A DNA stretch of 64,000 bases. Source: Acidihalobacter sp. (lineage in GTDB: Bacteria; Pseudomonadota; Gammaproteobacteria; DSM-5130; Acidihalobacteraceae). Position numbers and translations under genes: made by a program. Every line of letters begins with the position of its first letter. Positions within the stretch are counted from its first letter, which is position 1. Below the pieces are notes generated by a model that was given only the letters and a program-made list of their open reading frames with translations, did no database searches and was not told the DNA's origin. This document shows positions 1 to 64,000 of this stretch, piece by piece. The stretch covers positions 62,001 through 126,000 of the forward strand of contig JALUXU010000063.1 in the NCBI GenBank assembly GCA_027013225.1, in the 5' to 3' direction.

Positions 1-954
1 TCGCTTTCCAGGCGTCCAATGCGGCGTGTTACCGAACCCCTCAAACGCATGGGTGCTAGTATTGAGACCACGGAAGCGGGGACCCCGCCCATTCATATTT
101 ATGGCGGCCGGGAGCTTGTCGGCATTGAATATATGATGCCTGTGGCCAGCGCCCAGGTTAAGTCGGCTGTGCTGCTCGCCGGCCTTTATGCGCACGGAAA
201 AACTTGTGTCACCGAGCCGGCGCCAACGCGCGATCATACAGAGCGCATGCTGATGGGTATGGGATATGGGCTCGAACGCCAGGAGCATGTCGTCTGTTTG
301 CACGGAGGCGGTCATTTGTGTGGTGGCCGCATCAATGTGCCGGCCGATATTTCTTCAGCAGCCTTCTTCATGGTGGGCGCCAGCGTAACTCCTGGTTCCG
401 ATCTTCTCTTGGAACATGTAGGCATGAATCCAACCCGCATCGGCGTGATTGAAATCTTGCGTCTAATGGGAGCGAACATCGAATTGCTTAATGAAAGAGA
501 AGAAAGCGCAGAGCCGGTTGCGGATATAAGAGTACGTCATGCCGCTTTGCAGGGAATCGATATACCCGAAGCACTCGTGCCCCTTGCTATTGATGAGTTT
601 CCAGTGTTGTTTGTCGCGGCCGCCTGCGCCCAAGGCGTGACGCGTCTTTCAGGAGCTGCTGAGCTGCGCGTCAAAGAAAGTGATCGTATTCAGGTCATGG
701 CGGATGGGCTTCAAGCCCTGGGGATAAGAACAGAAGTCATGCCGGATGGTCTTGTGATCGAAGGGCGTGGATATTTTGATGGCGGAGAAGTCGAAACCCA
801 TGGCGATCATCGTGTGGCCATGGCCTTTGTAATCGCGGGGCTAGTGGCGCGGGGTGAAATCATTATTCATGATTGCGCAAACGTGGAAACCTCATTCCCA
901 TCTTTCCTCGCATCAGCCCAGCATGCCGGCATCGACGTCGAGGCATGGACATGA
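1..954 (+). CDS. aroA: 3-phosphoshikimate 1-carboxyvinyltransferase (EPSP synthase), 5' end cut by window
   Basis: EPSP synthase joins shikimate-3-phosphate and phosphoenolpyruvate in the cytosolic aromatic amino acid pathway. The reading frame is open from base 1, so about the first 120 residues of a roughly 435-residue protein lie outside the window. Visible family signatures are RRPMRRVTEPLKRMGA at the left edge, the substrate-binding stretch AQVKSAVLLAGLYA, the segment IDEFPVLFVAAACAQG, the motif LRVKESDRI, and the C-terminal HGDHRVAMAF. The stop overlaps the cmk start as ATGA, which implies translational coupling. The aroA-cmk-rpsA order is standard in gammaproteobacteria and supports the call. 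Confidence 0.96.
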   Translation, partial: SLSRRPMRRVTEPLKRMGASIETTEAGTPPIHIYGGRELVGIEYMMPVASAQVKSAVLLAGLYAHGKTCVTEPAPTRDHTERMLMGMGYGLERQEHVVCLHGGGHLCGGRINVPADISSAAFFMVGASVTPGSDLLLEHVGMNPTRIGVIEILRLMGANIELLNEREESAEPVADIRVRHAALQGIDIPEALVPLAIDEFPVLFVAAACAQGVTRLSGAAELRVKESDRIQVMADGLQALGIRTEVMPDGLVIEGRGYFDGGEVETHGDHRVAMAFVIAGLVARGEIIIHDCANVETSFPSFLASAQHAGIDVEAWT

Positions 955-1637
955 GTACTATGCCGCCAGTGATCACTATCGATGGACCGAGCGGGTCGGG
1001 GAAAGGAACGATTAGTCGGATGTTGGCACGGCGGCTCAGTTGGAATTGGTTGGATAGTGGCGCGCTCTACCGTTTGTTGGCCCTGTCGGCGCGTCAAGCG
1101 GGAATTTCCCTGAATGACGAAAGCGCGTTGGAGCGATTGGCCGGAGAAATGCACATAGAATTTTCACTGGAAGGTGAAGAAACGCGCGTATTGCTGAATG
1201 GCGAGGATGTCAGTATGGCGATACGCAGCGAAGCCTGTGCGTCGGACGCTTCTCGGGTGGCGGCCTTGCCCGCAGTGCGAAAGGCGTTGCTCCACCTCCA
1301 ACGGGCATTCAGAACTGAGCCGGGTCTGGTCGCCGATGGCCGCGATATGGGAACTGTAGTGTTTCCTGATGCCGGGATAAAAATCTTTCTTACCGCGAGT
1401 GCCCACGCCCGCGCCGAAAGAAGGTGGAAGCAATTGAAAGTACAGGGTATCAATGCTAGCATTGATGCAATAACGGATGAGCTAAAAGCACGTGACTTGA
1501 GGGATGAACAGCGGAAAATGTCTCCCTTGAGACCCGCGAGTGATGCCGTGGTCGTCGATTCCACCGATAAGAGCATCCCTGAGGTATTGAGCTGTGTTCT
1601 TGATTTGGTGGAAAAACGCGGTATTCATGTCGTATGA
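951..1637 (+). CDS. cmk: Cytidylate kinase
   Basis: Phosphorylates CMP and dCMP to the diphosphates in the cytosol. The N-terminal P-loop reads TIDGPSGSGKGT, followed by the CMP-binding region DSGALYRLLAL, then DGRDMGTVVFPDAGIKIFLTA and the lid segment ARAERRWKQL. Start chosen at the ATG that overlaps the aroA stop; an in-frame ATG lies two codons upstream. The resulting 228 residues match the usual family length. The gene sits between aroA and rpsA, and a terminator-like hairpin follows the stop. Confidence 0.96.
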   Translation: MSTMPPVITIDGPSGSGKGTISRMLARRLSWNWLDSGALYRLLALSARQAGISLNDESALERLAGEMHIEFSLEGEETRVLLNGEDVSMAIRSEACASDASRVAALPAVRKALLHLQRAFRTEPGLVADGRDMGTVVFPDAGIKIFLTASAHARAERRWKQLKVQGINASIDAITDELKARDLRDEQRKMSPLRPASDAVVVDSTDKSIPEVLSCVLDLVEKRGIHVV

Positions 1638-1642
1638 ATGGC

Positions 1643-1697
1643 GATGCCGTGAATTTTCAGGTCTGGGATCTGATGAATTTATGGCGGCATCTTTTTT
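1643..1697 (+). terminator. Possible intrinsic terminator or attenuator after cmk
   Basis: A 7-bp outer stem (GATGCCG at 1643-1649 with CGGCATC at 1685-1691) is followed directly by six T. Inside the loop a second short stem (CAGGTC with GATCTG, one G-T wobble) can stack. The long internal loop makes this weaker than a classic terminator, so partial read-through into rpsA is plausible. Confidence 0.45.
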
Positions 1698-1705
1698 AAT
1701 CTAAC

Positions 1706-1726
1706 CTGTCGTACATTGCACGACAG
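1706..1726 (+). promoter_or_regulatory. Hairpin in the rpsA leader, no Shine-Dalgarno
   Basis: CTGTCGT (1706-1712) and ACGACAG (1720-1726) form a perfect 7-bp stem with a 7-nt loop, 21 nt before the rpsA ATG. The stretch between hairpin and ATG has no recognisable Shine-Dalgarno sequence. In E. coli the rpsA start region is likewise structured, lacks a strong SD and mediates S1 autoregulation; the same role here is an inference. Confidence 0.45.
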
Positions 1727-1747
1727 ACTTTGCGAGTAACTTATTTC

Positions 1748-3421
1748 ATGAGTGAGAGTTTTGCACAACTTCTAGAAGAAAGCATGGCCCATACCGAAAT
1801 GAAGCCTGGGGCTATCTTGAACGCCACTGTGCTTGATATCACGCCGGACGTCGTCGTGGTCAATGCCGGCCTGAAATCCGAAGGGGTCATTCCCACGGAG
1901 GAGTTTTACAACGATCGTGGAGAACTGGAAGTCCAGGTGGGTGATGTCATAGAGGTCGCTTTGGATGCGGTCGAAGACGGTTTCGGCGAAACGCGGCTCT
2001 CACGCGAGAAAGCAAAACGCGCCAAGGCCTGGCAGGTATTGGAAGAAGCGTTCGAGAACGAGGAAGTAGTGACTGGAAAGATTACCGGCAAAGTGAAAGG
2101 CGGCTTTACCGTGGATGTTAATGATATCCGCGCTTTCCTGCCCGGATCCCTGGTCGATGTGAGGCCGGTTCGCGATACGGCTTATCTGGAAGGCAAGGAT
2201 TTGGAATTCAAGGTTATCAAGCTTGATCGGCGCCGTAATAATGTAGTGGTATCGCGTCGTGCCGTCGTGGAATCGGAATACAGCGCCGAACGTGATGCCC
2301 TGCTGGAAAGCCTGCAGGAAGGACAAGTCATCAAGGGTGTGGTCAAGAACCTCACTGATTATGGCGCGTTCCTGGATCTGGGAGGTATAGATGGCTTGCT
2401 GCATATCACCGATATGGCCTGGCGGCGGGTCAAGCATCCTTCGGAAGTGGTGAATATCGGTGACGAGATAGAAGTCAAGGTATTGAAATTTGATCGCGAG
2501 AGAAATCGGGTATCCCTGGGGCTCAAGCAGCTTGGCGAGGATCCATGGAGTGATATCGGTCGCCGATATCCAGCAGGCACGCGTTTGTTTGGAAAGGTGA
2601 CCAACATTACCGATTATGGCTGCTTCGTTGAAATAGAGGATGGTGTTGAAGGCTTGGTGCATGTTTCGGAATTCAACTGGACCAACAAGAACGTCAATCC
2701 CGCCAAGGCAGTGGCTATTGGTGATGAAAAGGAAGTGATGATCCTCGATATAGATGAAGAGCGCCGCCGCATTTCCTTGGGCATGAAGCAGTGCCAGCCC
2801 AATCCATGGGAAGAATTTGCTCAGAATTACAACAAAAACGATCGTGTAACGGGCACTATCAAGTCCATTACTGATTTCGGTATTTTTGTGGGTCTCGAAG
2901 GCGGCATAGACGGTTTGGTGCATTTGTCAGATATTTCATGGCATGTTCCGGGAGAAGAGGCCGTTCGTTCCTACAAGAAAGGGGACGAAATCGAAGCCGT
3001 CGTTCTCGCAGTGGATCCCGAACGGGAGAGAATTTCTCTAGGAATCAAGCAGCTCGACAAAGATCCTTTCTCCAATTTCGTGGCTGAACATCCCAAGGGT
3101 TCAATACTCAAGGGAACGGTTAAGGAAGTTGACGCCAAAGCCGCGATTATTGACCTTGGCGATGACATCACGGGTATCCTGCGCGCATCGGATATTTCTA
3201 GAGAGAGAATTGAAGATGCCCGGAGTGTACTGAATGTTGGCGATGAAATCGAAGCCAAGTTTATGGGCGTAGACCGCAAGAATAGAACGATCACGCTTTC
3301 CATAAAGGCCAAGGAGTTCGCAGAAGAAGCTGAAGTTCTGCAGGACTATAGCAGTACTGGATCAGCGACAACGTCTTTGGGCGAATTGCTGAGGGAAAAA
3401 ATGGGCGAAAACAAGTCCTGA
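1748..3421 (+). CDS. rpsA: 30S ribosomal protein S1
   Basis: S1 binds mRNA on the 30S subunit and helps initiate translation on structured or SD-poor messages. The 557-residue product has the six-repeat architecture of gammaproteobacterial S1: a degenerate N-terminal pair that docks on the ribosome, then OB-fold repeats with recurring signatures such as [38 protein letters not shown] and [17 protein letters not shown]. Start chosen at the ATG giving [13 protein letters not shown], which matches the family N terminus and the usual length of 557; an upstream in-frame TTG would add six residues. Lies between cmk and ihfB. Confidence 0.97.
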
Positions 3422-3580
3422 AATGAATGGAGCGCTGCTTAAACGAGCGAGGTGAATGTAGCGTAAAGCATGTAGAGCTGGGTAGACATTGAGCAGATAA
3501 GCAGCTGTTCGAGTACCCGCCTTTTACGATACGCTGTTGCCGCTGTTTATTCAGTGATTTCTAACTAAATCAGGGGTGAT

Positions 3581-3612
3581 TCATCCTGGCCGCTAGTGAG
3601 AGGCCAGGATGA
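3581..3612 (+). promoter_or_regulatory. Perfect 11-bp inverted repeat upstream of ihfB
   Basis: TCATCCTGGCC (3581-3591) is exactly complementary to GGCCAGGATGA (3602-3612), with a 10-nt loop. It ends 19 nt before the ihfB ATG. No T-run follows, so it does not look like an rpsA terminator. It may be an operator or an mRNA structure controlling ihfB. The rest of the rpsA-ihfB interval (3422-3580) shows no gene. Confidence 0.6.
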
Positions 3613-3631
3613 TCAAAAATCAGGATGGATC

Positions 3632-3928
3632 ATGACAAAGTCCGAGTTAATAGATGCTTTGGCGCAGCGATCTGAGCACCAGCTACCCGCTAGAGATGTC
3701 GATCTGGCCGTGCGTGTGTTGCTCGAACAAATGAGTAAGGCGTTGGCATCAGGTGAACGAATCGAAATTCGTGGTTTTGGCAGTTTTTCCCTTCATTATC
3801 GAGCGCCAAGAATGGGGAGAAACCCAAAAACTGGCGAATCCGTTTCCCTCCCAGGCAAATCCATTCCGCATTTCAAGCCCGGGAAAGAATTGCGCGAGCG
3901 CATAGAAAAATCAAAAATCGCCGGTTGA
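3632..3928 (+). CDS. ihfB: Integration host factor beta subunit
   Basis: IHF-beta pairs with IHF-alpha to bend DNA sharply at specific sites in replication, recombination and transcription. The 98-residue protein begins [12 protein letters not shown], has the [20 protein letters not shown] segment with the DNA-intercalating proline arm, and ends with the [11 protein letters not shown] motif that is typical of the beta chain. Start chosen at the ATG after a weak GGATGG; the open frame extends 12 codons further up without a good start. A perfect hairpin lies just upstream. An AT-only stem (AAAAATCA at 3906-3913 with TGATTTTT at 3926-3933 and two more T) overlaps the stop and could be a weak terminator. 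Confidence 0.95.
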
Positions 3929-4259
3929 TTTTTTTCAGCCTTTTAATTCGATCTCTTAGCGGGACGTAAAGGCCATTGAGAGCTTGAATTTGTTCCCGCC
4001 AGGAATCCGTCATTCTTCTTAAATGACCTCAAAAATCAGCCAGATATATCGCGCCTCGCTGATTGGTGTATTACTTCATCGGGGCACGATTGTAGTGTGA
4101 ATCCTATAGGTATGGGGCATCTGGCGTGATTGCAATTCTTCAAGGTACCTCATTGAACCATTCGAGTTAGAGCCGGATAACTACAAGCTTGTACACTTTG
4201 CGCGCTGATTTCGATCGATTGGAAAACATTATGGATTGCTTAATCAAGTGGGTGATCGG
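3929..4259. other. Non-coding stretch between ihfB and hisZ (rearrangement junction)
   Basis: I see no convincing gene here. GCGGGA and TCCCGC arms about 33 nt apart (near 3959 and 4003) could fold. In most gammaproteobacteria lapA follows ihfB, and hisZ-purA follows hflKC; neither arrangement holds here, so this interval marks a point where two ancestral gene blocks meet. The hisZ promoter probably lies at its right end. Confidence 0.5.
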
Positions 4260-7400
<3,141 letters not shown>

Positions 7401-7492
7401 GTTTTCCAGTCCCCATCTCCAGCACTCCGACGGAATGCCGGTAAATTACGCTATCATCATGATCTCATGTCAATCCTCTCACGGAGGCCATT

Positions 7493-7780
7493 ATGTCCAA
7501 CGAAGGCTATCACGAACCCATTGATGAACTGACAGAGGAAACCCGCGATATGCACCGTGCGATCACCTCGCTCATGGAGGAGTTGGAGGCGGTGGACTGG
7601 TACAATCAGCGGGTCGATGCTTGCCGCGACCCTGAATTGCGTGCGATTCTCGCCCATAATCGGGATGAGGAGAAAGAACATGCTGCCATGGTGATGGAAT
7701 GGATCAGGCGCAAGGATCCTCTTTTTGACAAGGAACTCAGGGACTATTTGTTCACGGACAAACCCATCGCCCATGAATGA
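7493..7780 (+). CDS. Encapsulated-ferritin-like protein (EncFtn), no targeting peptide
   Basis: EncFtn proteins are short ferritin-like ferroxidases that form an annular decamer and normally load iron inside encapsulin shells. This 95-residue protein carries the family core MEELEAVDWYNQRVDA and HNRDEEKEHAAM. By alignment from memory to the Rhodospirillum rubrum protein, its iron ligands Glu32, Glu62 and His65 correspond to Glu30, Glu60 and His63 here, all present, as is the Trp/Tyr pair at 36-37. A clean GGAGG lies 5 nt before the ATG. The protein ends at TDKPIAHE, without the C-terminal tail carrying an encapsulin-loading peptide that R. rubrum has, and no encapsulin gene occurs in the window. 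Confidence 0.88.
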   Translation: MSNEGYHEPIDELTEETRDMHRAITSLMEELEAVDWYNQRVDACRDPELRAILAHNRDEEKEHAAMVMEWIRRKDPLFDKELRDYLFTDKPIAHE

Positions 7781-7918
7781 CGAGAACCCGATTCACTGAA
7801 AATCATTCCACACTGATATCGGCGCCGCCGCGTTCTTCACAGAGTTGGGTGCGGCGGCACGCCCAGCAGGCGCTGGCCGATCTGATATTCGGCGTTCCAA
7901 TCTACGAGTTTTGGATGA

Positions 7919-8476
7919 TCAGGCATGCACCAGCCGGAGAAATTCGGCTCGCGTGTCGGTGTTGTCTCGAAACGCGCCGAGCATGACGGAGGTGGTCATG
8001 TTGGAGTTTTGCTTTTCCACCCCACGCATCATCATGCATAAATGCCGCGCCTCGATCACCACACCCACGCCCCTCGCATCGGTGACCGCCATAACGGCTT
8101 CGGCAATCTGCCGAGTGAGCGCCTCCTGGATCTGCAGCCGGCGGGCATACATGTCCACGATGCGCGCGATCTTGGAAAGGCCGATGACCTTGCCATTGGG
8201 AATATACGCGACGTGGGCATGGCCGATGAAGGGCAGAATATGATGCTCGCAGAGTGAGTAGAGCTCGACGTTGCGTACCAGCACCATTTCGTCCGTGTCC
8301 GATTGAAACAAGGCGCCGTTGACTACCTCTTCAAGCGTCTGATGGTAGCCGCGGGTGAGATATTCGAAGGCTTTGGCGGCGCGTAGCGGCGTGTCGGCAA
8401 GCCCTTCTCTATCAACGGTTTCCCCGGTGCTGCGGATGATTTCACGGTAATAATCGGCAAGAGTTTCAGTGTTCAT
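7919..8476 (-). CDS. folE: GTP cyclohydrolase I
   Basis: Converts GTP to dihydroneopterin triphosphate, the entry step of tetrahydrofolate and queuosine-type pathways. The 185-residue protein shows the zinc-site motif [20 protein letters not shown], then [20 protein letters not shown] and the second cysteine region [14 protein letters not shown], all standard for the FolE-I (zinc) type. The start codon overlaps the end of the upstream ABC1-kinase gene by 11 bases, so the two are probably co-transcribed and coupled. Confidence 0.96.
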
Positions 8477-9791
8477 GAGATTCCTGTTTCAGGGTGTCGA
8501 GAATGAGTTGCCGCACCGGCAGCGTGGCCTTCAGCCGCGCCAATAGCAGGTAAAGCCCACTGATCTTGCGGTGCAGGTAAAGGACGTCCGCGGGCGGCAT
8601 GCGGTGGAATTTGTCGTGTACGCGCAGTTGTATCAGGGCGTCACGTATGCGTTCCGGAAGATCGGAGCCGAAAAAGGCAAAGGTTTTATGTGTGCGTGCC
8701 GGCTCGGCGGCTAGGCGGAGCAAATTCACAAAGGCATTTCGGTAATGGATCGCATCGTCTTCAGTGAGATAGCCGACATCTATGGCCGACTGAGCAAGAT
8801 CGACATCGGTTCCTTCGATGGCGGCGAGCAGCAGGGCGCGCAGCGCGGCGCGACGATCGGGCGCATATAAGCGAGTGGCGCCAAAATCGAGCAATTGCAA
8901 TGTGCCTCGACTTGGGTTGAAACGGTAGTTGGCGAAGTTGGGGTCGGATTGCACCACCCCCCAGACGAATACCTCACGCAAGGACAGTTCGAACAAAGCG
9001 GCCGCCATGCGGTTGCGCTCCATTTCGTCTCGCTTCTCGATGTCTTCTATGGGATCGCCTTCTAGAAAGCGCATACATAGCACCTCTGAGGTGGTGCGAT
9101 CCAGAAGCGGCAGCGGAAGCTCGAAGCGGGGGTCGTCGCCCAGCCGCTCGGCATAGAGAAGTATGTGTTCGGCTTCAAGCTGATAATCTGCTTCCTCGTG
9201 AAGCTGACGTTTGGCTTCTTCCAATAGCGGCTTGAGATCGAAGTTCTCCGGCAACGCCCGCGTCAGACGCAGCAGAGTCGCCATGTTGTCTACGTCGCTG
9301 TCAATACTGCGGCGTACGCCAGGATATTGAACCTTGACCGCAATTCGGCGGCCGTCCTTGAGCGTAGCGTCATGGACCTGGCCGATGGAGGCGGCTGCCA
9401 GCGGGGTGAAGATGAAACGATCGAAGTCTTGCTCCCATTCCTTGCCCCACGCGGCTTCCAGCACCTTGGCGACCTGCCCAAGCGGCATGTAGTGCGCTTT
9501 GTCGCGCAGGCGCGCCAGCGCCGCGCTCAGCTCTGGAGGTAATACAGTGCCTTCGTCCATGGATAAAAGCTGACCGAGTTTCATCGCCGCCCCGCGCATT
9601 TCGGAGAGGCGATCGCCTAAACGGCGCACATTGTCAGGTGTAAGGAGAAGTTGGTCGAGGCGTGGTTTCTCACCTTGGGCGAGCCGGCGCGTGCCTTCGC
9701 TGACCATTCCGGTAGCGAGCCCTCCGGCCAGGCGCCCCATTTTGGCAAGGCGTGCCAAACGCGAACTGGGCATGCGGTGTTCTTTGGACAT
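8466..9791 (-). CDS. ABC1/UbiB-family atypical protein kinase
   Basis: Members of this family (UbiB, AarF, COQ8) are atypical kinases or ATPases that support isoprenoid-quinone metabolism. Visible are the KxGQ-type signature [10 protein letters not shown], the alanine-rich nucleotide loop [11 protein letters not shown], the lysine in IAVKVQYPG, and the catalytic-like [10 protein letters not shown] and LLDFGATR. Unlike canonical UbiB there is no C-terminal transmembrane pair, and the gene is not next to ubiE/ubiJ, so it is better called an ABC1 paralogue than UbiB itself. Start chosen at the ATG at 9791; an ATG six codons later (9773) is also possible. Overlaps folE by 11 bp. Confidence 0.88.
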
Positions 9792-9906
9792 GGAGTGCAA
9801 CCTGTGCGGGCAAATATGAAAGGTTTTTGAGGTTTCAATGATAGCGCGTCAGCGGGCGGCGTGTGGGATCACCGGCATCTTCGTGAATGATTGCAGTCGG
9901 TCGGGC

Positions 9907-10695
9907 TCATAGCCCATAGAATTGTAATGCCGTTTGCGTGGTTTCCTCGGCCACGATCTCGATCGGGCGGTTGAGTGCTTTGGCTATCCTTTTCATAATA
10001 TGGGGCAAATACATGGGTTCATTGCGGCGCGAACGTGGCTTGGGTAAAAGGTCGCGAGGCAGCAGGTAGGGGGCATCGGTTTCAATCATCAGGCGATCAG
10101 GCGGAATCAGGTGAATGATGTCCTGTAAATGTCTGCCGCGTCGTTCGTCACAAATCCAGCCGGTGATGCCGATATGCAGATCAAGATCGAGGCAGGCGCG
10201 CAACTCGGCCTCGGTGCCGGTAAAGCAGTGCAGGACAGCCCGGCTCAGGCGATCTCGGTAATGGCGCAGGATGGCGATGAAGTTATCGTGCGCCTCGCGT
10301 TCATGCAAGAAAACGGGCAATTGCAGTTCTGCTGCGAGTTCCAGTTGTTCCTCGAAGGCGCGCTCCTGTGCTGCCTGGGGCGAGTAATTGCGGTTGAAAT
10401 CCAGGCCGGTCTCGCCGATGGCCTTGACCTTGGCATGCTCGCGCGCCAGCCATCGCAGTTGAGCACCAGACGAGTCGCTCCAGGTGACGGCTCGATGTGG
10501 ATGCACGCCCGCAGTGGCATACAAGTATTGGGGATAGCGTTCGGCCAGGGCGATTGAACACTCGCTGTCTTCAATGTCCGAGCCGGTACACATAAGACGG
10601 GTGACGCCGGCTTCGATAGCGCGGCGAAGGACGTCACTCTCATCCGCCCTAAAGGACTCATGCGCGAAATTGAAACAGATGTCGACAAGTTCCAT
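9907..10695 (-). CDS. tatD: TatD-family 3'-5' DNA exonuclease
   Basis: Metal-dependent hydrolase of the TIM-barrel superfamily linked to DNA repair. It resembles E. coli TatD proper rather than YcfH: the N terminus is VDICFNFAHESF instead of the HxH form, followed by ATAGVHPH, AIGETGLDFNRNYSP, VFLHEREAHDNF, VLHCFTG, ITGWICDERRGRHLQ and IETDAPYLLPRDL. Start placed at the ATG at 10695 (262 residues) because it fits the family N terminus and has GAGG just upstream; the open frame runs 35 codons further. Divergent from pepN across a 221-bp intergenic region. Confidence 0.93.
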   Translation of the reverse strand: MELVDICFNFAHESFRADESDVLRRAIEAGVTRLMCTGSDIEDSECSIALAERYPQYLYATAGVHPHRAVTWSDSSGAQLRWLAREHAKVKAIGETGLDFNRNYSPQAAQERAFEEQLELAAELQLPVFLHEREAHDNFIAILRHYRDRLSRAVLHCFTGTEAELRACLDLDLHIGITGWICDERRGRHLQDIIHLIPPDRLMIETDAPYLLPRDLLPKPRSRRNEPMYLPHIMKRIAKALNRPIEIVAEETTQTALQFYGL

Positions 10696-10752
10696 AGACT
10701 GACCTCGGAAAATGGAGTGCTGTTGGATAGACTGCGCTGAAGTTCTCAAACC

Positions 10753-10791
10753 GCTGATGAATTCGCATACTGCAATCCATCTCTCATCAGC
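10753..10791. promoter_or_regulatory. Inverted repeat in the tatD-pepN divergent region
   Basis: GCTGATGA (10753-10760) and TCATCAGC (10784-10791) are perfect 8-bp arms 23 nt apart, lying between the divergent tatD and pepN starts. This could be an operator or a chance palindrome; no known regulator consensus is recognised. Confidence 0.3.
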
Positions 10792-10916
10792 GTTCATCAA
10801 GGCACGGCTCGAACCTTAGGCCGCCTCGTTTCCACCTTGCAAGCAGCGGGTTCGGTGGATGAATGCGGGTCGTGTATCATCACTCAATATTGTATCCGAT
10901 CAGCAGGGCAGTCCCT

Positions 10917-13571
10917 ATGAAAGAAGCATCGCCTCGCGCCATTTATTTAAAGGATTATCGTCCGCCAGATTTCATGATCGAACGCACCGAGTTACGCTTT
11001 CACCTCGATGATGAGGCGACCTTGGTTGAAAGCCGCCTGCAGGTAAAGCGCAATCTAGCCGCTGGGTCGCCGGATGCTACGCTGGTACTGAACGGAGAGG
11101 ATCTTGAGCTTGTGGCGGTAAGGCTGGATGGGCGTGAGCTTCCGCCGCCCGAATGGCGCCGCGACGAGCAGGCACTGAGCATAGCGCGGGTGCCGGATGT
11201 TTTTACGCTAGAAATCGTCACGCGCATCAAGCCACAGGAAAACACTCGCCTTGAAGGGCTTTACCAATCGGCAGGTAATTTTTGCACCCAGTGTGAGGCC
11301 GAGGGTTTCCGCCGCATTACTTACTATCTTGATCGCCCGGATGTCATGAGTGTGTTCACTACCACCTTGATCGCCGATGCCGAGCGTTATCCCGTGCTCC
11401 TCTCCAATGGCAATGTGATTGAGCGGCGCACGCTGGAAGGTGGTCTTCACTGCGTCACCTGGCATGACCCTTTCCCCAAGCCAAGTTACTTGTTTGCCCT
11501 GGTGGCGGGGAAGTTGACCTGCCTGGAAGACAGCTATACCACGATGTCGGGGCGTGAGGTGACACTACAAATCTATGTTGAAGCGCACAATGCCGACAAA
11601 TGCGAGCATGCGATGGCATCGCTCAAGAAGGCTATGCGCTGGGACGAGCACCGCTTTGGCCTGGAATATGATCTCGATACCTACATGATCGTCGCTGTGG
11701 ACGATTTCAACATGGGCGCAATGGAGAACAAGGGGTTGAACATCTTTAATTCCAAACTTCTGCTGGCCCGTCCACAGACCGCTACTGATGGCGATTACGA
11801 ACGCATCGAGAGCGTCGTCGCGCATGAGTATTTCCATAACTGGACAGGCAACCGCGTCACTTGCCGTGATTGGTTTCAGCTTTCCTTGAAAGAAGGCCTG
11901 ACTGTATTCCGCGATCAGAGTTTCACCGCTGAAGAAACGTTGGGAGTAGTCAAGCGCATAGACGACGTGCGTCTTTTGCGCAGTTTGCAGTTTCCGGAAG
12001 ATGCGGGGCCTATGGCGCATCCTGTTCGTCCTTCTTCATACATCGAGATCAACAATTTTTATACTCACACGGTGTATGAAAAGGGCGCCGAAGTGGTGCG
12101 CATGTATGAAACCCTGCTCGGGCGCGAGGGGTTCCGCCGCGGCATGGATCTGTATTTTCAGCGCCACGACGGTCAGGCGGTCAGCACTGAGGATTTTCTT
12201 GCTGCCATGGCCGATGCCACTGGCGAGGATTTGAGCCAGTTTCAGCGTTGGTACGAGCAAGCCGGCACTCCCCGTGTTCAGGTCGAGGACCAATGGGATC
12301 AAGCATCCGGGCGCTACACTTTGATCCTGCGGCAAAGTTGTCCTCCGACGCCGGATCAGCCAGAAAAGCCCCCTTTCTTGATTCCTTTTGCCGTAGGTTT
12401 GATTGATGCTGAAGGTCATGATTTGCCTTTGCCCGGGGCGGCTGATAGCGAGGCGGCCGATTTCACGCGCGTGCTGCGCCTCACTGAGTCCGAGCAACGT
12501 TTCACCTTCGAAAATCTGCCTGGCAAGCCTCTGCCATCCCTGAATAGAGGCTTTTCCGCCCCGGTCATCGTCCAGTTTTCCTACAGCGATGCCGACCTCG
12601 CCTTCCTTGCGGCGCACGATAGCGATCCTTTCAATCGCTGGGACGCCGGCCAGCAATTGGGCGCGCGCGTTTTGCTGCGGCTGATCGATGACCAACGTGC
12701 GGGTGCGGCGCGCGTGCTTCCTGAAATCTATAGTCAAGCGATTGCCGCCGTGCTTGAAGCCGAGTCTCTGGAGTCGGCCGTGAAGGCGGAAATATTGACT
12801 CTGCCCGAAGAAAACTGGCTGGCCGAACAAATGGAAGTAATCGATCCCGTGGCGATCCATGAGGCTCGGGAATATATCAGGCGTTCGCTCGCTGCCCGTC
12901 TGGAGAGGCAATGGCTTAACGCCTATCACGCCAACGAAGTGCCCGGCGCGTATCGTTTCGAACCCCGTGATGCTGGACGCCGGTGCCTTCGCAACCTGGC
13001 GCTCTCTTATCTGATTACTCTGGACAAGGGTGAAATTTGTCGTTTGGCCTTGGAGCAGTTCGAGAAGGCCGACAACATGACAGACAGCCTAGGCGCTTTG
13101 GCGGCGCTGATGCACGCCTCCGGCGAGGAAAAAACGCAGGCACTCAATAGGTTCTATCTACAATGGAGGCATGATCCGCTGGTGCTTGATAAGTGGTTTG
13201 CGCTGCAGGCGATGGCACCGGGCGAGGATGCGCTGGAACGGGTGCGCTCGCTGATGCGGTTGCCCGAGTTTTCCTTGCGCAATCCAAACCGCGTACGCGC
13301 TCTTATTGGTGCCTTTGTACAAGGCAATGCGGCGGCTTTTCATGCCGTTGACGGCGCAGGCTATCGTTTTTTGGGCGAACAGCTGAGTACCCTGGATGCC
13401 ATCAATCCGCAAATTGCCGCGCGGCTCGCGACTGCTTTTACCCGCTGGCGTCGTTTCGACGAGGTTCGCCAGGCACATATGAAAACCGAATTGGATGTCT
13501 TGATGGCGCAAAAACTTTCACCCGATCTGTATGAGATCGTCAGCAAAAGCTTGAAAGATGAGTCTGCATGA
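10917..13571 (+). CDS. pepN: Aminopeptidase N (M1 zinc peptidase)
   Basis: Cytosolic broad-specificity aminopeptidase that finishes degradation of peptides. The 884-residue protein begins like E. coli PepN (AIYLKDYRPPDF), has the exopeptidase motif GAMENKGLNIFN, and the zinc site HEYFHNWTGNRVTCRDWFQL followed by LKEGLT, giving the two histidines and the downstream glutamate ligand. The C-terminal half matches the DUF3458-type helical domains of the proteobacterial group. Start chosen at the ATG at 10917; an in-frame alternative 18 codons upstream gives an atypical N terminus. Transcribed away from tatD and followed by hemN after 33 bp. Confidence 0.96.
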   Translation: MKEASPRAIYLKDYRPPDFMIERTELRFHLDDEATLVESRLQVKRNLAAGSPDATLVLNGEDLELVAVRLDGRELPPPEWRRDEQALSIARVPDVFTLEIVTRIKPQENTRLEGLYQSAGNFCTQCEAEGFRRITYYLDRPDVMSVFTTTLIADAERYPVLLSNGNVIERRTLEGGLHCVTWHDPFPKPSYLFALVAGKLTCLEDSYTTMSGREVTLQIYVEAHNADKCEHAMASLKKAMRWDEHRFGLEYDLDTYMIVAVDDFNMGAMENKGLNIFNSKLLLARPQTATDGDYERIESVVAHEYFHNWTGNRVTCRDWFQLSLKEGLTVFRDQSFTAEETLGVVKRIDDVRLLRSLQFPEDAGPMAHPVRPSSYIEINNFYTHTVYEKGAEVVRMYETLLGREGFRRGMDLYFQRHDGQAVSTEDFLAAMADATGEDLSQFQRWYEQAGTPRVQVEDQWDQASGRYTLILRQSCPPTPDQPEKPPFLIPFAVGLIDAEGHDLPLPGAADSEAADFTRVLRLTESEQRFTFENLPGKPLPSLNRGFSAPVIVQFSYSDADLAFLAAHDSDPFNRWDAGQQLGARVLLRLIDDQRAGAARVLPEIYSQAIAAVLEAESLESAVKAEILTLPEENWLAEQMEVIDPVAIHEAREYIRRSLAARLERQWLNAYHANEVPGAYRFEPRDAGRRCLRNLALSYLITLDKGEICRLALEQFEKADNMTDSLGALAALMHASGEEKTQALNRFYLQWRHDPLVLDKWFALQAMAPGEDALERVRSLMRLPEFSLRNPNRVRALIGAFVQGNAAAFHAVDGAGYRFLGEQLSTLDAINPQIAARLATAFTRWRRFDEVRQAHMKTELDVLMAQKLSPDLYEIVSKSLKDESA

Positions 13572-13604
13572 AACAATCGGACTCGTCGTACAGGAGTTAT
13601 CCCA

Positions 13605-14987
13605 ATGAATACCAAAGCTCAATCCGTGCGTTTCGATTCCGATCTGATCCGCCGCTACGACCGCGCCGGGCCGCGTTACACTTCATATCCGACGGCGGTT
13701 CAATTCCATGAGGGTTTCGGTGCGCAGGATTACCGCGCCGCTGCCGAACGCAGCAATGCAAGTGGCCGGCCCCTGTCTTTGTATTTTCACCTGCCATTTT
13801 GCAACACGGTGTGTTATTACTGCGCCTGCAACAAGATAGTGACCAAGGATCGATCACGCACTGTCCCCTATTTGCAGCGCCTGCATCGTGAAATCGCCAT
13901 GCAGGCCGAATTGCTGGGGAGGGGGCGCAAAGTCGAACAATTGCACTGGGGCGGCGGCACACCCACGTTTTTGGCCCACGCCGAGATGGGTAAGTTGATG
14001 GAGGTCACCGACCGGCATTTCCAGCGCATCGATGCAGGCGAATATTCGATTGAGATCGACCCTCGCGAGGTGGGACAAGACACCATCGCTTTTTTGGGGT
14101 CGCTAGGCTTCAACCGCCTTAGTCTCGGGGTGCAGGATTTCGATCCGCGTGTGCAAAAGGCGGTCAATCGCATACAGGGAGAAGCCGAAACCCTGGCTGT
14201 GATCGAAGCCGCGCGCGCTACGGGGTTTCGTTCGGTCAGCGTGGATCTCATCTATGGACTACCGCACCAGAACGTGGGCAGTTTTGCCGCGACGGTGGAC
14301 AAAATCCTTGCGGCCGCACCGGATCGCCTTTCGGTCTTCAACTATGCGCATTTGCCAGAGAGATTCAAGCCACAACGACGCATCGCTGTGGCCGACCTGC
14401 CCAGCCCGGAGGAAAAGCTTGCCATTCTCGAAGACACCATTGAGCGGCTGACCGCCGCAGGTTATGTGTATATCGGCATGGATCATTTCGCCCGTCCCGA
14501 TGACGAGCTTGCCGTCGCTCAGCGCGAGGGCACCCTTTATCGCAATTTTCAGGGTTACTCCACCCATGCCGAATGTGATTTGCTGGCCATGGGTGTGACT
14601 TCGATTGGCATGCTGGCCGATACCTATAGCCAAAACATGCGCACTGAGCAAGAATACTTTGATCGCATCGATGCAGGCCGTCTGCCCGTTTACCGAGGAG
14701 TGCGTCTGACAGACGATGATCGCTTGCGCCGTACCATTATCACGCGTCTGATATGCAATTTTCGGCTCGAATTCGCCCCGATCGAAGCCGATTATGGAAT
14801 CGTATTCTCCGAATATTTCGCGCCCGAACTCGGGGCGTTGGCAAGCATGGAGAACGATGGTCTATTGCTTCGGAGCCCGCAGGGCATCGAAATTACGTCG
14901 GCCGGTCGCCTGCTGATTCGTAATATTTGCATGGTGTTCGACCACTATCTGCCGGCGGTCACCCAAGGATATTCCAGAGTCATTTAG
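13605..14987 (+). CDS. hemN: Oxygen-independent coproporphyrinogen III oxidase
   Basis: Radical-SAM enzyme making protoporphyrinogen IX without oxygen. The 460-residue protein has the cluster motif FCNTVCYYCACNK (CxxxCxxC plus the extra cysteine typical of HemN), the SAM-binding LHWGGGTPTF, DPREVGQDTIAFL, GVQDFDPRVQKAVNRIQ and DLIYGLPHQ, and the C-terminal SIGMLADTYSQN region. The CNK cysteine separates it from HemW. A good SD (AGGAG) lies before the ATG. Located 33 bp after pepN, so possibly in the same transcript. Confidence 0.96.
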   Translation: MNTKAQSVRFDSDLIRRYDRAGPRYTSYPTAVQFHEGFGAQDYRAAAERSNASGRPLSLYFHLPFCNTVCYYCACNKIVTKDRSRTVPYLQRLHREIAMQAELLGRGRKVEQLHWGGGTPTFLAHAEMGKLMEVTDRHFQRIDAGEYSIEIDPREVGQDTIAFLGSLGFNRLSLGVQDFDPRVQKAVNRIQGEAETLAVIEAARATGFRSVSVDLIYGLPHQNVGSFAATVDKILAAAPDRLSVFNYAHLPERFKPQRRIAVADLPSPEEKLAILEDTIERLTAAGYVYIGMDHFARPDDELAVAQREGTLYRNFQGYSTHAECDLLAMGVTSIGMLADTYSQNMRTEQEYFDRIDAGRLPVYRGVRLTDDDRLRRTIITRLICNFRLEFAPIEADYGIVFSEYFAPELGALASMENDGLLLRSPQGIEITSAGRLLIRNICMVFDHYLPAVTQGYSRVI

Positions 14988-15070
14988 GTTTGCTAGGCAA
15001 AAGGATATTCTGGCTATTTTTCTAATGGGAGCGAATCGTTGGCATGGCAAGGCGCCGCTTCATTCATCGA

Positions 15071-16525
15071 TCAAAGCGTTCTTGTTGCATGATGCTCTGA
15101 TGTTGTGCCTGGTGCCTCGACAGGCCCCATGGTGCTCGCTTTTTCGTGGCCTTCCCTTTGACTCGATTCTGGAGTAGAGGCCATAAGGGTTTCTATTACT
15201 GTCTTTAATTCCTCCAACGCGCCCTTATCCCCTTGTGCTTGGATGATGGCAGCCTTGATTTGAGCCATAGAAAGGAGCGGGCTGTGATCGAATTGTCGTG
15301 AGAATGCGTTGATCACCTGCTGTACCAGAAGCGACATGCGTTGCTTGTCGCCGTGTGACTCGGACATGATGAGTGCGATGTTGGATTCAATATCATGCAA
15401 TGGGCGTTGTTCACGGCGTACATAGAGCGTTTCCAAGGTCTGCACCAAGTTGCGCAGCGTTTCTTTTGGGTAGTCATTGAGTTCGAGGTACTGGTATAGA
15501 GTTCTGTTCAGCTGGAAAGGCAGGTCTTCAAATCGCGTGATAAAGACATCGATCAATTCTTCCAGGGCCGAGGCGATATTCTTTTGCTCGCTTTTTGCGG
15601 TGGTTTCCAGCGCTTTCGCCGCGTGGGTCAATAAGCTAGCCACTTGTGCCGCATCCAGCTTCGTGAGGTCGATTTGGGCATTGGATGGTTGCAGCGCATG
15701 TGGTGTGTTTTTCGTAGAAATGGCGCCATTTACGGCTTTAGAAAGTCCGCCGGCGTCATGAATCCCGGTTTGACTCTGGACTAAGCGATCGAGTTGCTTA
15801 GCTATTTCGTAGAAACATAAACTGGCCGGTGCGTCGTGGCGAAGGTAGATCACCGGCCGTTGCAGGCGGACGGCTGAAGCTACCGTGGCATCATTTAATA
15901 CATAGCCAAGCGCCTCGACCTTCAGGTGCAAGTATTTCTCTACAGCCGCTTGAAATCGACGAAATAGGGCGCGAAATTCCTGAATATTAGCCGCTTGGTT
16001 AACCACCACGCGCACGGGTACCTTGATTTCAGATCTCAACATAACGCGCAACAAGGCAAAACTGTTGGTAAGCGAGGTCGGTTCCGGGGTGATGACGACA
16101 ACGATCATCGCCGCGGCTTTGAGGAAAAAGAGCACGTCCCGTCCAACACCTGCGGCGGTGTCGATTAGTAAATAGTCGTGAGTATATTCAAGCGTGGCGA
16201 GGGCATCGCTCAGCCGCTTTCGACGAACTTCATCCAGAGTCTCCCCGTCGACAATTCCAGATGCCGCCGGTATGACGGAAAAGCCGCCGGGTGCCTTGAG
16301 CAGAATATTTTCTACTTGGTGTTGGCCATTGAACACATGCTCAAGCGTCAACTCGGGATGCAGGCCAAGCAGTATGTTGGCATTGGCCTGATTGGTGTCG
16401 GCATCGAACAGACACACCCGCCGCGGCAGGTTGGAGAGGGCGACGGCAAGATTGACACTGATATTGGTTTTTCCAACCCCGCCTTTGCCACTGGTAACGG
16501 CAATGATTGTAGCTTTTTTCCTCAT
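15071..16525 (-). CDS. FlhG/FleN/YlxH-like MinD-family ATPase with long C-terminal extension
   Basis: Residues 1 to about 260 form a deviant-Walker P-loop ATPase: VTSGKGGVGKTNISVNLAVA, CLFDADTNQANANILLGL, VIPAASGIVDG and LLIDTAAGVGRD, closest to FlhG/FleN proteins that control flagellar number and position. The last roughly 220 residues are a helical extension rich in Gln, Leu and Glu that I cannot assign. Start at the ATG at 16525; a TTG two codons earlier is possible. No flagellar gene is in the window. The protein is encoded last in a minus-strand run after a histidine kinase and a c-di-GMP regulator, so a role in locating or gating signalling or motility is an inference. Confidence 0.82.
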   Translation of the reverse strand: MRKKATIIAVTSGKGGVGKTNISVNLAVALSNLPRRVCLFDADTNQANANILLGLHPELTLEHVFNGQHQVENILLKAPGGFSVIPAASGIVDGETLDEVRRKRLSDALATLEYTHDYLLIDTAAGVGRDVLFFLKAAAMIVVVITPEPTSLTNSFALLRVMLRSEIKVPVRVVVNQAANIQEFRALFRRFQAAVEKYLHLKVEALGYVLNDATVASAVRLQRPVIYLRHDAPASLCFYEIAKQLDRLVQSQTGIHDAGGLSKAVNGAISTKNTPHALQPSNAQIDLTKLDAAQVASLLTHAAKALETTAKSEQKNIASALEELIDVFITRFEDLPFQLNRTLYQYLELNDYPKETLRNLVQTLETLYVRREQRPLHDIESNIALIMSESHGDKQRMSLLVQQVINAFSRQFDHSPLLSMAQIKAAIIQAQGDKGALEELKTVIETLMASTPESSQREGHEKASTMGPVEAPGTTSEHHATRTL

Positions 16526-16713
16526 AACCAAAGCCCTATTTGCCGCTTAGGAAAGCTTCGAGATTGTTATGGTAAAGGATTGATGATTGCTGCGCTCTCG
16601 GCCGGCATCCACTTCTGGTTCATCTTGACCTTGCAGTCTAGTCGCTGTTTCCGACATGCTTGGAGGCAAGCCGATCATTGCTTCGTTTTTTCCATGACAA
16701 GGCCCCTATTTGG
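16511..16713 (-). repeat. Imperfect direct repeat of the start region flanking a degenerate 170-bp spacer
   Basis: Reading the minus strand, CAAATAGGGGCCTTGTCATG (from about 16712) and CAAATAGGGCTTTGGTTATG (from about 16542) are near-copies, each continuing into an A-rich stretch. The first copy spans the stop of the GGDEF-EAL gene and opens a six-codon reading frame (MEKTKQ); the second gives the true start of the FlhG-like gene. The spacer also holds a 36-codon ATG frame (16547-16657) and, in another frame, a protein-like tail ending NNLEAFLSGK just before the second copy. It may be a decayed gene or a small duplication. Confidence 0.4.
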
Positions 16714-18862
16714 ATAGTATCGGCGTTTGTTCAGGGCTGTCATTCCGGGTCAATGCAAGCAATTTCCCCGCCTCTTCGGCCGGCAGCGGAGCGCTGAACA
16801 GGTTTCCTTGCATGACGCGGCAGTTGCGTTGCAGTAGCCAGTCTCGTTGCGCTTGGGTTTCCACACCTTCGGCTACCAGTTTGAGGTCAAGGCTTTGTCC
16901 CATGGCGATGATCGCGTCAATCACGGTCCGTTCTTTGCGTTCGGGGTGGATGTCGAACACGAAGGAGCGATCGATCTTCAGTGTCTTGATGGGCAATTGG
17001 TGCAAGTAGCCCAAGGAAGAATAACCGGTGCCGAAATCGTCGATGGCAATATCGATGCCATGATGGGCGAGCGAGCTCAAGCGCTGAGCGACACTGTCGA
17101 TGTCTTTGACGATCACATTTTCGGTGATCTCTACGGCAAACCGCTCGGGGGGAACCTTTTGTTCTCGCAAAGGATGCAGGATTTGTTCGACGATGTCGGA
17201 GTGTTTGAGGTCCAGCGCAGAGAAATTGATAGCCAGATGCGGGGGAGCGATGCCGGCTTCGAGCCATTGATGGATTTGTTTGGCAGCGGCACGAATCAAC
17301 CAGCGCGTGATTTGGGTAATCAGACCAATTTCTTCGGCCAAGGGAATAAAGGCACCCGGAAGCACGAGTCCAAGTTCTGGATGCCGCCATCTCAATAGGG
17401 CTTCCATGCCGATAATCCTTTGATTATACAAGTCGAATTGAGGTTGGTAGTAGATGCAAAATTCATCTTCTGTAAGTGCGCGGCGCAAACGCATTTCAAA
17501 TTCGAGATGTTCTGAGAAATTGGCATCCATGGACTTGACATAGAAGGCGAAATTTCCTTTGCCATCATGCTTGACGCTATACATGGCGACGTCGGCGTTC
17601 TTGATTAGTTCTTCTTCTTCGTCAGCATCGTCTGGATAGACCGAGATGCCAATGCTGGCAGAAATGAGGAGTTCGCGTTCATCTAGAATGAATGGTTGTT
17701 CGAGGGCATCTAGGATCTTGCGAGCCACTTGGGCGGCATCTTGAGGGTGTTTGATTTTGCTTAGCAAGACCACGAATTCATCTCCACCAAGCCGGGCAAG
17801 CGTATCTTCGGCGCGCAAACACCGCTGCATACTGCGGGCCGCGGCGCGCAGCAATTGATCACCTACTTTGTGGCCGAGGGTGTCATTTACGATCTTGAAT
17901 CTATCCAGATCAATGAACATGATCGCGGTCTTGTATTCATTGCGATTGGCTTGAGCCAGAGACATTTTGAGTCGATCCTTGAACAAGGCGCGGTTGGGTA
18001 GGCCCGTCAATAAGTCATGATATGCCTGGTAATGAATAACTGCCTCTGCACGTTTTTTCTCGGAAACATCACGAGCCACGCCATAAGTACCGAGTCGGTG
18101 TCGATCATTTTCTTTCCCGGTGTATAAGCCTGTGGCGTAAAGTTCAATATTTAATATGCGGTGGGAAAAACTTTTTTTAATATTTTCTAGTCCCTTTGTG
18201 CATAAGCGCAACTCAAAGTTTCGAGTTGCGCGCTCACCTGTTCGGCGTTCGTTGAAGGCATATTTTGCGTCCTCGCGGTCTTGGTCGCAGACAATGGTGG
18301 TGTAGTGCTTGCCTAGCAGTTCCTTGGGCGCATGGCCAAGCAAGTCCTGTACACGTTTATTCACGAAGACGAAATTGCCTTTTTGATCCAGAATATAGAT
18401 GAAATCCGGTGAGGTATTGACGAGGAAACGATAGAGTTTTTCTGAATGTTCGAGCCGGTTCTTGATCTCTAGGTTGTGCTTGCGCAGTCTTCGATGCGCC
18501 AACGTATTTTCTAGTCGTTTGAGCAATTGATTGGGCACATACGGCTTGGTCAGAAAATCATGCGCCCCAAGGCGCATGGCATCCACGGCACTATTGAATG
18601 AGCTTTCCCCGCTGATAACGATCACGTCTGTGGGTATTTGCTTGTCGGCCACGAATTGCATGATCTGTCGACCATCGACATGAGGCATCTTCATATCGAG
18701 CAGGAGGATATCGAATCGGCCTGTTTGTAATTGTTGTATGGCTTTCCGACTGTCGTCTACTATGCTGACCTCATACCCTTCAAGCGACAGGAGTTCGCGC
18801 AGGCTTTCGAGTAGACGCGGGTCATCGTCTACGGCGAGAATTCGGGCTTTTTCATCTGCCAT
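16706..18862 (-). CDS. Response regulator with PAS, GGDEF and EAL domains
   Basis: Bifunctional-type c-di-GMP enzyme of 718 residues. A receiver domain (1-125) has VDDD, the phospho-acceptor Asp56 and Lys106. A PAS domain follows (about 140-270, FIYILDQKGNFVFVNKRVQD). The GGDEF domain has an intact LGGDEFVVLL active site, and the EAL domain has EALLRWRHP, the DDFGTGYSSL loop and the KIDRSFV segment, so both synthesis and hydrolysis look chemically possible. Start chosen at the ATG giving MADEKARILAVDDD; a TTG at 18952 overlapping the kinase stop would add 30 residues. Directly downstream of the HDOD histidine kinase, its probable partner. Confidence 0.9.
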   Translation of the reverse strand: MADEKARILAVDDDPRLLESLRELLSLEGYEVSIVDDSRKAIQQLQTGRFDILLLDMKMPHVDGRQIMQFVADKQIPTDVIVISGESSFNSAVDAMRLGAHDFLTKPYVPNQLLKRLENTLAHRRLRKHNLEIKNRLEHSEKLYRFLVNTSPDFIYILDQKGNFVFVNKRVQDLLGHAPKELLGKHYTTIVCDQDREDAKYAFNERRTGERATRNFELRLCTKGLENIKKSFSHRILNIELYATGLYTGKENDRHRLGTYGVARDVSEKKRAEAVIHYQAYHDLLTGLPNRALFKDRLKMSLAQANRNEYKTAIMFIDLDRFKIVNDTLGHKVGDQLLRAAARSMQRCLRAEDTLARLGGDEFVVLLSKIKHPQDAAQVARKILDALEQPFILDERELLISASIGISVYPDDADEEEELIKNADVAMYSVKHDGKGNFAFYVKSMDANFSEHLEFEMRLRRALTEDEFCIYYQPQFDLYNQRIIGMEALLRWRHPELGLVLPGAFIPLAEEIGLITQITRWLIRAAAKQIHQWLEAGIAPPHLAINFSALDLKHSDIVEQILHPLREQKVPPERFAVEITENVIVKDIDSVAQRLSSLAHHGIDIAIDDFGTGYSSLGYLHQLPIKTLKIDRSFVFDIHPERKERTVIDAIIAMGQSLDLKLVAEGVETQAQRDWLLQRNCRVMQGNLFSAPLPAEEAGKLLALTRNDSPEQTPILSK

Positions 18863-18948
18863 ATGGTTTACCGTCTGCCTGCATTGCCGCTCTCCTGGAG
18901 ACAAGATGCATTGGTATTTTCGTGAATTGCCATCAATATTCAGCTTTT

Positions 18949-21069
18949 TCAAGCTTCAGCAAGCTGCCTTGGAAAGAGTAACTGAAAGCGGGTTCCAGAA
19001 GAAGAACTCTGGCAGGTTATTCGTCCACCAAGAGTATCCACAAGTTGTTTGGTGATTGCCAGGCCAAGGCCGGAATGCCCCTTGCCCTTGGTGCTGGCGA
19101 CCGGTTTGAATAATTGGGCGAGGATTTGCGGGGGGATCCCCGGGCCAGTGTCGCGGATTTCTATACCCACATAAGCTTGTTTATCACTATAGATCCCATC
19201 AGTGCTGCCAACGGTGATGGCTTGTCCTGGATTGAGCGCTTCGGCTGCATTTTTGAGCAAGTTGACCAGGATTTGTTTAATGCTGTTGCGCGGCAGATCC
19301 AGTTCAGGGAGGGCGGGATCAAGGTCAAGTTCTATCTGAATGCCTCTGGGTTTCAACAATGTGGGCTGAATGAGCCTGACCACGTCTTTTATCAATCCAT
19401 TTAAATCGAGAGCACTCGGCTGCGATTCGTCTGCGGCATCTGATAGCGTCCGAAGTATCGCTCCCACGCGGGAAATCTCCTCGCGCATGATGTTTATGTC
19501 CCGGTTCAATTCCTGGCTTCCCGAAGACGCATGTTTCTCTAGAATGCTTAGATAGTTTTGAATGATACTCAAGGGGTTTTTTGCTTCATGCGCAATACGT
19601 TGAGCCCGCATGAGGAATTCTTCGCTCTGGGCGTGCAATGCCGCATCCTGCTGCTGGGCGCGTTGGCGATGGGCGGCGAGCGCGGCCCCGATTTCACGTA
19701 CGAATAGCATCAACAGCCTGTGTTTGGCTTCCAGACAGATCGAGTCTTCTTGATCCAAGCCAATCAGCATTGCCCCCTGAATTTCACCCGCGGCCATCAA
19801 AGGGGTTGCCAGCAAACCTTCATGTTGAAACAAGGTCAGAATTTCCCTGTCGACTACGGCGAGTGAGGTATCCTCTTTATGATTTTGCTTCCAAGGATAG
19901 TATTTATGCACCTCGCCACTGGCCAATGTTTTTCCCACCAAGCTGAAATGATCGGGAAGCCTGAAGGTGAATTCTGACCAGATTGGATCAGGATCACCTG
20001 GAGTTAGAATTTTTGCGATTGATATATCGGATTGGAGCAATGCAAACCCGACGGATTTAAGACCAAATAGCAGATCACATGCAAAGCGCGCGGCGCCGCA
20101 CAACTCGTTTATGTTTTCGGTATCATTCAATTGCCAGCGAACGCTGGAGAGTAGATGCATTTCGCCTAATTTTTTGGCCAGGGGCGAGGACTCGAATGAT
20201 TTCGGCGTTCCGGTGCCGTTTTCTCTGCCAAAGGCCAGGGCGGTTTGTTCGGCCCTGCGAATGCAAGATTCATATTCTTCTTCCAGAAGACTGGGTAATA
20301 TCCCCAACAGTCGTTCGGCATCGATCCATTGCTTTGCGTCGGCTTCATGGTTTGCATCGGCCAGATGATTGGCGACGGCCACGATGCGTACAAGGTGATG
20401 CGCATTCATCAACGCATCCTCGTGGGCATGGTGAAAATGTACAGCATCGACCAAAGGGCCCGTGCGCCCCACACGTAGGAGTAGACCTGCTCCCAATTCC
20501 GCGTGATCGATGCCAAAGAGCTCGATTTCCTTGGAAGGCAAAGGCTTGTTCAACTCATGCGTTTTTTCGATCAGCGTTGCGTAGTGTTTTGGAGAGAGTT
20601 TGAGCAGGGCGACCTGGCCTAGATTGCTGATCAACCCAGCCAGATAGGCTTCGTGTTTGTGAGGATAGCCACTCAAGCTGGCCAGTCGTTCGGCGAGTTC
20701 AGCGGTCAATAGGGATGTACGCCATAATCGACCCAAAAGCGATTCCTGACCGGTGATGGAGTCTTGTTCAATGAATTGATGAATGGCGGCGGAGAGGGCG
20801 AATGTGCGGATAGTGTTGAGTCCCAGCCTGAGAGTGCTTTGTTCCAGGGTCAATGATCGCTGCTGATGATGGCCTGCAAAGACTGGACTCGCAGAGAGGC
20901 TCAAAACACGTGTAGCTAGAACAGATTCCTGCCGGATCAGCCCGGCAATATCTGATAGAGAGGTGTCTGGAGCTTCGCAGGCGTCGAGCAAATTGAATAC
21001 GATTTGCGGTAAGGCAGGCAGCGACGTTATGTCGATGGCTTTGACTAGATGTTTGTGGGCTGGATTCAT
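18949..21069 (-). CDS. HDOD-GAF hybrid histidine kinase
   Basis: A 706-residue sensor. Residues about 10-220 form an HDOD domain (LPALPQIVFNLLDACEAPDT, later GLISNLGQVALLKL). The middle (about 320-470) resembles a GAF domain (FACDLLFGLKSVGFALLQ). The C terminus is a HisKA with His494 in RIAHEAKNPLSIIQ, and an HATPase with NLLKNAAEAL, DTGPGIP and SGLGLAI. There are no transmembrane helices, so it is a cytosolic sensor. The stop adjoins an in-frame TTG of the next gene, which encodes a receiver-bearing GGDEF-EAL protein, arguing for one operon and a kinase-regulator pair. Divergent from the purine transporter operon. Confidence 0.88.
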   Translation of the reverse strand: MNPAHKHLVKAIDITSLPALPQIVFNLLDACEAPDTSLSDIAGLIRQESVLATRVLSLSASPVFAGHHQQRSLTLEQSTLRLGLNTIRTFALSAAIHQFIEQDSITGQESLLGRLWRTSLLTAELAERLASLSGYPHKHEAYLAGLISNLGQVALLKLSPKHYATLIEKTHELNKPLPSKEIELFGIDHAELGAGLLLRVGRTGPLVDAVHFHHAHEDALMNAHHLVRIVAVANHLADANHEADAKQWIDAERLLGILPSLLEEEYESCIRRAEQTALAFGRENGTGTPKSFESSPLAKKLGEMHLLSSVRWQLNDTENINELCGAARFACDLLFGLKSVGFALLQSDISIAKILTPGDPDPIWSEFTFRLPDHFSLVGKTLASGEVHKYYPWKQNHKEDTSLAVVDREILTLFQHEGLLATPLMAAGEIQGAMLIGLDQEDSICLEAKHRLLMLFVREIGAALAAHRQRAQQQDAALHAQSEEFLMRAQRIAHEAKNPLSIIQNYLSILEKHASSGSQELNRDINIMREEISRVGAILRTLSDAADESQPSALDLNGLIKDVVRLIQPTLLKPRGIQIELDLDPALPELDLPRNSIKQILVNLLKNAAEALNPGQAITVGSTDGIYSDKQAYVGIEIRDTGPGIPPQILAQLFKPVASTKGKGHSGLGLAITKQLVDTLGGRITCQSSSSGTRFQLLFPRQLAEA

Positions 21070-21135
21070 TCAGACCCCGTTGCCTGAGATATAAACGCTT
21101 ATTGGAAGTATTGTTGTCAGAATAGTTTTTTAACG

Positions 21136-21158
21136 TTTGAAATTCAAATTCTTTGACA
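21136..21158 (+). promoter_or_regulatory. Candidate promoter/operator of the purine ABC operon
   Basis: A perfect palindrome TTTGAA-A-TTCAAA (21136-21148) sits five bases before a consensus -35 element TTGACA (21153-21158), in the region divergent from the HDOD kinase gene. The matching -10 is not clear-cut (GAATAT near 21178). The palindrome is a reasonable operator candidate for a purine- or phase-responsive regulator, which is inference only. Confidence 0.3.
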
Positions 21159-21205
21159 TAATGTTCTCTATGCCCAGGAATATGGATCGGGGAAGGGAGT
21201 CGAAA

Positions 21206-22762
21206 TTGGACAAACAGGCGGCCGTTGGTCCACCCAGGCTGGAATTGCTCGGTTTGAGCAAGCATTTTCCAGGGGTGAAAGCCAATGATGAAGTATCATT
21301 CGAAATCAGGCGAGGCGAGATTCATGCGCTGCTGGGCGAAAATGGGGCTGGCAAAAGCACCTTGTTGAAAATGATCTTTGGGCTTCTCAAGCCCGATGCC
21401 GGACAAATCAAGTGGGAAGGCAGGATCATTCAAATCGGCAGCCCCAGGCACGCGCAGTCGTTGGGCATGGGTATGGTTCAGCAGCATTTCGCTTTATTGG
21501 AAAGCCTCAGCGTGGCGGAAAATCTGGCGCTCACCCTCAACCGGCGCGGTCGCTTCGATTTGGAGCGCATTGTCCACCAGATCGAAGCCGCGGCGAACGA
21601 ATACGGCCTGAAGGTTCCGGCCCGTCGGCCCGTACATCATTTGAGCGTGGGTGAACGTCAGCGAGTCGAAATCCTTCGTTGCCTGTTACAGGAAGAGCCG
21701 CTCCGGCTGCTTATCCTCGACGAACCTACCTCGGTACTCACCCCTCAAGAGAGCAAAGCGTTATTCGCAGTGCTCAGGAATCTCGCGGCGGATGGGCTGA
21801 GTATCCTGTTCGTTAGCCATAAGCTGGAAGAGGTGCGCGCCCTGTGTGACCGGGTTACAGTGCTTCGTAAAGGGGAGGTAGTGGCCCGTCTGGATTCGGC
21901 GAAGGAGGCTGTGGATGAATTGGCCCGGCTGATGGTGGGGGAGGCTCCGCCGCCCTTGCTCCTGTCGGAGAAGCGAAAGGATGCCGGCCCAGTGCGATTG
22001 CAAGTAGAGGGTTTGAACTTGCCGGCGGCAGATCCGCATGGCATGCCGCTTCGCAATATCAATCTGGAATTGCGTTCTGGCGAGATTCTGGGTCTGGCAG
22101 GCGTTTCCGGCAATGGCCAAGCTGAATTGCTGGCCGCTTTGACAGGGGAAAGACGTAGTCCCACTAAGAGCATACTTATCGATGGTCTTCCAGTCGGGTA
22201 TCTGGATGTGCGAGCCCGCCGCCGCCTGGGACTGCGCTATGTGCCGGAAGAGCGCGTCGGCAAGGGCGTGGTACCTGAGTTGTCGCTTATAGACAATGGG
22301 TTGTTGACGCGCTGGGGACGCTTTCTGAAAAAGGGATGGATGCGTTCTCGCGAGGCCAGGGAGTCGGCTTGGCGCCTGTGTGAGCGGCATCATGTCCGGC
22401 AGACGGGTGTCGAACACCCCGCGGCTTCGCTTTCCGGCGGCAATTTGCAAAAATTCATCATGGGCCGGGAGTTGGATGAGCAACCAACGATTTTTATCGC
22501 GGCTCAACCTACCTGGGGAGTGGATGTGGCTTCTGCACGACGCATCCAGTCTCAATTACTGGAATTGCGTGCCCGCGGGGCGGCCTTGATGGTGATATCG
22601 GATGATCTGGAAGAATTGCTGGCCTTGTCGGATCGTATCGCCGTGATGAGCGGCGGGCGGATTTCGCCAGTACGATCTATCGACGGCATAGACAGAAAGG
22701 AGTTGGGCCGCTGGATGGGGGCGGGTCGTGAGGGATGGGAGTCGCTGAATGACGTGGCCTGA
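21206..22762 (+). CDS. ABC transporter ATPase, purine nucleoside/nucleobase type (YufO/NupO-like)
   Basis: Double-cassette ATPase as in sugar- and nucleoside-type importers. Cassette 1 has LLGENGAGKST, the signature LSVGERQRVEIL and LLILDEPTSVLTP; cassette 2 has the degenerate Walker A GVSGNGQAELLAAL, LSGGNLQKFIMGREL and FIAAQPTWGVDV, the latter typical of the nucleoside-uptake subgroup. Start is uncertain: I chose the TTG at 21206 because GGGAG lies six bases upstream and it gives 518 residues, near the family norm; ATGs at 21170 and 21182 have poor SDs. Head of a five-gene operon with two permeases, a BMP-type binding protein and adenine deaminase. Confidence 0.88.
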   Translation: MDKQAAVGPPRLELLGLSKHFPGVKANDEVSFEIRRGEIHALLGENGAGKSTLLKMIFGLLKPDAGQIKWEGRIIQIGSPRHAQSLGMGMVQQHFALLESLSVAENLALTLNRRGRFDLERIVHQIEAAANEYGLKVPARRPVHHLSVGERQRVEILRCLLQEEPLRLLILDEPTSVLTPQESKALFAVLRNLAADGLSILFVSHKLEEVRALCDRVTVLRKGEVVARLDSAKEAVDELARLMVGEAPPPLLLSEKRKDAGPVRLQVEGLNLPAADPHGMPLRNINLELRSGEILGLAGVSGNGQAELLAALTGERRSPTKSILIDGLPVGYLDVRARRRLGLRYVPEERVGKGVVPELSLIDNGLLTRWGRFLKKGWMRSREARESAWRLCERHHVRQTGVEHPAASLSGGNLQKFIMGRELDEQPTIFIAAQPTWGVDVASARRIQSQLLELRARGAALMVISDDLEELLALSDRIAVMSGGRISPVRSIDGIDRKELGRWMGAGREGWESLNDVA

Positions 22763-22795
22763 TCGATATCGGCATGAGGAAAGGTGGGTTCGCGC

Positions 22796-23854
22796 ATGAG
22801 TCCGGTATTGGAGAGGCGCCCTCAGTCCTCGACGGTCATGCGGGTCATTGCTCCGGTGATTGCGGCCTTGGCGGCGACCTTGATCACTCTCGTGTTGCTG
22901 GCCTTGTCGGGAAAAGCGCCTATGGAGGGTTTCTATGCACTTTTTCTGGCGCCGTTGGCGACTCCATCAGGCTGGGCGCAAGTGCTGGTCAAAAGCGCCC
23001 CGTTGGCGCTCATTGGCGCTGGATTGGTGGTGGCGTTTCGTGCCCGGGTGTGGAATATCGGTGCCCAGGGTCAATATATCGCTGGTGCGGTGGCGGGCAG
23101 CGTCCTAGTGATTTATCGTCCTGAGATCACGGGTGGATGGGTATTGCCAGTCATTCTTCTGCTGGGGGCAGTGGGCGGGATGGTGTATGCGGCTGTTCCG
23201 GCATGGCTGGCCATCCGCTTCAACGCCAATGTGATTCTCTCCACCCTGATGCTTGATTACGTGGCCTTGGCCGGATTGCATTATTTAACTTTTGGTCCAT
23301 GGCGAAATCCGGCCAATTTCGGTTTCCCCGGTTCGGTGAGTTTTCCGGCTTCGGCCTCACTGCCACTGCTCTGGCCGGGTACGCAGGTCGATCTGGGGGT
23401 GCTGTTGGCCTTTTTTGCCCCGCTACTGGTGTGGGGGCTGCTGCGCTTCAGCCTTTTCGGCTACCAGGTGCGGGTATCGCTCAGCGAGGCGGCTTCCGTG
23501 TATGCGGGATTCAGCCGTGCACGCATGGTATGGCAAAGCCTGCTTCTGAGCGGCGGCCTCGCCGGGCTGGCCGGCATACTTCAGGTGGCCGGGCCGATCG
23601 GCCAGCTGCAGACCGATATTTCTTCCGATCTTGGATTTGCCGGCATCATCGTCGCCTATCTCGCCCAGCTCAATCCACTGGGCGTGATGCCGGCCGCGCT
23701 GCTGGTGGGTCTTTTCTATGTCGGCTCGGCCAATGCCCAGATCACGCTGGGCCTGTCGGCCGCGTTGGGCGAACTGCTGCAGGGCATTTTGTTGCTCGCT
23801 CTACTGGCCGCCAATGTACTGGTTCATTATCGTTTGAGATGGAGGCAGGCATGA
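22796..23854 (+). CDS. ABC transporter permease, purine nucleoside/nucleobase type (YufP-like)
   Basis: Inner-membrane permease of the BPD_transp_2 superfamily with about nine or ten hydrophobic segments. Family signatures are SAPLALIGAGLVVAFRARVW, NIGAQGQYIAGA, RFNANVILSTLMLDYVA, and FGYQVRVSLSEAASVYAGFS close to the coupling region. Start at ATG 22796, the last of two nearby starts, preceded by AGGTGG. The final ATGA overlaps the next permease gene, so the pair is translationally coupled and forms a heterodimeric channel with it. Confidence 0.9.
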   Translation: MSPVLERRPQSSTVMRVIAPVIAALAATLITLVLLALSGKAPMEGFYALFLAPLATPSGWAQVLVKSAPLALIGAGLVVAFRARVWNIGAQGQYIAGAVAGSVLVIYRPEITGGWVLPVILLLGAVGGMVYAAVPAWLAIRFNANVILSTLMLDYVALAGLHYLTFGPWRNPANFGFPGSVSFPASASLPLLWPGTQVDLGVLLAFFAPLLVWGLLRFSLFGYQVRVSLSEAASVYAGFSRARMVWQSLLLSGGLAGLAGILQVAGPIGQLQTDISSDLGFAGIIVAYLAQLNPLGVMPAALLVGLFYVGSANAQITLGLSAALGELLQGILLLALLAANVLVHYRLRWRQA

Positions 23855-24777
23855 ACGCGGCCGCATGGATTTCATTGCTGTCCGCAGTCGTGGTTGCCGC
23901 CACTCCTTTGTTGCTGGCCGCCACCGGGGAACTGGTGTGCGAGCGGGCCGGTCTTTTGAATCTGGGGGTGGAGGGGATGATGGCGGTGGGCGCCGTAAGC
24001 GGTTTCATCACGGCCTATCATACCGGCAGCGCTTATCTCGGTTTGCTGGCGGGCATTGGCGCGGGGGCGGCGTGCGGTATTCTGTTTGCATGGCTGACGG
24101 TGCAGTGGGTCGCCGATCAGGTCGCTACCGGCCTTGCACTGACTATTTTCGGTCATGGTCTTAGCGGTTTCCTTGGACACAGCTATGCTGGGGATACCAT
24201 TACCGCTCTCGCGCCACTCGCCATCCCCGGGCTGGCGTCGATACCCTGGCTTGGGGCGATTTTTTTCGATCACAGTTTGCCTGTGTATCTTGCCTTATTC
24301 TTTGTATTCGCCATTTACTGGTTTTTGTACCGTAGCCGTGCTGGCCTGACGCTGCGCAGCGTGGGCGAAGACCCCGCCGTTGCACACAGTCTGGGTTTGC
24401 CTGTGAATCCCACACGCCATGCGGCGGCGGCGTTCGGCGGCGCCATGGCCGGTTTTGCTGGTGCCTTCCTGTCTACGGCCTACACCCCGATGTGGGCCGA
24501 AGGGATGGTTGCCGGACAGGGGTGGATCGCCATTGGCCTGGTAGTGTTCGCCACCTGGAGGCCCTTGCGCCTTTTGGGAGGCGCATGGTTGTTTGCAGGG
24601 GTGGGGGTGGGTCAGTTGTTTTCGCAAGCCGCGGGATTGTCCATCAACACCTATCTGCTTTCGGCCTTGCCTTATCTGGCGGTGCTGCTTGCCTTGGTAT
24701 TGATTTCGCGCGACCCTTTACGCATTCGCCTGAATACGCCGGCCTCACTGGGCAAGCCTTTTCGAGCCGAAACCTGA
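23851..24777 (+). CDS. ABC transporter permease, purine nucleoside/nucleobase type (YufQ-like)
   Basis: Second permease of the importer, 308 residues, with eight to ten hydrophobic segments. Diagnostic stretches are GELVCERAGLLNLGVEGMMA near the N terminus, QVATGLALTIFGHGLSGFLG, TLRSVGEDPAVAHSLGLPV (the coupling helix region) and MWAEGMVAGQGWIAIGLVVF. Start at the ATG overlapping the upstream stop; GGAGG lies 5-6 bases before it. A 30-bp gap separates it from the binding-protein gene. Confidence 0.92.
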   Translation: MNAAAWISLLSAVVVAATPLLLAATGELVCERAGLLNLGVEGMMAVGAVSGFITAYHTGSAYLGLLAGIGAGAACGILFAWLTVQWVADQVATGLALTIFGHGLSGFLGHSYAGDTITALAPLAIPGLASIPWLGAIFFDHSLPVYLALFFVFAIYWFLYRSRAGLTLRSVGEDPAVAHSLGLPVNPTRHAAAAFGGAMAGFAGAFLSTAYTPMWAEGMVAGQGWIAIGLVVFATWRPLRLLGGAWLFAGVGVGQLFSQAAGLSINTYLLSALPYLAVLLALVLISRDPLRIRLNTPASLGKPFRAET

Positions 24778-24807
24778 TTTATTTGCAAATAGCCAAGGAG
24801 TAAATAC

Positions 24808-27694
<2,887 letters not shown>

Positions 27695-27791
27695 TTGCGG
27701 TGTCTCCTATGAAATTCATCAAGTAGGATGCAAAACTATCGGTTGCTCGAACCGGCAAGAACTATCCAAGCCTTCATGACTGCGTGCCTCT

Positions 27792-28541
27792 TCACGGAAC
27801 CAATGTGCCGTCATTCGGTGTGGCTCGTCCATCCATGCGAAATGTTTGCCGGTAAGCTGCATACATGGCGGCCGACATGACCGGATAGAGAATCAGCAGG
27901 CCCAGGCCGGCTGGTATTACGGCGATGATGAGCAGAGGGATCAGGATGATCGTTAAGACCGTCCAGGCACCAAGATTTCTGAAGTTGGCGCGCAAGCTGA
28001 TCTTGAGCGCTTCGATCGGTGGGACAGAATCCAGCATCACCAGCGGGATGGCGTAAAACAAAGCCATCCACAGAAGCAGGGTGATGATGAGATTGGCCAG
28101 GCCGGCACCCAACACTACGGAGAGGCCGCCGGCGGCTTGAATGCTTTGTTCCAGTGCATTGACATCGCCCGCGCCCATGAAAGCACCGCCGAGTGTGAGG
28201 ATGGAAGTGATCGTCATGGCGATCTGGGTCAGCAGCGAGATGGCTCCCAGAGTGAGCATCGGCTTGCGTCTGGAATCGTTGAAGGCGGCGAAAAGATCGG
28301 AAAAGGTGGGCGCTTCACCAGCTTCAGTTTTCTGTATGGCAAGATAATAGCCGCCGCTCAGGGCGGGCATGATGACAGCCATAATCAAGCCGCCGAAGGG
28401 GATCAGATTGACTAGAAAATAGAGGACAAAGAGTGCCAAAGCCATCAAGACCAGCATCCCGGGCTGGTGCCTGAAGATGTTCCAGCCAATGCGATACCAT
28501 TCCAGTCCGCAGCGGGCGGGGAGAGGGTTGATTGTTATCAT
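27792..28541 (-). CDS. BPSS1780-family integral membrane protein
   Basis: A 249-residue membrane protein with about six hydrophobic segments in three hairpins: after a short amphipathic start (GLEWYRIGWNIFRHQPGMLV) come VLMALALFVLYFLV, GGLIMAVIMPALSGGYYLAI, and four more. This start pattern and the YYLAIQKTEAGEAPTFSDLF loop match the BPSS1780 family, which has no known function. GAGGA lies 7-8 bases before the ATG. Stands alone, divergent from surE across a 296-bp gap. Confidence 0.8.
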   Translation of the reverse strand: MITINPLPARCGLEWYRIGWNIFRHQPGMLVLMALALFVLYFLVNLIPFGGLIMAVIMPALSGGYYLAIQKTEAGEAPTFSDLFAAFNDSRRKPMLTLGAISLLTQIAMTITSILTLGGAFMGAGDVNALEQSIQAAGGLSVVLGAGLANLIITLLLWMALFYAIPLVMLDSVPPIEALKISLRANFRNLGAWTVLTIILIPLLIIAVIPAGLGLLILYPVMSAAMYAAYRQTFRMDGRATPNDGTLVP

Positions 28542-28837
28542 GCTGGCGTCCTCAAGGTCTTGTGAGCTGTTTTATGGCGGTAGGGTGGGATGTTTTCAAA
28601 CTATTATTACCAGAATCCTTCCCTTTTCTCGATCTTGCGACGATGTTGGAAAAAACAAGGGGTGGGTCCTCCTGGAGGTACTGGAAAACCGCTTTGCTTG
28701 CCGATTCGGAGGGCGAGCGTGATTATTGTGGGGAGAATCCGGTGAAATATGCAGCATGGCCGCTTGTTTTGGCACCAGGTACAATTTGATAGCCTGTTGG
28801 ATAACAAAAAACGATAATTCTGATATAAAGAGACGCG
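28542..28837. other. Non-coding region between the membrane-protein gene and surE
   Basis: No recognisable gene. The right part is AT-rich and should carry the surE promoter: TACAAT near 28778 could be a -10, but the paired -35 is poor. A CCTCC-T-GGAGG palindrome near 28673 is the only strong symmetry. A 48-codon ATG frame in the middle (starting near 28642) has no SD or recognisable content. Confidence 0.4.
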
Positions 28838-29590
28838 ATGAAATTTCTGATCAGCAATGATGATGGCTATCTTTCTGCGGGCTTGGCCGCCTTGGTGGAG
28901 GGCTTGGAATCCATGGGGGAGATAACTGTGGTGGCGCCCGACCGCGATCGCAGCGGGGCGAGCAATTCTCTGACCCTGGATCGCCCTCTCAGGCCAGAGA
29001 CTTTGTCCAATGGGTACATCCGTATCGACGGCACGCCTACGGATTGCGTGCATCTCGCCATCACCGGCCTGTTGGCGGAGGAGCCGGATATGGTGGTATC
29101 CGGGATCAACCACGGCGCCAATCTAGGCGATGACGTGTTGTATTCGGGCACTGTGGCGGCTGCTACGGAAGGACGTTTTCTGGGATTTCCGGCCATGGCG
29201 GTGTCGATCAATAATCATGATCCTCATCATCTGGAGAGCGCGGTATTGGCGGTGCAGACGTTGATACGCCGTCTTGGGGCTGACCCCTTGCCGACCGATA
29301 CCATTCTCAATGTCAATGTGCCGGATTTGCCCTGGCCGGCCATCCGTGGCATTCAGGCCACGCGCCTTGGGCACCGCCATCGGGCGGAAAAAGTCGTGCG
29401 CATGAATGATCCCCGCGGTCGTCCCGTCTATTGGATCGGCACCGCCGGTCCCGAGCAAGATGCCGGTCCGGGGACCGATTTTTGTGCCGTGCGTGACGGC
29501 TTTGTATCGGTGACTCCGCTCAAGGTCGATTTCACGCGCCATGATGCGTTGCCCGAGCTGGCGCATTGGCTGACCAGAGACGCGCCATGA
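28838..29590 (+). CDS. surE: 5'/3'-nucleotidase SurE
   Basis: Metal-dependent survival phosphatase acting on nucleoside monophosphates and short polyphosphate. The 250-residue protein has the active site NDDGY (Asp8, Asp9), Ser39 in DRDRSGASNS, the asparagine at about 91 in SGINHGANLGDDVLYSGTV, and TLNVNVP-like TILNVNVPD. It opens the surE-pcm-yqaA-nlpD-rpoS block linked to stationary-phase survival; the stop overlaps the pcm start as ATGA. Confidence 0.97.
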   Translation: MKFLISNDDGYLSAGLAALVEGLESMGEITVVAPDRDRSGASNSLTLDRPLRPETLSNGYIRIDGTPTDCVHLAITGLLAEEPDMVVSGINHGANLGDDVLYSGTVAAATEGRFLGFPAMAVSINNHDPHHLESAVLAVQTLIRRLGADPLPTDTILNVNVPDLPWPAIRGIQATRLGHRHRAEKVVRMNDPRGRPVYWIGTAGPEQDAGPGTDFCAVRDGFVSVTPLKVDFTRHDALPELAHWLTRDAP

Positions 29591-30252
29591 TTAATGCCTC
29601 TGGACTGGGAATAGGCATGACTTCGCAGCGCACCCGCGACCGCATGGTGAACCGCTTGCGAGAACAAGGGATTCATGATCCGCGAGTACTGGCGGTCATG
29701 CGCACAACGCCCCGCCATCTGTTCGTCGAGGAAGCGCTCGCCAGCCGCGCCTACGAGGACACTGCCCTGCCCATAGGATTTGGCCAGACGATCTCCCGTC
29801 CTTACATCGTCGCTCGCATGAGCGAGCTGGTGCTCGAGGAGCACAGGCCAGGAAAGGTATTGGAAGTGGGGACGGGATCGGGTTATCAGGCGGCCATCCT
29901 CGCGCAACTGGTGTCGCGCGTGTATACCGTGGAACGCATTGGCCCCCTGTTTGAAAAGGCTGGCCGACTATTACATGAGGTCGGATTTAAAAATATTCAT
30001 TTTCGCCTCAGCGACGGGGCTTGGGGGTGGCTTGAGGAAAAACCGTTTGACACGATTGTATTGACCGCCGCTCCAGAGGATGTGCCCTCGGAGCTGCTGA
30101 CCCAGTTGGCTCCCGGAGGGCGGCTGATCGCTCCTGTCGGACCGCCTGGAAATCAGCATCTAATGGTGATCCACAAGGAGGGTGGCCGATATCGGCAGTC
30201 TGTTATCGAGCCGGTTAGTTTCGTGCCGTTGCGACCGGGGCTGGAGTCATGA
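29587..30252 (+). CDS. pcm: Protein-L-isoaspartate O-methyltransferase
   Basis: Uses S-adenosylmethionine to repair isoaspartyl damage in proteins. The 221-residue protein has VMRTTPRHLFVEEALASRAY, GFGQTISRPYIVARM, the SAM loop VLEVGTGSGYQAAIL, VYTVERI and LTAAPEDVPSELLTQL. Start taken at the ATG overlapping the surE stop; the ATG at 29617 gives the more familiar N terminus MTSQRTRDRMVNRL and is a real alternative. The 3' end overlaps the yqaA-like gene by 4 bp. Confidence 0.95.
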   Translation: MINASGLGIGMTSQRTRDRMVNRLREQGIHDPRVLAVMRTTPRHLFVEEALASRAYEDTALPIGFGQTISRPYIVARMSELVLEEHRPGKVLEVGTGSGYQAAILAQLVSRVYTVERIGPLFEKAGRLLHEVGFKNIHFRLSDGAWGWLEEKPFDTIVLTAAPEDVPSELLTQLAPGGRLIAPVGPPGNQHLMVIHKEGGRYRQSVIEPVSFVPLRPGLES

Positions 30253-30833
30253 AGCTTTTTGGCGCCTTGTACGATCGCGTGATCCGTTGGTCGAGGCATC
30301 CTCACGCCGAGCGTTACCTGGCTGCATTGAGCTTTGCGGAATCCTCCTTTTTTCCTGTTCCGCCTGATGTGCTGCTGATCCCTCTTTGTGTTGCACAACC
30401 AAAAGCGGCATGGCGCTTGGGCTTGCTGACGACGTTTTTTTCCACAGTCGGCGGCTTGTTTGGCTATCTGATCGGCTGGCTGGCTTTCGATTTCATTTCG
30501 CCATTGCTGCATGCCGCCGGCTATTGGCACCATGTGCTCACCGTTGAGCGCTGGTTTCAGGTCTATGGCGTGTGGATCGTTTTTGTCGCGGGTTTCTCTC
30601 CTTTACCTTATAAAATATTTACACTCACCGCCGGTGCCTTGAGCATGCCGCTGGTCCCTTTTCTGCTGGCTTCGTTCATAGGCCGAGGTGCACGCTTCAT
30701 GCTGGTGGCGGGCCTGATTAAACGTTTCGGACCGGCAGTGGAACCGGCGATCAAACGATGGATAGAATGGATAGGCTGGATATCCATCGCAGCGCTGGCG
30801 GCGTTTCTCATCTGGCTCAATGTGCGTGGGTGA
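30249..30833 (+). CDS. YqaA/DedA-like membrane protein
   Basis: A 194-residue inner-membrane protein of the SNARE-associated/DedA superfamily. The family loop ALSFAESSFFPVPPDVLLIPL and the second half FVAGFSPLPYKIFTLTAGAL with FLLASFIGRGARFMLV are clear; four or five membrane segments are visible. DedA proteins are thought to move or flip polyprenyl-phosphate or phospholipid. A YqaA-type gene between pcm and nlpD is common in this gene block in environmental gammaproteobacteria. Overlaps both neighbours by 1-4 bp. Confidence 0.88.
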   Translation: MKLFGALYDRVIRWSRHPHAERYLAALSFAESSFFPVPPDVLLIPLCVAQPKAAWRLGLLTTFFSTVGGLFGYLIGWLAFDFISPLLHAAGYWHHVLTVERWFQVYGVWIVFVAGFSPLPYKIFTLTAGALSMPLVPFLLASFIGRGARFMLVAGLIKRFGPAVEPAIKRWIEWIGWISIAALAAFLIWLNVRG

Positions 30834-31606
30834 TGCGCATCCTGTTTCATGGACTGCTGTTGATCCTTAGCCTCCTGGCGTTGGGGGCATGCAGCGACAT
30901 GCCTTATCGGGGGGCGAGCTTCCATCCAGACACCTACCAGGTCAGACGCGGCGAAACCCTGTACTCCATCGCCTGGAAATTCGGCCTTAACTACCATTCG
31001 TTGGCACGCTGGAATGGTATCGCACCGCCATACACCATTTATCCTGGCCAGCGCCTGCGCATGAATCCCCCGCCGGGAAGCCGACCGCTCGTGGCGCAGC
31101 GGGCTATGCCCGCGCAAACGCGTCCGGCAGTACCGCAAAGGCGCGTTGCCGCCAGCACCCAACCCAATAATACTCTACCGCCGGTGAGGTCCTCGCCCTC
31201 GTTGGCGTCTACCAGGGCGGCTCGCCACATGACTTGGATCTGGCCTGCGCAAGGCACTGTATGCGCCGGGTTTTCACGCGGCCCGACGGGCAACCAGGGA
31301 ATAGATATCTGCGGTCGGGCGGGCGAGCCGGTGGTGGCGGCGATCGGTGGACAGGTGGTCTATAGTGGCGACGGGCTGCCGAGTTATGGGAATCTCTTGA
31401 TCATCCAGCACAATACAAGCATTATCACGGCTTATGCCCACAACCGGAAATTGCTCGTGCATGAGGGCCAGCTTGTCAAGCAAGGCCAGAAGATCGCTAT
31501 CATGGGACTCACGGGCACGGGAGTGACAAAACCCACTTTGCACTTCGAAATTCGCATCGATGGCAATCCGGTTAACCCGATGCGTTATCTGCCCGGGAAA
31601 AAATAA
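30833..31606 (+). CDS. nlpD: LysM/M23 lipoprotein, NlpD-type amidase activator
   Basis: Outer-membrane lipoprotein of 257 residues: signal peptide with lipobox ALGAC near residue 17-21, one LysM domain (YQVRRGETLYSIAWKFGLNY, about residues 36-80), a Pro/Arg/Gln-rich linker, and a C-terminal M23 fold. The first zinc-site histidine of active M23 enzymes is replaced (GNQGIDIC), while later histidines (YAHN, LHFEI) remain, so it is probably an inactive activator of cell-wall amidases as in E. coli NlpD. The start ATG overlaps the upstream stop (TGATG). Directly precedes rpoS, the classical order. Confidence 0.95.
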   Translation: MRILFHGLLLILSLLALGACSDMPYRGASFHPDTYQVRRGETLYSIAWKFGLNYHSLARWNGIAPPYTIYPGQRLRMNPPPGSRPLVAQRAMPAQTRPAVPQRRVAASTQPNNTLPPVRSSPSLASTRAARHMTWIWPAQGTVCAGFSRGPTGNQGIDICGRAGEPVVAAIGGQVVYSGDGLPSYGNLLIIQHNTSIITAYAHNRKLLVHEGQLVKQGQKIAIMGLTGTGVTKPTLHFEIRIDGNPVNPMRYLPGKK

Positions 31607-31630
31607 CGGGACGATTGGAGGGAGATATTC

Positions 31631-32614
31631 ATGGCAAAGATCAGGGCGACAGACAGTTCCCGAGGCGAAGGCAGCGTGAAAGATGTCGTGCATGCAACTA
31701 AAAAGCAGCTTTTTGTCGGGGAAGATGCGGGTGCCAATGACGAATCCGCCTCATTGACTCAAGTCGATGCGCCTCCATCCGAGCTGGATGCGATGCGTCT
31801 GTATCTGCGCGACATCGAATATTCGAAGTTGCTCACTCCTGAAGAAGAAGTGTATTACGCTCGACTTGCTCGTCAAGGCGATGCCTTGGGGAGAGAGAAA
31901 ATGATCATGTGCAATCTGCGTCTGGTGGTCAAGATCGCGCGGCGCTACATAAATCGTGGCCTGGCCTTCCTCGACCTCATCGAGGAAGGCAACCTGGGCT
32001 TGATCCACGCCGTGGAAAAATTTGATCCGGAAAAAGGCTTTCGCTTTTCCACCTATGCCACCTGGTGGATCCGCCAAGCCATCGACCGTGCGATTATGAA
32101 CCAGAGTCGCACCATCCGCGTGCCGATTCACGTCGCCAAGGAGCTGAATGCCTACCAGCGGATGGCGCGCCGGCTTACGCAATCGCTTGGCAGGGAACCC
32201 ACCATCGAGGAGCTGGCGGCGTCATTGCAGCGGCCGGTGGAAGATATCCTGCGAATGCTGCGCCTGAGCGAAAGAGCTACCTCGATCGACAGACCGATCA
32301 GGCAGGATTCTGAGCGCAGCGTGTCCGAGACGATTGCCGACGAGGTCTCGTCGGAACCATTTGATTGGCTTCTGGACGAAAACATCGCCGATCATGTGGC
32401 CGCCTGGCTGCAAGAGCTCGATGACAAACAGCGCGAGGTCATCGTACGCCGATTCGGGCTGCTGGGATATGAGATGGCCACACTTGACGAAGTCGGGCGG
32501 GCGTTGGGCGTGACCCGGGAAAGGGCGAGGCAGATTCAGGCGGAAGCCTTGCGCATTTTGCGCCGCATGCTGGAAAGCAGGGGATACACAGAGGACGCCT
32601 TGCTGGGGGGCTGA
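31631..32614 (+). CDS. rpoS: RNA polymerase sigma factor RpoS
   Basis: Sigma-38 for stationary phase and general stress. The 327-residue protein has region 1.2 ([20 protein letters not shown]), region 2 ([43 protein letters not shown]), region 3 and region 4 ([20 protein letters not shown]). The 2.4 segment and the QSRTIRVP start of region 3 match RpoS and not RpoD or RpoH. SD GGAGGGAG precedes the ATG. It ends the surE-pcm-yqaA-nlpD-rpoS block; in relatives its main promoter is inside nlpD. Confidence 0.97.
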
Positions 32615-32672
32615 AAGCCATCGGGTTGGCGACTGCGCTTGTGCGGGATGTTCTGATCGCGCAGGTCCTTTG

Positions 32673-33041
32673 CTACAGCAACAACGCCGCGACAACTTTG
32701 CGGCGTTCCGACACCAATACCGTATACGTGCGGCAGGCCGCTGCGTTGTCCATGAATTCGCAGCCGATGCCCGTGCCGGCAATCCGCCGTAACAGCCGTG
32801 TGGAAGGAAATTGCTGGCGATCGCCGGTGCCAATGATCACGATCTCGGGTTTGTCATCCAGAATCGGATCGAGGTCGCCCGGTTCCATTTCTTCCAGCGT
32901 GAGCGGCCGCCAGTCGGTGATGAGCCACTGGGGGCTGACGATCAGGCTGCGTTCATAGACTACATGGTCGATGGTTACGCGCCCCGGTGAGTAGGCATTG
33001 ATTATGTGTCGGCCATCTATATTGTCTTCGCTCATCTGCAT
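32673..33041 (-). CDS. Mth938-like (DUF498) domain protein
   Basis: A 122-residue single-domain protein related to Mth938 and to the mitochondrial complex I assembly factor NDUFAF3. Typical stretches are HIINAYSPGRVTIDHVVYERSLIVSP and the conserved PEIVIIGTGDRQQFPSTRLL near the middle, followed by GIGCEFMDNAAACRTYTVL. Function in bacteria is unknown. AGGAG lies about 10 bases before the ATG. Convergent with rpoS across 58 bp. Confidence 0.88.
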   Translation of the reverse strand: MQMSEDNIDGRHIINAYSPGRVTIDHVVYERSLIVSPQWLITDWRPLTLEEMEPGDLDPILDDKPEIVIIGTGDRQQFPSTRLLRRIAGTGIGCEFMDNAAACRTYTVLVSERRKVVAALLL

Positions 33042-33205
33042 GGGGTATGCGCTCCTGTGATCCTAAGATTCGATATCGATAATTTTACACATTGAACACC
33101 TCTGGGCCGTGACAAATGCCTTGATTTCAATTGACAGTTGCAGGTTGGATGCGTAATGCTTTTAATTTTTTATCCTTGGTGCCGCAGGCCCCAAAAGAGA
33201 CGGTT

Positions 33206-34387
33206 GTGAAAGACGATTTCCAGCGCATTCAAAGACTTCCTCCGTATGTGTTCAATATTGTCAATGAACTCAAAGCCAAGGCCAGGGCGCGTGGGGAGGA
33301 TGTCATTGACTTTGGCATGGGTAACCCTGATCAACCCACGCCGCAACATATCGTCGACAAGCTGATAGAAGCCGCCCAGCGCGGCGATACGCACCGCTAT
33401 TCTATTTCTCGCGGTATTCCAAGGTTGCGGCGGGCGATCAGCCATTGGTACAAACAGCGCTTCGATGTCGATATCGATCCCGATTCGGAAGCGATAGTGA
33501 CCATCGGATCCAAGGAAGGGCTGGCGCATCTTGCGCTGGCGACGCTCGGCCCCGGCGATGTGGTGCTGGTTCCCAATCCTGCGTATCCGATCCATCCCTA
33601 TGGTTGCGTCATTGCCGGCGCGGATATCCGCCATGTGCAGCTGACGCCGGAAGTGGACTTCTTCGACGAACTTCAGCGCGCCATCGTGGATAGCTGGCCA
33701 AAACCGAAGATGCTGATCCTCAACTTTCCCGGAAATCCCACCGGTCAGTGCGTGGATCTCGAGTTTTTCGAAAAAGTGGTCGCCATCGCGCGCGAGCACG
33801 GTATCTGGGTGGTCCATGATATTGCCTACGCGGAAATCGCCTTCGACGGCTATCGTGCGCCCTCTATTTTGCAGGTGCCAGATGCCAAGGACGTGGCCGT
33901 GGAATTCTATTCTTTGTCCAAAACCTACAACATGCCGGGATGGCGGGTGGGGTTCATGTGTGGCAATCAGAAACTTGTGGCCGCGCTGGCGCGCATGAAA
34001 TCCTATCTGGATTACGGCATGTTCACGCCCATACAGGTGGCGGCAATCACCGCGCTGGAAGGGCCGCAGGATTGTGTCGAGCAGATTCGCGAAACCTATC
34101 GTGTCCGTCGCGATGTGCTTTGCAATGGCCTGAATTCAGCCGGTTGGGAGGTCGAAAAGCCGCAGGCGACCATGTTCGTCTGGGCACGCATACCCGAACG
34201 TTACCGCGAGCTGGGCTCGCTGGAGTTTTCCAAGCGGCTGCTCAAGCAGGCCAAGGTTGCCGTGGCGCCCGGCATCGGTTTCGGCACCTATGGCGACGAT
34301 CACGTGCGTTTTGGCCTGATCGAGAACACACACCGCACTCGTCAGGCGATACGCGGCATTCGTCACATGTTGCGTAATGACGATTGA
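33206..34387 (+). CDS. alaC: Glutamate-pyruvate (alanine) aminotransferase
   Basis: PLP enzyme making alanine from pyruvate. It follows E. coli AlaC closely: [79 protein letters not shown], the PLP-lysine segment [17 protein letters not shown], and [19 protein letters not shown]. Start uncertain: GTG at 33206 gives the usual N terminus (VKDDFQRI) and 393 residues; ATG at 33149 would add 19 atypical residues. The stop region precedes hom by 34 bp, and alaC-hom is a common pair. Confidence 0.93.
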
Positions 34388-34421
34388 ATTGCATGCAACA
34401 GCTCAAAAAAAGGAGTCTGCT

Positions 34422-35732
34422 TTGAAACCAGTCAAGGTTGGCCTGCTGGGCCTCGGAACCGTCGGTTGTGGCGTGGTCAACGTCGTGGCCCGCAATGCCA
34501 GTGAAATCCGCCGCCGCGCCGGTAGAGGCATTGATATCGTGAGCGCCTCGGCCCGTAATCTTGCGCGCAGGCGCGAGTGCGAACTCAGCGGCATCGAACT
34601 GACGACCGACCCATCCATCATCATCAATGATCCTGAGATTCAAGTCGTTCTCGAATTGATCGGAGGCATTGAGCCGGCTCGGACGCTGGTTCTTGGCGCC
34701 GTAGAAAACCGTAAGCATGTGGTTACTGCCAATAAGGCGCTCATCGCATTGCATGGCAACGAAATCTTCGCTCGAGCAAGCGAGAAGGGCGTCACCGTTG
34801 CATTCGAGGCGGCCGTTGGCGGCGGCATCCCGATCATCAAGGCGATCCGCGAAGCGCTGTCCGGCAATACCATCGAATGGCTGGCGGGCATCATCAACGG
34901 CACCGGCAATTTCATCCTGACCGAGATGCGTGACAAGGGACGCGACTTCGCCGATGTGCTGGCGGAGGCGCAACGCCTGGGCTATGCCGAAGCCGACCCT
35001 ACCTTTGATGTGGAAGGCATCGATGCTGCGCACAAACTCACCATTCTTGCCTCCATCGCTTTTGGCATCCCACTGCAATTCGATCGGGTCTATACCGAAG
35101 GCATTACCCGCATTACGGCGAAGGATGTTCGCAACGCGGCCGAGCTCGGTTATCGCATCAAGCATTTGGGCATCGCCCGCCGGCAAGGCGAGGGTATCGA
35201 GCTGAGAGTGCATCCCGCGCTCATCCCGCATCGCCGACTGCTGGCCAATGTCGATGGGGTAATGAATGCGGTTCTAGTGCGAGGCGATGCCGTGGGACCG
35301 ACACTCTATTACGGTCCTGGCGCGGGCGCCGAACCCACCGCCTCGGCAGTCGTCGCCGATTTGGTGGATGTCACCCGTGATTTGACGGTTGATCCCACCA
35401 ATCGCGTGCCTCATTTGGCGTTTCAGCCGGATGCCCTGGTCGATCTGCCGGTATTGCCAATCAGCCAGGCGATCAGCGCTTATTATCTGCACTTGCGCGC
35501 CTTCGATCGTCCTGGGGTGCTGGCCGATATCACCCGCATTCTCGGCGAAAGAAAGATCAGCATCGAGGCGGTGTTACAACCACAGCCCGAAGAAGGTGCG
35601 AAGGACGCCTCTATCGTCATCCTCACCGCACCCGTGCGCGAATCTCATATCGATGAGGCCATCACTGCCATCCAGTCGCTGGACGCTCTGACCGTCCCGC
35701 TGACCCGCATCAGGGTGGAAACGCTGAAATAA
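34422..35732 (+). CDS. hom: Homoserine dehydrogenase
   Basis: Reduces aspartate semialdehyde to homoserine for threonine and methionine synthesis. The protein has the Rossmann motif VGLLGLGTVGCG, then VTANKALIA, the family signature AAVGGGIPIIKAI, AGIINGTGNFILTEM, ADPTFDVEGIDAAHKL, and a C-terminal ACT domain (YYLHLRAFDRPGVLADITRI). Start chosen at TTG 34422 because AGGAG lies six bases ahead and the 436-residue product matches the family; an ATG at 34377 overlapping the alaC stop would add 15 residues. thrC, often next, is absent. Confidence 0.95.
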   Translation: MKPVKVGLLGLGTVGCGVVNVVARNASEIRRRAGRGIDIVSASARNLARRRECELSGIELTTDPSIIINDPEIQVVLELIGGIEPARTLVLGAVENRKHVVTANKALIALHGNEIFARASEKGVTVAFEAAVGGGIPIIKAIREALSGNTIEWLAGIINGTGNFILTEMRDKGRDFADVLAEAQRLGYAEADPTFDVEGIDAAHKLTILASIAFGIPLQFDRVYTEGITRITAKDVRNAAELGYRIKHLGIARRQGEGIELRVHPALIPHRRLLANVDGVMNAVLVRGDAVGPTLYYGPGAGAEPTASAVVADLVDVTRDLTVDPTNRVPHLAFQPDALVDLPVLPISQAISAYYLHLRAFDRPGVLADITRILGERKISIEAVLQPQPEEGAKDASIVILTAPVRESHIDEAITAIQSLDALTVPLTRIRVETLK

Positions 35733-35773
35733 TCCCCATCCGAAACCGTGGCCGTAATGCGGCCACAGCGCAT

Positions 35774-37327
35774 TCAGCTTTGCGCGCTATAGAGTTTGCG
35801 GGCGATATGTTCTGGCGGCAGTGGGTGCTCACTGTCTAGATGCAGGACGGGTTCATCGTCCCCCAACGGCTCGAGTTGCCGCTGCTGATGGCGTAATACA
35901 GCCGCCGTGGCTTCAGATATATCACCGCGGCGTTTATGCAAGCGTGAGCGCAGGGTGTCGTAATCGGCATCTATGGCCAATATAAGGAAAGGCACTTCGC
36001 GTTCGGTGGCAAGCCCAGCAAAGCGTTCCCGCAGGTCGCGTTTGAGAAAAGTGGCGTCGACGATCGCCAGATACCCGGCGCGGAGAATACGATCGGCCAG
36101 ATCGCGCAGATGGGCATAGGTTTTTTCGGTAGCGGTTTCTTCATAGAGACCGGTGCCCAGCCCTGAATGGGAGTCGGTCTTGGGAGAAAGACCATGCAAC
36201 CGCTTGCGTTCGAGATCGGAGCGCACCCGGATGGCCCCTAGTCCATCGACGATCTGCCCGCTCAATGTGGTCTTTCCGGAGCCGGAAAAGCCATGCGTGA
36301 CCAGTAAAGCGGGCTGGCCAGGGCGGGCGTATTCTTCCGCAAGATCGAGATAGCGGTGATACTCGCCAAGGATAGACTCACGCTCTGTGGCTGAAATGCC
36401 CGGTTGGGCGAGGCGAATGCTGGCCACCTTGGCCCTGACCATGGCGCGGTAGAGCTGATAAAAACGCATCAACGCCAAGGCGTCATAGTCGCCAGTGGCC
36501 TCCAGCCAGGCATTGAGCGCATGATGGGCCAGCTGCACTGCGCCGCGGCTTTCCAGATCCATGACCAGAAAGGCGATTTCATTGGCCACGTCGATCCAGC
36601 GGAAATGCGGATTGAATTCGATACCATCGAAGATAGCAATTTCGCCCTCGAACAAGGTCATGTTCCCCAGATGCATGTCGCCATGACACTCGCGCACGAA
36701 ACCGAGGTCGCGCCGTTCCTGCAACAGGGGCTTTAGACGCCGGTATTCTGTCTGCGTCCATTCTTCCAGAGTATCGAGACACTTTTGTTCGCTCGCATCG
36801 CTTATGAGGTCGCGCAGTTGGTCGAAGTTTTGCTGCATGGGCTCGAAGACGACTTCGGGGCGGCCAAAATCGCTGTCTTCAGGCGCTTTTTCCGCTTGCT
36901 GGTGGAAACGGGTAATGATGGGAATGAGGCGATCGATGAAGTCAACGCCCAGTTCGCCTCGCTCCAGCAGGCGATCGAGTTGCTGCTCAGGATCGAACTG
37001 CCGCATATGTAACACATAGTCGATGGGCTCGCCTTCGCCACCGATGCGGGCGTGTCCATCCGTTTCTATGACCGGCAGCACATCGAGATAAAGATTAGGC
37101 GCAAGGCGTCGGTTGAGACGCAGCTCTTCCTTGCAATAGAACGCGCGTTTTTCGACGCTGGAGAAGTCGAGAAAGCCAAGATTGAGCGGTTTTTTAAGCT
37201 TGTAGGCGTGGTCGCCGGTCAAGAATACGGCAGAGATGTGTGTCTGAACGACCTCAACGGACTGAACGGGGTGAGGATAGGCTTGTGGCCGAGTGAGATC
37301 GGCCAGCAGGCGTTCGAATTGCGGCAT
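35774..37327 (-). CDS. Bifunctional APH-like kinase / P-loop AAA kinase fusion
   Basis: A 517-residue two-domain protein. Residues about 1-330 resemble aminoglycoside phosphotransferase-type kinases, with the catalytic-loop-like CHGDMHLGNMTLF and metal-binding IFDGIEFNPHFRWIDVANEI. Residues about 340-517 form a small nucleotide-kinase P-loop domain with THGFSGSGKTTLSGQIVDGL, then RVRSDLERKRLHGL and AIVDATFLKRDLRERF. This pairing is a recurrent bacterial architecture (COG2187 plus COG0645) without a firmly known substrate. Convergent with hom and divergent from mrcB. Not evidence of antibiotic resistance. Confidence 0.85.
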   Translation of the reverse strand: MPQFERLLADLTRPQAYPHPVQSVEVVQTHISAVFLTGDHAYKLKKPLNLGFLDFSSVEKRAFYCKEELRLNRRLAPNLYLDVLPVIETDGHARIGGEGEPIDYVLHMRQFDPEQQLDRLLERGELGVDFIDRLIPIITRFHQQAEKAPEDSDFGRPEVVFEPMQQNFDQLRDLISDASEQKCLDTLEEWTQTEYRRLKPLLQERRDLGFVRECHGDMHLGNMTLFEGEIAIFDGIEFNPHFRWIDVANEIAFLVMDLESRGAVQLAHHALNAWLEATGDYDALALMRFYQLYRAMVRAKVASIRLAQPGISATERESILGEYHRYLDLAEEYARPGQPALLVTHGFSGSGKTTLSGQIVDGLGAIRVRSDLERKRLHGLSPKTDSHSGLGTGLYEETATEKTYAHLRDLADRILRAGYLAIVDATFLKRDLRERFAGLATEREVPFLILAIDADYDTLRSRLHKRRGDISEATAAVLRHQQRQLEPLGDDEPVLHLDSEHPLPPEHIARKLYSAQS

Positions 37328-37403
37328 GCGTAACTCCTTATGCTCTTGTCGTCAAGAAGGGAAGCAAGGATAATCCGGCATTGATCCTCTGACAAATTGT
37401 TGC

Positions 37404-39740
37404 ATGCCAAAACCCGCCTCATCCCGCAAAAAGAAACCGCGCGTTTCCCGCAATACACGCCGCCGCAAGCCGTCCACTCGCCGCTGGATATGGATTGGAG
37501 GCGTGCTGGCCTTGCTCGGGGTGGGCATGACGGCCTATGTCGTCTGGCTCGATCACCTCGTAGTCAGCCAGTTTGAAGCCAAGCGCTATGCCTTGCCGGC
37601 GCGAGTGTATTCCTCGCCCTTCGATGTGTATGCGGGCGCCCGTATGAGCGAGGCCGATCTGCAAAGGGCGCTTGATTTGCTCGATTATAAAGCCATGGCC
37701 GATACGTCCTTGCCGGAGACATATCGACGACAGGGAGCCGACTGGGAGGTGCATACCAGGGGGTTTCGCTCGCCTGACGGCGAAGAGCCGAGCCGCCGCC
37801 TTCTGATACATTTTTCTGGCAGCCGGATTACGGCCCTGGAAACGCCCGCCGGCCAAAGCGTGCCACTGGCGCGTCTCAGGCCGCTGCTGATCGCAAAGAT
37901 CTACCCTCAATCGCATGAGGATCGCATTCTGGTGCGTCTGCGCGCTATGCCTCCCTTGTTGCCCAAGGCCATCGTCGCAGTGGAAGACAGGCGTTTTTAC
38001 CGCCATCATGGAGTCGATCCGGTGGCTATCGGCCGGGCTTTGTGGGTCGATGTGCATGCCCGCCGTTTCGTTCAAGGTGGAAGCACGCTTACGCAGCAGT
38101 TGGTCAAGAATTTCTATTTGAGCAATCACCGCAGCCTCTGGCGCAAGTTTAACGAGGCAATCATGGCGGTGTTGCTGGAATGGCATTACGACAAGAAAAC
38201 CATCCTTGAAACCTATCTTAACGAGGTCTATCTCGGCCAGGATGGCCGTCGTGCGATTCATGGCATGGGGCTAGCCAGTGAGTTCTACTTCAGTAAACCA
38301 GTGCATCGCCTGGATGCCGCCCAGATCGCTCTTCTGGTCGCGCTGGTCCGCGGCCCTTCTTACTACGACCCGCGCCTGCACCCCCGGAGGGCGCTGAAGC
38401 GGCGCAATCTGGTGCTGAGCACTTTGCATGCCGCTGGTGTGATCGACGCCGCCACCTTGAAACATGCCCGGGCGCAACCGCTTGGCGTGACGCCCAAGGC
38501 ACGTTCGGGCATCACCCCGTTTCCGGCGTTCGTCGATTTGGTGCGGCGTCAGCTGGCGCGTGATTACCGCCCCGAGGACTTACGCACCCAAGGATTGATC
38601 ATCTATACCACGCTCAGGCCGTTAATTCAGTTGGCTGCGCGACAGGCCGTCACACAAGGGCTGCGACGAGTGGAGAGCGAACACTTTATGCATGCAAGCC
38701 GTTTGCAGTCTGCTGTGGTGGTCACCTCTGTGGAAAACGGCGAAGTCTATGCCCTCGTGGGTGGCCGTCAGGCCGGCCTGTCGGGATTCAATCGGGCGCT
38801 GGATGCGCGCCGCTCGATCGGCTCTTTGATCAAGCCAGCCATTTACCTCACCGCGCTGGAGCGCCCTGATAAATATACCCTGGCCACCATGCTGGACGAT
38901 GCGCCGCTCGAATACCATTATGGAAACAAGACCTGGGCGCCGTTGAATTATGACCGTAAGAATCATGGCCGGGTGACTGTGATGGATGCATTGGTCGAAT
39001 CCTATAATGTCTCCACCGCCAGGCTGGGTTTGACACTCGGCTTGCCAAGAGTGGTCGCTACCGCGCACGCACTTGGCATCCGTTCGCCTATTCACCGCTA
39101 TCCGGCCACGCTTCTTGGCGCCGTGCCGGTGCCGCCGATAGAGGTTGCGCAGATGTATCAAACTTTGGCGGCTGGCGGTTATCGGGCGCCCTTGCGCGCC
39201 ATTCAGACTGTCGTCGATCCGCGTGGCCAAAGCCTGCAACGCTATCCCCTCGCGATTGAGCGGGTCGCGCCGGCTGATGGCACCTATCTGGTTGATGCCG
39301 CTCTGCATGAAGTCACCCGCCGTGGCACCGCCAGATCCTTGCGCTATCTGTTGCCGAAAGGCATGCTGGTGGCGGGTAAGACGGGTACCACCAACAAGCT
39401 GCGAGATAGCTGGTTTGCCGGTTTCGGGGCGCGTGAAGTCGCCGTGGTATGGGTGGGACGTGACGATTACGAACCCACTGGACTCACCGGCGCCACTGGC
39501 GCCTTGCCGATTTGGGCAAATCTCATGCGCGCCATCCATGCCGCGCCCTTGGCGATGATGCAACCGGCGGATATCGTCTGGCGCACCATCGACCCGGCGA
39601 CTGGCTTGCGCACCATGAAATCGTGTTCAGATGCCGAGTGGATGCCGTTCATAAAAGGCAGTGAACCCCGGGGCGAGGTCCACTGTAAAGGCGAGCGGCG
39701 CAAGGGTGTGGTCGAATGGTTCAAGGGCTTGTTGAAATGA
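37404..39740 (+). CDS. mrcB: Penicillin-binding protein 1b (bifunctional class A)
   Basis: Builds and crosslinks peptidoglycan. After a basic cytoplasmic tail, a transmembrane helix spans about residues 29-49. A UB2H-like region precedes the GT51 glycosyltransferase with Glu194 in AVEDRRFYRHHG and GGSTLTQQLVKNFYL. The transpeptidase has Ser474-LI-Lys477, Ser533-Tyr-Asn535 and the KTG triad at 659. Length 778 fits PBP1b. The stop overlaps the start of a TPR lipoprotein that is probably its activator. Confidence 0.96.
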   Translation: MPKPASSRKKKPRVSRNTRRRKPSTRRWIWIGGVLALLGVGMTAYVVWLDHLVVSQFEAKRYALPARVYSSPFDVYAGARMSEADLQRALDLLDYKAMADTSLPETYRRQGADWEVHTRGFRSPDGEEPSRRLLIHFSGSRITALETPAGQSVPLARLRPLLIAKIYPQSHEDRILVRLRAMPPLLPKAIVAVEDRRFYRHHGVDPVAIGRALWVDVHARRFVQGGSTLTQQLVKNFYLSNHRSLWRKFNEAIMAVLLEWHYDKKTILETYLNEVYLGQDGRRAIHGMGLASEFYFSKPVHRLDAAQIALLVALVRGPSYYDPRLHPRRALKRRNLVLSTLHAAGVIDAATLKHARAQPLGVTPKARSGITPFPAFVDLVRRQLARDYRPEDLRTQGLIIYTTLRPLIQLAARQAVTQGLRRVESEHFMHASRLQSAVVVTSVENGEVYALVGGRQAGLSGFNRALDARRSIGSLIKPAIYLTALERPDKYTLATMLDDAPLEYHYGNKTWAPLNYDRKNHGRVTVMDALVESYNVSTARLGLTLGLPRVVATAHALGIRSPIHRYPATLLGAVPVPPIEVAQMYQTLAAGGYRAPLRAIQTVVDPRGQSLQRYPLAIERVAPADGTYLVDAALHEVTRRGTARSLRYLLPKGMLVAGKTGTTNKLRDSWFAGFGAREVAVVWVGRDDYEPTGLTGATGALPIWANLMRAIHAAPLAMMQPADIVWRTIDPATGLRTMKSCSDAEWMPFIKGSEPRGEVHCKGERRKGVVEWFKGLLK

Positions 39741-40225
39741 AAGTGAGAACTCATCGTCTGCTTTTACTGGCCGGCATTGTGACCCTTTCGGCCTGCGCCA
39801 CGGCTCCGCCGCCTGTATCCACGCCAGCCAAGCCGCCGGTTTCCAAGAACAAACCACCCGTCGGCCTGCAAGCGTCACCGGCGCCAAATCCTGAAGCCAT
39901 GCCGGCTGCGGCGCTGGCGCTCGCACGTCAGGCGGATGCGGCGGCCAAGCGCCTCGACTGGGTGCTGGCCTCACGTCAGCTCGAACGCGCGCTGCAAATC
40001 GCACCGCGCAATCCCTTGTTGTGGCAGCGCCTGGCGGCTGTGCGCTATAGCCAGGGGCGTTACCGCCAGGCGGAAACTTTCGCCGCAAAATCCAATGCCT
40101 TCGCTGTCGGAGATGCCCCCATCCAGGCATTGAACTGGCGCATCATCGCAGCAGCACGTCAAGCGCTGGGCGACCGTGCAGGCGCACTGAAGGCGCTACA
40201 ACAGGCGCGCGCCTATGGCAGATGA
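39737..40225 (+). CDS. lpoP: TPR lipoprotein, probable PBP1b activator (LpoP-like)
   Basis: A 162-residue outer-membrane lipoprotein. Signal peptide with lipobox TLSAC near residue 16-20, a Pro/Lys-rich linker (APPPVSTPAKPPVSKNKPP) and one TPR pair (ASRQLERALQIAPRNPLLWQ, then RYRQAETFAAKSNAF). In Pseudomonas aeruginosa a TPR lipoprotein encoded next to the PBP1b gene, LpoP, activates PBP1b; the position, lipobox and TPR here match that case. The ATG overlaps the mrcB stop by 4 bp, and the gene end overlaps yoaA by 11 bp. Function is inferred from this. Confidence 0.82.
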   Translation: MKVRTHRLLLLAGIVTLSACATAPPPVSTPAKPPVSKNKPPVGLQASPAPNPEAMPAAALALARQADAAAKRLDWVLASRQLERALQIAPRNPLLWQRLAAVRYSQGRYRQAETFAAKSNAFAVGDAPIQALNWRIIAAARQALGDRAGALKALQQARAYGR

Positions 40226-42203
40226 GCGCCATGCAGTGAATCCTTTTCCTCGGCCGAAAAGTCCGTTCGTGGTACGCGTCAAGGAGGCGTTTTCGTCACA
40301 GGGATGCCTGGCGTCGGTCATGCCGGGGTTTGTGCCAAGGGAGCAACAAGTACGCATGGCGATGGCCGTGGCTGCTGCACTAGAGAACAATGAAACGCTG
40401 GTGGTCGAGGCCGGAACGGGAGTTGGGAAAACCTTCGCCTATCTTTTCCCGGCGCTGGCCAGCGGCGGCAAGGTGATCGTTTCCACCGGCACCAAGAACC
40501 TCCAGGATCAGCTGTTTCGTAAGGATTTGCCGATGGTGCGACGGGCGCTCGCGCGGAATGTGAATGTTGCTTTACTCAAGGGGCGTAGCAATTACCTGTG
40601 TGCATATCGTCTGCGCCAATATGCCGAATTCAGTGCCGGGAAGGGAATGGATGATGCTTCTGACCTGCGCCGCATCGAAGCCTGGGCCCGGCGTACTCCA
40701 GATGGTGACATCGCCGGCCTGTCCGCCGTGCCGGAAACCGCGCCGATCTGGCCCAAGGTGACATCGACCGCTGAGAACTGCCTGGGGCAGGAATGTCCGG
40801 ACATCGGCGATTGCCATGTTCTGCGGGCGCGCCGAGCGGCTCAGGAGGCGGACGTGGTCGTCATCAATCATCATTTGTTTTTTGCCGATCTGGCGCTGAA
40901 AGAAGAAGGCTTTGGGGAGATTCTTCCCAGTGCCAATGCATTCGTCTTGGACGAGGCTCATCAGCTCGCGGAAATCGCGGGGCAATTTTTTGGTGACCGG
41001 CTGGGGTCTCGCAGTCTCAAGGAGCTGGGGCGGGATGCGACGGCGGCGGCGCTTTCCGAAGCGCCGGACAATGCCGATCTTCGTGAGTTGGCGCGAGATC
41101 TCGAGCATGTCGTACGTCGCTTGGGAGCGCTTCTCGCTGCCGGCCCGGCGCGCAGAAGCTGGGAGGATATAGCCAGGGAACCCAAGGTGGAAGAGATCCT
41201 GGAGGCGCTGGAAACGGTGTTGTCTTCCATGGAAACGTCGGCGACGCAACAGGTGAAACGCGGTTCTGCTTTGCAGGCGGTGGCCCGCCGGGCGCAGGCA
41301 GCGCGGGCACGCCTTGGAGCATTTCGCGAACCCGAAACGGAGTCGGTGCGCTGGTGTGAAATCCATGCCCGCGGTTTTTCCATGAACATCACGCCACTGG
41401 ATGTCGCTGGCACATTCGTTGCCTGTATGGCGCGCTATCCAGCGGCCTGGATATTCACTTCGGCAACGCTTGCAATTGGCAATGATTTCAAACACTTCAA
41501 TGCACAATTGGGTTTGGTTGAACCGCGTACTCTGAAGCTCGATAGTCCTTTCGATTATGCCCGCCAGGCGCTTATATGGAGGCCGACGGGCCTACCGGCA
41601 CCGAATGCTCCGGATTATATCGAGACCATTCTCGAAGCGGTGCTGCCGCTTTTGCGAAGCAATCCCGGCGGAGCTTTTTTGCTGTTTACCAGCCACCGTT
41701 CGCTGCAACGCGCGGCAACGTATCTGGACACGAAAATCGATAGGCCGCTACTCATCCAGAATGAAGTTTCCCGGCGTGAGTTGCTCGAACGCTTCCGCCA
41801 GGAAGGCAATGCCGTTTTGCTTGGCGCCCAGAGTTTTTGGGAAGGTGTGGACGTGCAGGGAGTGGCTTTGTCGTGCGTGCTCATGGATAAGCTCCCTTTC
41901 GCCTCACCGGATGATCCCTTGCTCAAGGCCAGATCAGAAGCTTTGCGCACCAGCGGCGGCAATCCATTCTGGGACATTCAATTGCCCAAAGCCGTAATTG
42001 CATTCAAGCAGGGAGTGGGGCGCCTGATTCGTGACATCACGGATCGGGGCGTATTGATCATCTGCGATCCACGCCTGGATCACTGTAGCTACAGAAAAAT
42101 ATTTATGAGGAGTTTACCGCCGGCCCCCGTCACCCGCGTTGGCCAAACAGCCCTCGATTTTTTGCTCGCCGCTACGCATCGGGAGACTGATGCCCATGGC
42201 TGA
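40215..42203 (+). CDS. yoaA: XPD/DinG-family iron-sulfur DNA helicase (YoaA-like)
   Basis: 5'-3' DNA helicase of superfamily 2. Visible are VVEAGTGVGKTFAYLFPAL (Walker A), four cysteines for the Fe-S cluster (YLCAYRL and the group ENCLGQECPDIGDC), the VLDEAHQL DEAH box, TSATL, LLFTSHRSLQRAA, QSFWEGVDVQG, and KQGVGRLIRDITDRG. Its 662 residues and the form of the Fe-S insert match YoaA better than DinG. In E. coli YoaA works with HolC in repair of replication damage. The start overlaps lpoP by 11 bp, and the end overlaps tsaB. Confidence 0.9.
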   Translation: MADERHAVNPFPRPKSPFVVRVKEAFSSQGCLASVMPGFVPREQQVRMAMAVAAALENNETLVVEAGTGVGKTFAYLFPALASGGKVIVSTGTKNLQDQLFRKDLPMVRRALARNVNVALLKGRSNYLCAYRLRQYAEFSAGKGMDDASDLRRIEAWARRTPDGDIAGLSAVPETAPIWPKVTSTAENCLGQECPDIGDCHVLRARRAAQEADVVVINHHLFFADLALKEEGFGEILPSANAFVLDEAHQLAEIAGQFFGDRLGSRSLKELGRDATAAALSEAPDNADLRELARDLEHVVRRLGALLAAGPARRSWEDIAREPKVEEILEALETVLSSMETSATQQVKRGSALQAVARRAQAARARLGAFREPETESVRWCEIHARGFSMNITPLDVAGTFVACMARYPAAWIFTSATLAIGNDFKHFNAQLGLVEPRTLKLDSPFDYARQALIWRPTGLPAPNAPDYIETILEAVLPLLRSNPGGAFLLFTSHRSLQRAATYLDTKIDRPLLIQNEVSRRELLERFRQEGNAVLLGAQSFWEGVDVQGVALSCVLMDKLPFASPDDPLLKARSEALRTSGGNPFWDIQLPKAVIAFKQGVGRLIRDITDRGVLIICDPRLDHCSYRKIFMRSLPPAPVTRVGQTALDFLLAATHRETDAHG

Positions 42204-42948
42204 GGTGTTGTTGGCTCTCGACACCAGTTCGGATGCCTGTTCCGTAGCTCTCGCAGTGGACGGAGATGTTCTCGAACGGCATGAAATCGCGCCCCGCGAG
42301 CATACCCGCCTTATCCTGCCGATGATCCACTCCCTGCTTGCCGAGGCAGGCATTAGCCTGAACGCGCTCGACGCGCTGGTAATGGGGCGGGGACCTGGCG
42401 CTTTCACCGGCGTTCGCATTGCCGTGGGTGTAACCCAGGGGCTGGCATTTTCCTGCCAGCGGCCAGTGGTGCCGGTATCCAGTCTGGCCATTGTCGCTCA
42501 AGAGGCGCTCGCCCTGAGCATGGGTGGCAGCATGAATGAAGCAAGGGATTCCCATCCTGGCGTGAATGAGGCATTGACCTCTGTCGCCACCCAGACTTCC
42601 AAACAAAGGCGGACCGTGGTGGTGGCATCTGATGCCCGTATGGGTGAGGTGTACTGGGGCGTTTATCGTGCTGATGAATCCGGCGTGGCTTGCCTTCAAG
42701 GGGAGGAGGCAGTGTCCTTGCCCGATGGGGTGTGCGTGCCGGAATCGGAAGTGTACATCGGGGCGGGCAGTGGATTCTCAATCTACGAGGAAATTTTGTC
42801 CAGACGATGTGAATTCGCGGTAGTGTTTCCAGGGCGACTGCCCCGGGCGCGATACGCTCTGGCTTTCGGACGGCGCGGCTTGCAAAAGGGTGAAGCGGTC
42901 GAGGCTGAAAACGCCTTGCCGGTATATTTGCGTGATCAGGTGGTGTAG
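42190..42948 (+). CDS. tsaB: tRNA t6A37 biosynthesis protein TsaB
   Basis: Inactive partner of TsaD in the complex that adds threonylcarbamoyl to A37 of ANN-decoding tRNAs. Family motifs: LLALDTSSDACSVAL, REHTRLILPMIHSLLAEAG, VMGRGPGAFTGVRIAVGV and QGLAFSCQRPVVPVSSLA; later ASDARMGEVYWGVY. At 252 residues it is a little longer than usual, because of an insert around residues 118-140. Start at ATG 42190 (GGGAG upstream), with 42196 as an alternative. Overlaps yoaA by 14 bp, an arrangement seen in other gammaproteobacteria where tsaB follows yoaA. Confidence 0.93.
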   Translation: MPMAEVLLALDTSSDACSVALAVDGDVLERHEIAPREHTRLILPMIHSLLAEAGISLNALDALVMGRGPGAFTGVRIAVGVTQGLAFSCQRPVVPVSSLAIVAQEALALSMGGSMNEARDSHPGVNEALTSVATQTSKQRRTVVVASDARMGEVYWGVYRADESGVACLQGEEAVSLPDGVCVPESEVYIGAGSGFSIYEEILSRRCEFAVVFPGRLPRARYALAFGRRGLQKGEAVEAENALPVYLRDQVV

Positions 42949-42952
42949 GACG

Positions 42953-44062
42953 ATGCTGGAAAAAAGCGTGTGGCGCGAGTGGGCCGATCTCGACCGGCTG
43001 CCGCGTTCAGGGGCGAGCGCCGGCAGAGGTTCGATTCGCATGTCGGCGAAGGATTTTTGCGTCGAAGAGATTCCTTTTCAGGAGCCGACAGGCGAAGGAG
43101 AGCACCTGTGGTTATGGGTGGAAAAAAAAGGTGAAAACACAGAGTATCTTGCCCGTAACCTGGCGCGAGCTTATGGTGTTGCGCCTGTGGCGGTTTCTTA
43201 CGCCGGTCGCAAGGATCGGCATGCCATCAGCCGCCAATGGTTCAGCGTACACTTGCCTGGCACAAAACAATTGCTGTCACCCCCAGGTCTCGAAAGCGAA
43301 TCGGTACGCGTACTGCGCTTGACTCGCAGTACGAAAAAACTGCGTCTGGGTGCCCTGCGCGGCAATCGTTTCGAAATCGTGATTCGCAATTTTTCCGGTT
43401 CAAAGGCGCGACTCGAAGAGCGACTCTCGGAAGTAGCCATACAGGGCGTGCCGAATTATTTCGGGAAACAACGCTTCGGGCGCAATAGCGCAAACCTTGA
43501 CGCGGCTCTTGCCATGTTCGCCGGGCAGCGTGTTCGCCACAGAAAACGCCGCGGCCTTTATCTTTCGGCGGCGCGTAGCGCCATTTTCAATGGCATATTG
43601 GCAAATAGGGTGCTTGATAACTCCTGGGAAGCATTGCTACCCGGTGAAGCGGTCATGTTGGCCGGCTCGAACAGTTTTTTCGTGGCTGAGGCCATAGACG
43701 ATGAACTCAGAGCACGCTTGCAGGTCAATGACGTTCATCCAAGCGGCGCGTTATGGGGCAGGGGTGATCCGCCTTCACGCCAAGGGATTCTGGCGATGGA
43801 AAAAAGAGTAGCGAAACAGGCGGAGGGCTTGGCCGAGGGCTTGGTGGCGGCAGGATTAAAGCAGGAGCGGCGTTCACTGAGGCTTTTCCCCCAGGTATTT
43901 TCATGGCACTGGGAAAACGAACATGCCTTGACGCTTCGTTTTGTTTTGTCGCCAGGCGCGTTTGCCACCAGCGTGTTGCGGGATCTCATCGAAGTATGCG
44001 ATCTGGAAGGGGGAAACAGGGAAATATCAAGCAATGAGCCTGCCGGACTGGGAGGATCGTAA
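42953..44062 (+). CDS. truD: tRNA pseudouridine(13) synthase
   Basis: Isomerises U13 in tRNA-Glu. The 369-residue protein shows FCVEEIPFQEPTGEGEHLW, the catalytic aspartate in SYAGRKDRHAISRQWFS, LRGNRFEIVIRNF, GVPNYFGKQRFGRNSANL, and a C-terminal FVLSPGAFATSVLRDL. Start ATG is 4 bp after the tsaB stop. In E. coli truD lies next to surE; here that position is lost and truD is at the end of the mrcB-lpoP-yoaA-tsaB chain. Convergent with sqr. Confidence 0.95.
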   Translation: MLEKSVWREWADLDRLPRSGASAGRGSIRMSAKDFCVEEIPFQEPTGEGEHLWLWVEKKGENTEYLARNLARAYGVAPVAVSYAGRKDRHAISRQWFSVHLPGTKQLLSPPGLESESVRVLRLTRSTKKLRLGALRGNRFEIVIRNFSGSKARLEERLSEVAIQGVPNYFGKQRFGRNSANLDAALAMFAGQRVRHRKRRGLYLSAARSAIFNGILANRVLDNSWEALLPGEAVMLAGSNSFFVAEAIDDELRARLQVNDVHPSGALWGRGDPPSRQGILAMEKRVAKQAEGLAEGLVAAGLKQERRSLRLFPQVFSWHWENEHALTLRFVLSPGAFATSVLRDLIEVCDLEGGNREISSNEPAGLGGS

Positions 44063-44136
44063 CGAGGCGAGTTGGAAATGGGTTCATTTTTCCATCGCCG
44101 CCGCCGATTCTTTCTAGGCCCGACAGGCTCCTGCGC

Positions 44137-45414
<1,278 letters not shown>

Positions 45415-45502
45415 TTAGACTCGCTCCTAGGTTTTTAGTGTTCGGCGCGGTGGCCGTTTGCAAGGCCGGAGGAACTGAAAAAAGGACTCCGGTGAACGGT
45501 TC

Positions 45503-45530
45503 ATTATGTTTTATTTTATATTTTATTCAA
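45503..45530 (-). promoter_or_regulatory. Candidate sigma-70 promoter of sqr
   Basis: On the minus strand TTGAAT (45530-45525) and CATAAT (45508-45503) are 16 bp apart, in an AT-rich stretch, about 89 bases before the sqr ATG. The expected leader contains a 6-bp CCGGAG/CTCCGG stem (45466-45492). Six-of-six consensus is not met (4/6 and 5/6). Confidence 0.45.
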
Positions 45531-45535
45531 GTGTC

Positions 45536-45859
45536 TTATGTCATAACCGCAGACATGACAAAGGCCAGCTTCGTGTAGCCGATGCTCAAGGCATAGGCGA
45601 TCCACCCCAGAGCCATCGCAAGCAGGGCCAATACCAGAGGTGCGGAAAGCAGGATGCGCAGCCAGCCGCTTTGAGCACGAAATCCAAGCCCGCGGGCGAA
45701 GCCCAATGAGGCGGAAATCACCATCAGGGCAAACAAGGTCTGTCGCCAGCCGTTGGGTGTTGAGGCGATGGTCCATGGGTAAGACAGTACCAGTATGAAA
45801 ACAGCGGCGCCGCCCGCCAGACACAGGAAATTGACTAGAAATTCGAGGCTTCGTTTCAT
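45536..45859 (-). CDS. ybgE: YbgE-family cyd operon membrane protein
   Basis: A 107-residue membrane protein with three hydrophobic segments. The central motif ASLGFARGLGFRAQSGWLR corresponds to the GVGFRPQ block of E. coli YbgE, which is encoded after cydX. Function is unknown, perhaps linked to cytochrome bd assembly. Start chosen at MKRSLEFL (45859); there is no clear SD, and a longer frame would begin inside the terminator hairpin. An intrinsic terminator lies between it and cydX, so expression may depend on read-through. Confidence 0.8.
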   Translation of the reverse strand: MKRSLEFLVNFLCLAGGAAVFILVLSYPWTIASTPNGWRQTLFALMVISASLGFARGLGFRAQSGWLRILLSAPLVLALLAMALGWIAYALSIGYTKLAFVMSAVMT

Positions 45860-45892
45860 GAGATGGACTGTTTTTGGTAATGGGTGTGGGCG

Positions 45893-45924
45893 AAAAAAAA
45901 CCGGGCGGTGATTCACCGCCCGGT
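45893..45924 (-). terminator. Intrinsic terminator between cydX and ybgE
   Basis: On the minus strand ACCGGGCGGTG and CACCGCCCGGT form a perfect 11-bp GC-rich stem with a 3-nt loop (45924-45900), followed by eight T (45900-45893). This is the best terminator in the window. It should end or strongly reduce the cydABX transcript before ybgE. Confidence 0.9.
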
Positions 45925-45939
45925 CAGATCAATAAAACA

Positions 45940-46128
45940 TCAATCTTTGCTTATCTTGCCTTCTCCTTCCTGCGTGTCCATCAGCGCGCCTCCGGCCGCC
46001 GAAATCAACACGATCATGATGGTGCCCACAATCCAGGCGAAATACCAGGGACCGTAGTCGCCGAGAACGATCATCAGGAACAAGACGACCAAGCCGATGA
46101 TGGAATAAATGATAAATCTCCAAAACAT
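45940..46128 (-). CDS. cydX: Extended CydX-like subunit of cytochrome bd
   Basis: A 62-residue protein. Its second half, PWYFAWIVGTIMIVLISAAG, is the CydX/YbgT signature (compare WYFAWILG in E. coli), but it is preceded by an additional hydrophobic segment, FIIYSIIGLVVLFLMIVLG, so it probably has two transmembrane helices instead of one. No ATG lies before the WYFAW motif; the only start with a strong SD (GAGGAG) is the upstream ATG, so the extension is likely real. Lies 29 bp after cydB and before a strong terminator. In E. coli the 37-residue CydX stabilises the oxidase. Confidence 0.82.
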   Translation of the reverse strand: MFWRFIIYSIIGLVVLFLMIVLGDYGPWYFAWIVGTIMIVLISAAGGALMDTQEGEGKISKD

Positions 46129-46157
46129 GATTTTATCTCCTCAATATGTTGATCAAA

Positions 46158-47309
46158 TCAGTAAGCATGGTCGTCGGCTTTGACCTGTTCGGGGGTCACC
46201 TTGCCGCGCATCACCCAGAAGCACCAGCTGGTGTAGGAGATGATGGCCGGGACGAAAATCAGCGACCAGCCCAGCATCCACCACAGGGTTCTCTCGCTGG
46301 CGCTTGCGTTCCAAACCGTCAGGCTGTGTGCCGGATCGATGGTGGAAGGGAACATGAATGGGAACGTGGCAGAGGCCACCGTGGCCAGCACGGCGATCCA
46401 TGCCACCGCGCCGGACCACCAGGTGAGTTGGAAGCGGTCCGATCGCGCGGCCAGATAGCCGATCGCGAGCGCCACGTAACCCAGCGCCGGGAAGATCCAC
46501 AGAATCGGATGATGGCCGAAATTGCTCAACCAGGCACCAGCTTCATGCGCCACCGGCAGGGGAATGGTGGGATTGGCCGGCATGTTCGGATCGACCGGGC
46601 CGTTGATGGCGAAGCCCTTCATCATCGCCACCCAGATGCCGCCGATGGTGAACAGGGCCATGGCCGAAGGCACCGCTACGGTCACCAGCTGGCGTGCGCG
46701 CTCCTTCATCGCGCCTTCCGAACGCCCCATGAGCATGGCCGCGCCCATGTACACCGACAGCGACACCGAGAGCAGGCCCATGAGGATGGCGAAGGGGTTG
46801 AACAAAAAGACGAAGCTGCCCAAGTAGTAGGAAATAACGGTGCCATCGGGGACTACCTTGAACGGAAATCCGTCGATGACGTTGCCGAAGGCCGCACCGT
46901 ACACCAGCATGGGCACGAAGCCGCTGACGAACAGGCCCCAGTCCCACATGTTGCGCCACTTGGCCGAAGGCAGCTTGCTGCGATACTCGAAACCGACAGG
47001 CCGTACAATCATCGACCACAGCAGGATCAACATCACGATATACAGCCCAGAAAAGGATGAGCCGTAGATGGTCGGCCAGGCGGCGAAGATCGCGCCGCCG
47101 CCGAGGATGAACCATACCTGGTTGCCGTCCCAATGCGGGCCGATGATGTTGAGCGCCACGCGGCGCTCATCATCGGTGCGGCCCACATAGCGCAGGATGG
47201 TGCCCACGCCCATGTCCATGCCGACCATGATGGCCAGGCCGGCGAACAGCACGCCAAGAAGCAGCCACCAGACGATTTTCAGGATTGCGTATGTACCTAA
47301 GACTTCCAT
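46158..47309 (-). CDS. cydB: Cytochrome bd ubiquinol oxidase subunit II
   Basis: Partner of CydA in the proton-non-pumping bd oxidase. The 383-residue protein has about eight or nine transmembrane helices, with the family features VWWLLLGVLFAGLAIMVGMDMGVG, the HWDGNQVWFILGGGAIFAAWP block carrying the His/Asp residues of the proton channel, and RPVGFEYRSKL. GAGGAG before the ATG. It follows cydA by 15 bp and is followed by cydX. Confidence 0.97.
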   Translation of the reverse strand: MEVLGTYAILKIVWWLLLGVLFAGLAIMVGMDMGVGTILRYVGRTDDERRVALNIIGPHWDGNQVWFILGGGAIFAAWPTIYGSSFSGLYIVMLILLWSMIVRPVGFEYRSKLPSAKWRNMWDWGLFVSGFVPMLVYGAAFGNVIDGFPFKVVPDGTVISYYLGSFVFLFNPFAILMGLLSVSLSVYMGAAMLMGRSEGAMKERARQLVTVAVPSAMALFTIGGIWVAMMKGFAINGPVDPNMPANPTIPLPVAHEAGAWLSNFGHHPILWIFPALGYVALAIGYLAARSDRFQLTWWSGAVAWIAVLATVASATFPFMFPSTIDPAHSLTVWNASASERTLWWMLGWSLIFVPAIISYTSWCFWVMRGKVTPEQVKADDHAY

Positions 47310-47324
47310 GATTATTCTCCTCTA

Positions 47325-48983
47325 TCAATCGCGATTGAGACGTTGCGCCGGGCGGGCAAACGCAGGTTCGCCGGCAAGACTGCCGCCGCCAGTGCCGGTT
47401 TCGTGACTATCCGGACCCTTGCGTGCGAACTTGAACATCAGATACCACTCGATGACGATGAAGAGGCTGTACAAGCTCACGAAGCCGATGAGCGAGAACA
47501 CCATGTAGCCCACACTATGAGTGGATGCGGACAGCCAGGTCGGCAGATGTCCGTACACCGTCCATGGCTGGCGGCCCATTTCCGCAGTGAGCCAGCCCAT
47601 TTCGCAGGCGATGAAGGGCAGGGAGATCATCCACGGCGAGAGCTTCAAGAAGGCCTCGCTCTTCATCTCCTGGCCACGCAAGGACAGTAAAGACACCCAG
47701 ATGAGATAGAAGAGGAACAAAAAGCCCAATGCCACCATGATACGGAATACCCAGAAAATCACCCACACCAAAGGAATGGCATCGTGCGAAGCCTTGGTGA
47801 TGAGCGCGGGCGAGGCCGTGTTCAGATCACTGGTGTAGCGGCGCAGCAGGTAAGCGTAGCCCAGATCTTTCTCATGCGCCTTGAACTGCGCCAGCACCTT
47901 CTGCATGGCCGGATCCTTGGCGCGTACCGCCGGATTGGCCAGGGCCGGGTCTTTTTGCATCATCTGCTGGATCTGGGTCAGCGCGTCATAGGCGGGAATG
48001 CCATTCTTGATGCGGACGGCGGCCTGTTGTTCAAGTTCCTTCAGGCCGATGATCGGCGAAGTGAAGTTGTGCGCGGCCAGCAATGACAGCAAGCCCGGAA
48101 TCTGAATGTCGAAAACATTTTTCTGCGCGGCCTGATCGGGGAAGGCGATGATGGACCAGGCGGCCGGCGCCTTTTCGGTGTTCCACACGCCTTCCATCGC
48201 GGCCAGCTTGGTCGGCTGCTTGCCTGCGTCGATGAAGCCCAGCGCGTCGCCCAAGGTGATGACGCCGACGGTGGAGATCACGCCGAACAAGGCGGCCATG
48301 CGCACCGAGCGGCGGAACAGCTCCACATGGTTCTTGCGCGCCAGATGCCAGGCGCTGATGCCGATCACGAAGATGGCGCCGGTCACGTAGCCGGCGAGCG
48401 TAGTGTGCACGAACTTGGCCTGCGCATCCGGGTTCATCAGCAGGCTCATGAAGCTGGTCAGCTCCATGCGCTGGGTGAAGGGATTAAAGGCTGCGCCGTG
48501 CGGGTCCTGCATGAAGCCGTTGGCGATCAGGATCCACAGTGCCGAAAGGTTGGAGCCCAGGGCCACCAGCCAGGTGACGACCAGGTGCTGCACCTTGGTG
48601 AGGCGATGCCAGCCGAGCAGCATCAGGCCGACGAAGGTGGACTCCATGAAAAAGGCCATCAGCCCTTCGATCGCCAGCGGCGCGCCGAAGATGTCGCCGA
48701 CATAGTAGGAGTAGGTTGACCAGTTGGTGCCGAACTCGAACTCCATGGTCAAGCCGGTGGCCACGCCGAGCGCGAAGTTGATCGCGAACAGCTTGCTCCA
48801 GAACATGACCATGTCCTTGTAGATCTGGCGGCCGGTGACGACATAGGTCGTTTCCATGGCGACCAGAATGAAGCTCAGCCCCAGGGTGAGAGGCACGAAC
48901 AAGAAATGATACAAGGCCGTCATCGCGAACTGCCATCGGGACAGCTCGACTACGGCGGGACTTACAATGTCTGCAGGAACCAT
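47325..48983 (-). CDS. cydA: Cytochrome bd ubiquinol oxidase subunit I
   Basis: Carries haems b558, b595 and d. The 552-residue protein has an axial His26 (YHFLFVPLTLG, the E. coli His19 equivalent), GWHRLTKVQH, a further haem histidine in ISAWHLARKN, and the EMGWLTAEMGRQPW block containing the methionine ligand. The quinone loop is of the long type (LAAMEGVWNTEKAPAAW through KDLGYAYLLRRYT), as in E. coli bd-I and unlike the cyanide-insensitive short-loop oxidases. A GAGGAG SD precedes the ATG. First gene of the cyd operon and under an FNR-type promoter. Confidence 0.97.
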   Translation of the reverse strand: MVPADIVSPAVVELSRWQFAMTALYHFLFVPLTLGLSFILVAMETTYVVTGRQIYKDMVMFWSKLFAINFALGVATGLTMEFEFGTNWSTYSYYVGDIFGAPLAIEGLMAFFMESTFVGLMLLGWHRLTKVQHLVVTWLVALGSNLSALWILIANGFMQDPHGAAFNPFTQRMELTSFMSLLMNPDAQAKFVHTTLAGYVTGAIFVIGISAWHLARKNHVELFRRSVRMAALFGVISTVGVITLGDALGFIDAGKQPTKLAAMEGVWNTEKAPAAWSIIAFPDQAAQKNVFDIQIPGLLSLLAAHNFTSPIIGLKELEQQAAVRIKNGIPAYDALTQIQQMMQKDPALANPAVRAKDPAMQKVLAQFKAHEKDLGYAYLLRRYTSDLNTASPALITKASHDAIPLVWVIFWVFRIMVALGFLFLFYLIWVSLLSLRGQEMKSEAFLKLSPWMISLPFIACEMGWLTAEMGRQPWTVYGHLPTWLSASTHSVGYMVFSLIGFVSLYSLFIVIEWYLMFKFARKGPDSHETGTGGGSLAGEPAFARPAQRLNRD

Positions 48984-49074
48984 TGCGTAATCTCCTCGAA
49001 GTGATGTTAGTAAGACATTGAATTAAAAATAAAAAACCAGACGCCTTTCTTTTAGCGTAATTTCCGGTAAGTGG

Positions 49075-49116
49075 ATTCTACCGAAAAGTAAATATCTGTG
49101 AATTGATCTAGATCAA
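49075..49116 (-). promoter_or_regulatory. FNR/ANR-type class II promoter of cydA
   Basis: TTGATCTAGATCAA (49103-49116) matches the FNR consensus TTGAT-N4-ATCAA perfectly. On the minus strand a -10 element TAGAAT (49080-49075) begins exactly 22 bases after the box. This puts the box centre at -41.5, the class II activation position. The transcript would start near 49068 and have an 85-base leader before cydA. Confidence 0.85.
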
Positions 49117-49129
49117 TTTTTCGGCTTTT

Positions 49130-49663
49130 TTATTTTCCCAGAAGAACGTACAAAGCGCCGGTGCCGCCGTCGGCAGCTTGGGCGGAACAGTAGGCCAGTA
49201 CGTCGTCGAACTGGCGCAACCAGAGGTTCACGTTGGGTTTTAGCACCGGACCGGTATTGCCAGATCGCCAGCCTTTGCCATGAATGACGCGCACGCAGCC
49301 CAGGTGACGTCGGCGGGCTTCGCGGAGAAACTCCACCAGCGCCCGTCGCGCTTCTTCCAGGCGCAGGCCATGCAGGTCGAGTTCGGCTTCGATGCGGTAT
49401 TGTCCTCGTTTGAGCCGCCGGCCGACGGCACGGGGAACGCCATCTCGCGCGTAAAATACCGGATCGAGCGCCAGCCCTCCGCCGTAATCGAAAGGAGCGT
49501 CCCGCAAGTGACGTATCACCTCCATGGAAGGCGGGGAGCAGTAGATTTCCCGTCGCCGTGATCGGGCAGGGGGTGTCCGGGGATGGCGATCATGGCGGAC
49601 AGGGATGACTTCGCCCACGCTGGCGCGAAACAGGGCGCGTTCTTCCGGGTCGATGTCTGCCAT
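49130..49663 (-). CDS. smrA: Smr-domain endonuclease-like protein
   Basis: A 177-residue protein with a C-terminal Smr (small MutS-related) domain: ELDLHGLRLEEARRALVEFL and VRVIHGKGWRSG, the core LDxHG and HGxG motifs, in the last 90 residues. The N-terminal half (RHDRHPRTPPARSRRRE) is basic and disordered-looking. Smr proteins are DNA- or RNA-nicking enzymes; the E. coli SmrB protein cleaves mRNA at collided ribosomes, so which role holds here is open. Very strong SD (AAGGAGGTGA) before the ATG. Located upstream of cydA on the same strand. Confidence 0.85.
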   Translation of the reverse strand: MADIDPEERALFRASVGEVIPVRHDRHPRTPPARSRRREIYCSPPSMEVIRHLRDAPFDYGGGLALDPVFYARDGVPRAVGRRLKRGQYRIEAELDLHGLRLEEARRALVEFLREARRRHLGCVRVIHGKGWRSGNTGPVLKPNVNLWLRQFDDVLAYCSAQAADGGTGALYVLLGK

Positions 49664-50050
49664 GGCGTCACCTCCTTATCTTTAAAAAAGTGAATCCCAA
49701 GGAAAGGAGCCTTGCCGGATACGGGCGATCCTGGTGAGGCGGGAAGGCTTGGAAGCCGTTTTGAGGGGCATTCGGGAAAATACGGAGTCTATTTCGCTAA
49801 AATCGCCTCAAAGCCGGCACCGACATGCCATCGCCGCCGCAGAGCTTATTGAAATCAGGCAGGCTCTGGGAGAATTGTTTCGGTGCAAACTCAAGTATGA
49901 TCTTAGCCTGGCCGTGCAATCAATAGCATGGATAGGGTGCGGCATGTATTAAAGAAGGAATCTCTGATCAATTCATGGTTCTGCATCTTGCGTAGAAATC
50001 GTCTATTTCAACTATTAATTCTGTCGACGCATTTTTAGTCGGCAGGCGTT
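49664..50050. other. Non-coding region upstream of lapA
   Basis: Divergent between smr and lapA. A GTG-led open frame (49734-49952, 72 codons) has no SD or recognisable content. A hairpin of CTGTCGAC (50021-50028) with GTCGGCAG (50038-50045), one G-T wobble, ends five bases before the lapA ATG and would hide a GGCAGG that is the nearest SD-like sequence. This interval is the second junction of the split ihfB/lapAB locus. Confidence 0.45.
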
Positions 50051-50368
50051 ATGACAGAACTCAAGGAAAGGAATGTGAAAAAAGTCGTTGTATGGTTGAT
50101 CATCTTTATCCTGGCCGGGGTATCCGTCTTTTTTTCCACGCTCAATCTGGCGGCGCTGAGCCTGAATTTTTATTTCTTCACGTTGACTGCGCCCATCGCG
50201 GTGGTTTTCTTTGTCTTGATCTTCTTCGGTGCGCTATTGGGAGGTATTACGGTCGGCAGCGCGTGCTTTGGGAGGCGGCTCGAACTCAAAAGAGTGAAGC
50301 GAAAATTGGCGGAGCGTGAAAAAGAGCTCGAAGCGCTGAGAAAACTTCCATTCAAGGATTCACCTTGA
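50051..50368 (+). CDS. lapA: Lipopolysaccharide assembly protein A (DUF1049)
   Basis: Small inner-membrane protein, 105 residues, with two transmembrane helices (VVVWLIIFILAGVSVFF and APIAVVFFVLIFFGALLGG) and a basic cytoplasmic coil (RRLELKRVKRKLAEREKELE), as in E. coli LapA/YciS. It works with LapB in regulating LpxC turnover and LPS assembly. Start uncertain: ATG 50051, or GTG 50075, which has a better SD (AAGGA). The stop overlaps lapB by a single base in TGATG. Confidence 0.88.
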   Translation: MTELKERNVKKVVVWLIIFILAGVSVFFSTLNLAALSLNFYFFTLTAPIAVVFFVLIFFGALLGGITVGSACFGRRLELKRVKRKLAEREKELEALRKLPFKDSP

Positions 50369-51546
50369 TGGATATTTTGCTGTGGTTGCTGCTGCCTGTG
50401 GCCGCCGCGACTGGGTGGTGGTCCGGGCATCGTCAAACGCGCCGCCAGGGAGGCGAAAAAAAAGGCCATCCCGAAGGAGGCTACATCAAGGGACTGAACT
50501 TCTTGCTCAATGAGCAGCCGGACAAGGCGCTGGATTTATTCATCGATCTTCTGGAGGTCGATGATGAAACTATCGATACACATCTGTTGCTAGGAGGCTT
50601 GTTTCGCAAGCGCGGTGAGGTCGAAAGAGCGATAAGAATCCATCAGAATCTTATCGCGCGCCCTTACCTGCGCGGCCAGGATAGAGCGACGGCCATGCTG
50701 GAATTGGGAAAAGATTACATGCATGCCGGCTTGCTGGACAGGGCCGAAGGCCTCTACAAGGAAATCCTAGAGACCGGCTATTACAAGATTGAGGCGGGCC
50801 GCCAGCTACAACGCATTTATGAGCAGGAAAAAGATTGGAAGGCGGCGATCGAATATTCAAGCCTGGTTGACGCCAAAGGTGATTCCGGCCGTGCGGCCGT
50901 GCGGGCGCATTATTGGTGTGAGTTGGCTGAAAAGGCGCTCGCGCAAGGAAGAGACAGAGCGGCGTACGCGCATGCAAAACAGGCGCTGGCGACCGACCCG
51001 AACAGCGTCCGGGCGAGTCTTTTGCTCGGTGATCTTGCCGTTCATAATGGCAACTTGAAGGAGGCTGAAAAAAACTATTTGCGCATTCTCCGTCAGGATG
51101 AAAAATTCCTTCCTGAGGCGCTGCCAAAGCTGGACGGCATCTATCGTCAGACTGGCCAATGGCGCACATACAAGAAAATTCTGGGGAAAATGCGTGATGA
51201 AAACAATAAAATAGAACTGCTGATCCATTACGCCAGATCGATGGTGGAAAGCGGGGCGGCGGAAGAGGCGCGCGAGTTTTTGTTGCGCGCCCTTGAAGAT
51301 CATAAGGATTCATTATATTTATTGAGGGACTACCTGCGGCTGGAGCAATCTAAAATTGCACCGGGCGCAAACAAGACGCCAGATATCGTTTTGCAGATGA
51401 TCGACAGCTATTTGACACGTTCGCCGACCTTTTGCTGCGAAAATTGCGGATTCGGCTCGAAAAATCTCTATTGGCAGTGTCCTGGGTGTCATCAATGGGG
51501 TATGGTAAAACCTGCCCGGGATCACTCGTTCAAACGATCCAAGTGA
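50368..51546 (+). CDS. lapB: Lipopolysaccharide assembly protein B
   Basis: Adapter for FtsH degradation of LpxC, which sets LPS output. The 392-residue protein has an N-terminal membrane anchor ([15 protein letters not shown]), TPR repeats across most of its length ([60 protein letters not shown]), and a C-terminal rubredoxin-like metal site ([19 protein letters not shown]). Coupled with lapA and followed by pyrF, the typical lapA-lapB-pyrF order. Confidence 0.95.
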
Positions 51547-51620
51547 TCAAAACCTTGCCTGAAATTCTGCAGAGGCATCTTAAGTCACCCAGGAAACCAA
51601 CAAATCGCTACGAGCACTCA

Positions 51621-52319
51621 ATGCCAGGAAAACCCATTATTGTCGCCCTTGACTATCCCGATGCCACCTCGGCTTTGGAGTTTGTCGATAATCTGTCTCC
51701 CGAATTGTGCCGGCTGAAAGTCGGATTCGAATTGTTCGTAGCAGCTGGGCCGGAATTTGTCGATCGGCTCGTGGCCAAGGGATACGACGTTTTTCTGGAT
51801 TTGAAGTTCCACGATATCCCCAATACCGTTGCGGCGGCTTGCAAAGTGGCCGCGGATTCCGGCGTCTGGATGCTTAATGTGCATGCCAGTGGCGGCGCGG
51901 GAATGCTCAGTGCTGCCAGAGAGGCGGTTGCTTCGGCAGGCCAATCGCGCCCCCTTTTGATTGCGGTGACGGTGTTGACTGCGCTGAGCGGCGAGGATCT
52001 GGGCGAACTGGGCATAAAGGAAAACCCGGCGGAGCATGTGCTCCGCCTGGCCCGTTTGAGTCATGCCTGCGGCCTTGATGGGGTGGTTTGCTCTGCTGCC
52101 GAGGCCGCAACGCTCAGGGCGTTCTTTCCTGCTCAGGATTTCGTGTTAGTGACGCCTGGAATCCGGCTGGCGGCCGACAGCCGCGATGATCAGAAACGCG
52201 TGCTTACGCCACGGCAGGCTCTGGAGTCGGGATCCGATTATCTGGTCATTGGCCGGCCCATCACCCGCGCCGCTGATCCGGTCGAGCGCCTTCATGAGAT
52301 CATGGCGTCACTAAAATAG
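51621..52319 (+). CDS. pyrF: Orotidine 5'-phosphate decarboxylase
   Basis: Last step of UMP synthesis. The 232-residue protein shows IIVALDYPD at the N terminus, the catalytic tetrad [12 protein letters not shown] (Asp60, Lys62, Asp65), VNVHAS-like MLNVHASGG, and the phosphate-binding [17 protein letters not shown] and [12 protein letters not shown]. Start chosen at ATG 51621 since upstream open frame has no family similarity; SD is weak. Follows lapB by 74 bp. Confidence 0.96.
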
Positions 52320-52378
52320 TGTGAAACCGCAATCATGAACAACTTTATTGCTTTTTTAAATCAGGAGCTTCAATTTTC

Positions 52379-53275
52379 ATGACATATTCTCCAGGACCAA
52401 TCCGTAAAGCCATATTTCCCGTTGCCGGTATGGGAACCCGTTTCTTGCCGGCGACCAAGGCGAATCCAAAAGAAATGCTGCCGATCGTTGACAAGCCTTT
52501 AGTGCAATATGCCGCGGAAGAGGCCGTCAAAGCAGGTATTGAGGTGCTTGTTTTCATCACCGGCAGGAACAAACGATCCATTCCGGACCATTTCGACAAA
52601 GCCTATGAGCTTGAAACCGAACTCGAGGCACGAGGCAAAACTGAATTGCTCAAGACGGTTCGGGACATACTTCCTTCTCATGTCAGCGTAGTCTACATTC
52701 GCCAAACCGAAGCCTTGGGTCTGGGTCACGCCGTTTCCTGCGCTGAAGCAGTGATCGATGATGAGCCGTTTGCGGTGATCCTCGCGGACGATTTGATCGA
52801 GGCCGAACCCGAAGGGGGGCTCAAGCAAATGGTGGATCTATTCCACAAGGAGCAATGCAGCATTCTCGGCCTGGAAAAGGTGCCTTTGACAGAGCTTCAT
52901 CGCTATGGGGTGATCGCCGGCGAACAGATTTCCGATTTCACGTGGAATGTGAATGCCGTGATAGAGAAACCAGCGCGTGAACAGGCGCCTTCCGATATGG
53001 CCGTCGTGGGGCGTTATATCCTCACACCGGCGATTTTTGAAATGATTAAAAAGACAGGGCGAGGCGCTGGAGGAGAAATTCAGTTGACGGACGCCATCTC
53101 GGAGTTACTGAAAATCGAGCGCATCAAGGGGTGGGAGCTTCAGGGAAGACGCCATGATTGTGGCGATAAGCTGGGTTACCTCAAGGCTACCGTGGAATAC
53201 GCGCTCAAACACCCGGAACTGAGCACAGCTTTCAGGGATTACCTCAGATGCCAGGTGGAATCGGGCGTAATCTAA
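52379..53275 (+). CDS. galU: UTP-glucose-1-phosphate uridylyltransferase
   Basis: Makes UDP-glucose for LPS, glycans and other surface polymers. The 298-residue protein has the nucleotidyl loop FPVAGMGTRFLPATKANPKEM, YIRQTEALGLGHAV, FAVILADDLI, and EIQLTDAISEL with GRRHDCGDKLGYLKA. A GGAGC lies about 11 bases before the ATG. Positioned after pyrF and before phoB; probably a single gene with its own promoter in the AT-rich gap. Confidence 0.96.
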   Translation: MTYSPGPIRKAIFPVAGMGTRFLPATKANPKEMLPIVDKPLVQYAAEEAVKAGIEVLVFITGRNKRSIPDHFDKAYELETELEARGKTELLKTVRDILPSHVSVVYIRQTEALGLGHAVSCAEAVIDDEPFAVILADDLIEAEPEGGLKQMVDLFHKEQCSILGLEKVPLTELHRYGVIAGEQISDFTWNVNAVIEKPAREQAPSDMAVVGRYILTPAIFEMIKKTGRGAGGEIQLTDAISELLKIERIKGWELQGRRHDCGDKLGYLKATVEYALKHPELSTAFRDYLRCQVESGVI

Positions 53276-53381
53276 AGGCGCTTTTGACAGAGGATTACAA
53301 AAGAAGCTTTTGAAGCACATCGACTATTGTGCTGACCTATGAAACAGGCCGCAGTAAAATCTGTTTACTGAGATGTATGCG

Positions 53382-53415
53382 TTGTCACGAGAATGTCATA
53401 TCGATCGGCTTTAAT
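53382..53415 (+). promoter_or_regulatory. Pho box and -10 of the phoB promoter
   Basis: TTGTCAC-GAGA-ATGTCAT (53382-53399) matches the 7-4-7 Pho box consensus (two CTGTCAT half-sites) in 11 of 14 positions. A -10 element TTTAAT (53410-53415) starts 10 bases after the box, the normal spacing in Pho promoters. It ends 18 bases before the phoB ATG. This supports autoregulation of phoBR by phosphorylated PhoB. Confidence 0.7.
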
Positions 53416-53433
53416 CATGGGTGATTCCTGGTC

Positions 53434-54144
53434 ATGAAGCGAGACGAGATGGGAAACAAGCCGGATATTCTGCTGGTCGAAGACGAGCCCGCGATTCGTG
53501 AAATGGTGCAGTTTTCCTTGGGGCGGGCCGGCTTGCAGGTGCGCGAAGCCGAAGACGTGAAAACCGCGCAGGCCTTACTTGCGGACAATCTGCCGGATTT
53601 GCTCCTGCTGGACTGGATGCTGCCTGGCATGAGTGGAATGGATTTTGCCAGACGGCTCAAGCGTGAGGAGTACACGCGGGCGTTGCCTATCATTATGCTC
53701 ACCGCTCGCAGCGACGAGAACGACAGGGTGGGAGGGCTCGATGCAGGCGTAGATGATTACGTTGTCAAGCCATTTTCGCCGAGAGAACTCGCGGCCAGGA
53801 TTCGCGCTGTATTGAGGCGCACGCGTCCGGATGAAGCCGAGGGGCCGCTCAAGGCCGGTGAACTTGAGCTCGACCCTCTGACCCATCGCGCCACCGTGAG
53901 GGGGAATGCGCTCGAAATGGGACCCACCGAATTCCGCTTGCTGCGTTTTTTTATGTCTCATTCAGACCGGGTTTACAGCCGCGGTCAATTGCTCGACAAG
54001 GTATGGGGGCAAAATGCTTTTGTCGAGGACCGCACTGTCGATGTGCACATTTTGCGTTTACGCAAGGCGTTGGGAATATATGGATGTGATCGCATGGTGC
54101 AGACAGTGCGTGGCGCGGGGTACCGTTTTTCAGCGAAGGATTGA
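53434..54144 (+). CDS. phoB: Phosphate regulon response regulator PhoB
   Basis: OmpR-family transcription factor that binds Pho boxes when phosphate is scarce. The receiver has [11 protein letters not shown], phospho-acceptor Asp60 in LLLDWMLPG, and [12 protein letters not shown]. The C-terminal winged helix has [20 protein letters not shown] and [15 protein letters not shown] second possible start at 53449 gives [13 protein letters not shown]. The gene is preceded by a Pho box and followed by phoR after 186 bp. Confidence 0.95.
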
Positions 54145-54330
54145 TCGGCTGCCAAAATCCTCTCTAGAGCGAATGCCACACCCTTGGTGCTTGCAGGTTG
54201 GCGCCAGTGCGCAACTCGCGTCAGCCAAGATTCATTCTTGCTTGCTGATATACGAAGAATGCTATAGTTAATCAGGATGTTATCTGATTATTTAGCGAGC
54301 GGCTGAAGCTTTCTGGCGGGTAGGCGCATC

Positions 54331-55671
54331 ATGATGAAATCCTGGCTTACGGAGTTCGCTCGCCTCCTCGCGCTTTGCGCGCCGGCGATGATTTTAGGCG
54401 CGGTCACCACTCACTTGGGGTGGAGCCTCTTGGGCGCCGTCCTGATTTTTTTGGCATATCACCTGGGAAACCTTTACCGTCTGCAGCGCTGGCTGCAGAC
54501 CGACAAGGCGCGCAAACATCCACCTGATGTGGGTGGAGTATGGGGTGATCTGGTGGCAACGCTTTACCGCGAGAGTAAGCATCGCCGCAGACTGAAGCAT
54601 CGCCTTGGCCATCTGTTGGATGAATTCGATGAGTTCACGCGCGCCATGCCGGATGCCATGATCGTGATCGATGAGCAGAATGTCATACGCTGGTTGAATG
54701 AGGCGGCAGCCAGCATGTTCGAGCTCGATCCACACGCCGATCTCGGTCAGCGGATAGGCCATTTGTTGCGCCAACCCGAATTTCAGCATTTTCTTCACCA
54801 AGGACGCTACGATTCCACCTTGGAGTTATCCTCTCCTCAACAGGCGGACATTCGCCTGAGCGTGCGTATCGTCCCTTTCGGCCAGCAGCGGCGTCTCATC
54901 GCGGCGCGCGACGTTTCGGATTTTTTCCGCCTCGAGCAGATGCGCCGCGACTTCATCGCGAATGTCTCGCACGAATTGCGTACACCTTTGACCGTCTTGT
55001 CGGGTTATCTGGAATCATGGGAAGAAATGCGCGTCCAGTTGCCAGAACTGTTGCGCCCTTCCCTGGAACACATGCGCGGGCAAACGGCCCGTATGCAGCA
55101 GATCATCGATGACTTGCTCACCTTGTCCCGCCTGGACAGCCAGCTTGCGCGGGCCGACGATTATGAGGAGGTGCCGATACCCGCGATGGTGTCTGCATTG
55201 AAGGAGGATGCGATCATACTGGGAGGTTCGGCTGCCCATGTCATCGATACAGAGATCGATGATACACTTTGGTTGCGCGGAGTGACCAAGGAGCTGCATA
55301 GCGCAATGGCCAATCTGGTCTCCAATGCGGTTCGCTACACGCCCGCCGGCGGCCGTATCTGCTTGCGATGGGTAAGGGCTGAAAATGGCGCGGCGCGGTT
55401 CGAAGTAAGCGATAGCGGAATCGGGATTGCTGCTGCTGATATCCCCAGGCTCACCGAGCGGTTTTATCGGGTAGACAAGGGCCGTTCGCGCGCAAGCGGC
55501 GGTACCGGTTTGGGACTTGCTATCGTAAAGCATGTTTTGGAAAGACATGGCGCTCGTCTGGAAATTCTCAGCAAGCCAGGTTTGGGCAGCACGTTTTCCT
55601 GCCTGTTTCCGGCGTCGCGGGTCTTGCAAAAACCGATCGAATCACCGACCGCCGGTTCCTTGGGCAATTGA
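54331..55671 (+). CDS. phoR: Phosphate regulon sensor histidine kinase PhoR
   Basis: Partner of PhoB. Two N-terminal transmembrane segments (about 12-28 and 32-48, LLGAVLIFLAYHLG), no large periplasmic domain, then a basic linker, a PAS domain (AMPDAMIVIDEQNVIRWLNE, about 105-195), HisKA with His214 in FIANVSHELRTPL, and an HATPase with NLVSNAVRYT, SDSGIGI and GGTGLGLAIVK. This is the typical PhoR layout, in which signal comes through the Pst transporter and PhoU and not from a sensor domain. A 446-residue length is usual. Confidence 0.95.
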   Translation: MMKSWLTEFARLLALCAPAMILGAVTTHLGWSLLGAVLIFLAYHLGNLYRLQRWLQTDKARKHPPDVGGVWGDLVATLYRESKHRRRLKHRLGHLLDEFDEFTRAMPDAMIVIDEQNVIRWLNEAAASMFELDPHADLGQRIGHLLRQPEFQHFLHQGRYDSTLELSSPQQADIRLSVRIVPFGQQRRLIAARDVSDFFRLEQMRRDFIANVSHELRTPLTVLSGYLESWEEMRVQLPELLRPSLEHMRGQTARMQQIIDDLLTLSRLDSQLARADDYEEVPIPAMVSALKEDAIILGGSAAHVIDTEIDDTLWLRGVTKELHSAMANLVSNAVRYTPAGGRICLRWVRAENGAARFEVSDSGIGIAAADIPRLTERFYRVDKGRSRASGGTGLGLAIVKHVLERHGARLEILSKPGLGSTFSCLFPASRVLQKPIESPTAGSLGN

Positions 55672-55857
55672 AACAGTGAGATGGGTGAAAGTCTGCCGTC
55701 GCCCGCTATGAAACGAGCTGCGAAGGCTTAATTTGTTCGTGCAAAATCTGGGCAGGCGGCGGCCTTGCGGTACTCAAGAATTCAGGATGATTTTTTGAGT
55801 GATTCCCTGAAAATCCAACGTCTGAGTACAGCCTGAATAGAGTATGCAGGAGCACTT

Positions 55858-57357
55858 ATGAAGCAAACGTCAATTCCCCAGCAGGTCGCGGCGGTCGATC
55901 TCGGCTCCAACAGTTTCCATATGATCGTGGCCCACATCGAGAGCGGTGGTCATCTGAGAGTTATCGATCGCCTCAAGGAAATGGTTCGCCTCAGGGGAGG
56001 GTTGGATGAATTTAATCAGCTCACTCCACAAGCTCAAGAACATGCCCTGGAATGTCTGCGGCGTTTTGGCCAGCGGGTGCGAAATTTTCCACTGGGTTCT
56101 GTGCGTGCACTGGGCACCAATACGCTAAGGCTTGCCAGAAATGCCGAGGAATTTCTGGCGCTGGCATCGGCGGCGTTGGGCCATCCCATAGATATCATCG
56201 GCGGACGTGAAGAGGCGCGCCTGGTTTATTTGGGAGTGGCTCATACCATTGCGCCCAGCGGGGAGCGCCGACTGGTGGTGGATATTGGAGGCGGCAGCAC
56301 TGAATTGATTATTGGTGAAGGTTTTGAAGCACTGCAGACCGAAAGTTTGCATCTTGGCTGCGTCAGCGTATCGATGCGTTTTTTTGCCGACGGCAAGTTG
56401 GCCGCCAAAGCCTGGGATCGAGCATTGACCTTCTGTCGACAGGAATTGCAACCTTATGTGAGCCGATTTGACGTCAGTCATTGGCGTCGCGCGCTGGGGG
56501 CGTCAGGCACCATCTCCACCACAGAGAAGGTGGTTCGCGAAAATGGGTGGAGTGATGGTGCTGGGATCACGCCAGAGGGCCTGAAAGCGTTGCGCAAGGC
56601 ATTGTTGGCGGCAGGAGAGGTGGAGCGTCTCGGTTTGAGTGGTCTAAGCAAGGAGCGCACGCCGGTTTTCACCGGTGGTGTGGCCGTGTTGACGGCGTTG
56701 TTCGAGGGCTTGGGAATCGAACGCATGGAGGTGGCTGAAGGCGCTCTGCGCGAAGGCGCGCTGTATGATCTTTTAGGGCGGATTCATCATGAGGATATCC
56801 GCCCACGCTCGATTCGGGCGTTTGCGGAGCGTTTTCATGTCGATGTCGCCCAGGCCAAACGGGTATCGAGGTTGGCGAAGCGTTTCTTTGATTCGGTCGC
56901 TGATGCCTGGGATCTGGGCGCCGAAGATCGCGATTATTTGCTTTGGGCGGCGCAGCTGCATGAAGTGGGTCAGAGCGTGGCCCACAGCGGCTACCATAAG
57001 CATGGTGAGTATCTTGTGGGTAATGCTGATCTGCCCGGATTTTCGCGACATGAACAAGAAATTCTGGCTGTTCTGGTACGCACTCACCGGCGCAAGTTCA
57101 ATCTCAAGCTTTTCGCTTCATTGCCCCCCGATTCCAGGCGACGTGTGGTCAGGCTCGCTGCCTTGCTGCGTCTGGCCGTGGTATTCCAACGGGGCCGGAA
57201 TGATGAGGAAAAACCCGCAAAATTGAGTGTGGAAAACGGTTCACTTAAAGTTGGGTTGCCTGAAGAATGGCTGGCCTCGCGTCCCTTGACAAGAGCCGAT
57301 ATTGAGAGCGAGCAGGACGCATTCGGGCAGGTGAAGATTAATCTGCTTCTTGTTTGA
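55858..57357 (+). CDS. ppx: Exopolyphosphatase (Ppx/GppA family)
   Basis: Hydrolyses terminal phosphates of polyphosphate and possibly pppGpp. The actin-like ATPase fold has VAAVDLGSNSFHMIVAHI, ALGTNTLRLARNAEEFL, GREEARLVYLGVAHT, and VVDIGGGSTELIIG; the C-terminal HD-like domain has LLWAAQLHEVGQSVAHSGYHKHGEYL. The 499-residue protein is ppx length rather than GppA. It is convergent with ppk1 with 167 bp between, and follows phoR after 186 bp. Regulation may be from the Pho promoter or a separate one. Confidence 0.94.
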   Translation: MKQTSIPQQVAAVDLGSNSFHMIVAHIESGGHLRVIDRLKEMVRLRGGLDEFNQLTPQAQEHALECLRRFGQRVRNFPLGSVRALGTNTLRLARNAEEFLALASAALGHPIDIIGGREEARLVYLGVAHTIAPSGERRLVVDIGGGSTELIIGEGFEALQTESLHLGCVSVSMRFFADGKLAAKAWDRALTFCRQELQPYVSRFDVSHWRRALGASGTISTTEKVVRENGWSDGAGITPEGLKALRKALLAAGEVERLGLSGLSKERTPVFTGGVAVLTALFEGLGIERMEVAEGALREGALYDLLGRIHHEDIRPRSIRAFAERFHVDVAQAKRVSRLAKRFFDSVADAWDLGAEDRDYLLWAAQLHEVGQSVAHSGYHKHGEYLVGNADLPGFSRHEQEILAVLVRTHRRKFNLKLFASLPPDSRRRVVRLAALLRLAVVFQRGRNDEEKPAKLSVENGSLKVGLPEEWLASRPLTRADIESEQDAFGQVKINLLLV

Positions 57358-57524
57358 TCAGGCCATGCACCGAATGTTCCACCTCGAGACACGAGGATCA
57401 TGCCGGTATGAGTGATCTCAGAAAATTGCCGGCTGGTTAAGATATTCGGACTGGCGCCGCTTTTGTCCTCGAATTTCGCCATAGGCCGGGTGGTGAGTGA
57501 TGGTCACTGATCGATCATGCGGCC

Positions 57525-59633
57525 TCACTCCATACCATTGATTTTTTTCAGCAGCATATTCTGGGCGGCACGGGGTTTTTGACGGCCGGGTTTTACGCGG
57601 CGATAACTGCCGTCGGCTTGCAACTCCCACGCCTGGCAGTTATCGGCCAGATAGAGATCCAATGTTTCCGACTTGACCCGCGCGGCGAGCAGGTGATCTT
57701 CGATGGGGAAGGCCATTTCCACGCGGCGGAAGAAGTTTCTTTGCATCCAGTCGGCCGAGGAGCAGAAAATTTCGGACTCGCCACCGTCGTTTTGGAAAAA
57801 ATACACCCGTGAGTGTTCGAGAAAACGGCCCAATACCGATCGCACGCGTATATTCTCGGAAACGCCAGGAATGCCCGGACGCAGCGCACAGACGCCGCGT
57901 ACGATCAAGTCAATTTGCACTCCTGCCTGGGAAGCTTTATAGAGGGCGCGGATGACCTGAGGTTCGATCAACGCATTCATTCTGGCGATGATGCGCGCCG
58001 GCCGGCCCGCTTGCGCCGCTTGCGTCTCCCGCCGGATGCGATCGAGAATTCCTTTGTGTAGGGTGAAAGGTGATTCAAGTAATTTTCTCAGCCGTTTCGC
58101 GCGCCCAAGTCCGGTCAGTTGCTGGAATACCTTGTGAACGTCCTCGCCAATGACTCTATCGGCCGTGAACAGGCCGATGTCTGTATAGGTCCGGGCGGTG
58201 CCGCCGTGGTAGTTGCCGGTGCCAAGATGGACATACCTGCGCATTTTTCCTTTGTGCCGCCGAACCACAAGCAGAAGTTTGGCATGCGTTTTATAGCCGA
58301 CTACGCCATAGACCACATGGGCGCCAGCCTCCTGGAGGCGGCTGGCGAGGGTGATGTTGGCGGCTTCATCGAAGCGCGCCCGCAGTTCCACCACAGCGGT
58401 GACTTCTTTGCCGGCTCGCGCGGCCTCGATCAAAAGGTCGACTATCCGTGATTGGGTGCCGGTACGGTAAAGCGTCTGCTTGATTGCCAGGACGTCTTCA
58501 TCGCGGGCGGCCTGACGCAGAAAATCGACCACCGCATTGAATGATTCATAGGGGTGGTGGACAAGTATGTCGCGTTTGTCGAGCGAGGCGAAGATGTTGT
58601 CTTCGTTGTATCCCTTGGGCATAACCGGGGTGAAGGGAGAAAATTTGAGATCCGGTCGGTCGACGAGATCGATAACGGCCGCCAGCCGATTGAGATTGAC
58701 CGGCCCGTTCACCTGATAAAGATCTTCCGCGGCCAAGTGGAACTTTTGCATCAGGAAAATGGCCACATCCCGGGGGCAATCGTCGGCCACTTCCAGGCGT
58801 ACGGCTTCTCCATAATTGCGCGAAGGCAACTCACCCTCTAAGGCGCGTTTAAGATCGTCGATTTCTTCCTCTTCGACGAACAGCTCGGTATTGCGGGTGA
58901 CGCGGAATTGGTAACAGCCTGTGATGTGCATGCCGGGGAAGAGATCTCCAACATGCGCATGAATGATGGAGGATAAAAAGACGAAACCATAATCGGCGTA
59001 ACAGAGTTCCTTGGGAATCTGAATTAGACGGGGCAGGGAGCGGGGCGCCTGTACGACGGCGAATCCGCTGTCCCGTCCGAAGGCATCCTTGCCTTCGAGA
59101 GTGATGACGAAGTTGAGACTTTTATTGAGAATTCTCGGGAAAGGGTGGGATGGATCGAGTCCCAGCGGGCTCAGCACGGGTTGCAGTTCCCGATGGAAAT
59201 AGCGTTTAACCCATTCGGCCTGTTCAGGACTCCAATGGGTGCGGCGCACGAAACGGATGCTTTCAGCCGACAGTGCGGGCACCAGTTCTTCATTGAAGAC
59301 TCGATATTGTTCGTCGACCAGGGCATGAGCCGTTTCGCCGACGCGAGCGAGTTGTTCCGCCGCGCTCAGATTATCGGGGCCCGGGGTACTGATGCCCAGA
59401 GCAATCTGCTGCTTCAAGCCGGAAACACGCACTTCGAAGAACTCATCCATATTGGTGCTGGAAATGCACAGAAAGCGCAATCGTTCCAGCAAGGGCATGT
59501 TTTCGTCGCGCGCCAGGTCGAGCACGCGCCGGTTGAATTCGAGCAGACTGAGTTCGCGGTTGATATACAAATCGGGGCGACTCAGATCGACCGTCCCGGT
59601 CGAAGCGTCGCCCAAGGAATCTTCGGCAGTCAT
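57525..59633 (-). CDS. ppk1: Polyphosphate kinase 1
   Basis: Polymerises ATP gamma-phosphate into polyphosphate. The 702-residue protein has the N-terminal NRELSLLEFNRRVLDLA, SSTNMDEFFEVRVSGLK, the HHPYESF and KQTLYRTG segments of the core, and the two phospho-histidine regions GYKTHAKLLLVVRR and RFLEHSRVYFF, followed by SSADWMQRNFFRRVE. Length and domains are normal. Divergent from phoU across 158 bp. I did not find a clear Pho box upstream. Confidence 0.96.
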   Translation of the reverse strand: MTAEDSLGDASTGTVDLSRPDLYINRELSLLEFNRRVLDLARDENMPLLERLRFLCISSTNMDEFFEVRVSGLKQQIALGISTPGPDNLSAAEQLARVGETAHALVDEQYRVFNEELVPALSAESIRFVRRTHWSPEQAEWVKRYFHRELQPVLSPLGLDPSHPFPRILNKSLNFVITLEGKDAFGRDSGFAVVQAPRSLPRLIQIPKELCYADYGFVFLSSIIHAHVGDLFPGMHITGCYQFRVTRNTELFVEEEEIDDLKRALEGELPSRNYGEAVRLEVADDCPRDVAIFLMQKFHLAAEDLYQVNGPVNLNRLAAVIDLVDRPDLKFSPFTPVMPKGYNEDNIFASLDKRDILVHHPYESFNAVVDFLRQAARDEDVLAIKQTLYRTGTQSRIVDLLIEAARAGKEVTAVVELRARFDEAANITLASRLQEAGAHVVYGVVGYKTHAKLLLVVRRHKGKMRRYVHLGTGNYHGGTARTYTDIGLFTADRVIGEDVHKVFQQLTGLGRAKRLRKLLESPFTLHKGILDRIRRETQAAQAGRPARIIARMNALIEPQVIRALYKASQAGVQIDLIVRGVCALRPGIPGVSENIRVRSVLGRFLEHSRVYFFQNDGGESEIFCSSADWMQRNFFRRVEMAFPIEDHLLAARVKSETLDLYLADNCQAWELQADGSYRRVKPGRQKPRAAQNMLLKKINGME

Positions 59634-59791
59634 GTAATTGTCAACCTATGGAGTTATTTTGCAGTGATATCATTTTGATAAATTTTATGCGCTAAGATAA
59701 ACGAAGCCCGCCGGCTTCTACACTAGCATGAAGTTAATTATCCACGCCATCCTGTGCCGATGGCCTTATATGCAAGCTTAAGGTGAACTCA

Positions 59792-60511
59792 ATGAATACC
59801 GATCCTTTCAATAAACACATTTCCAAACAGTTCGATGCGGAACTCGAAAATCTTCGCGGCCACGTCATGGCTATGGGAGGATTGGTGGAAAAGAACGCCG
59901 GCGAGGCGATTGCCGCCTTGATAGAGGGCGACACCCTCTTGGCCGAGGAGTCGGCGCATTCGGATTATCAAGTCAATCGCATGCAGGTGGCTATAGACGA
60001 GGAATGCGCAAGACTTCTGGCCTTAAGGCAGCCGGCAGCCATTGATCTGCGCTTGATCATGACTGTCATCAAGACGATTTCCGATCTCGAGCGCGTCGGC
60101 GATAAGGCGGAGAAAATTGGTCGTATGGCAGTGGAAATGGCTGCCATGGATCGTCCTGCCGCTTTCAAAGAGTTGCGTTACATGGGTGAATTGTCCCGGG
60201 CGGCTTTGCACAAGGCGCTGGATGCATTCGCGCGTCTGGATGTCGATGCAGCCATGGGAGTTGTCCGAGGCGATGATCTGATCGATGAAGCCTACAAGGG
60301 TCTGACCCGTCAGCTCATCACTTACATGATGGAAGACCCGCGCAATATTCGCCGCGGCATCGATATCCTCTGGTGCGCCCGCGCCCTGGAGCGAATCGGA
60401 GATCATGCCAAGAACATCGCCGAATATGTGGTCTATCTTGTTTGTGGCAAGGATGTTCGTCACATTACACCCGATGAGGCGGAGAAGGAGATTTCCGGCA
60501 AGCCGCGTTGA
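59792..60511 (+). CDS. phoU: Phosphate transport/regulation protein PhoU
   Basis: Three-helix-bundle repeat protein linking the Pst transporter and PhoR; a negative regulator of the Pho response. The 239-residue protein has two PhoU repeats with the metal-binding EERVGDKAEKIG-like motif ISDLERVGDKAEKIGRM and a second ALERIGDHAKNIAEYVVYL. Start chosen at ATG 59792 (AAGGTG upstream); a GTG three codons earlier is possible. No pstSCAB genes are in the window, although in many bacteria phoU ends the pst operon. Confidence 0.95.
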   Translation: MNTDPFNKHISKQFDAELENLRGHVMAMGGLVEKNAGEAIAALIEGDTLLAEESAHSDYQVNRMQVAIDEECARLLALRQPAAIDLRLIMTVIKTISDLERVGDKAEKIGRMAVEMAAMDRPAAFKELRYMGELSRAALHKALDAFARLDVDAAMGVVRGDDLIDEAYKGLTRQLITYMMEDPRNIRRGIDILWCARALERIGDHAKNIAEYVVYLVCGKDVRHITPDEAEKEISGKPR

Positions 60512-60640
60512 TTTTTATGTGCGCGACTCGACCGCCGATCTGTGTGGATGGAATAAAGCCGTCCGCTATGCCGTCTTGAATTCCTGACGATCCAGTCAAC
60601 CGCTGGCCATGATTTACATAATCAGGAGGATAGACGAGCC

Positions 60641-62368
60641 ATGACCATTTCCCGTAGAGAGTTCATGCAAATGCTGGCTATCGCCGGCATGACCGGTTTT
60701 TTGGGGCCGCGTTTTGCACAGGCGGCCGGTAAAAGCGCGGAAGATCCTTATGCCATTCCTGAGTTTGGCAATGTCACCCTGATGCATTTCACCGACTGCC
60801 ATGCCCAGCTCAACCCCGTCTGGTGGCGTGAGCCGGATACCAACATCGGCGTTGGCGACGCATGGGGCCGCCCTCCACATCTGACCGGCGACGCCATCCT
60901 CAAGTATTATGACGTCACTCCCAAGACCCGGGATGCTTACGCCTTTAGTTGCTTGGATTACGATGAACTTGCCCACCAGTACGGTGTGGTAGGTGGAATG
61001 GCTCACATTGCTAGTTTGGTCAAGCGTTATCGCGAAGAACGTGCGGGCCGCACCTTGCTGCTGGACGGCGGCGACACTTGGCAGGGGTCAGCTACCGCCC
61101 TTTGGACGCGTGGCTTGGATATGGTGGGGATGCAGAATCTGCTCGGCGTGGACGCCATGGTGGGGCATTGGGAATTCACCTATGGCGCAGATCGTGTGAT
61201 GGAGCTCGTCAAAAAACACCTCAAAGCCGAATTTCTTGCCCAGAACGTGAACGATACGACTTGGGGTAATCTCATTTTCCCGCCTTATATGATCCGTGAG
61301 GTGGGTGGGCGCAAGATCGCGGTGATCGGTCAGGCCTTCCCGTATACGCCCATCGCCAATCCCGGTTATATGATCCCCGGCTGGACTTTCGGTATCAAGA
61401 CGACGCACATGCAAAAAATGGTTGACGAATGCCGACAAAAACACCATGCAGACCTGATTGTGGTGCTATCCCACAACGGCGCTGATGTGGACATGAAAAT
61501 GGCTTCCGAGGTGAAGGGGATCGATATCCTTCTCGGGGGTCATACCCATGACATCATGGGGCCGAAGCCGGTGAAGGTCGGGAAAACTCTTATCATCAAT
61601 ACTTCGACCAATGGCAAGATTCTTGCCCGCTTCGATCTTGATGTTGGCAAGGGAAGGCTGAATGACTATCGATTCTACTATCTGCCGGTGTTCTCCAACA
61701 TGATTGAGCCGGACAAAGAAATGGCGGCATACATCCATAAGGTACGCTCGCCCTATGCCGGGAAGCTGGCCGAGCCGCTGGCGGTGACCGAAAGCCTGCT
61801 TTACCGACGCGACAACTTCAACGGCAGTTTTGATCAACTTCTGGTGCAGGCATTGATGGAAGAAATGGACTGCGAGGCCGCTTTCTCACCTGGATTCCGC
61901 TGGGGCTACTGCAAGCTTCCAGGAGAGACCATTACTTTCGAGGATGTGATGGCCCAAACCGCCATCACCTATCCTCAGGTGACAGTCAACGAATACACCG
62001 GCGCGCAAATCAAGTTGATCATGGAAGACGTGGCCGACAATCTGTTCAATAAGAACCCCTATTACCAGCAGGGCGGCGACATGATCCGGGTGGGAAACAT
62101 TCAGTATGTGATGGATCCGGAAAAAACCATTGGCCATCGAATTACCGAGTTGCATGTCGGCGGAAAGCCGATGTCAATGAAAAAGAAATACAAGGTCGCC
62201 GGGTGGGCTGCGGTGAGTAAACCAGTCGAGGGAACTCCAGTCTGGGACGTGTTTGCCAAATGGCTGCGAGCCAAGAGGCAGGTGCGTGTAGACAAGCTCG
62301 ATATTCCGCGTTTGGTGGGTGTGAAAGGCAATCCTGGCATCGCCTATCCGCGTGAATACGGTTTGTGA
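60641..62368 (+). CDS. soxB: Thiosulfohydrolase SoxB
   Basis: Periplasmic di-manganese hydrolase that releases sulfate from SoxY-bound sulfane in thiosulfate oxidation. The 575-residue protein has a twin-arginine signal SRREFMQMLAIAGM; metal-site motifs are HFTDCHAQ (Asp52, His54), LDGGDTWQGS (Asp145), VGHWEFTYG, LSHNGADVDM and GGHTHD. The thiosulfohydrolase-type insertion and C-terminal domain follow. A GGAGGA SD precedes the ATG. No soxXAYZ or soxCD gene is in the window, so it is a stand-alone soxB or the sox cluster is split. Confidence 0.96.
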   Translation: MTISRREFMQMLAIAGMTGFLGPRFAQAAGKSAEDPYAIPEFGNVTLMHFTDCHAQLNPVWWREPDTNIGVGDAWGRPPHLTGDAILKYYDVTPKTRDAYAFSCLDYDELAHQYGVVGGMAHIASLVKRYREERAGRTLLLDGGDTWQGSATALWTRGLDMVGMQNLLGVDAMVGHWEFTYGADRVMELVKKHLKAEFLAQNVNDTTWGNLIFPPYMIREVGGRKIAVIGQAFPYTPIANPGYMIPGWTFGIKTTHMQKMVDECRQKHHADLIVVLSHNGADVDMKMASEVKGIDILLGGHTHDIMGPKPVKVGKTLIINTSTNGKILARFDLDVGKGRLNDYRFYYLPVFSNMIEPDKEMAAYIHKVRSPYAGKLAEPLAVTESLLYRRDNFNGSFDQLLVQALMEEMDCEAAFSPGFRWGYCKLPGETITFEDVMAQTAITYPQVTVNEYTGAQIKLIMEDVADNLFNKNPYYQQGGDMIRVGNIQYVMDPEKTIGHRITELHVGGKPMSMKKKYKVAGWAAVSKPVEGTPVWDVFAKWLRAKRQVRVDKLDIPRLVGVKGNPGIAYPREYGL

Positions 62369-62465
62369 TCAAGGGCGTTTCGAAATTGATTGAAATCAAA
62401 TAATCGGTCGGCTCGAGAACAAATCGGGTCGGCTGCACCTGGAAGAAGAAGGGGGGACTATAAAA

Positions 62466-62975
62466 GTGGTTATGGCCTATCTGTTTTTCGCGTTGGTTAC
62501 ATTGCATGTCCTCGGTGTCGTGATCTGGATTGGGGGCTCTTTCTTTGTTTACGCTCTGCTGCCTTCGCCGGGTACCGAAGCAGATAGATCGCAGATGGAA
62601 TTATGGCTGAGGGGGTTGAAGCGCTTTTTCCCCTGGTTGTTGTTATCGAGTCTAGTGGTTTTTGGCACGGGTGAAGCTCTGGCGCGGGAATGGCTTGGAG
62701 GTCTCGATGGGCCGTTGTATGTGCATATCATGTTCGCCATTGGCGCCTTATGTTTGTTGTATTCTTTTTACATCTATCTATTCCCCTACCGGCGCATGAA
62801 AGCGCTGTTGGCAGCAGGTGACCATGAGCAAGCTTTGTGGCGATTGCGTTTCATTCGCGGGTCGTTGGGGTTGATCGGTTTGGCAGGTCTGATCAATGTG
62901 GTCGTGGCGGCCTCGGGGCCGGTCTGGGGTGGCTCGCCCCTCGAACTGGCTCCCTACCTCCCTTTTCTGGCCTGA
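62466..62975 (+). CDS. Four-helix membrane protein, CopD-like
   Basis: A 169-residue integral membrane protein with four hydrophobic segments (YLFFALVTLHVLGVVIWIGGS, FPWLLLSSLVVFGTG, YVHIMFAIGALCLLYSFYIY, SLGLIGLAGLINVVVAA). His14 and Trp21 in the first helix and a histidine in the third are placed as in CopD-type or haem-b-binding helical bundles. I am not sure of the family. Start chosen at GTG 62466 with GGGGGA eight bases ahead; ATG 62472 is possible. It follows soxB by 97 bp on the same strand; the pair could share a promoter. Confidence 0.6.
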   Translation: MVMAYLFFALVTLHVLGVVIWIGGSFFVYALLPSPGTEADRSQMELWLRGLKRFFPWLLLSSLVVFGTGEALAREWLGGLDGPLYVHIMFAIGALCLLYSFYIYLFPYRRMKALLAAGDHEQALWRLRFIRGSLGLIGLAGLINVVVAASGPVWGGSPLELAPYLPFLA

Positions 62976-63159
62976 AGCGAGTTTGGTCAGATTATTTCTT
63001 CGCTGAAGTTGTTTCAGGTGCAGCCGGATACACTGGTGGGGGGCACGGCCAGTTCAACCGGAAATCGTTCATATTCTAAATGTGGCATTCAATAAGTTAA
63101 AATAAAAAAATTTTTTAGCCCTTAATTAGGATCGAGGCGTCGAGCCTCCCACGGAATCA

Positions 63160-64000
63160 ATGTCTGAATTGAAAAAAGAAGTCGCTCGTCGGCGCACCTT
63201 TGCGATCATTTCCCATCCCGATGCAGGTAAAACCACCATCACCGAAAAATTGTTGCTGTTTGGCGGGGCGATTCAGCTTGCCGGCTCTGTCAAGGGGCGA
63301 AAGGCCGCCCGTCACGCCACATCCGATTGGATGGCCATGGAAAAAGAGCGTGGCATTTCGGTGACTTCCTCGGTGATGCAGTTCCCTTACAAGGGGCGCA
63401 TCGTCAACCTGCTGGATACGCCCGGCCATGAGGATTTTTCCGAAGACACTTACCGCACGCTCACAGCCGTGGACTCCGCCTTGATGGTCATAGATGCCGC
63501 CAAAGGCGTCGAGGAGCGCACCATCAAATTGATGGAAGTATGTCGTTTGCGTGATACCCCGATTATGAGCTTTATCAACAAACTCGATCGCGAGGGTCGG
63601 GAGCCGATCGAGTTGCTCGATGAAATCGAAGACATACTCTCCATTCAATGTGCGCCCATCACCTGGCCGATCGGTATGGGTAAGCGCTTCAAGGGGGTCT
63701 ATCATCTGCTTACCGATACCGTGCATCTGTATACGTCCGGCCAAGGAAGTCGCGCGCAGGCAGGTGAATCGATAGAGGGCTTGGATAATCCACGCCTTGA
63801 TCAAGTGCTGGCTGACCAGGCGGATGAATTGCGTGAGGAAATTGATCTGGTTCGAGGAGCCAGCCACGGTTTCGATTACGCGGCCTATTTGCGCGGGGCT
63901 CAGACGCCCGTCTTTTTCGGTTCCGCAATCAACAACTTCGGAGTGGCTGAATTGTTGGATGGCTTCGTCGAATGGGCGCCGCCTCCTCAACCCAGAGCGA
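63160..64000 (+). CDS. prfC: Peptide chain release factor 3, 3' end cut by window
   Basis: GTPase that recycles RF1 and RF2 from the ribosome. The open frame runs off the right edge at 280 codons, of about 525 expected. It begins [16 protein letters not shown], has the P-loop [34 protein letters not shown], the switch [16 protein letters not shown], and the base-recognition [11 protein letters not shown], followed by [13 protein letters not shown], which separates RF3 from EF-G. The upstream AT-rich gap (62976-63159) likely carries its promoter. Confidence 0.96.

Follow-up and report, generated by a model that had tools for sequence, protein, structure and literature searches.

A conserved gene trio of an HDOD histidine kinase, a GGDEF-EAL response regulator and a sister of the flagellar ATPase FlhG in Gammaproteobacteria

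Why is an ATPase that resembles FlhG, the flagellar number ATPase, encoded beside a histidine kinase and a c-di-GMP regulator, and is it FlhG at all? The question arises from three genes on the minus strand of a 64,000-nucleotide stretch of Acidihalobacter sp. DNA (the window, which is the whole stretch that was analysed). All three open reading frames reported by the first-pass annotation were found. The first (18949–21069, 706 aa) encodes a soluble histidine kinase with the order HDOD, GAF-like, HisKA and HATPase_c, and the second (16706–18862, 718 aa) a REC-PAS-GGDEF-EAL response regulator, both assigned by Pfam and alignment. The regulator frame (16706–18952) is open from a TTG at 18952, giving 748 aa, and the likely start is the ATG at 18862, just 5′ of the receiver domain. 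The third gene (15071–16525, 484 aa) encodes a ParA/MinD-type ATPase that we place as a sister of FlhG; its frame spans 15071–16531 and the ATG at 16525 is the likely start. There is a gap of about 180 nt 5′ of the ATPase gene (16526–16705, minus strand), compared with 2–18 nt in the sister genomes in which it could be read. Given the length of this gap, the window ATPase gene may have a separate promoter; a promoter and terminator scan of the locus found promoter-like sites no more frequently than expected by chance.

Pfam identifies HDOD, HisKA and HATPase_c in the kinase, and a hydropathy scan of the kinase and the regulator gave no peak typical of a membrane helix. The HDOD input and the soluble character claimed for the kinase are borne out by these results, but the GAF domain claimed with them is weakly supported: GAF models scored poorly in the few kinase orthologues (of 7 examined) that they matched, and fell below threshold in the window kinase. 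The phospho-acceptor is His494 (HEAKNPL), and the H, N and G boxes are conserved in the alignment of all 16 kinases examined. The regulator matches Response_reg, PAS, GGDEF and EAL in Pfam. It retains an intact receiver Asp, GGDEF, RxxD I-site and set of EAL catalytic residues, in agreement with the earlier suggestion that its sites for both c-di-GMP synthesis and hydrolysis are apparently intact. The active-site motifs are intact in 16 of the 18 regulators examined, the exceptions being G252, which has a degenerate EAL, and G352, in which the called ORF begins after the receiver Asp. The features of a two-component system are present (a kinase with H, N and G boxes and a paired receiver with its phospho-accepting Asp), and those of a bifunctional enzyme (GGDEF, I-site and EAL catalytic residues) are found in the window regulator and in most orthologues. 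In all loci in which the kinase and regulator genes could both be read, they lie next to each other and in the same direction. This strict pairing and the intact sites suggest that phosphotransfer takes place between kinase and regulator.

We searched 369 genomes drawn from the class Gammaproteobacteria for the kinase, with E up to 1e-60, and for the ATPase with its C-terminal extension (the tailed ATPase), with E up to about 1e-10. The kinase was present in 18 genomes, the tailed ATPase in 17 and both in 11 (Fisher p about 1e-12, with the genomes treated as independent although they are related; they represent several families). Where both were present the genes were adjacent in 11/11. The three architectures are therefore conserved together far beyond this genome, and we reject the possibility that the trio is unique to it; since the adjacency recurs in several other families, the objection that the genes might be neighbours here only, which the first-pass annotation had raised against its own proposal, is removed. 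The linkage of the trio is well supported.

The ATPase is intact in 9 of the 11 genomes that have both genes, because G253 is without the ATPase core and the gene in G038 is interrupted. In G253 only the extension is present, encoded next to the kinase gene by an ORF of 176 aa (L127:4427-4957). In G038 near-identical stretches of about 240 bases lie in opposite orientation inside the ATPase and kinase genes (L076:9589-9831 and 11850-12091); the copy in the ATPase gene breaks the reading frame, and the one in the kinase gene lies in its middle and leaves the frame unbroken.

The arrangement of the genes varies with family. In the window's family (f1) the kinase, regulator and ATPase genes are co-directional in all five genomes, with the ATPase gene last. 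A genome of the same genus (G001) has the flanks seen in the window, aminopeptidase N and an ABC transporter. The flanking genes differ from those of the window in G002–G004 of the same family while the trio persists, so the three genes are retained together as one unit. In other families the ATPase gene is divergent from the kinase-regulator pair (G018, G038, G052, G141, G226 and G348) or one gene away from it (G221). Kinase and ATPase distances are still correlated after FlhF distances have been taken out (partial r 0.72 over 10 genomes).

These data bear on the simplest alternative, that the pair is an ordinary c-di-GMP two-component system, to which the ATPase is unrelated, and that the three genes travel together by chance without cooperating. 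Each part does occur without the other: the pair is present without the ATPase in G157, G252, G352 and G267, which suggests that the pair can work alone, and there are six genomes with a tailed ATPase and no pair. However, adjacency in 11/11 genomes of several families, despite changed gene order and flanks, makes chance neighbourhood very unlikely. An alignment search with the tail found one named relative, a Thiotrichales MAG; a single-sequence scan of named genomes gave no match, and no kinase homologue was found in a plasmid collection.

The ATPase matches ParA/AAA_31/CbiA in Pfam and its deviant Walker A motif (SGKGGVGKT) is intact. The nearest solved relatives in a PDB profile search are FleN (5j1j, 1e-73) and FlhG (4rz2, 3e-60), and the ATPase shares with the FlhG/FleN/YlxH group a MinD-like core and an occurrence in polar flagellates. 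To this extent the earlier label, FlhG-like ATPase, was apt. In a tree of the ATPase core, however, the window-type proteins form a clade of 20 rows (support 96/88) and FlhG a separate clade of 33 rows (95/95). The tree reports two label changes between window-type and FlhG because a single G012 gene was entered twice, as L031 and L078, under both labels. FlhG carries an N-terminal enhancer helix with the motif DQAxxLR, which acts on FlhF (PMC12826062). The motif is present in 0/17 window-type proteins, including that of the window, compared with 15 (strict) or 21 (loose) of 33 FlhG proteins.

The same genome has a run of flhB-flhA-flhF-flhG-fliA-mot-parA on another contig (C6), and the window ATPase, which lies outside this flhF-fliA operon, was rejected as the FlhG of the genome since the operon has its own. 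There are two flagellin genes in this 2.27 Mb genome, so the remark that no flagellar gene is near holds locally but does not extend to the absence of a flagellar link. The genome also encodes its own MinD, ParA and Mrp. The separate clade, the presence of flhF-flhG elsewhere and the lack of the DQAxxLR helix together show that the window ATPase belongs to a sister clade of FlhG and is not FlhG itself. In the genome's own FlhG (L006:5273-6163) the motif is degenerate (NQAMSRQ), and even a loose match is missing from about a third of the FlhG proteins sampled. A further ParA-type ATPase (L006:1158-2814) lies next to a CheW-like gene and mot-type genes, like the ParC/PpfA ATPases of chemotaxis arrays.

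The window ATPase differs from FlhG additionally in its long C-terminal extension (about residues 253–484; 15071–15770, minus strand), which belongs to no known family. There are 67–320 residues beyond the core in window-type proteins, compared with about 16–26 in FlhG. An amphipathic stretch follows the core of the window ATPase (moment about 0.5), similar to that of the genome's own FlhG, and the extension then follows. Searches of the extension against Pfam and PDB gave sub-threshold or core-end matches only, none of which was accepted. The extension is predicted to be helical: in an AlphaFold model made from two sequences, in which the core is readable, it is all-helical at low confidence (pLDDT about 50).

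The first-pass annotation had proposed comparing genomes with and without flagella. Flagellin is present in 200/369 genomes overall and in 16/17 tail-positive genomes (p 6e-4), and intact tailed ATPases were found in flagellates only (15/15 in flagellin-bearing genomes). The sole tail-positive genome without flagellin is the single-contig G038, which has the broken ATPase gene. The association is weak for the kinase (flagellin in 14/18 kinase-positive genomes, p 0.05). Among the genomes tested FlhF is present in exactly those that are flagellin-positive, suggesting that the module tracks polar (FlhF-bearing) flagellates. In G352 (L134) the kinase-regulator pair is divergent to a run of fliL-fliM-fliN-fliO-fliP-fliR-flhB-flhA, these genes being named by eye and not by profile.

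The link to flagellates, and the fact that FleN and FlhG are the nearest solved relatives, could also be read as pointing to a role in activity or transcription and not in position. FleQ, an activator that binds c-di-GMP, has FleN as its antiactivator, and by this model the window ATPase would sense ATP and restrain a partner, which would be the GGDEF-EAL protein or an activator of the FleQ type, with c-di-GMP as part of the switch. We consider this unlikely, though well above chance neighbourhood. The extension is unique to the window-type clade and absent from FleN, and there is no conserved activator gene beside the module in the loci examined.

The reading that we prefer, with confidence that is moderate and no higher, is that the trio is a conserved module in which a two-component c-di-GMP system has a spatial ATPase of its own, which probably places or gates it at the pole. 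The soluble HDOD kinase would phosphorylate the receiver of its partner regulator, which would both make (GGDEF) and degrade (EAL) c-di-GMP, with phosphorylation setting the balance. The ATPase would most likely bind the kinase and/or the regulator through its C-terminal extension, and would place or gate them at the pole, the site at which type IV pili and the polar flagellum are built. Placement or gating at a polar site is suggested by the class of the ATPase and by its adjacency to the pair. Genes of the ParA/MinD type are often encoded near those of their cargo (PMC10241942), and here the conserved neighbours are the kinase and the regulator, which are thus the candidate cargo.

The trio resembles several known systems in part. 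With the cargo-dedicated ParA/MinD ATPases, such as ParC/PpfA and McdA, it would share the principle that each cargo has an ATPase of its own, whose gene lies next to those for the cargo. In Halothiobacillus neapolitanus the cargoes of such ATPases are the chromosome, divisome, carboxysome, flagellum and chemotaxis cluster, with conjugation and nitrogen-metabolism loci left unstudied there; in contrast with the candidate cargo here, there is no c-di-GMP system among them (PMC10241942). PdeB of Shewanella putrefaciens is a GGDEF-EAL protein that is placed at the flagellated pole by HubP, and affects MSHA pili and adhesion (PMC9061725). The window regulator is likewise a GGDEF-EAL protein, polar placement being a feature of PdeB. 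However, the GGDEF of PdeB is inactive (PMC9061725), whereas the window regulator is a REC-PAS-GGDEF-EAL protein with intact motifs, and the gene linked to it encodes an ATPase and not the landmark HubP. Among HDOD proteins, SadB and PSPTO_4229 of Pseudomonas influence swimming (PMC8262913, PMC11813219). These are described as HDOD-containing only and not as kinases, in contrast with the window protein, in which HDOD is the input of a histidine kinase.

More tentatively, and with rather less confidence than in the module itself, the ATPase could represent a new class of ParA/MinD-type positioning ATPase, a sister group of FlhG with a helical extension at the C terminus, that has as its cargo a c-di-GMP enzyme controlled by phosphorylation. 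One pole would then receive its own c-di-GMP switch alongside the ordinary FlhF-FlhG system. No description of the trio was found in the literature, and as this covers open-access papers only it is weak evidence of novelty. The presence of the trio in unrelated bacteria points to an undescribed unit that may link c-di-GMP signalling with the cell pole. Such a unit bears on two questions: how c-di-GMP signals are restricted to a single pole, and how a cell with several ParA/MinD ATPases keeps them apart. Both could be approached directly through a dedicated FlhG-sister ATPase that is conserved next to a c-di-GMP two-component system. It is also a warning that 'FlhG' or 'MinD' is the wrong annotation for such ATPase genes.

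Finally, the cargo may be pili instead of flagella, because PilT is also present in all module genomes. The PilT family was found in 24/24 module or tail genomes, including non-flagellates, compared with 309/369 overall (p 0.02). A type IV pilus, or both polar machines, would then be the cargo; the assembly of pili would be what the ATPase and the c-di-GMP module time or place, and the link with flagella would be indirect, by way of a polar lifestyle. The company kept by tailed ATPases without the kinase is in keeping with this, and also with the preferred reading. In G059 (L136:470-10628) such an ATPase lies beside HDOD, GGDEF-EAL, HEAT-Ser/Thr kinase, PilT/PilU-type ATPase and FHA genes, and in G075 one adjoins a T2SSE ATPase bearing MshEN. 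On the other hand, PilT is very common in the class, the intact ATPase is confined to flagellates and the kinase-bearing loci have no pilus gene close to the trio, and we regard a pilus cargo as improbable, about as much so as the FleN-like role.

In G103 (L137:917-5502) a tailed ATPase without the kinase is found beside HDOD and GGDEF-EAL genes. G059 and G103 represent a second, different association of the ATPase clade with c-di-GMP genes, and polar surface machines and c-di-GMP are the recurring theme of what the ATPase and the module go with. A further ATPase gene (L164:5828-11659, JANTGN010000072.1) is followed on the same strand by genes for a coiled-coil protein, an OmpA-like protein, a Rab-like small GTPase and an HD-GYP-like protein.

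Follow-up and report, generated by a model that had tools for sequence, protein, structure and literature searches.

Of the 23 FNR-activated promoters whose start is known in Escherichia coli, 19 have their FNR site at -41.5 ± 4 (PMC3688515). In the same organism, the promoter of cydAB is reported to fall outside this class II type, with FNR acting in repression from a site at -53.5 (PMC3688515). Activation has been described for Herbaspirillum seropedicae, where ChIP-seq and RNA-seq show that Fnr3 directly activates cydAB under oxygen limitation (PMC5934665), and a comparison from 2007 predicted that cydAB is preceded by FNR sites in each of the 10 genomes of its Table 1, which belong to Enterobacteriaceae, Pasteurellaceae and Vibrionaceae (PMC1805755). 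The literature already describes FNR control of cydAB in both directions, repression and activation, and the cydA promoter of Acidihalobacter sp. described here is a well-supported further example. It is like the class II FNR promoters of E. coli in that TTGAT-N4-ATCAA at -41.5 overlaps the -35 region and is followed by a sigma-70 -10 element, the start being a predicted one here (PMC3688515). It is also like the H. seropedicae case in that a bd oxidase operon would be under Fnr activation, here as predicted from sequence; H. seropedicae is a different organism and has three Fnr orthologues (PMC5934665). Most genomes of the 2007 table also have predicted ArcA and NarP sites (PMC1805755), whereas no clear ArcA was found in our genome.

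An smrA-like gene and cydA are 146 bp apart (Table 1), and the promoter lies in this gap, on the minus strand of the window (the whole 64-kb stretch of DNA that was analysed). The gap holds the box, the -10 hexamer and the leader, and 13 bp separate the smrA-like stop from the box. The preliminary description had reported a perfect FNR box 22 bases before TAGAAT with its centre at -41.5; the first statement is borne out with exact coordinates and no mismatch, and the second is correct arithmetic, given the predicted start at 49068. Two perfect FNR boxes are seen in the window (about 0.10 expected under a first-order Markov model of the window). The second one (62386-62399) lies between open frames; on neither side does a hexamer at 21-23 bp reach 4 matches to a -10 element. 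We read the site upstream of cydA as a probable class II FNR-dependent promoter of the cydABX operon (probability roughly 85%). This reading, already put forward in the preliminary description, is supported by the geometry, the conserved box and spacing, the recurrence of such sites in the same genome and the presence of a canonical FNR.

Table 1. Features of the cyd region and its upstream promoter (positions in the window)
Feature	Position	Strand	Remarks
smrA-like gene, Smr domain	49130-49663	minus	upstream neighbour of cydA
FNR box TTGATCTAGATCAA	49116-49103	minus	perfect palindrome, 0 mismatches, centre 49109.5
Spacer, 22 nt	49102-49081	minus	between FNR box and -10 of cydA
-35-like hexamer TTCACA	49097-49102	minus	abuts FNR box; 16 bp to -10
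-10 hexamer TAGAAT	49080-49075	minus	exactly 22 bp after FNR box
Predicted transcription start (A)	49068	minus	7 nt past -10; arithmetic on sequence
cydA leader, 85 nt	48984-49068	minus	AGGAGA ribosome-binding site at 48996-48991
cydA, E. coli bd-I type subunit I, 552 aa	47325-48983	minus	ATG at 48983
cydB	46158-47309	minus	TIGR00203 above cut-off
CydX-like protein, 62 aa	45940-46128	minus	extra N-terminal hydrophobic stretch before PWYFAW core
Intrinsic terminator after cydX	45899-45925	minus	12-bp stem (9 GC pairs) and T run
YbgE-like gene	45536-45916	minus	PF09600 21.9 bits, below 25.2 cut-off
sqr, Acidithiobacillus-type sulfide:quinone oxidoreductase	44137-45414	minus	separate unit by terminator

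We compared the upstream region with those of one other genome of the genus (G001) and three more of the family (G002-G004). In all four, cydA follows the same smrA-like gene and is preceded by a box of the form TTGAY-N4-RTCAA, and in each of them 22 bp lead from the box to a -10-like AATACT or CATACT. When the five sequences are aligned in register with the box, identical columns make up 8/10 of the half-sites, 3/6 of the -10, 4/22 of the spacer and 3/58 of the flanks. The other identical block, found in 5/5 sequences of a MAFFT alignment, is AGGAGA.

Two smaller observations concern the same stretch. The -35-like hexamer TTCACA, a detail missed in the preliminary description, gives 10/12 consensus matches together with TAGAAT, and the alignment reveals no conservation of it in the four same-family relatives; because this hexamer is present, the cydA promoter may be partly active without FNR. 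In the leader (49022-49068, minus strand), the first 33 nt are predicted to form a weak stem, followed by UUUUUUAUUUUU. An attenuator in the leader was considered and rejected, the fold being no stabler than those of shuffled sequences (z +1.05).

At the level of the class, a strong CydA match was found in 71 of 369 genomes, and we collected a panel of 74 cydA upstream regions of 400 bp each. The panel leaves out 7 of 76 CydA places (fragments, second copies, or matches below 485 bits) and also 5 of 9 loci at 37-39% identity; G004 was added, no thinning by genus was applied, and G107 and G223 contribute two rows each. A perfect TTGAY-N4-RTCAA box is found in 22 of the 74 regions, as compared to a mean of 0.15 and a maximum of 2 in 100 runs of an order-1 Markov model; panel counts such as this one are not independent trials, since the rows are related to each other. 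Only a central gap of 4 gives the signal (22 boxes versus 0-2 at the other gaps from 0 to 10). With 59 permuted half-sites the 74 regions contain 0.54 boxes on average, i.e. permutation abolishes the signal, the exceptions being two permutations in which the strict TTGAT box is still contained. A -10 with A2 and T6 stands at exactly 22 bp from 13 of the 22 boxes (12 of 21 without this genome); for the same 22 boxes, A2/T6 hexamers at spacings other than 21-23 number 1.7 on average and 5 at most, and composition shuffles for the 22-bp -10 give a mean of 1.99 and a maximum of 8 in 10,000. Judged by these motifs, the class II placement at cydA recurs across the class panel, which points to repeated use of direct FNR activation of cydA from -41.5; the E. 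coli plan (FNR repression, -53.5) is therefore not to be assumed elsewhere. FNR control of cydA is not universal, since the perfect box is missing in 52 of the 74 regions and the 22-bp -10 is missing in 9 of the 22 boxes.

Within the genome itself, 12 perfect palindromes are found (about 3.6 expected by chance). We call a site promoter-like if it has a -10 with at least 4/6 matches at 22-23 bp in at least one orientation, and six of the 12 palindromes are of this kind: those of cydA, of a cytochrome b operon (C24), of a molybdopterin oxidoreductase whose best NCBIfam match is PhsA, below cut-off (C58b), of a small ORF (C69), of hcp (C9, 23 bp) and the one on C51. The remaining six have no such -10 at 22-23 bp in either orientation, and three of them lie inside frames read by eye as rpoA, uvrB and alr. 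As for the other oxidases of the genome (bo3-like, aa3-like, and a second bd oxidase subunit I), no perfect box was found in the stretches of their loci that were examined, which contain one-mismatch boxes in the second bd locus (two) and the aa3-like locus (one).

Two of the promoter-like sites deserve a description of their own. Upstream of the PhsA-like molybdopterin oxidoreductase (L057, G000:C58:83036), TTGATCTGGATCAA is followed after 22 bp by TATAAT, a perfect class II layout that suggests low-oxygen reduction of sulfur compounds. At L051 (G000:C9:49223), hcp is followed directly by a ferredoxin-reductase-like gene and then by a Crp/Fnr gene (L002), and the FNR box lies about 70 bp ahead of the hcp start.

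The reading would have failed in a genome devoid of FNR-type regulators, as the preliminary description pointed out, but such a regulator is present. The protein encoded on C42 passes the NCBIfam Fnr model (260.6 bits; cut-off 228) and, compared with E. coli K-12 FNR, retains the four cluster cysteines (C20, C23, C29 and C122) together with E209, S212 and R213; position 24 is His and position 28 is Val, G85 is retained, and D86 is replaced by E. Changes at positions 24 and 28 are reported to alter oxygen sensitivity in other FNRs (PMC6659574). The C42 FNR shares 56-60% identity with its counterparts in the family. Two further Crp/Fnr proteins, L002 and L003, retain E/S/R, and the cysteine set is not retained in them. 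It is conceivable, if unlikely, that the cydA box is read mainly by the cysteine-free L002, a possible Dnr-type or nitrosative-stress regulator; the signal for cydA would then be NO or something related to it, either in place of oxygen or in addition to it. Bd oxidases resist NO, L002 has kept E209, S212 and R213, proteins related to it occur in each of the four family genomes (58% identity in G001, 38-39% in G002-G004), and its gene sits just downstream of hcp and the reductase gene, with a box in the hcp promoter itself. However, the best NCBIfam match of L002 is FtrB, below cut-off, FNR is equally conserved and has the canonical sensor residues, and the cydA box is the FNR consensus.

We regard it as considerably less probable still that FNR acts at cydA as a repressor or fine-tuner. 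Such a role would follow the E. coli precedent of direct repression of cydAB (PMC3688515), and a -35-like hexamer does adjoin the box of cydA, but the E. coli site is at -53.5 instead of -41.5 (PMC3688515), the perfect box upstream of E. coli cydA has no -10 at 22 bp, and no clear orthologue of ArcA, which would have to provide the activation, was found (the closest match has 35% identity to E. coli ArcA in a one-way comparison). That the box is a chance palindrome without a role in an AT-rich intergenic stretch is hardly credible: a few perfect palindromes are indeed expected by chance in the genome, and several of the 12 lie in coding-looking frames, but here both box and spacing are kept in the four relatives and across the class panel.

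Under the class II reading, low oxygen probably turns cydABX on, as judged from known FNR biology, because a standard FNR box stands at the standard activating position. Starting from what is read directly (box and spacing, both conserved, and an fnr gene whose product has the residues needed), we infer binding by the C42 FNR, the direction of regulation, the start site and the oxygen response as follows. At low oxygen, the C42 [4Fe-4S] FNR would dimerise, and the dimer would occupy the box, which overlies the -35 region with its centre at -41.5. Bound FNR would then touch RNA polymerase, leading to transcription from about 49068, and transcription of cydABX would yield the high-affinity bd quinol oxidase. 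This reading predicts oxygen control of cytochrome bd beyond the enteric models in a clean form that can be tested. More tentatively, the lineage, in which no clear ArcA was found, may have handed the induction of bd-I to an FNR-class activator at a class II site, with one set of sites joining the oxidase, the PhsA-like enzyme, hcp and the cytochrome b operon; we lean somewhat against this broader proposal. If it is true, oxygen-limited sulfur metabolism and oxygen scavenging would switch together.

The product of cydA is a full-length CydA of the E. coli type with the long Q-loop; its residues 11-530 align to the E. coli CydA of 6rko with 567 bits. The terminator after cydX has a predicted energy of -28.5 kcal/mol for a 61-nt stretch (z -5.0), and the true start of ybgE is likely 45859, because 45916 falls within the terminator. 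Further downstream, residues 2-423 (of 425) of the SQR align with the sulfide-quinone reductase structure 3sz0 (662 bits), which we take to be the A. ferrooxidans enzyme, and sulfide as a quinone reductant is plausible on this basis. The preliminary description had proposed that the bd oxidase oxidises quinol from sulfide. The genuine SQR downstream supports this in part; against a tie to cyd, a terminator precedes ybgE-sqr and the linkage is not general. Among the stretches examined, those of G001 and G244 have sqr downstream of cyd, and it was not found in the cyd stretches of G002, G003 and G004; being not adjacent in 3/4 relatives, cyd and sqr do not form a single linkage that is general in the family. 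The cydA promoter gives no indication of coupling to sulfide.

A single FNR-controlled operon of cyd and sqr was considered and rejected as the default, given the strong terminator after cydX. The same terminator scan on the same strand found nothing in G001 or G002; in G004 it detected a single weak terminator, within ybgE. Since G001 has kept sqr without such a terminator, read-through into sqr may occur there.

The CydX-like protein has no HMM match, and its 62 aa compare with 37 aa for E. coli CydX. The long form is found in all nine other loci that were read (G001-G004, G244, G159, G282, G152 and Acetobacter papayae).
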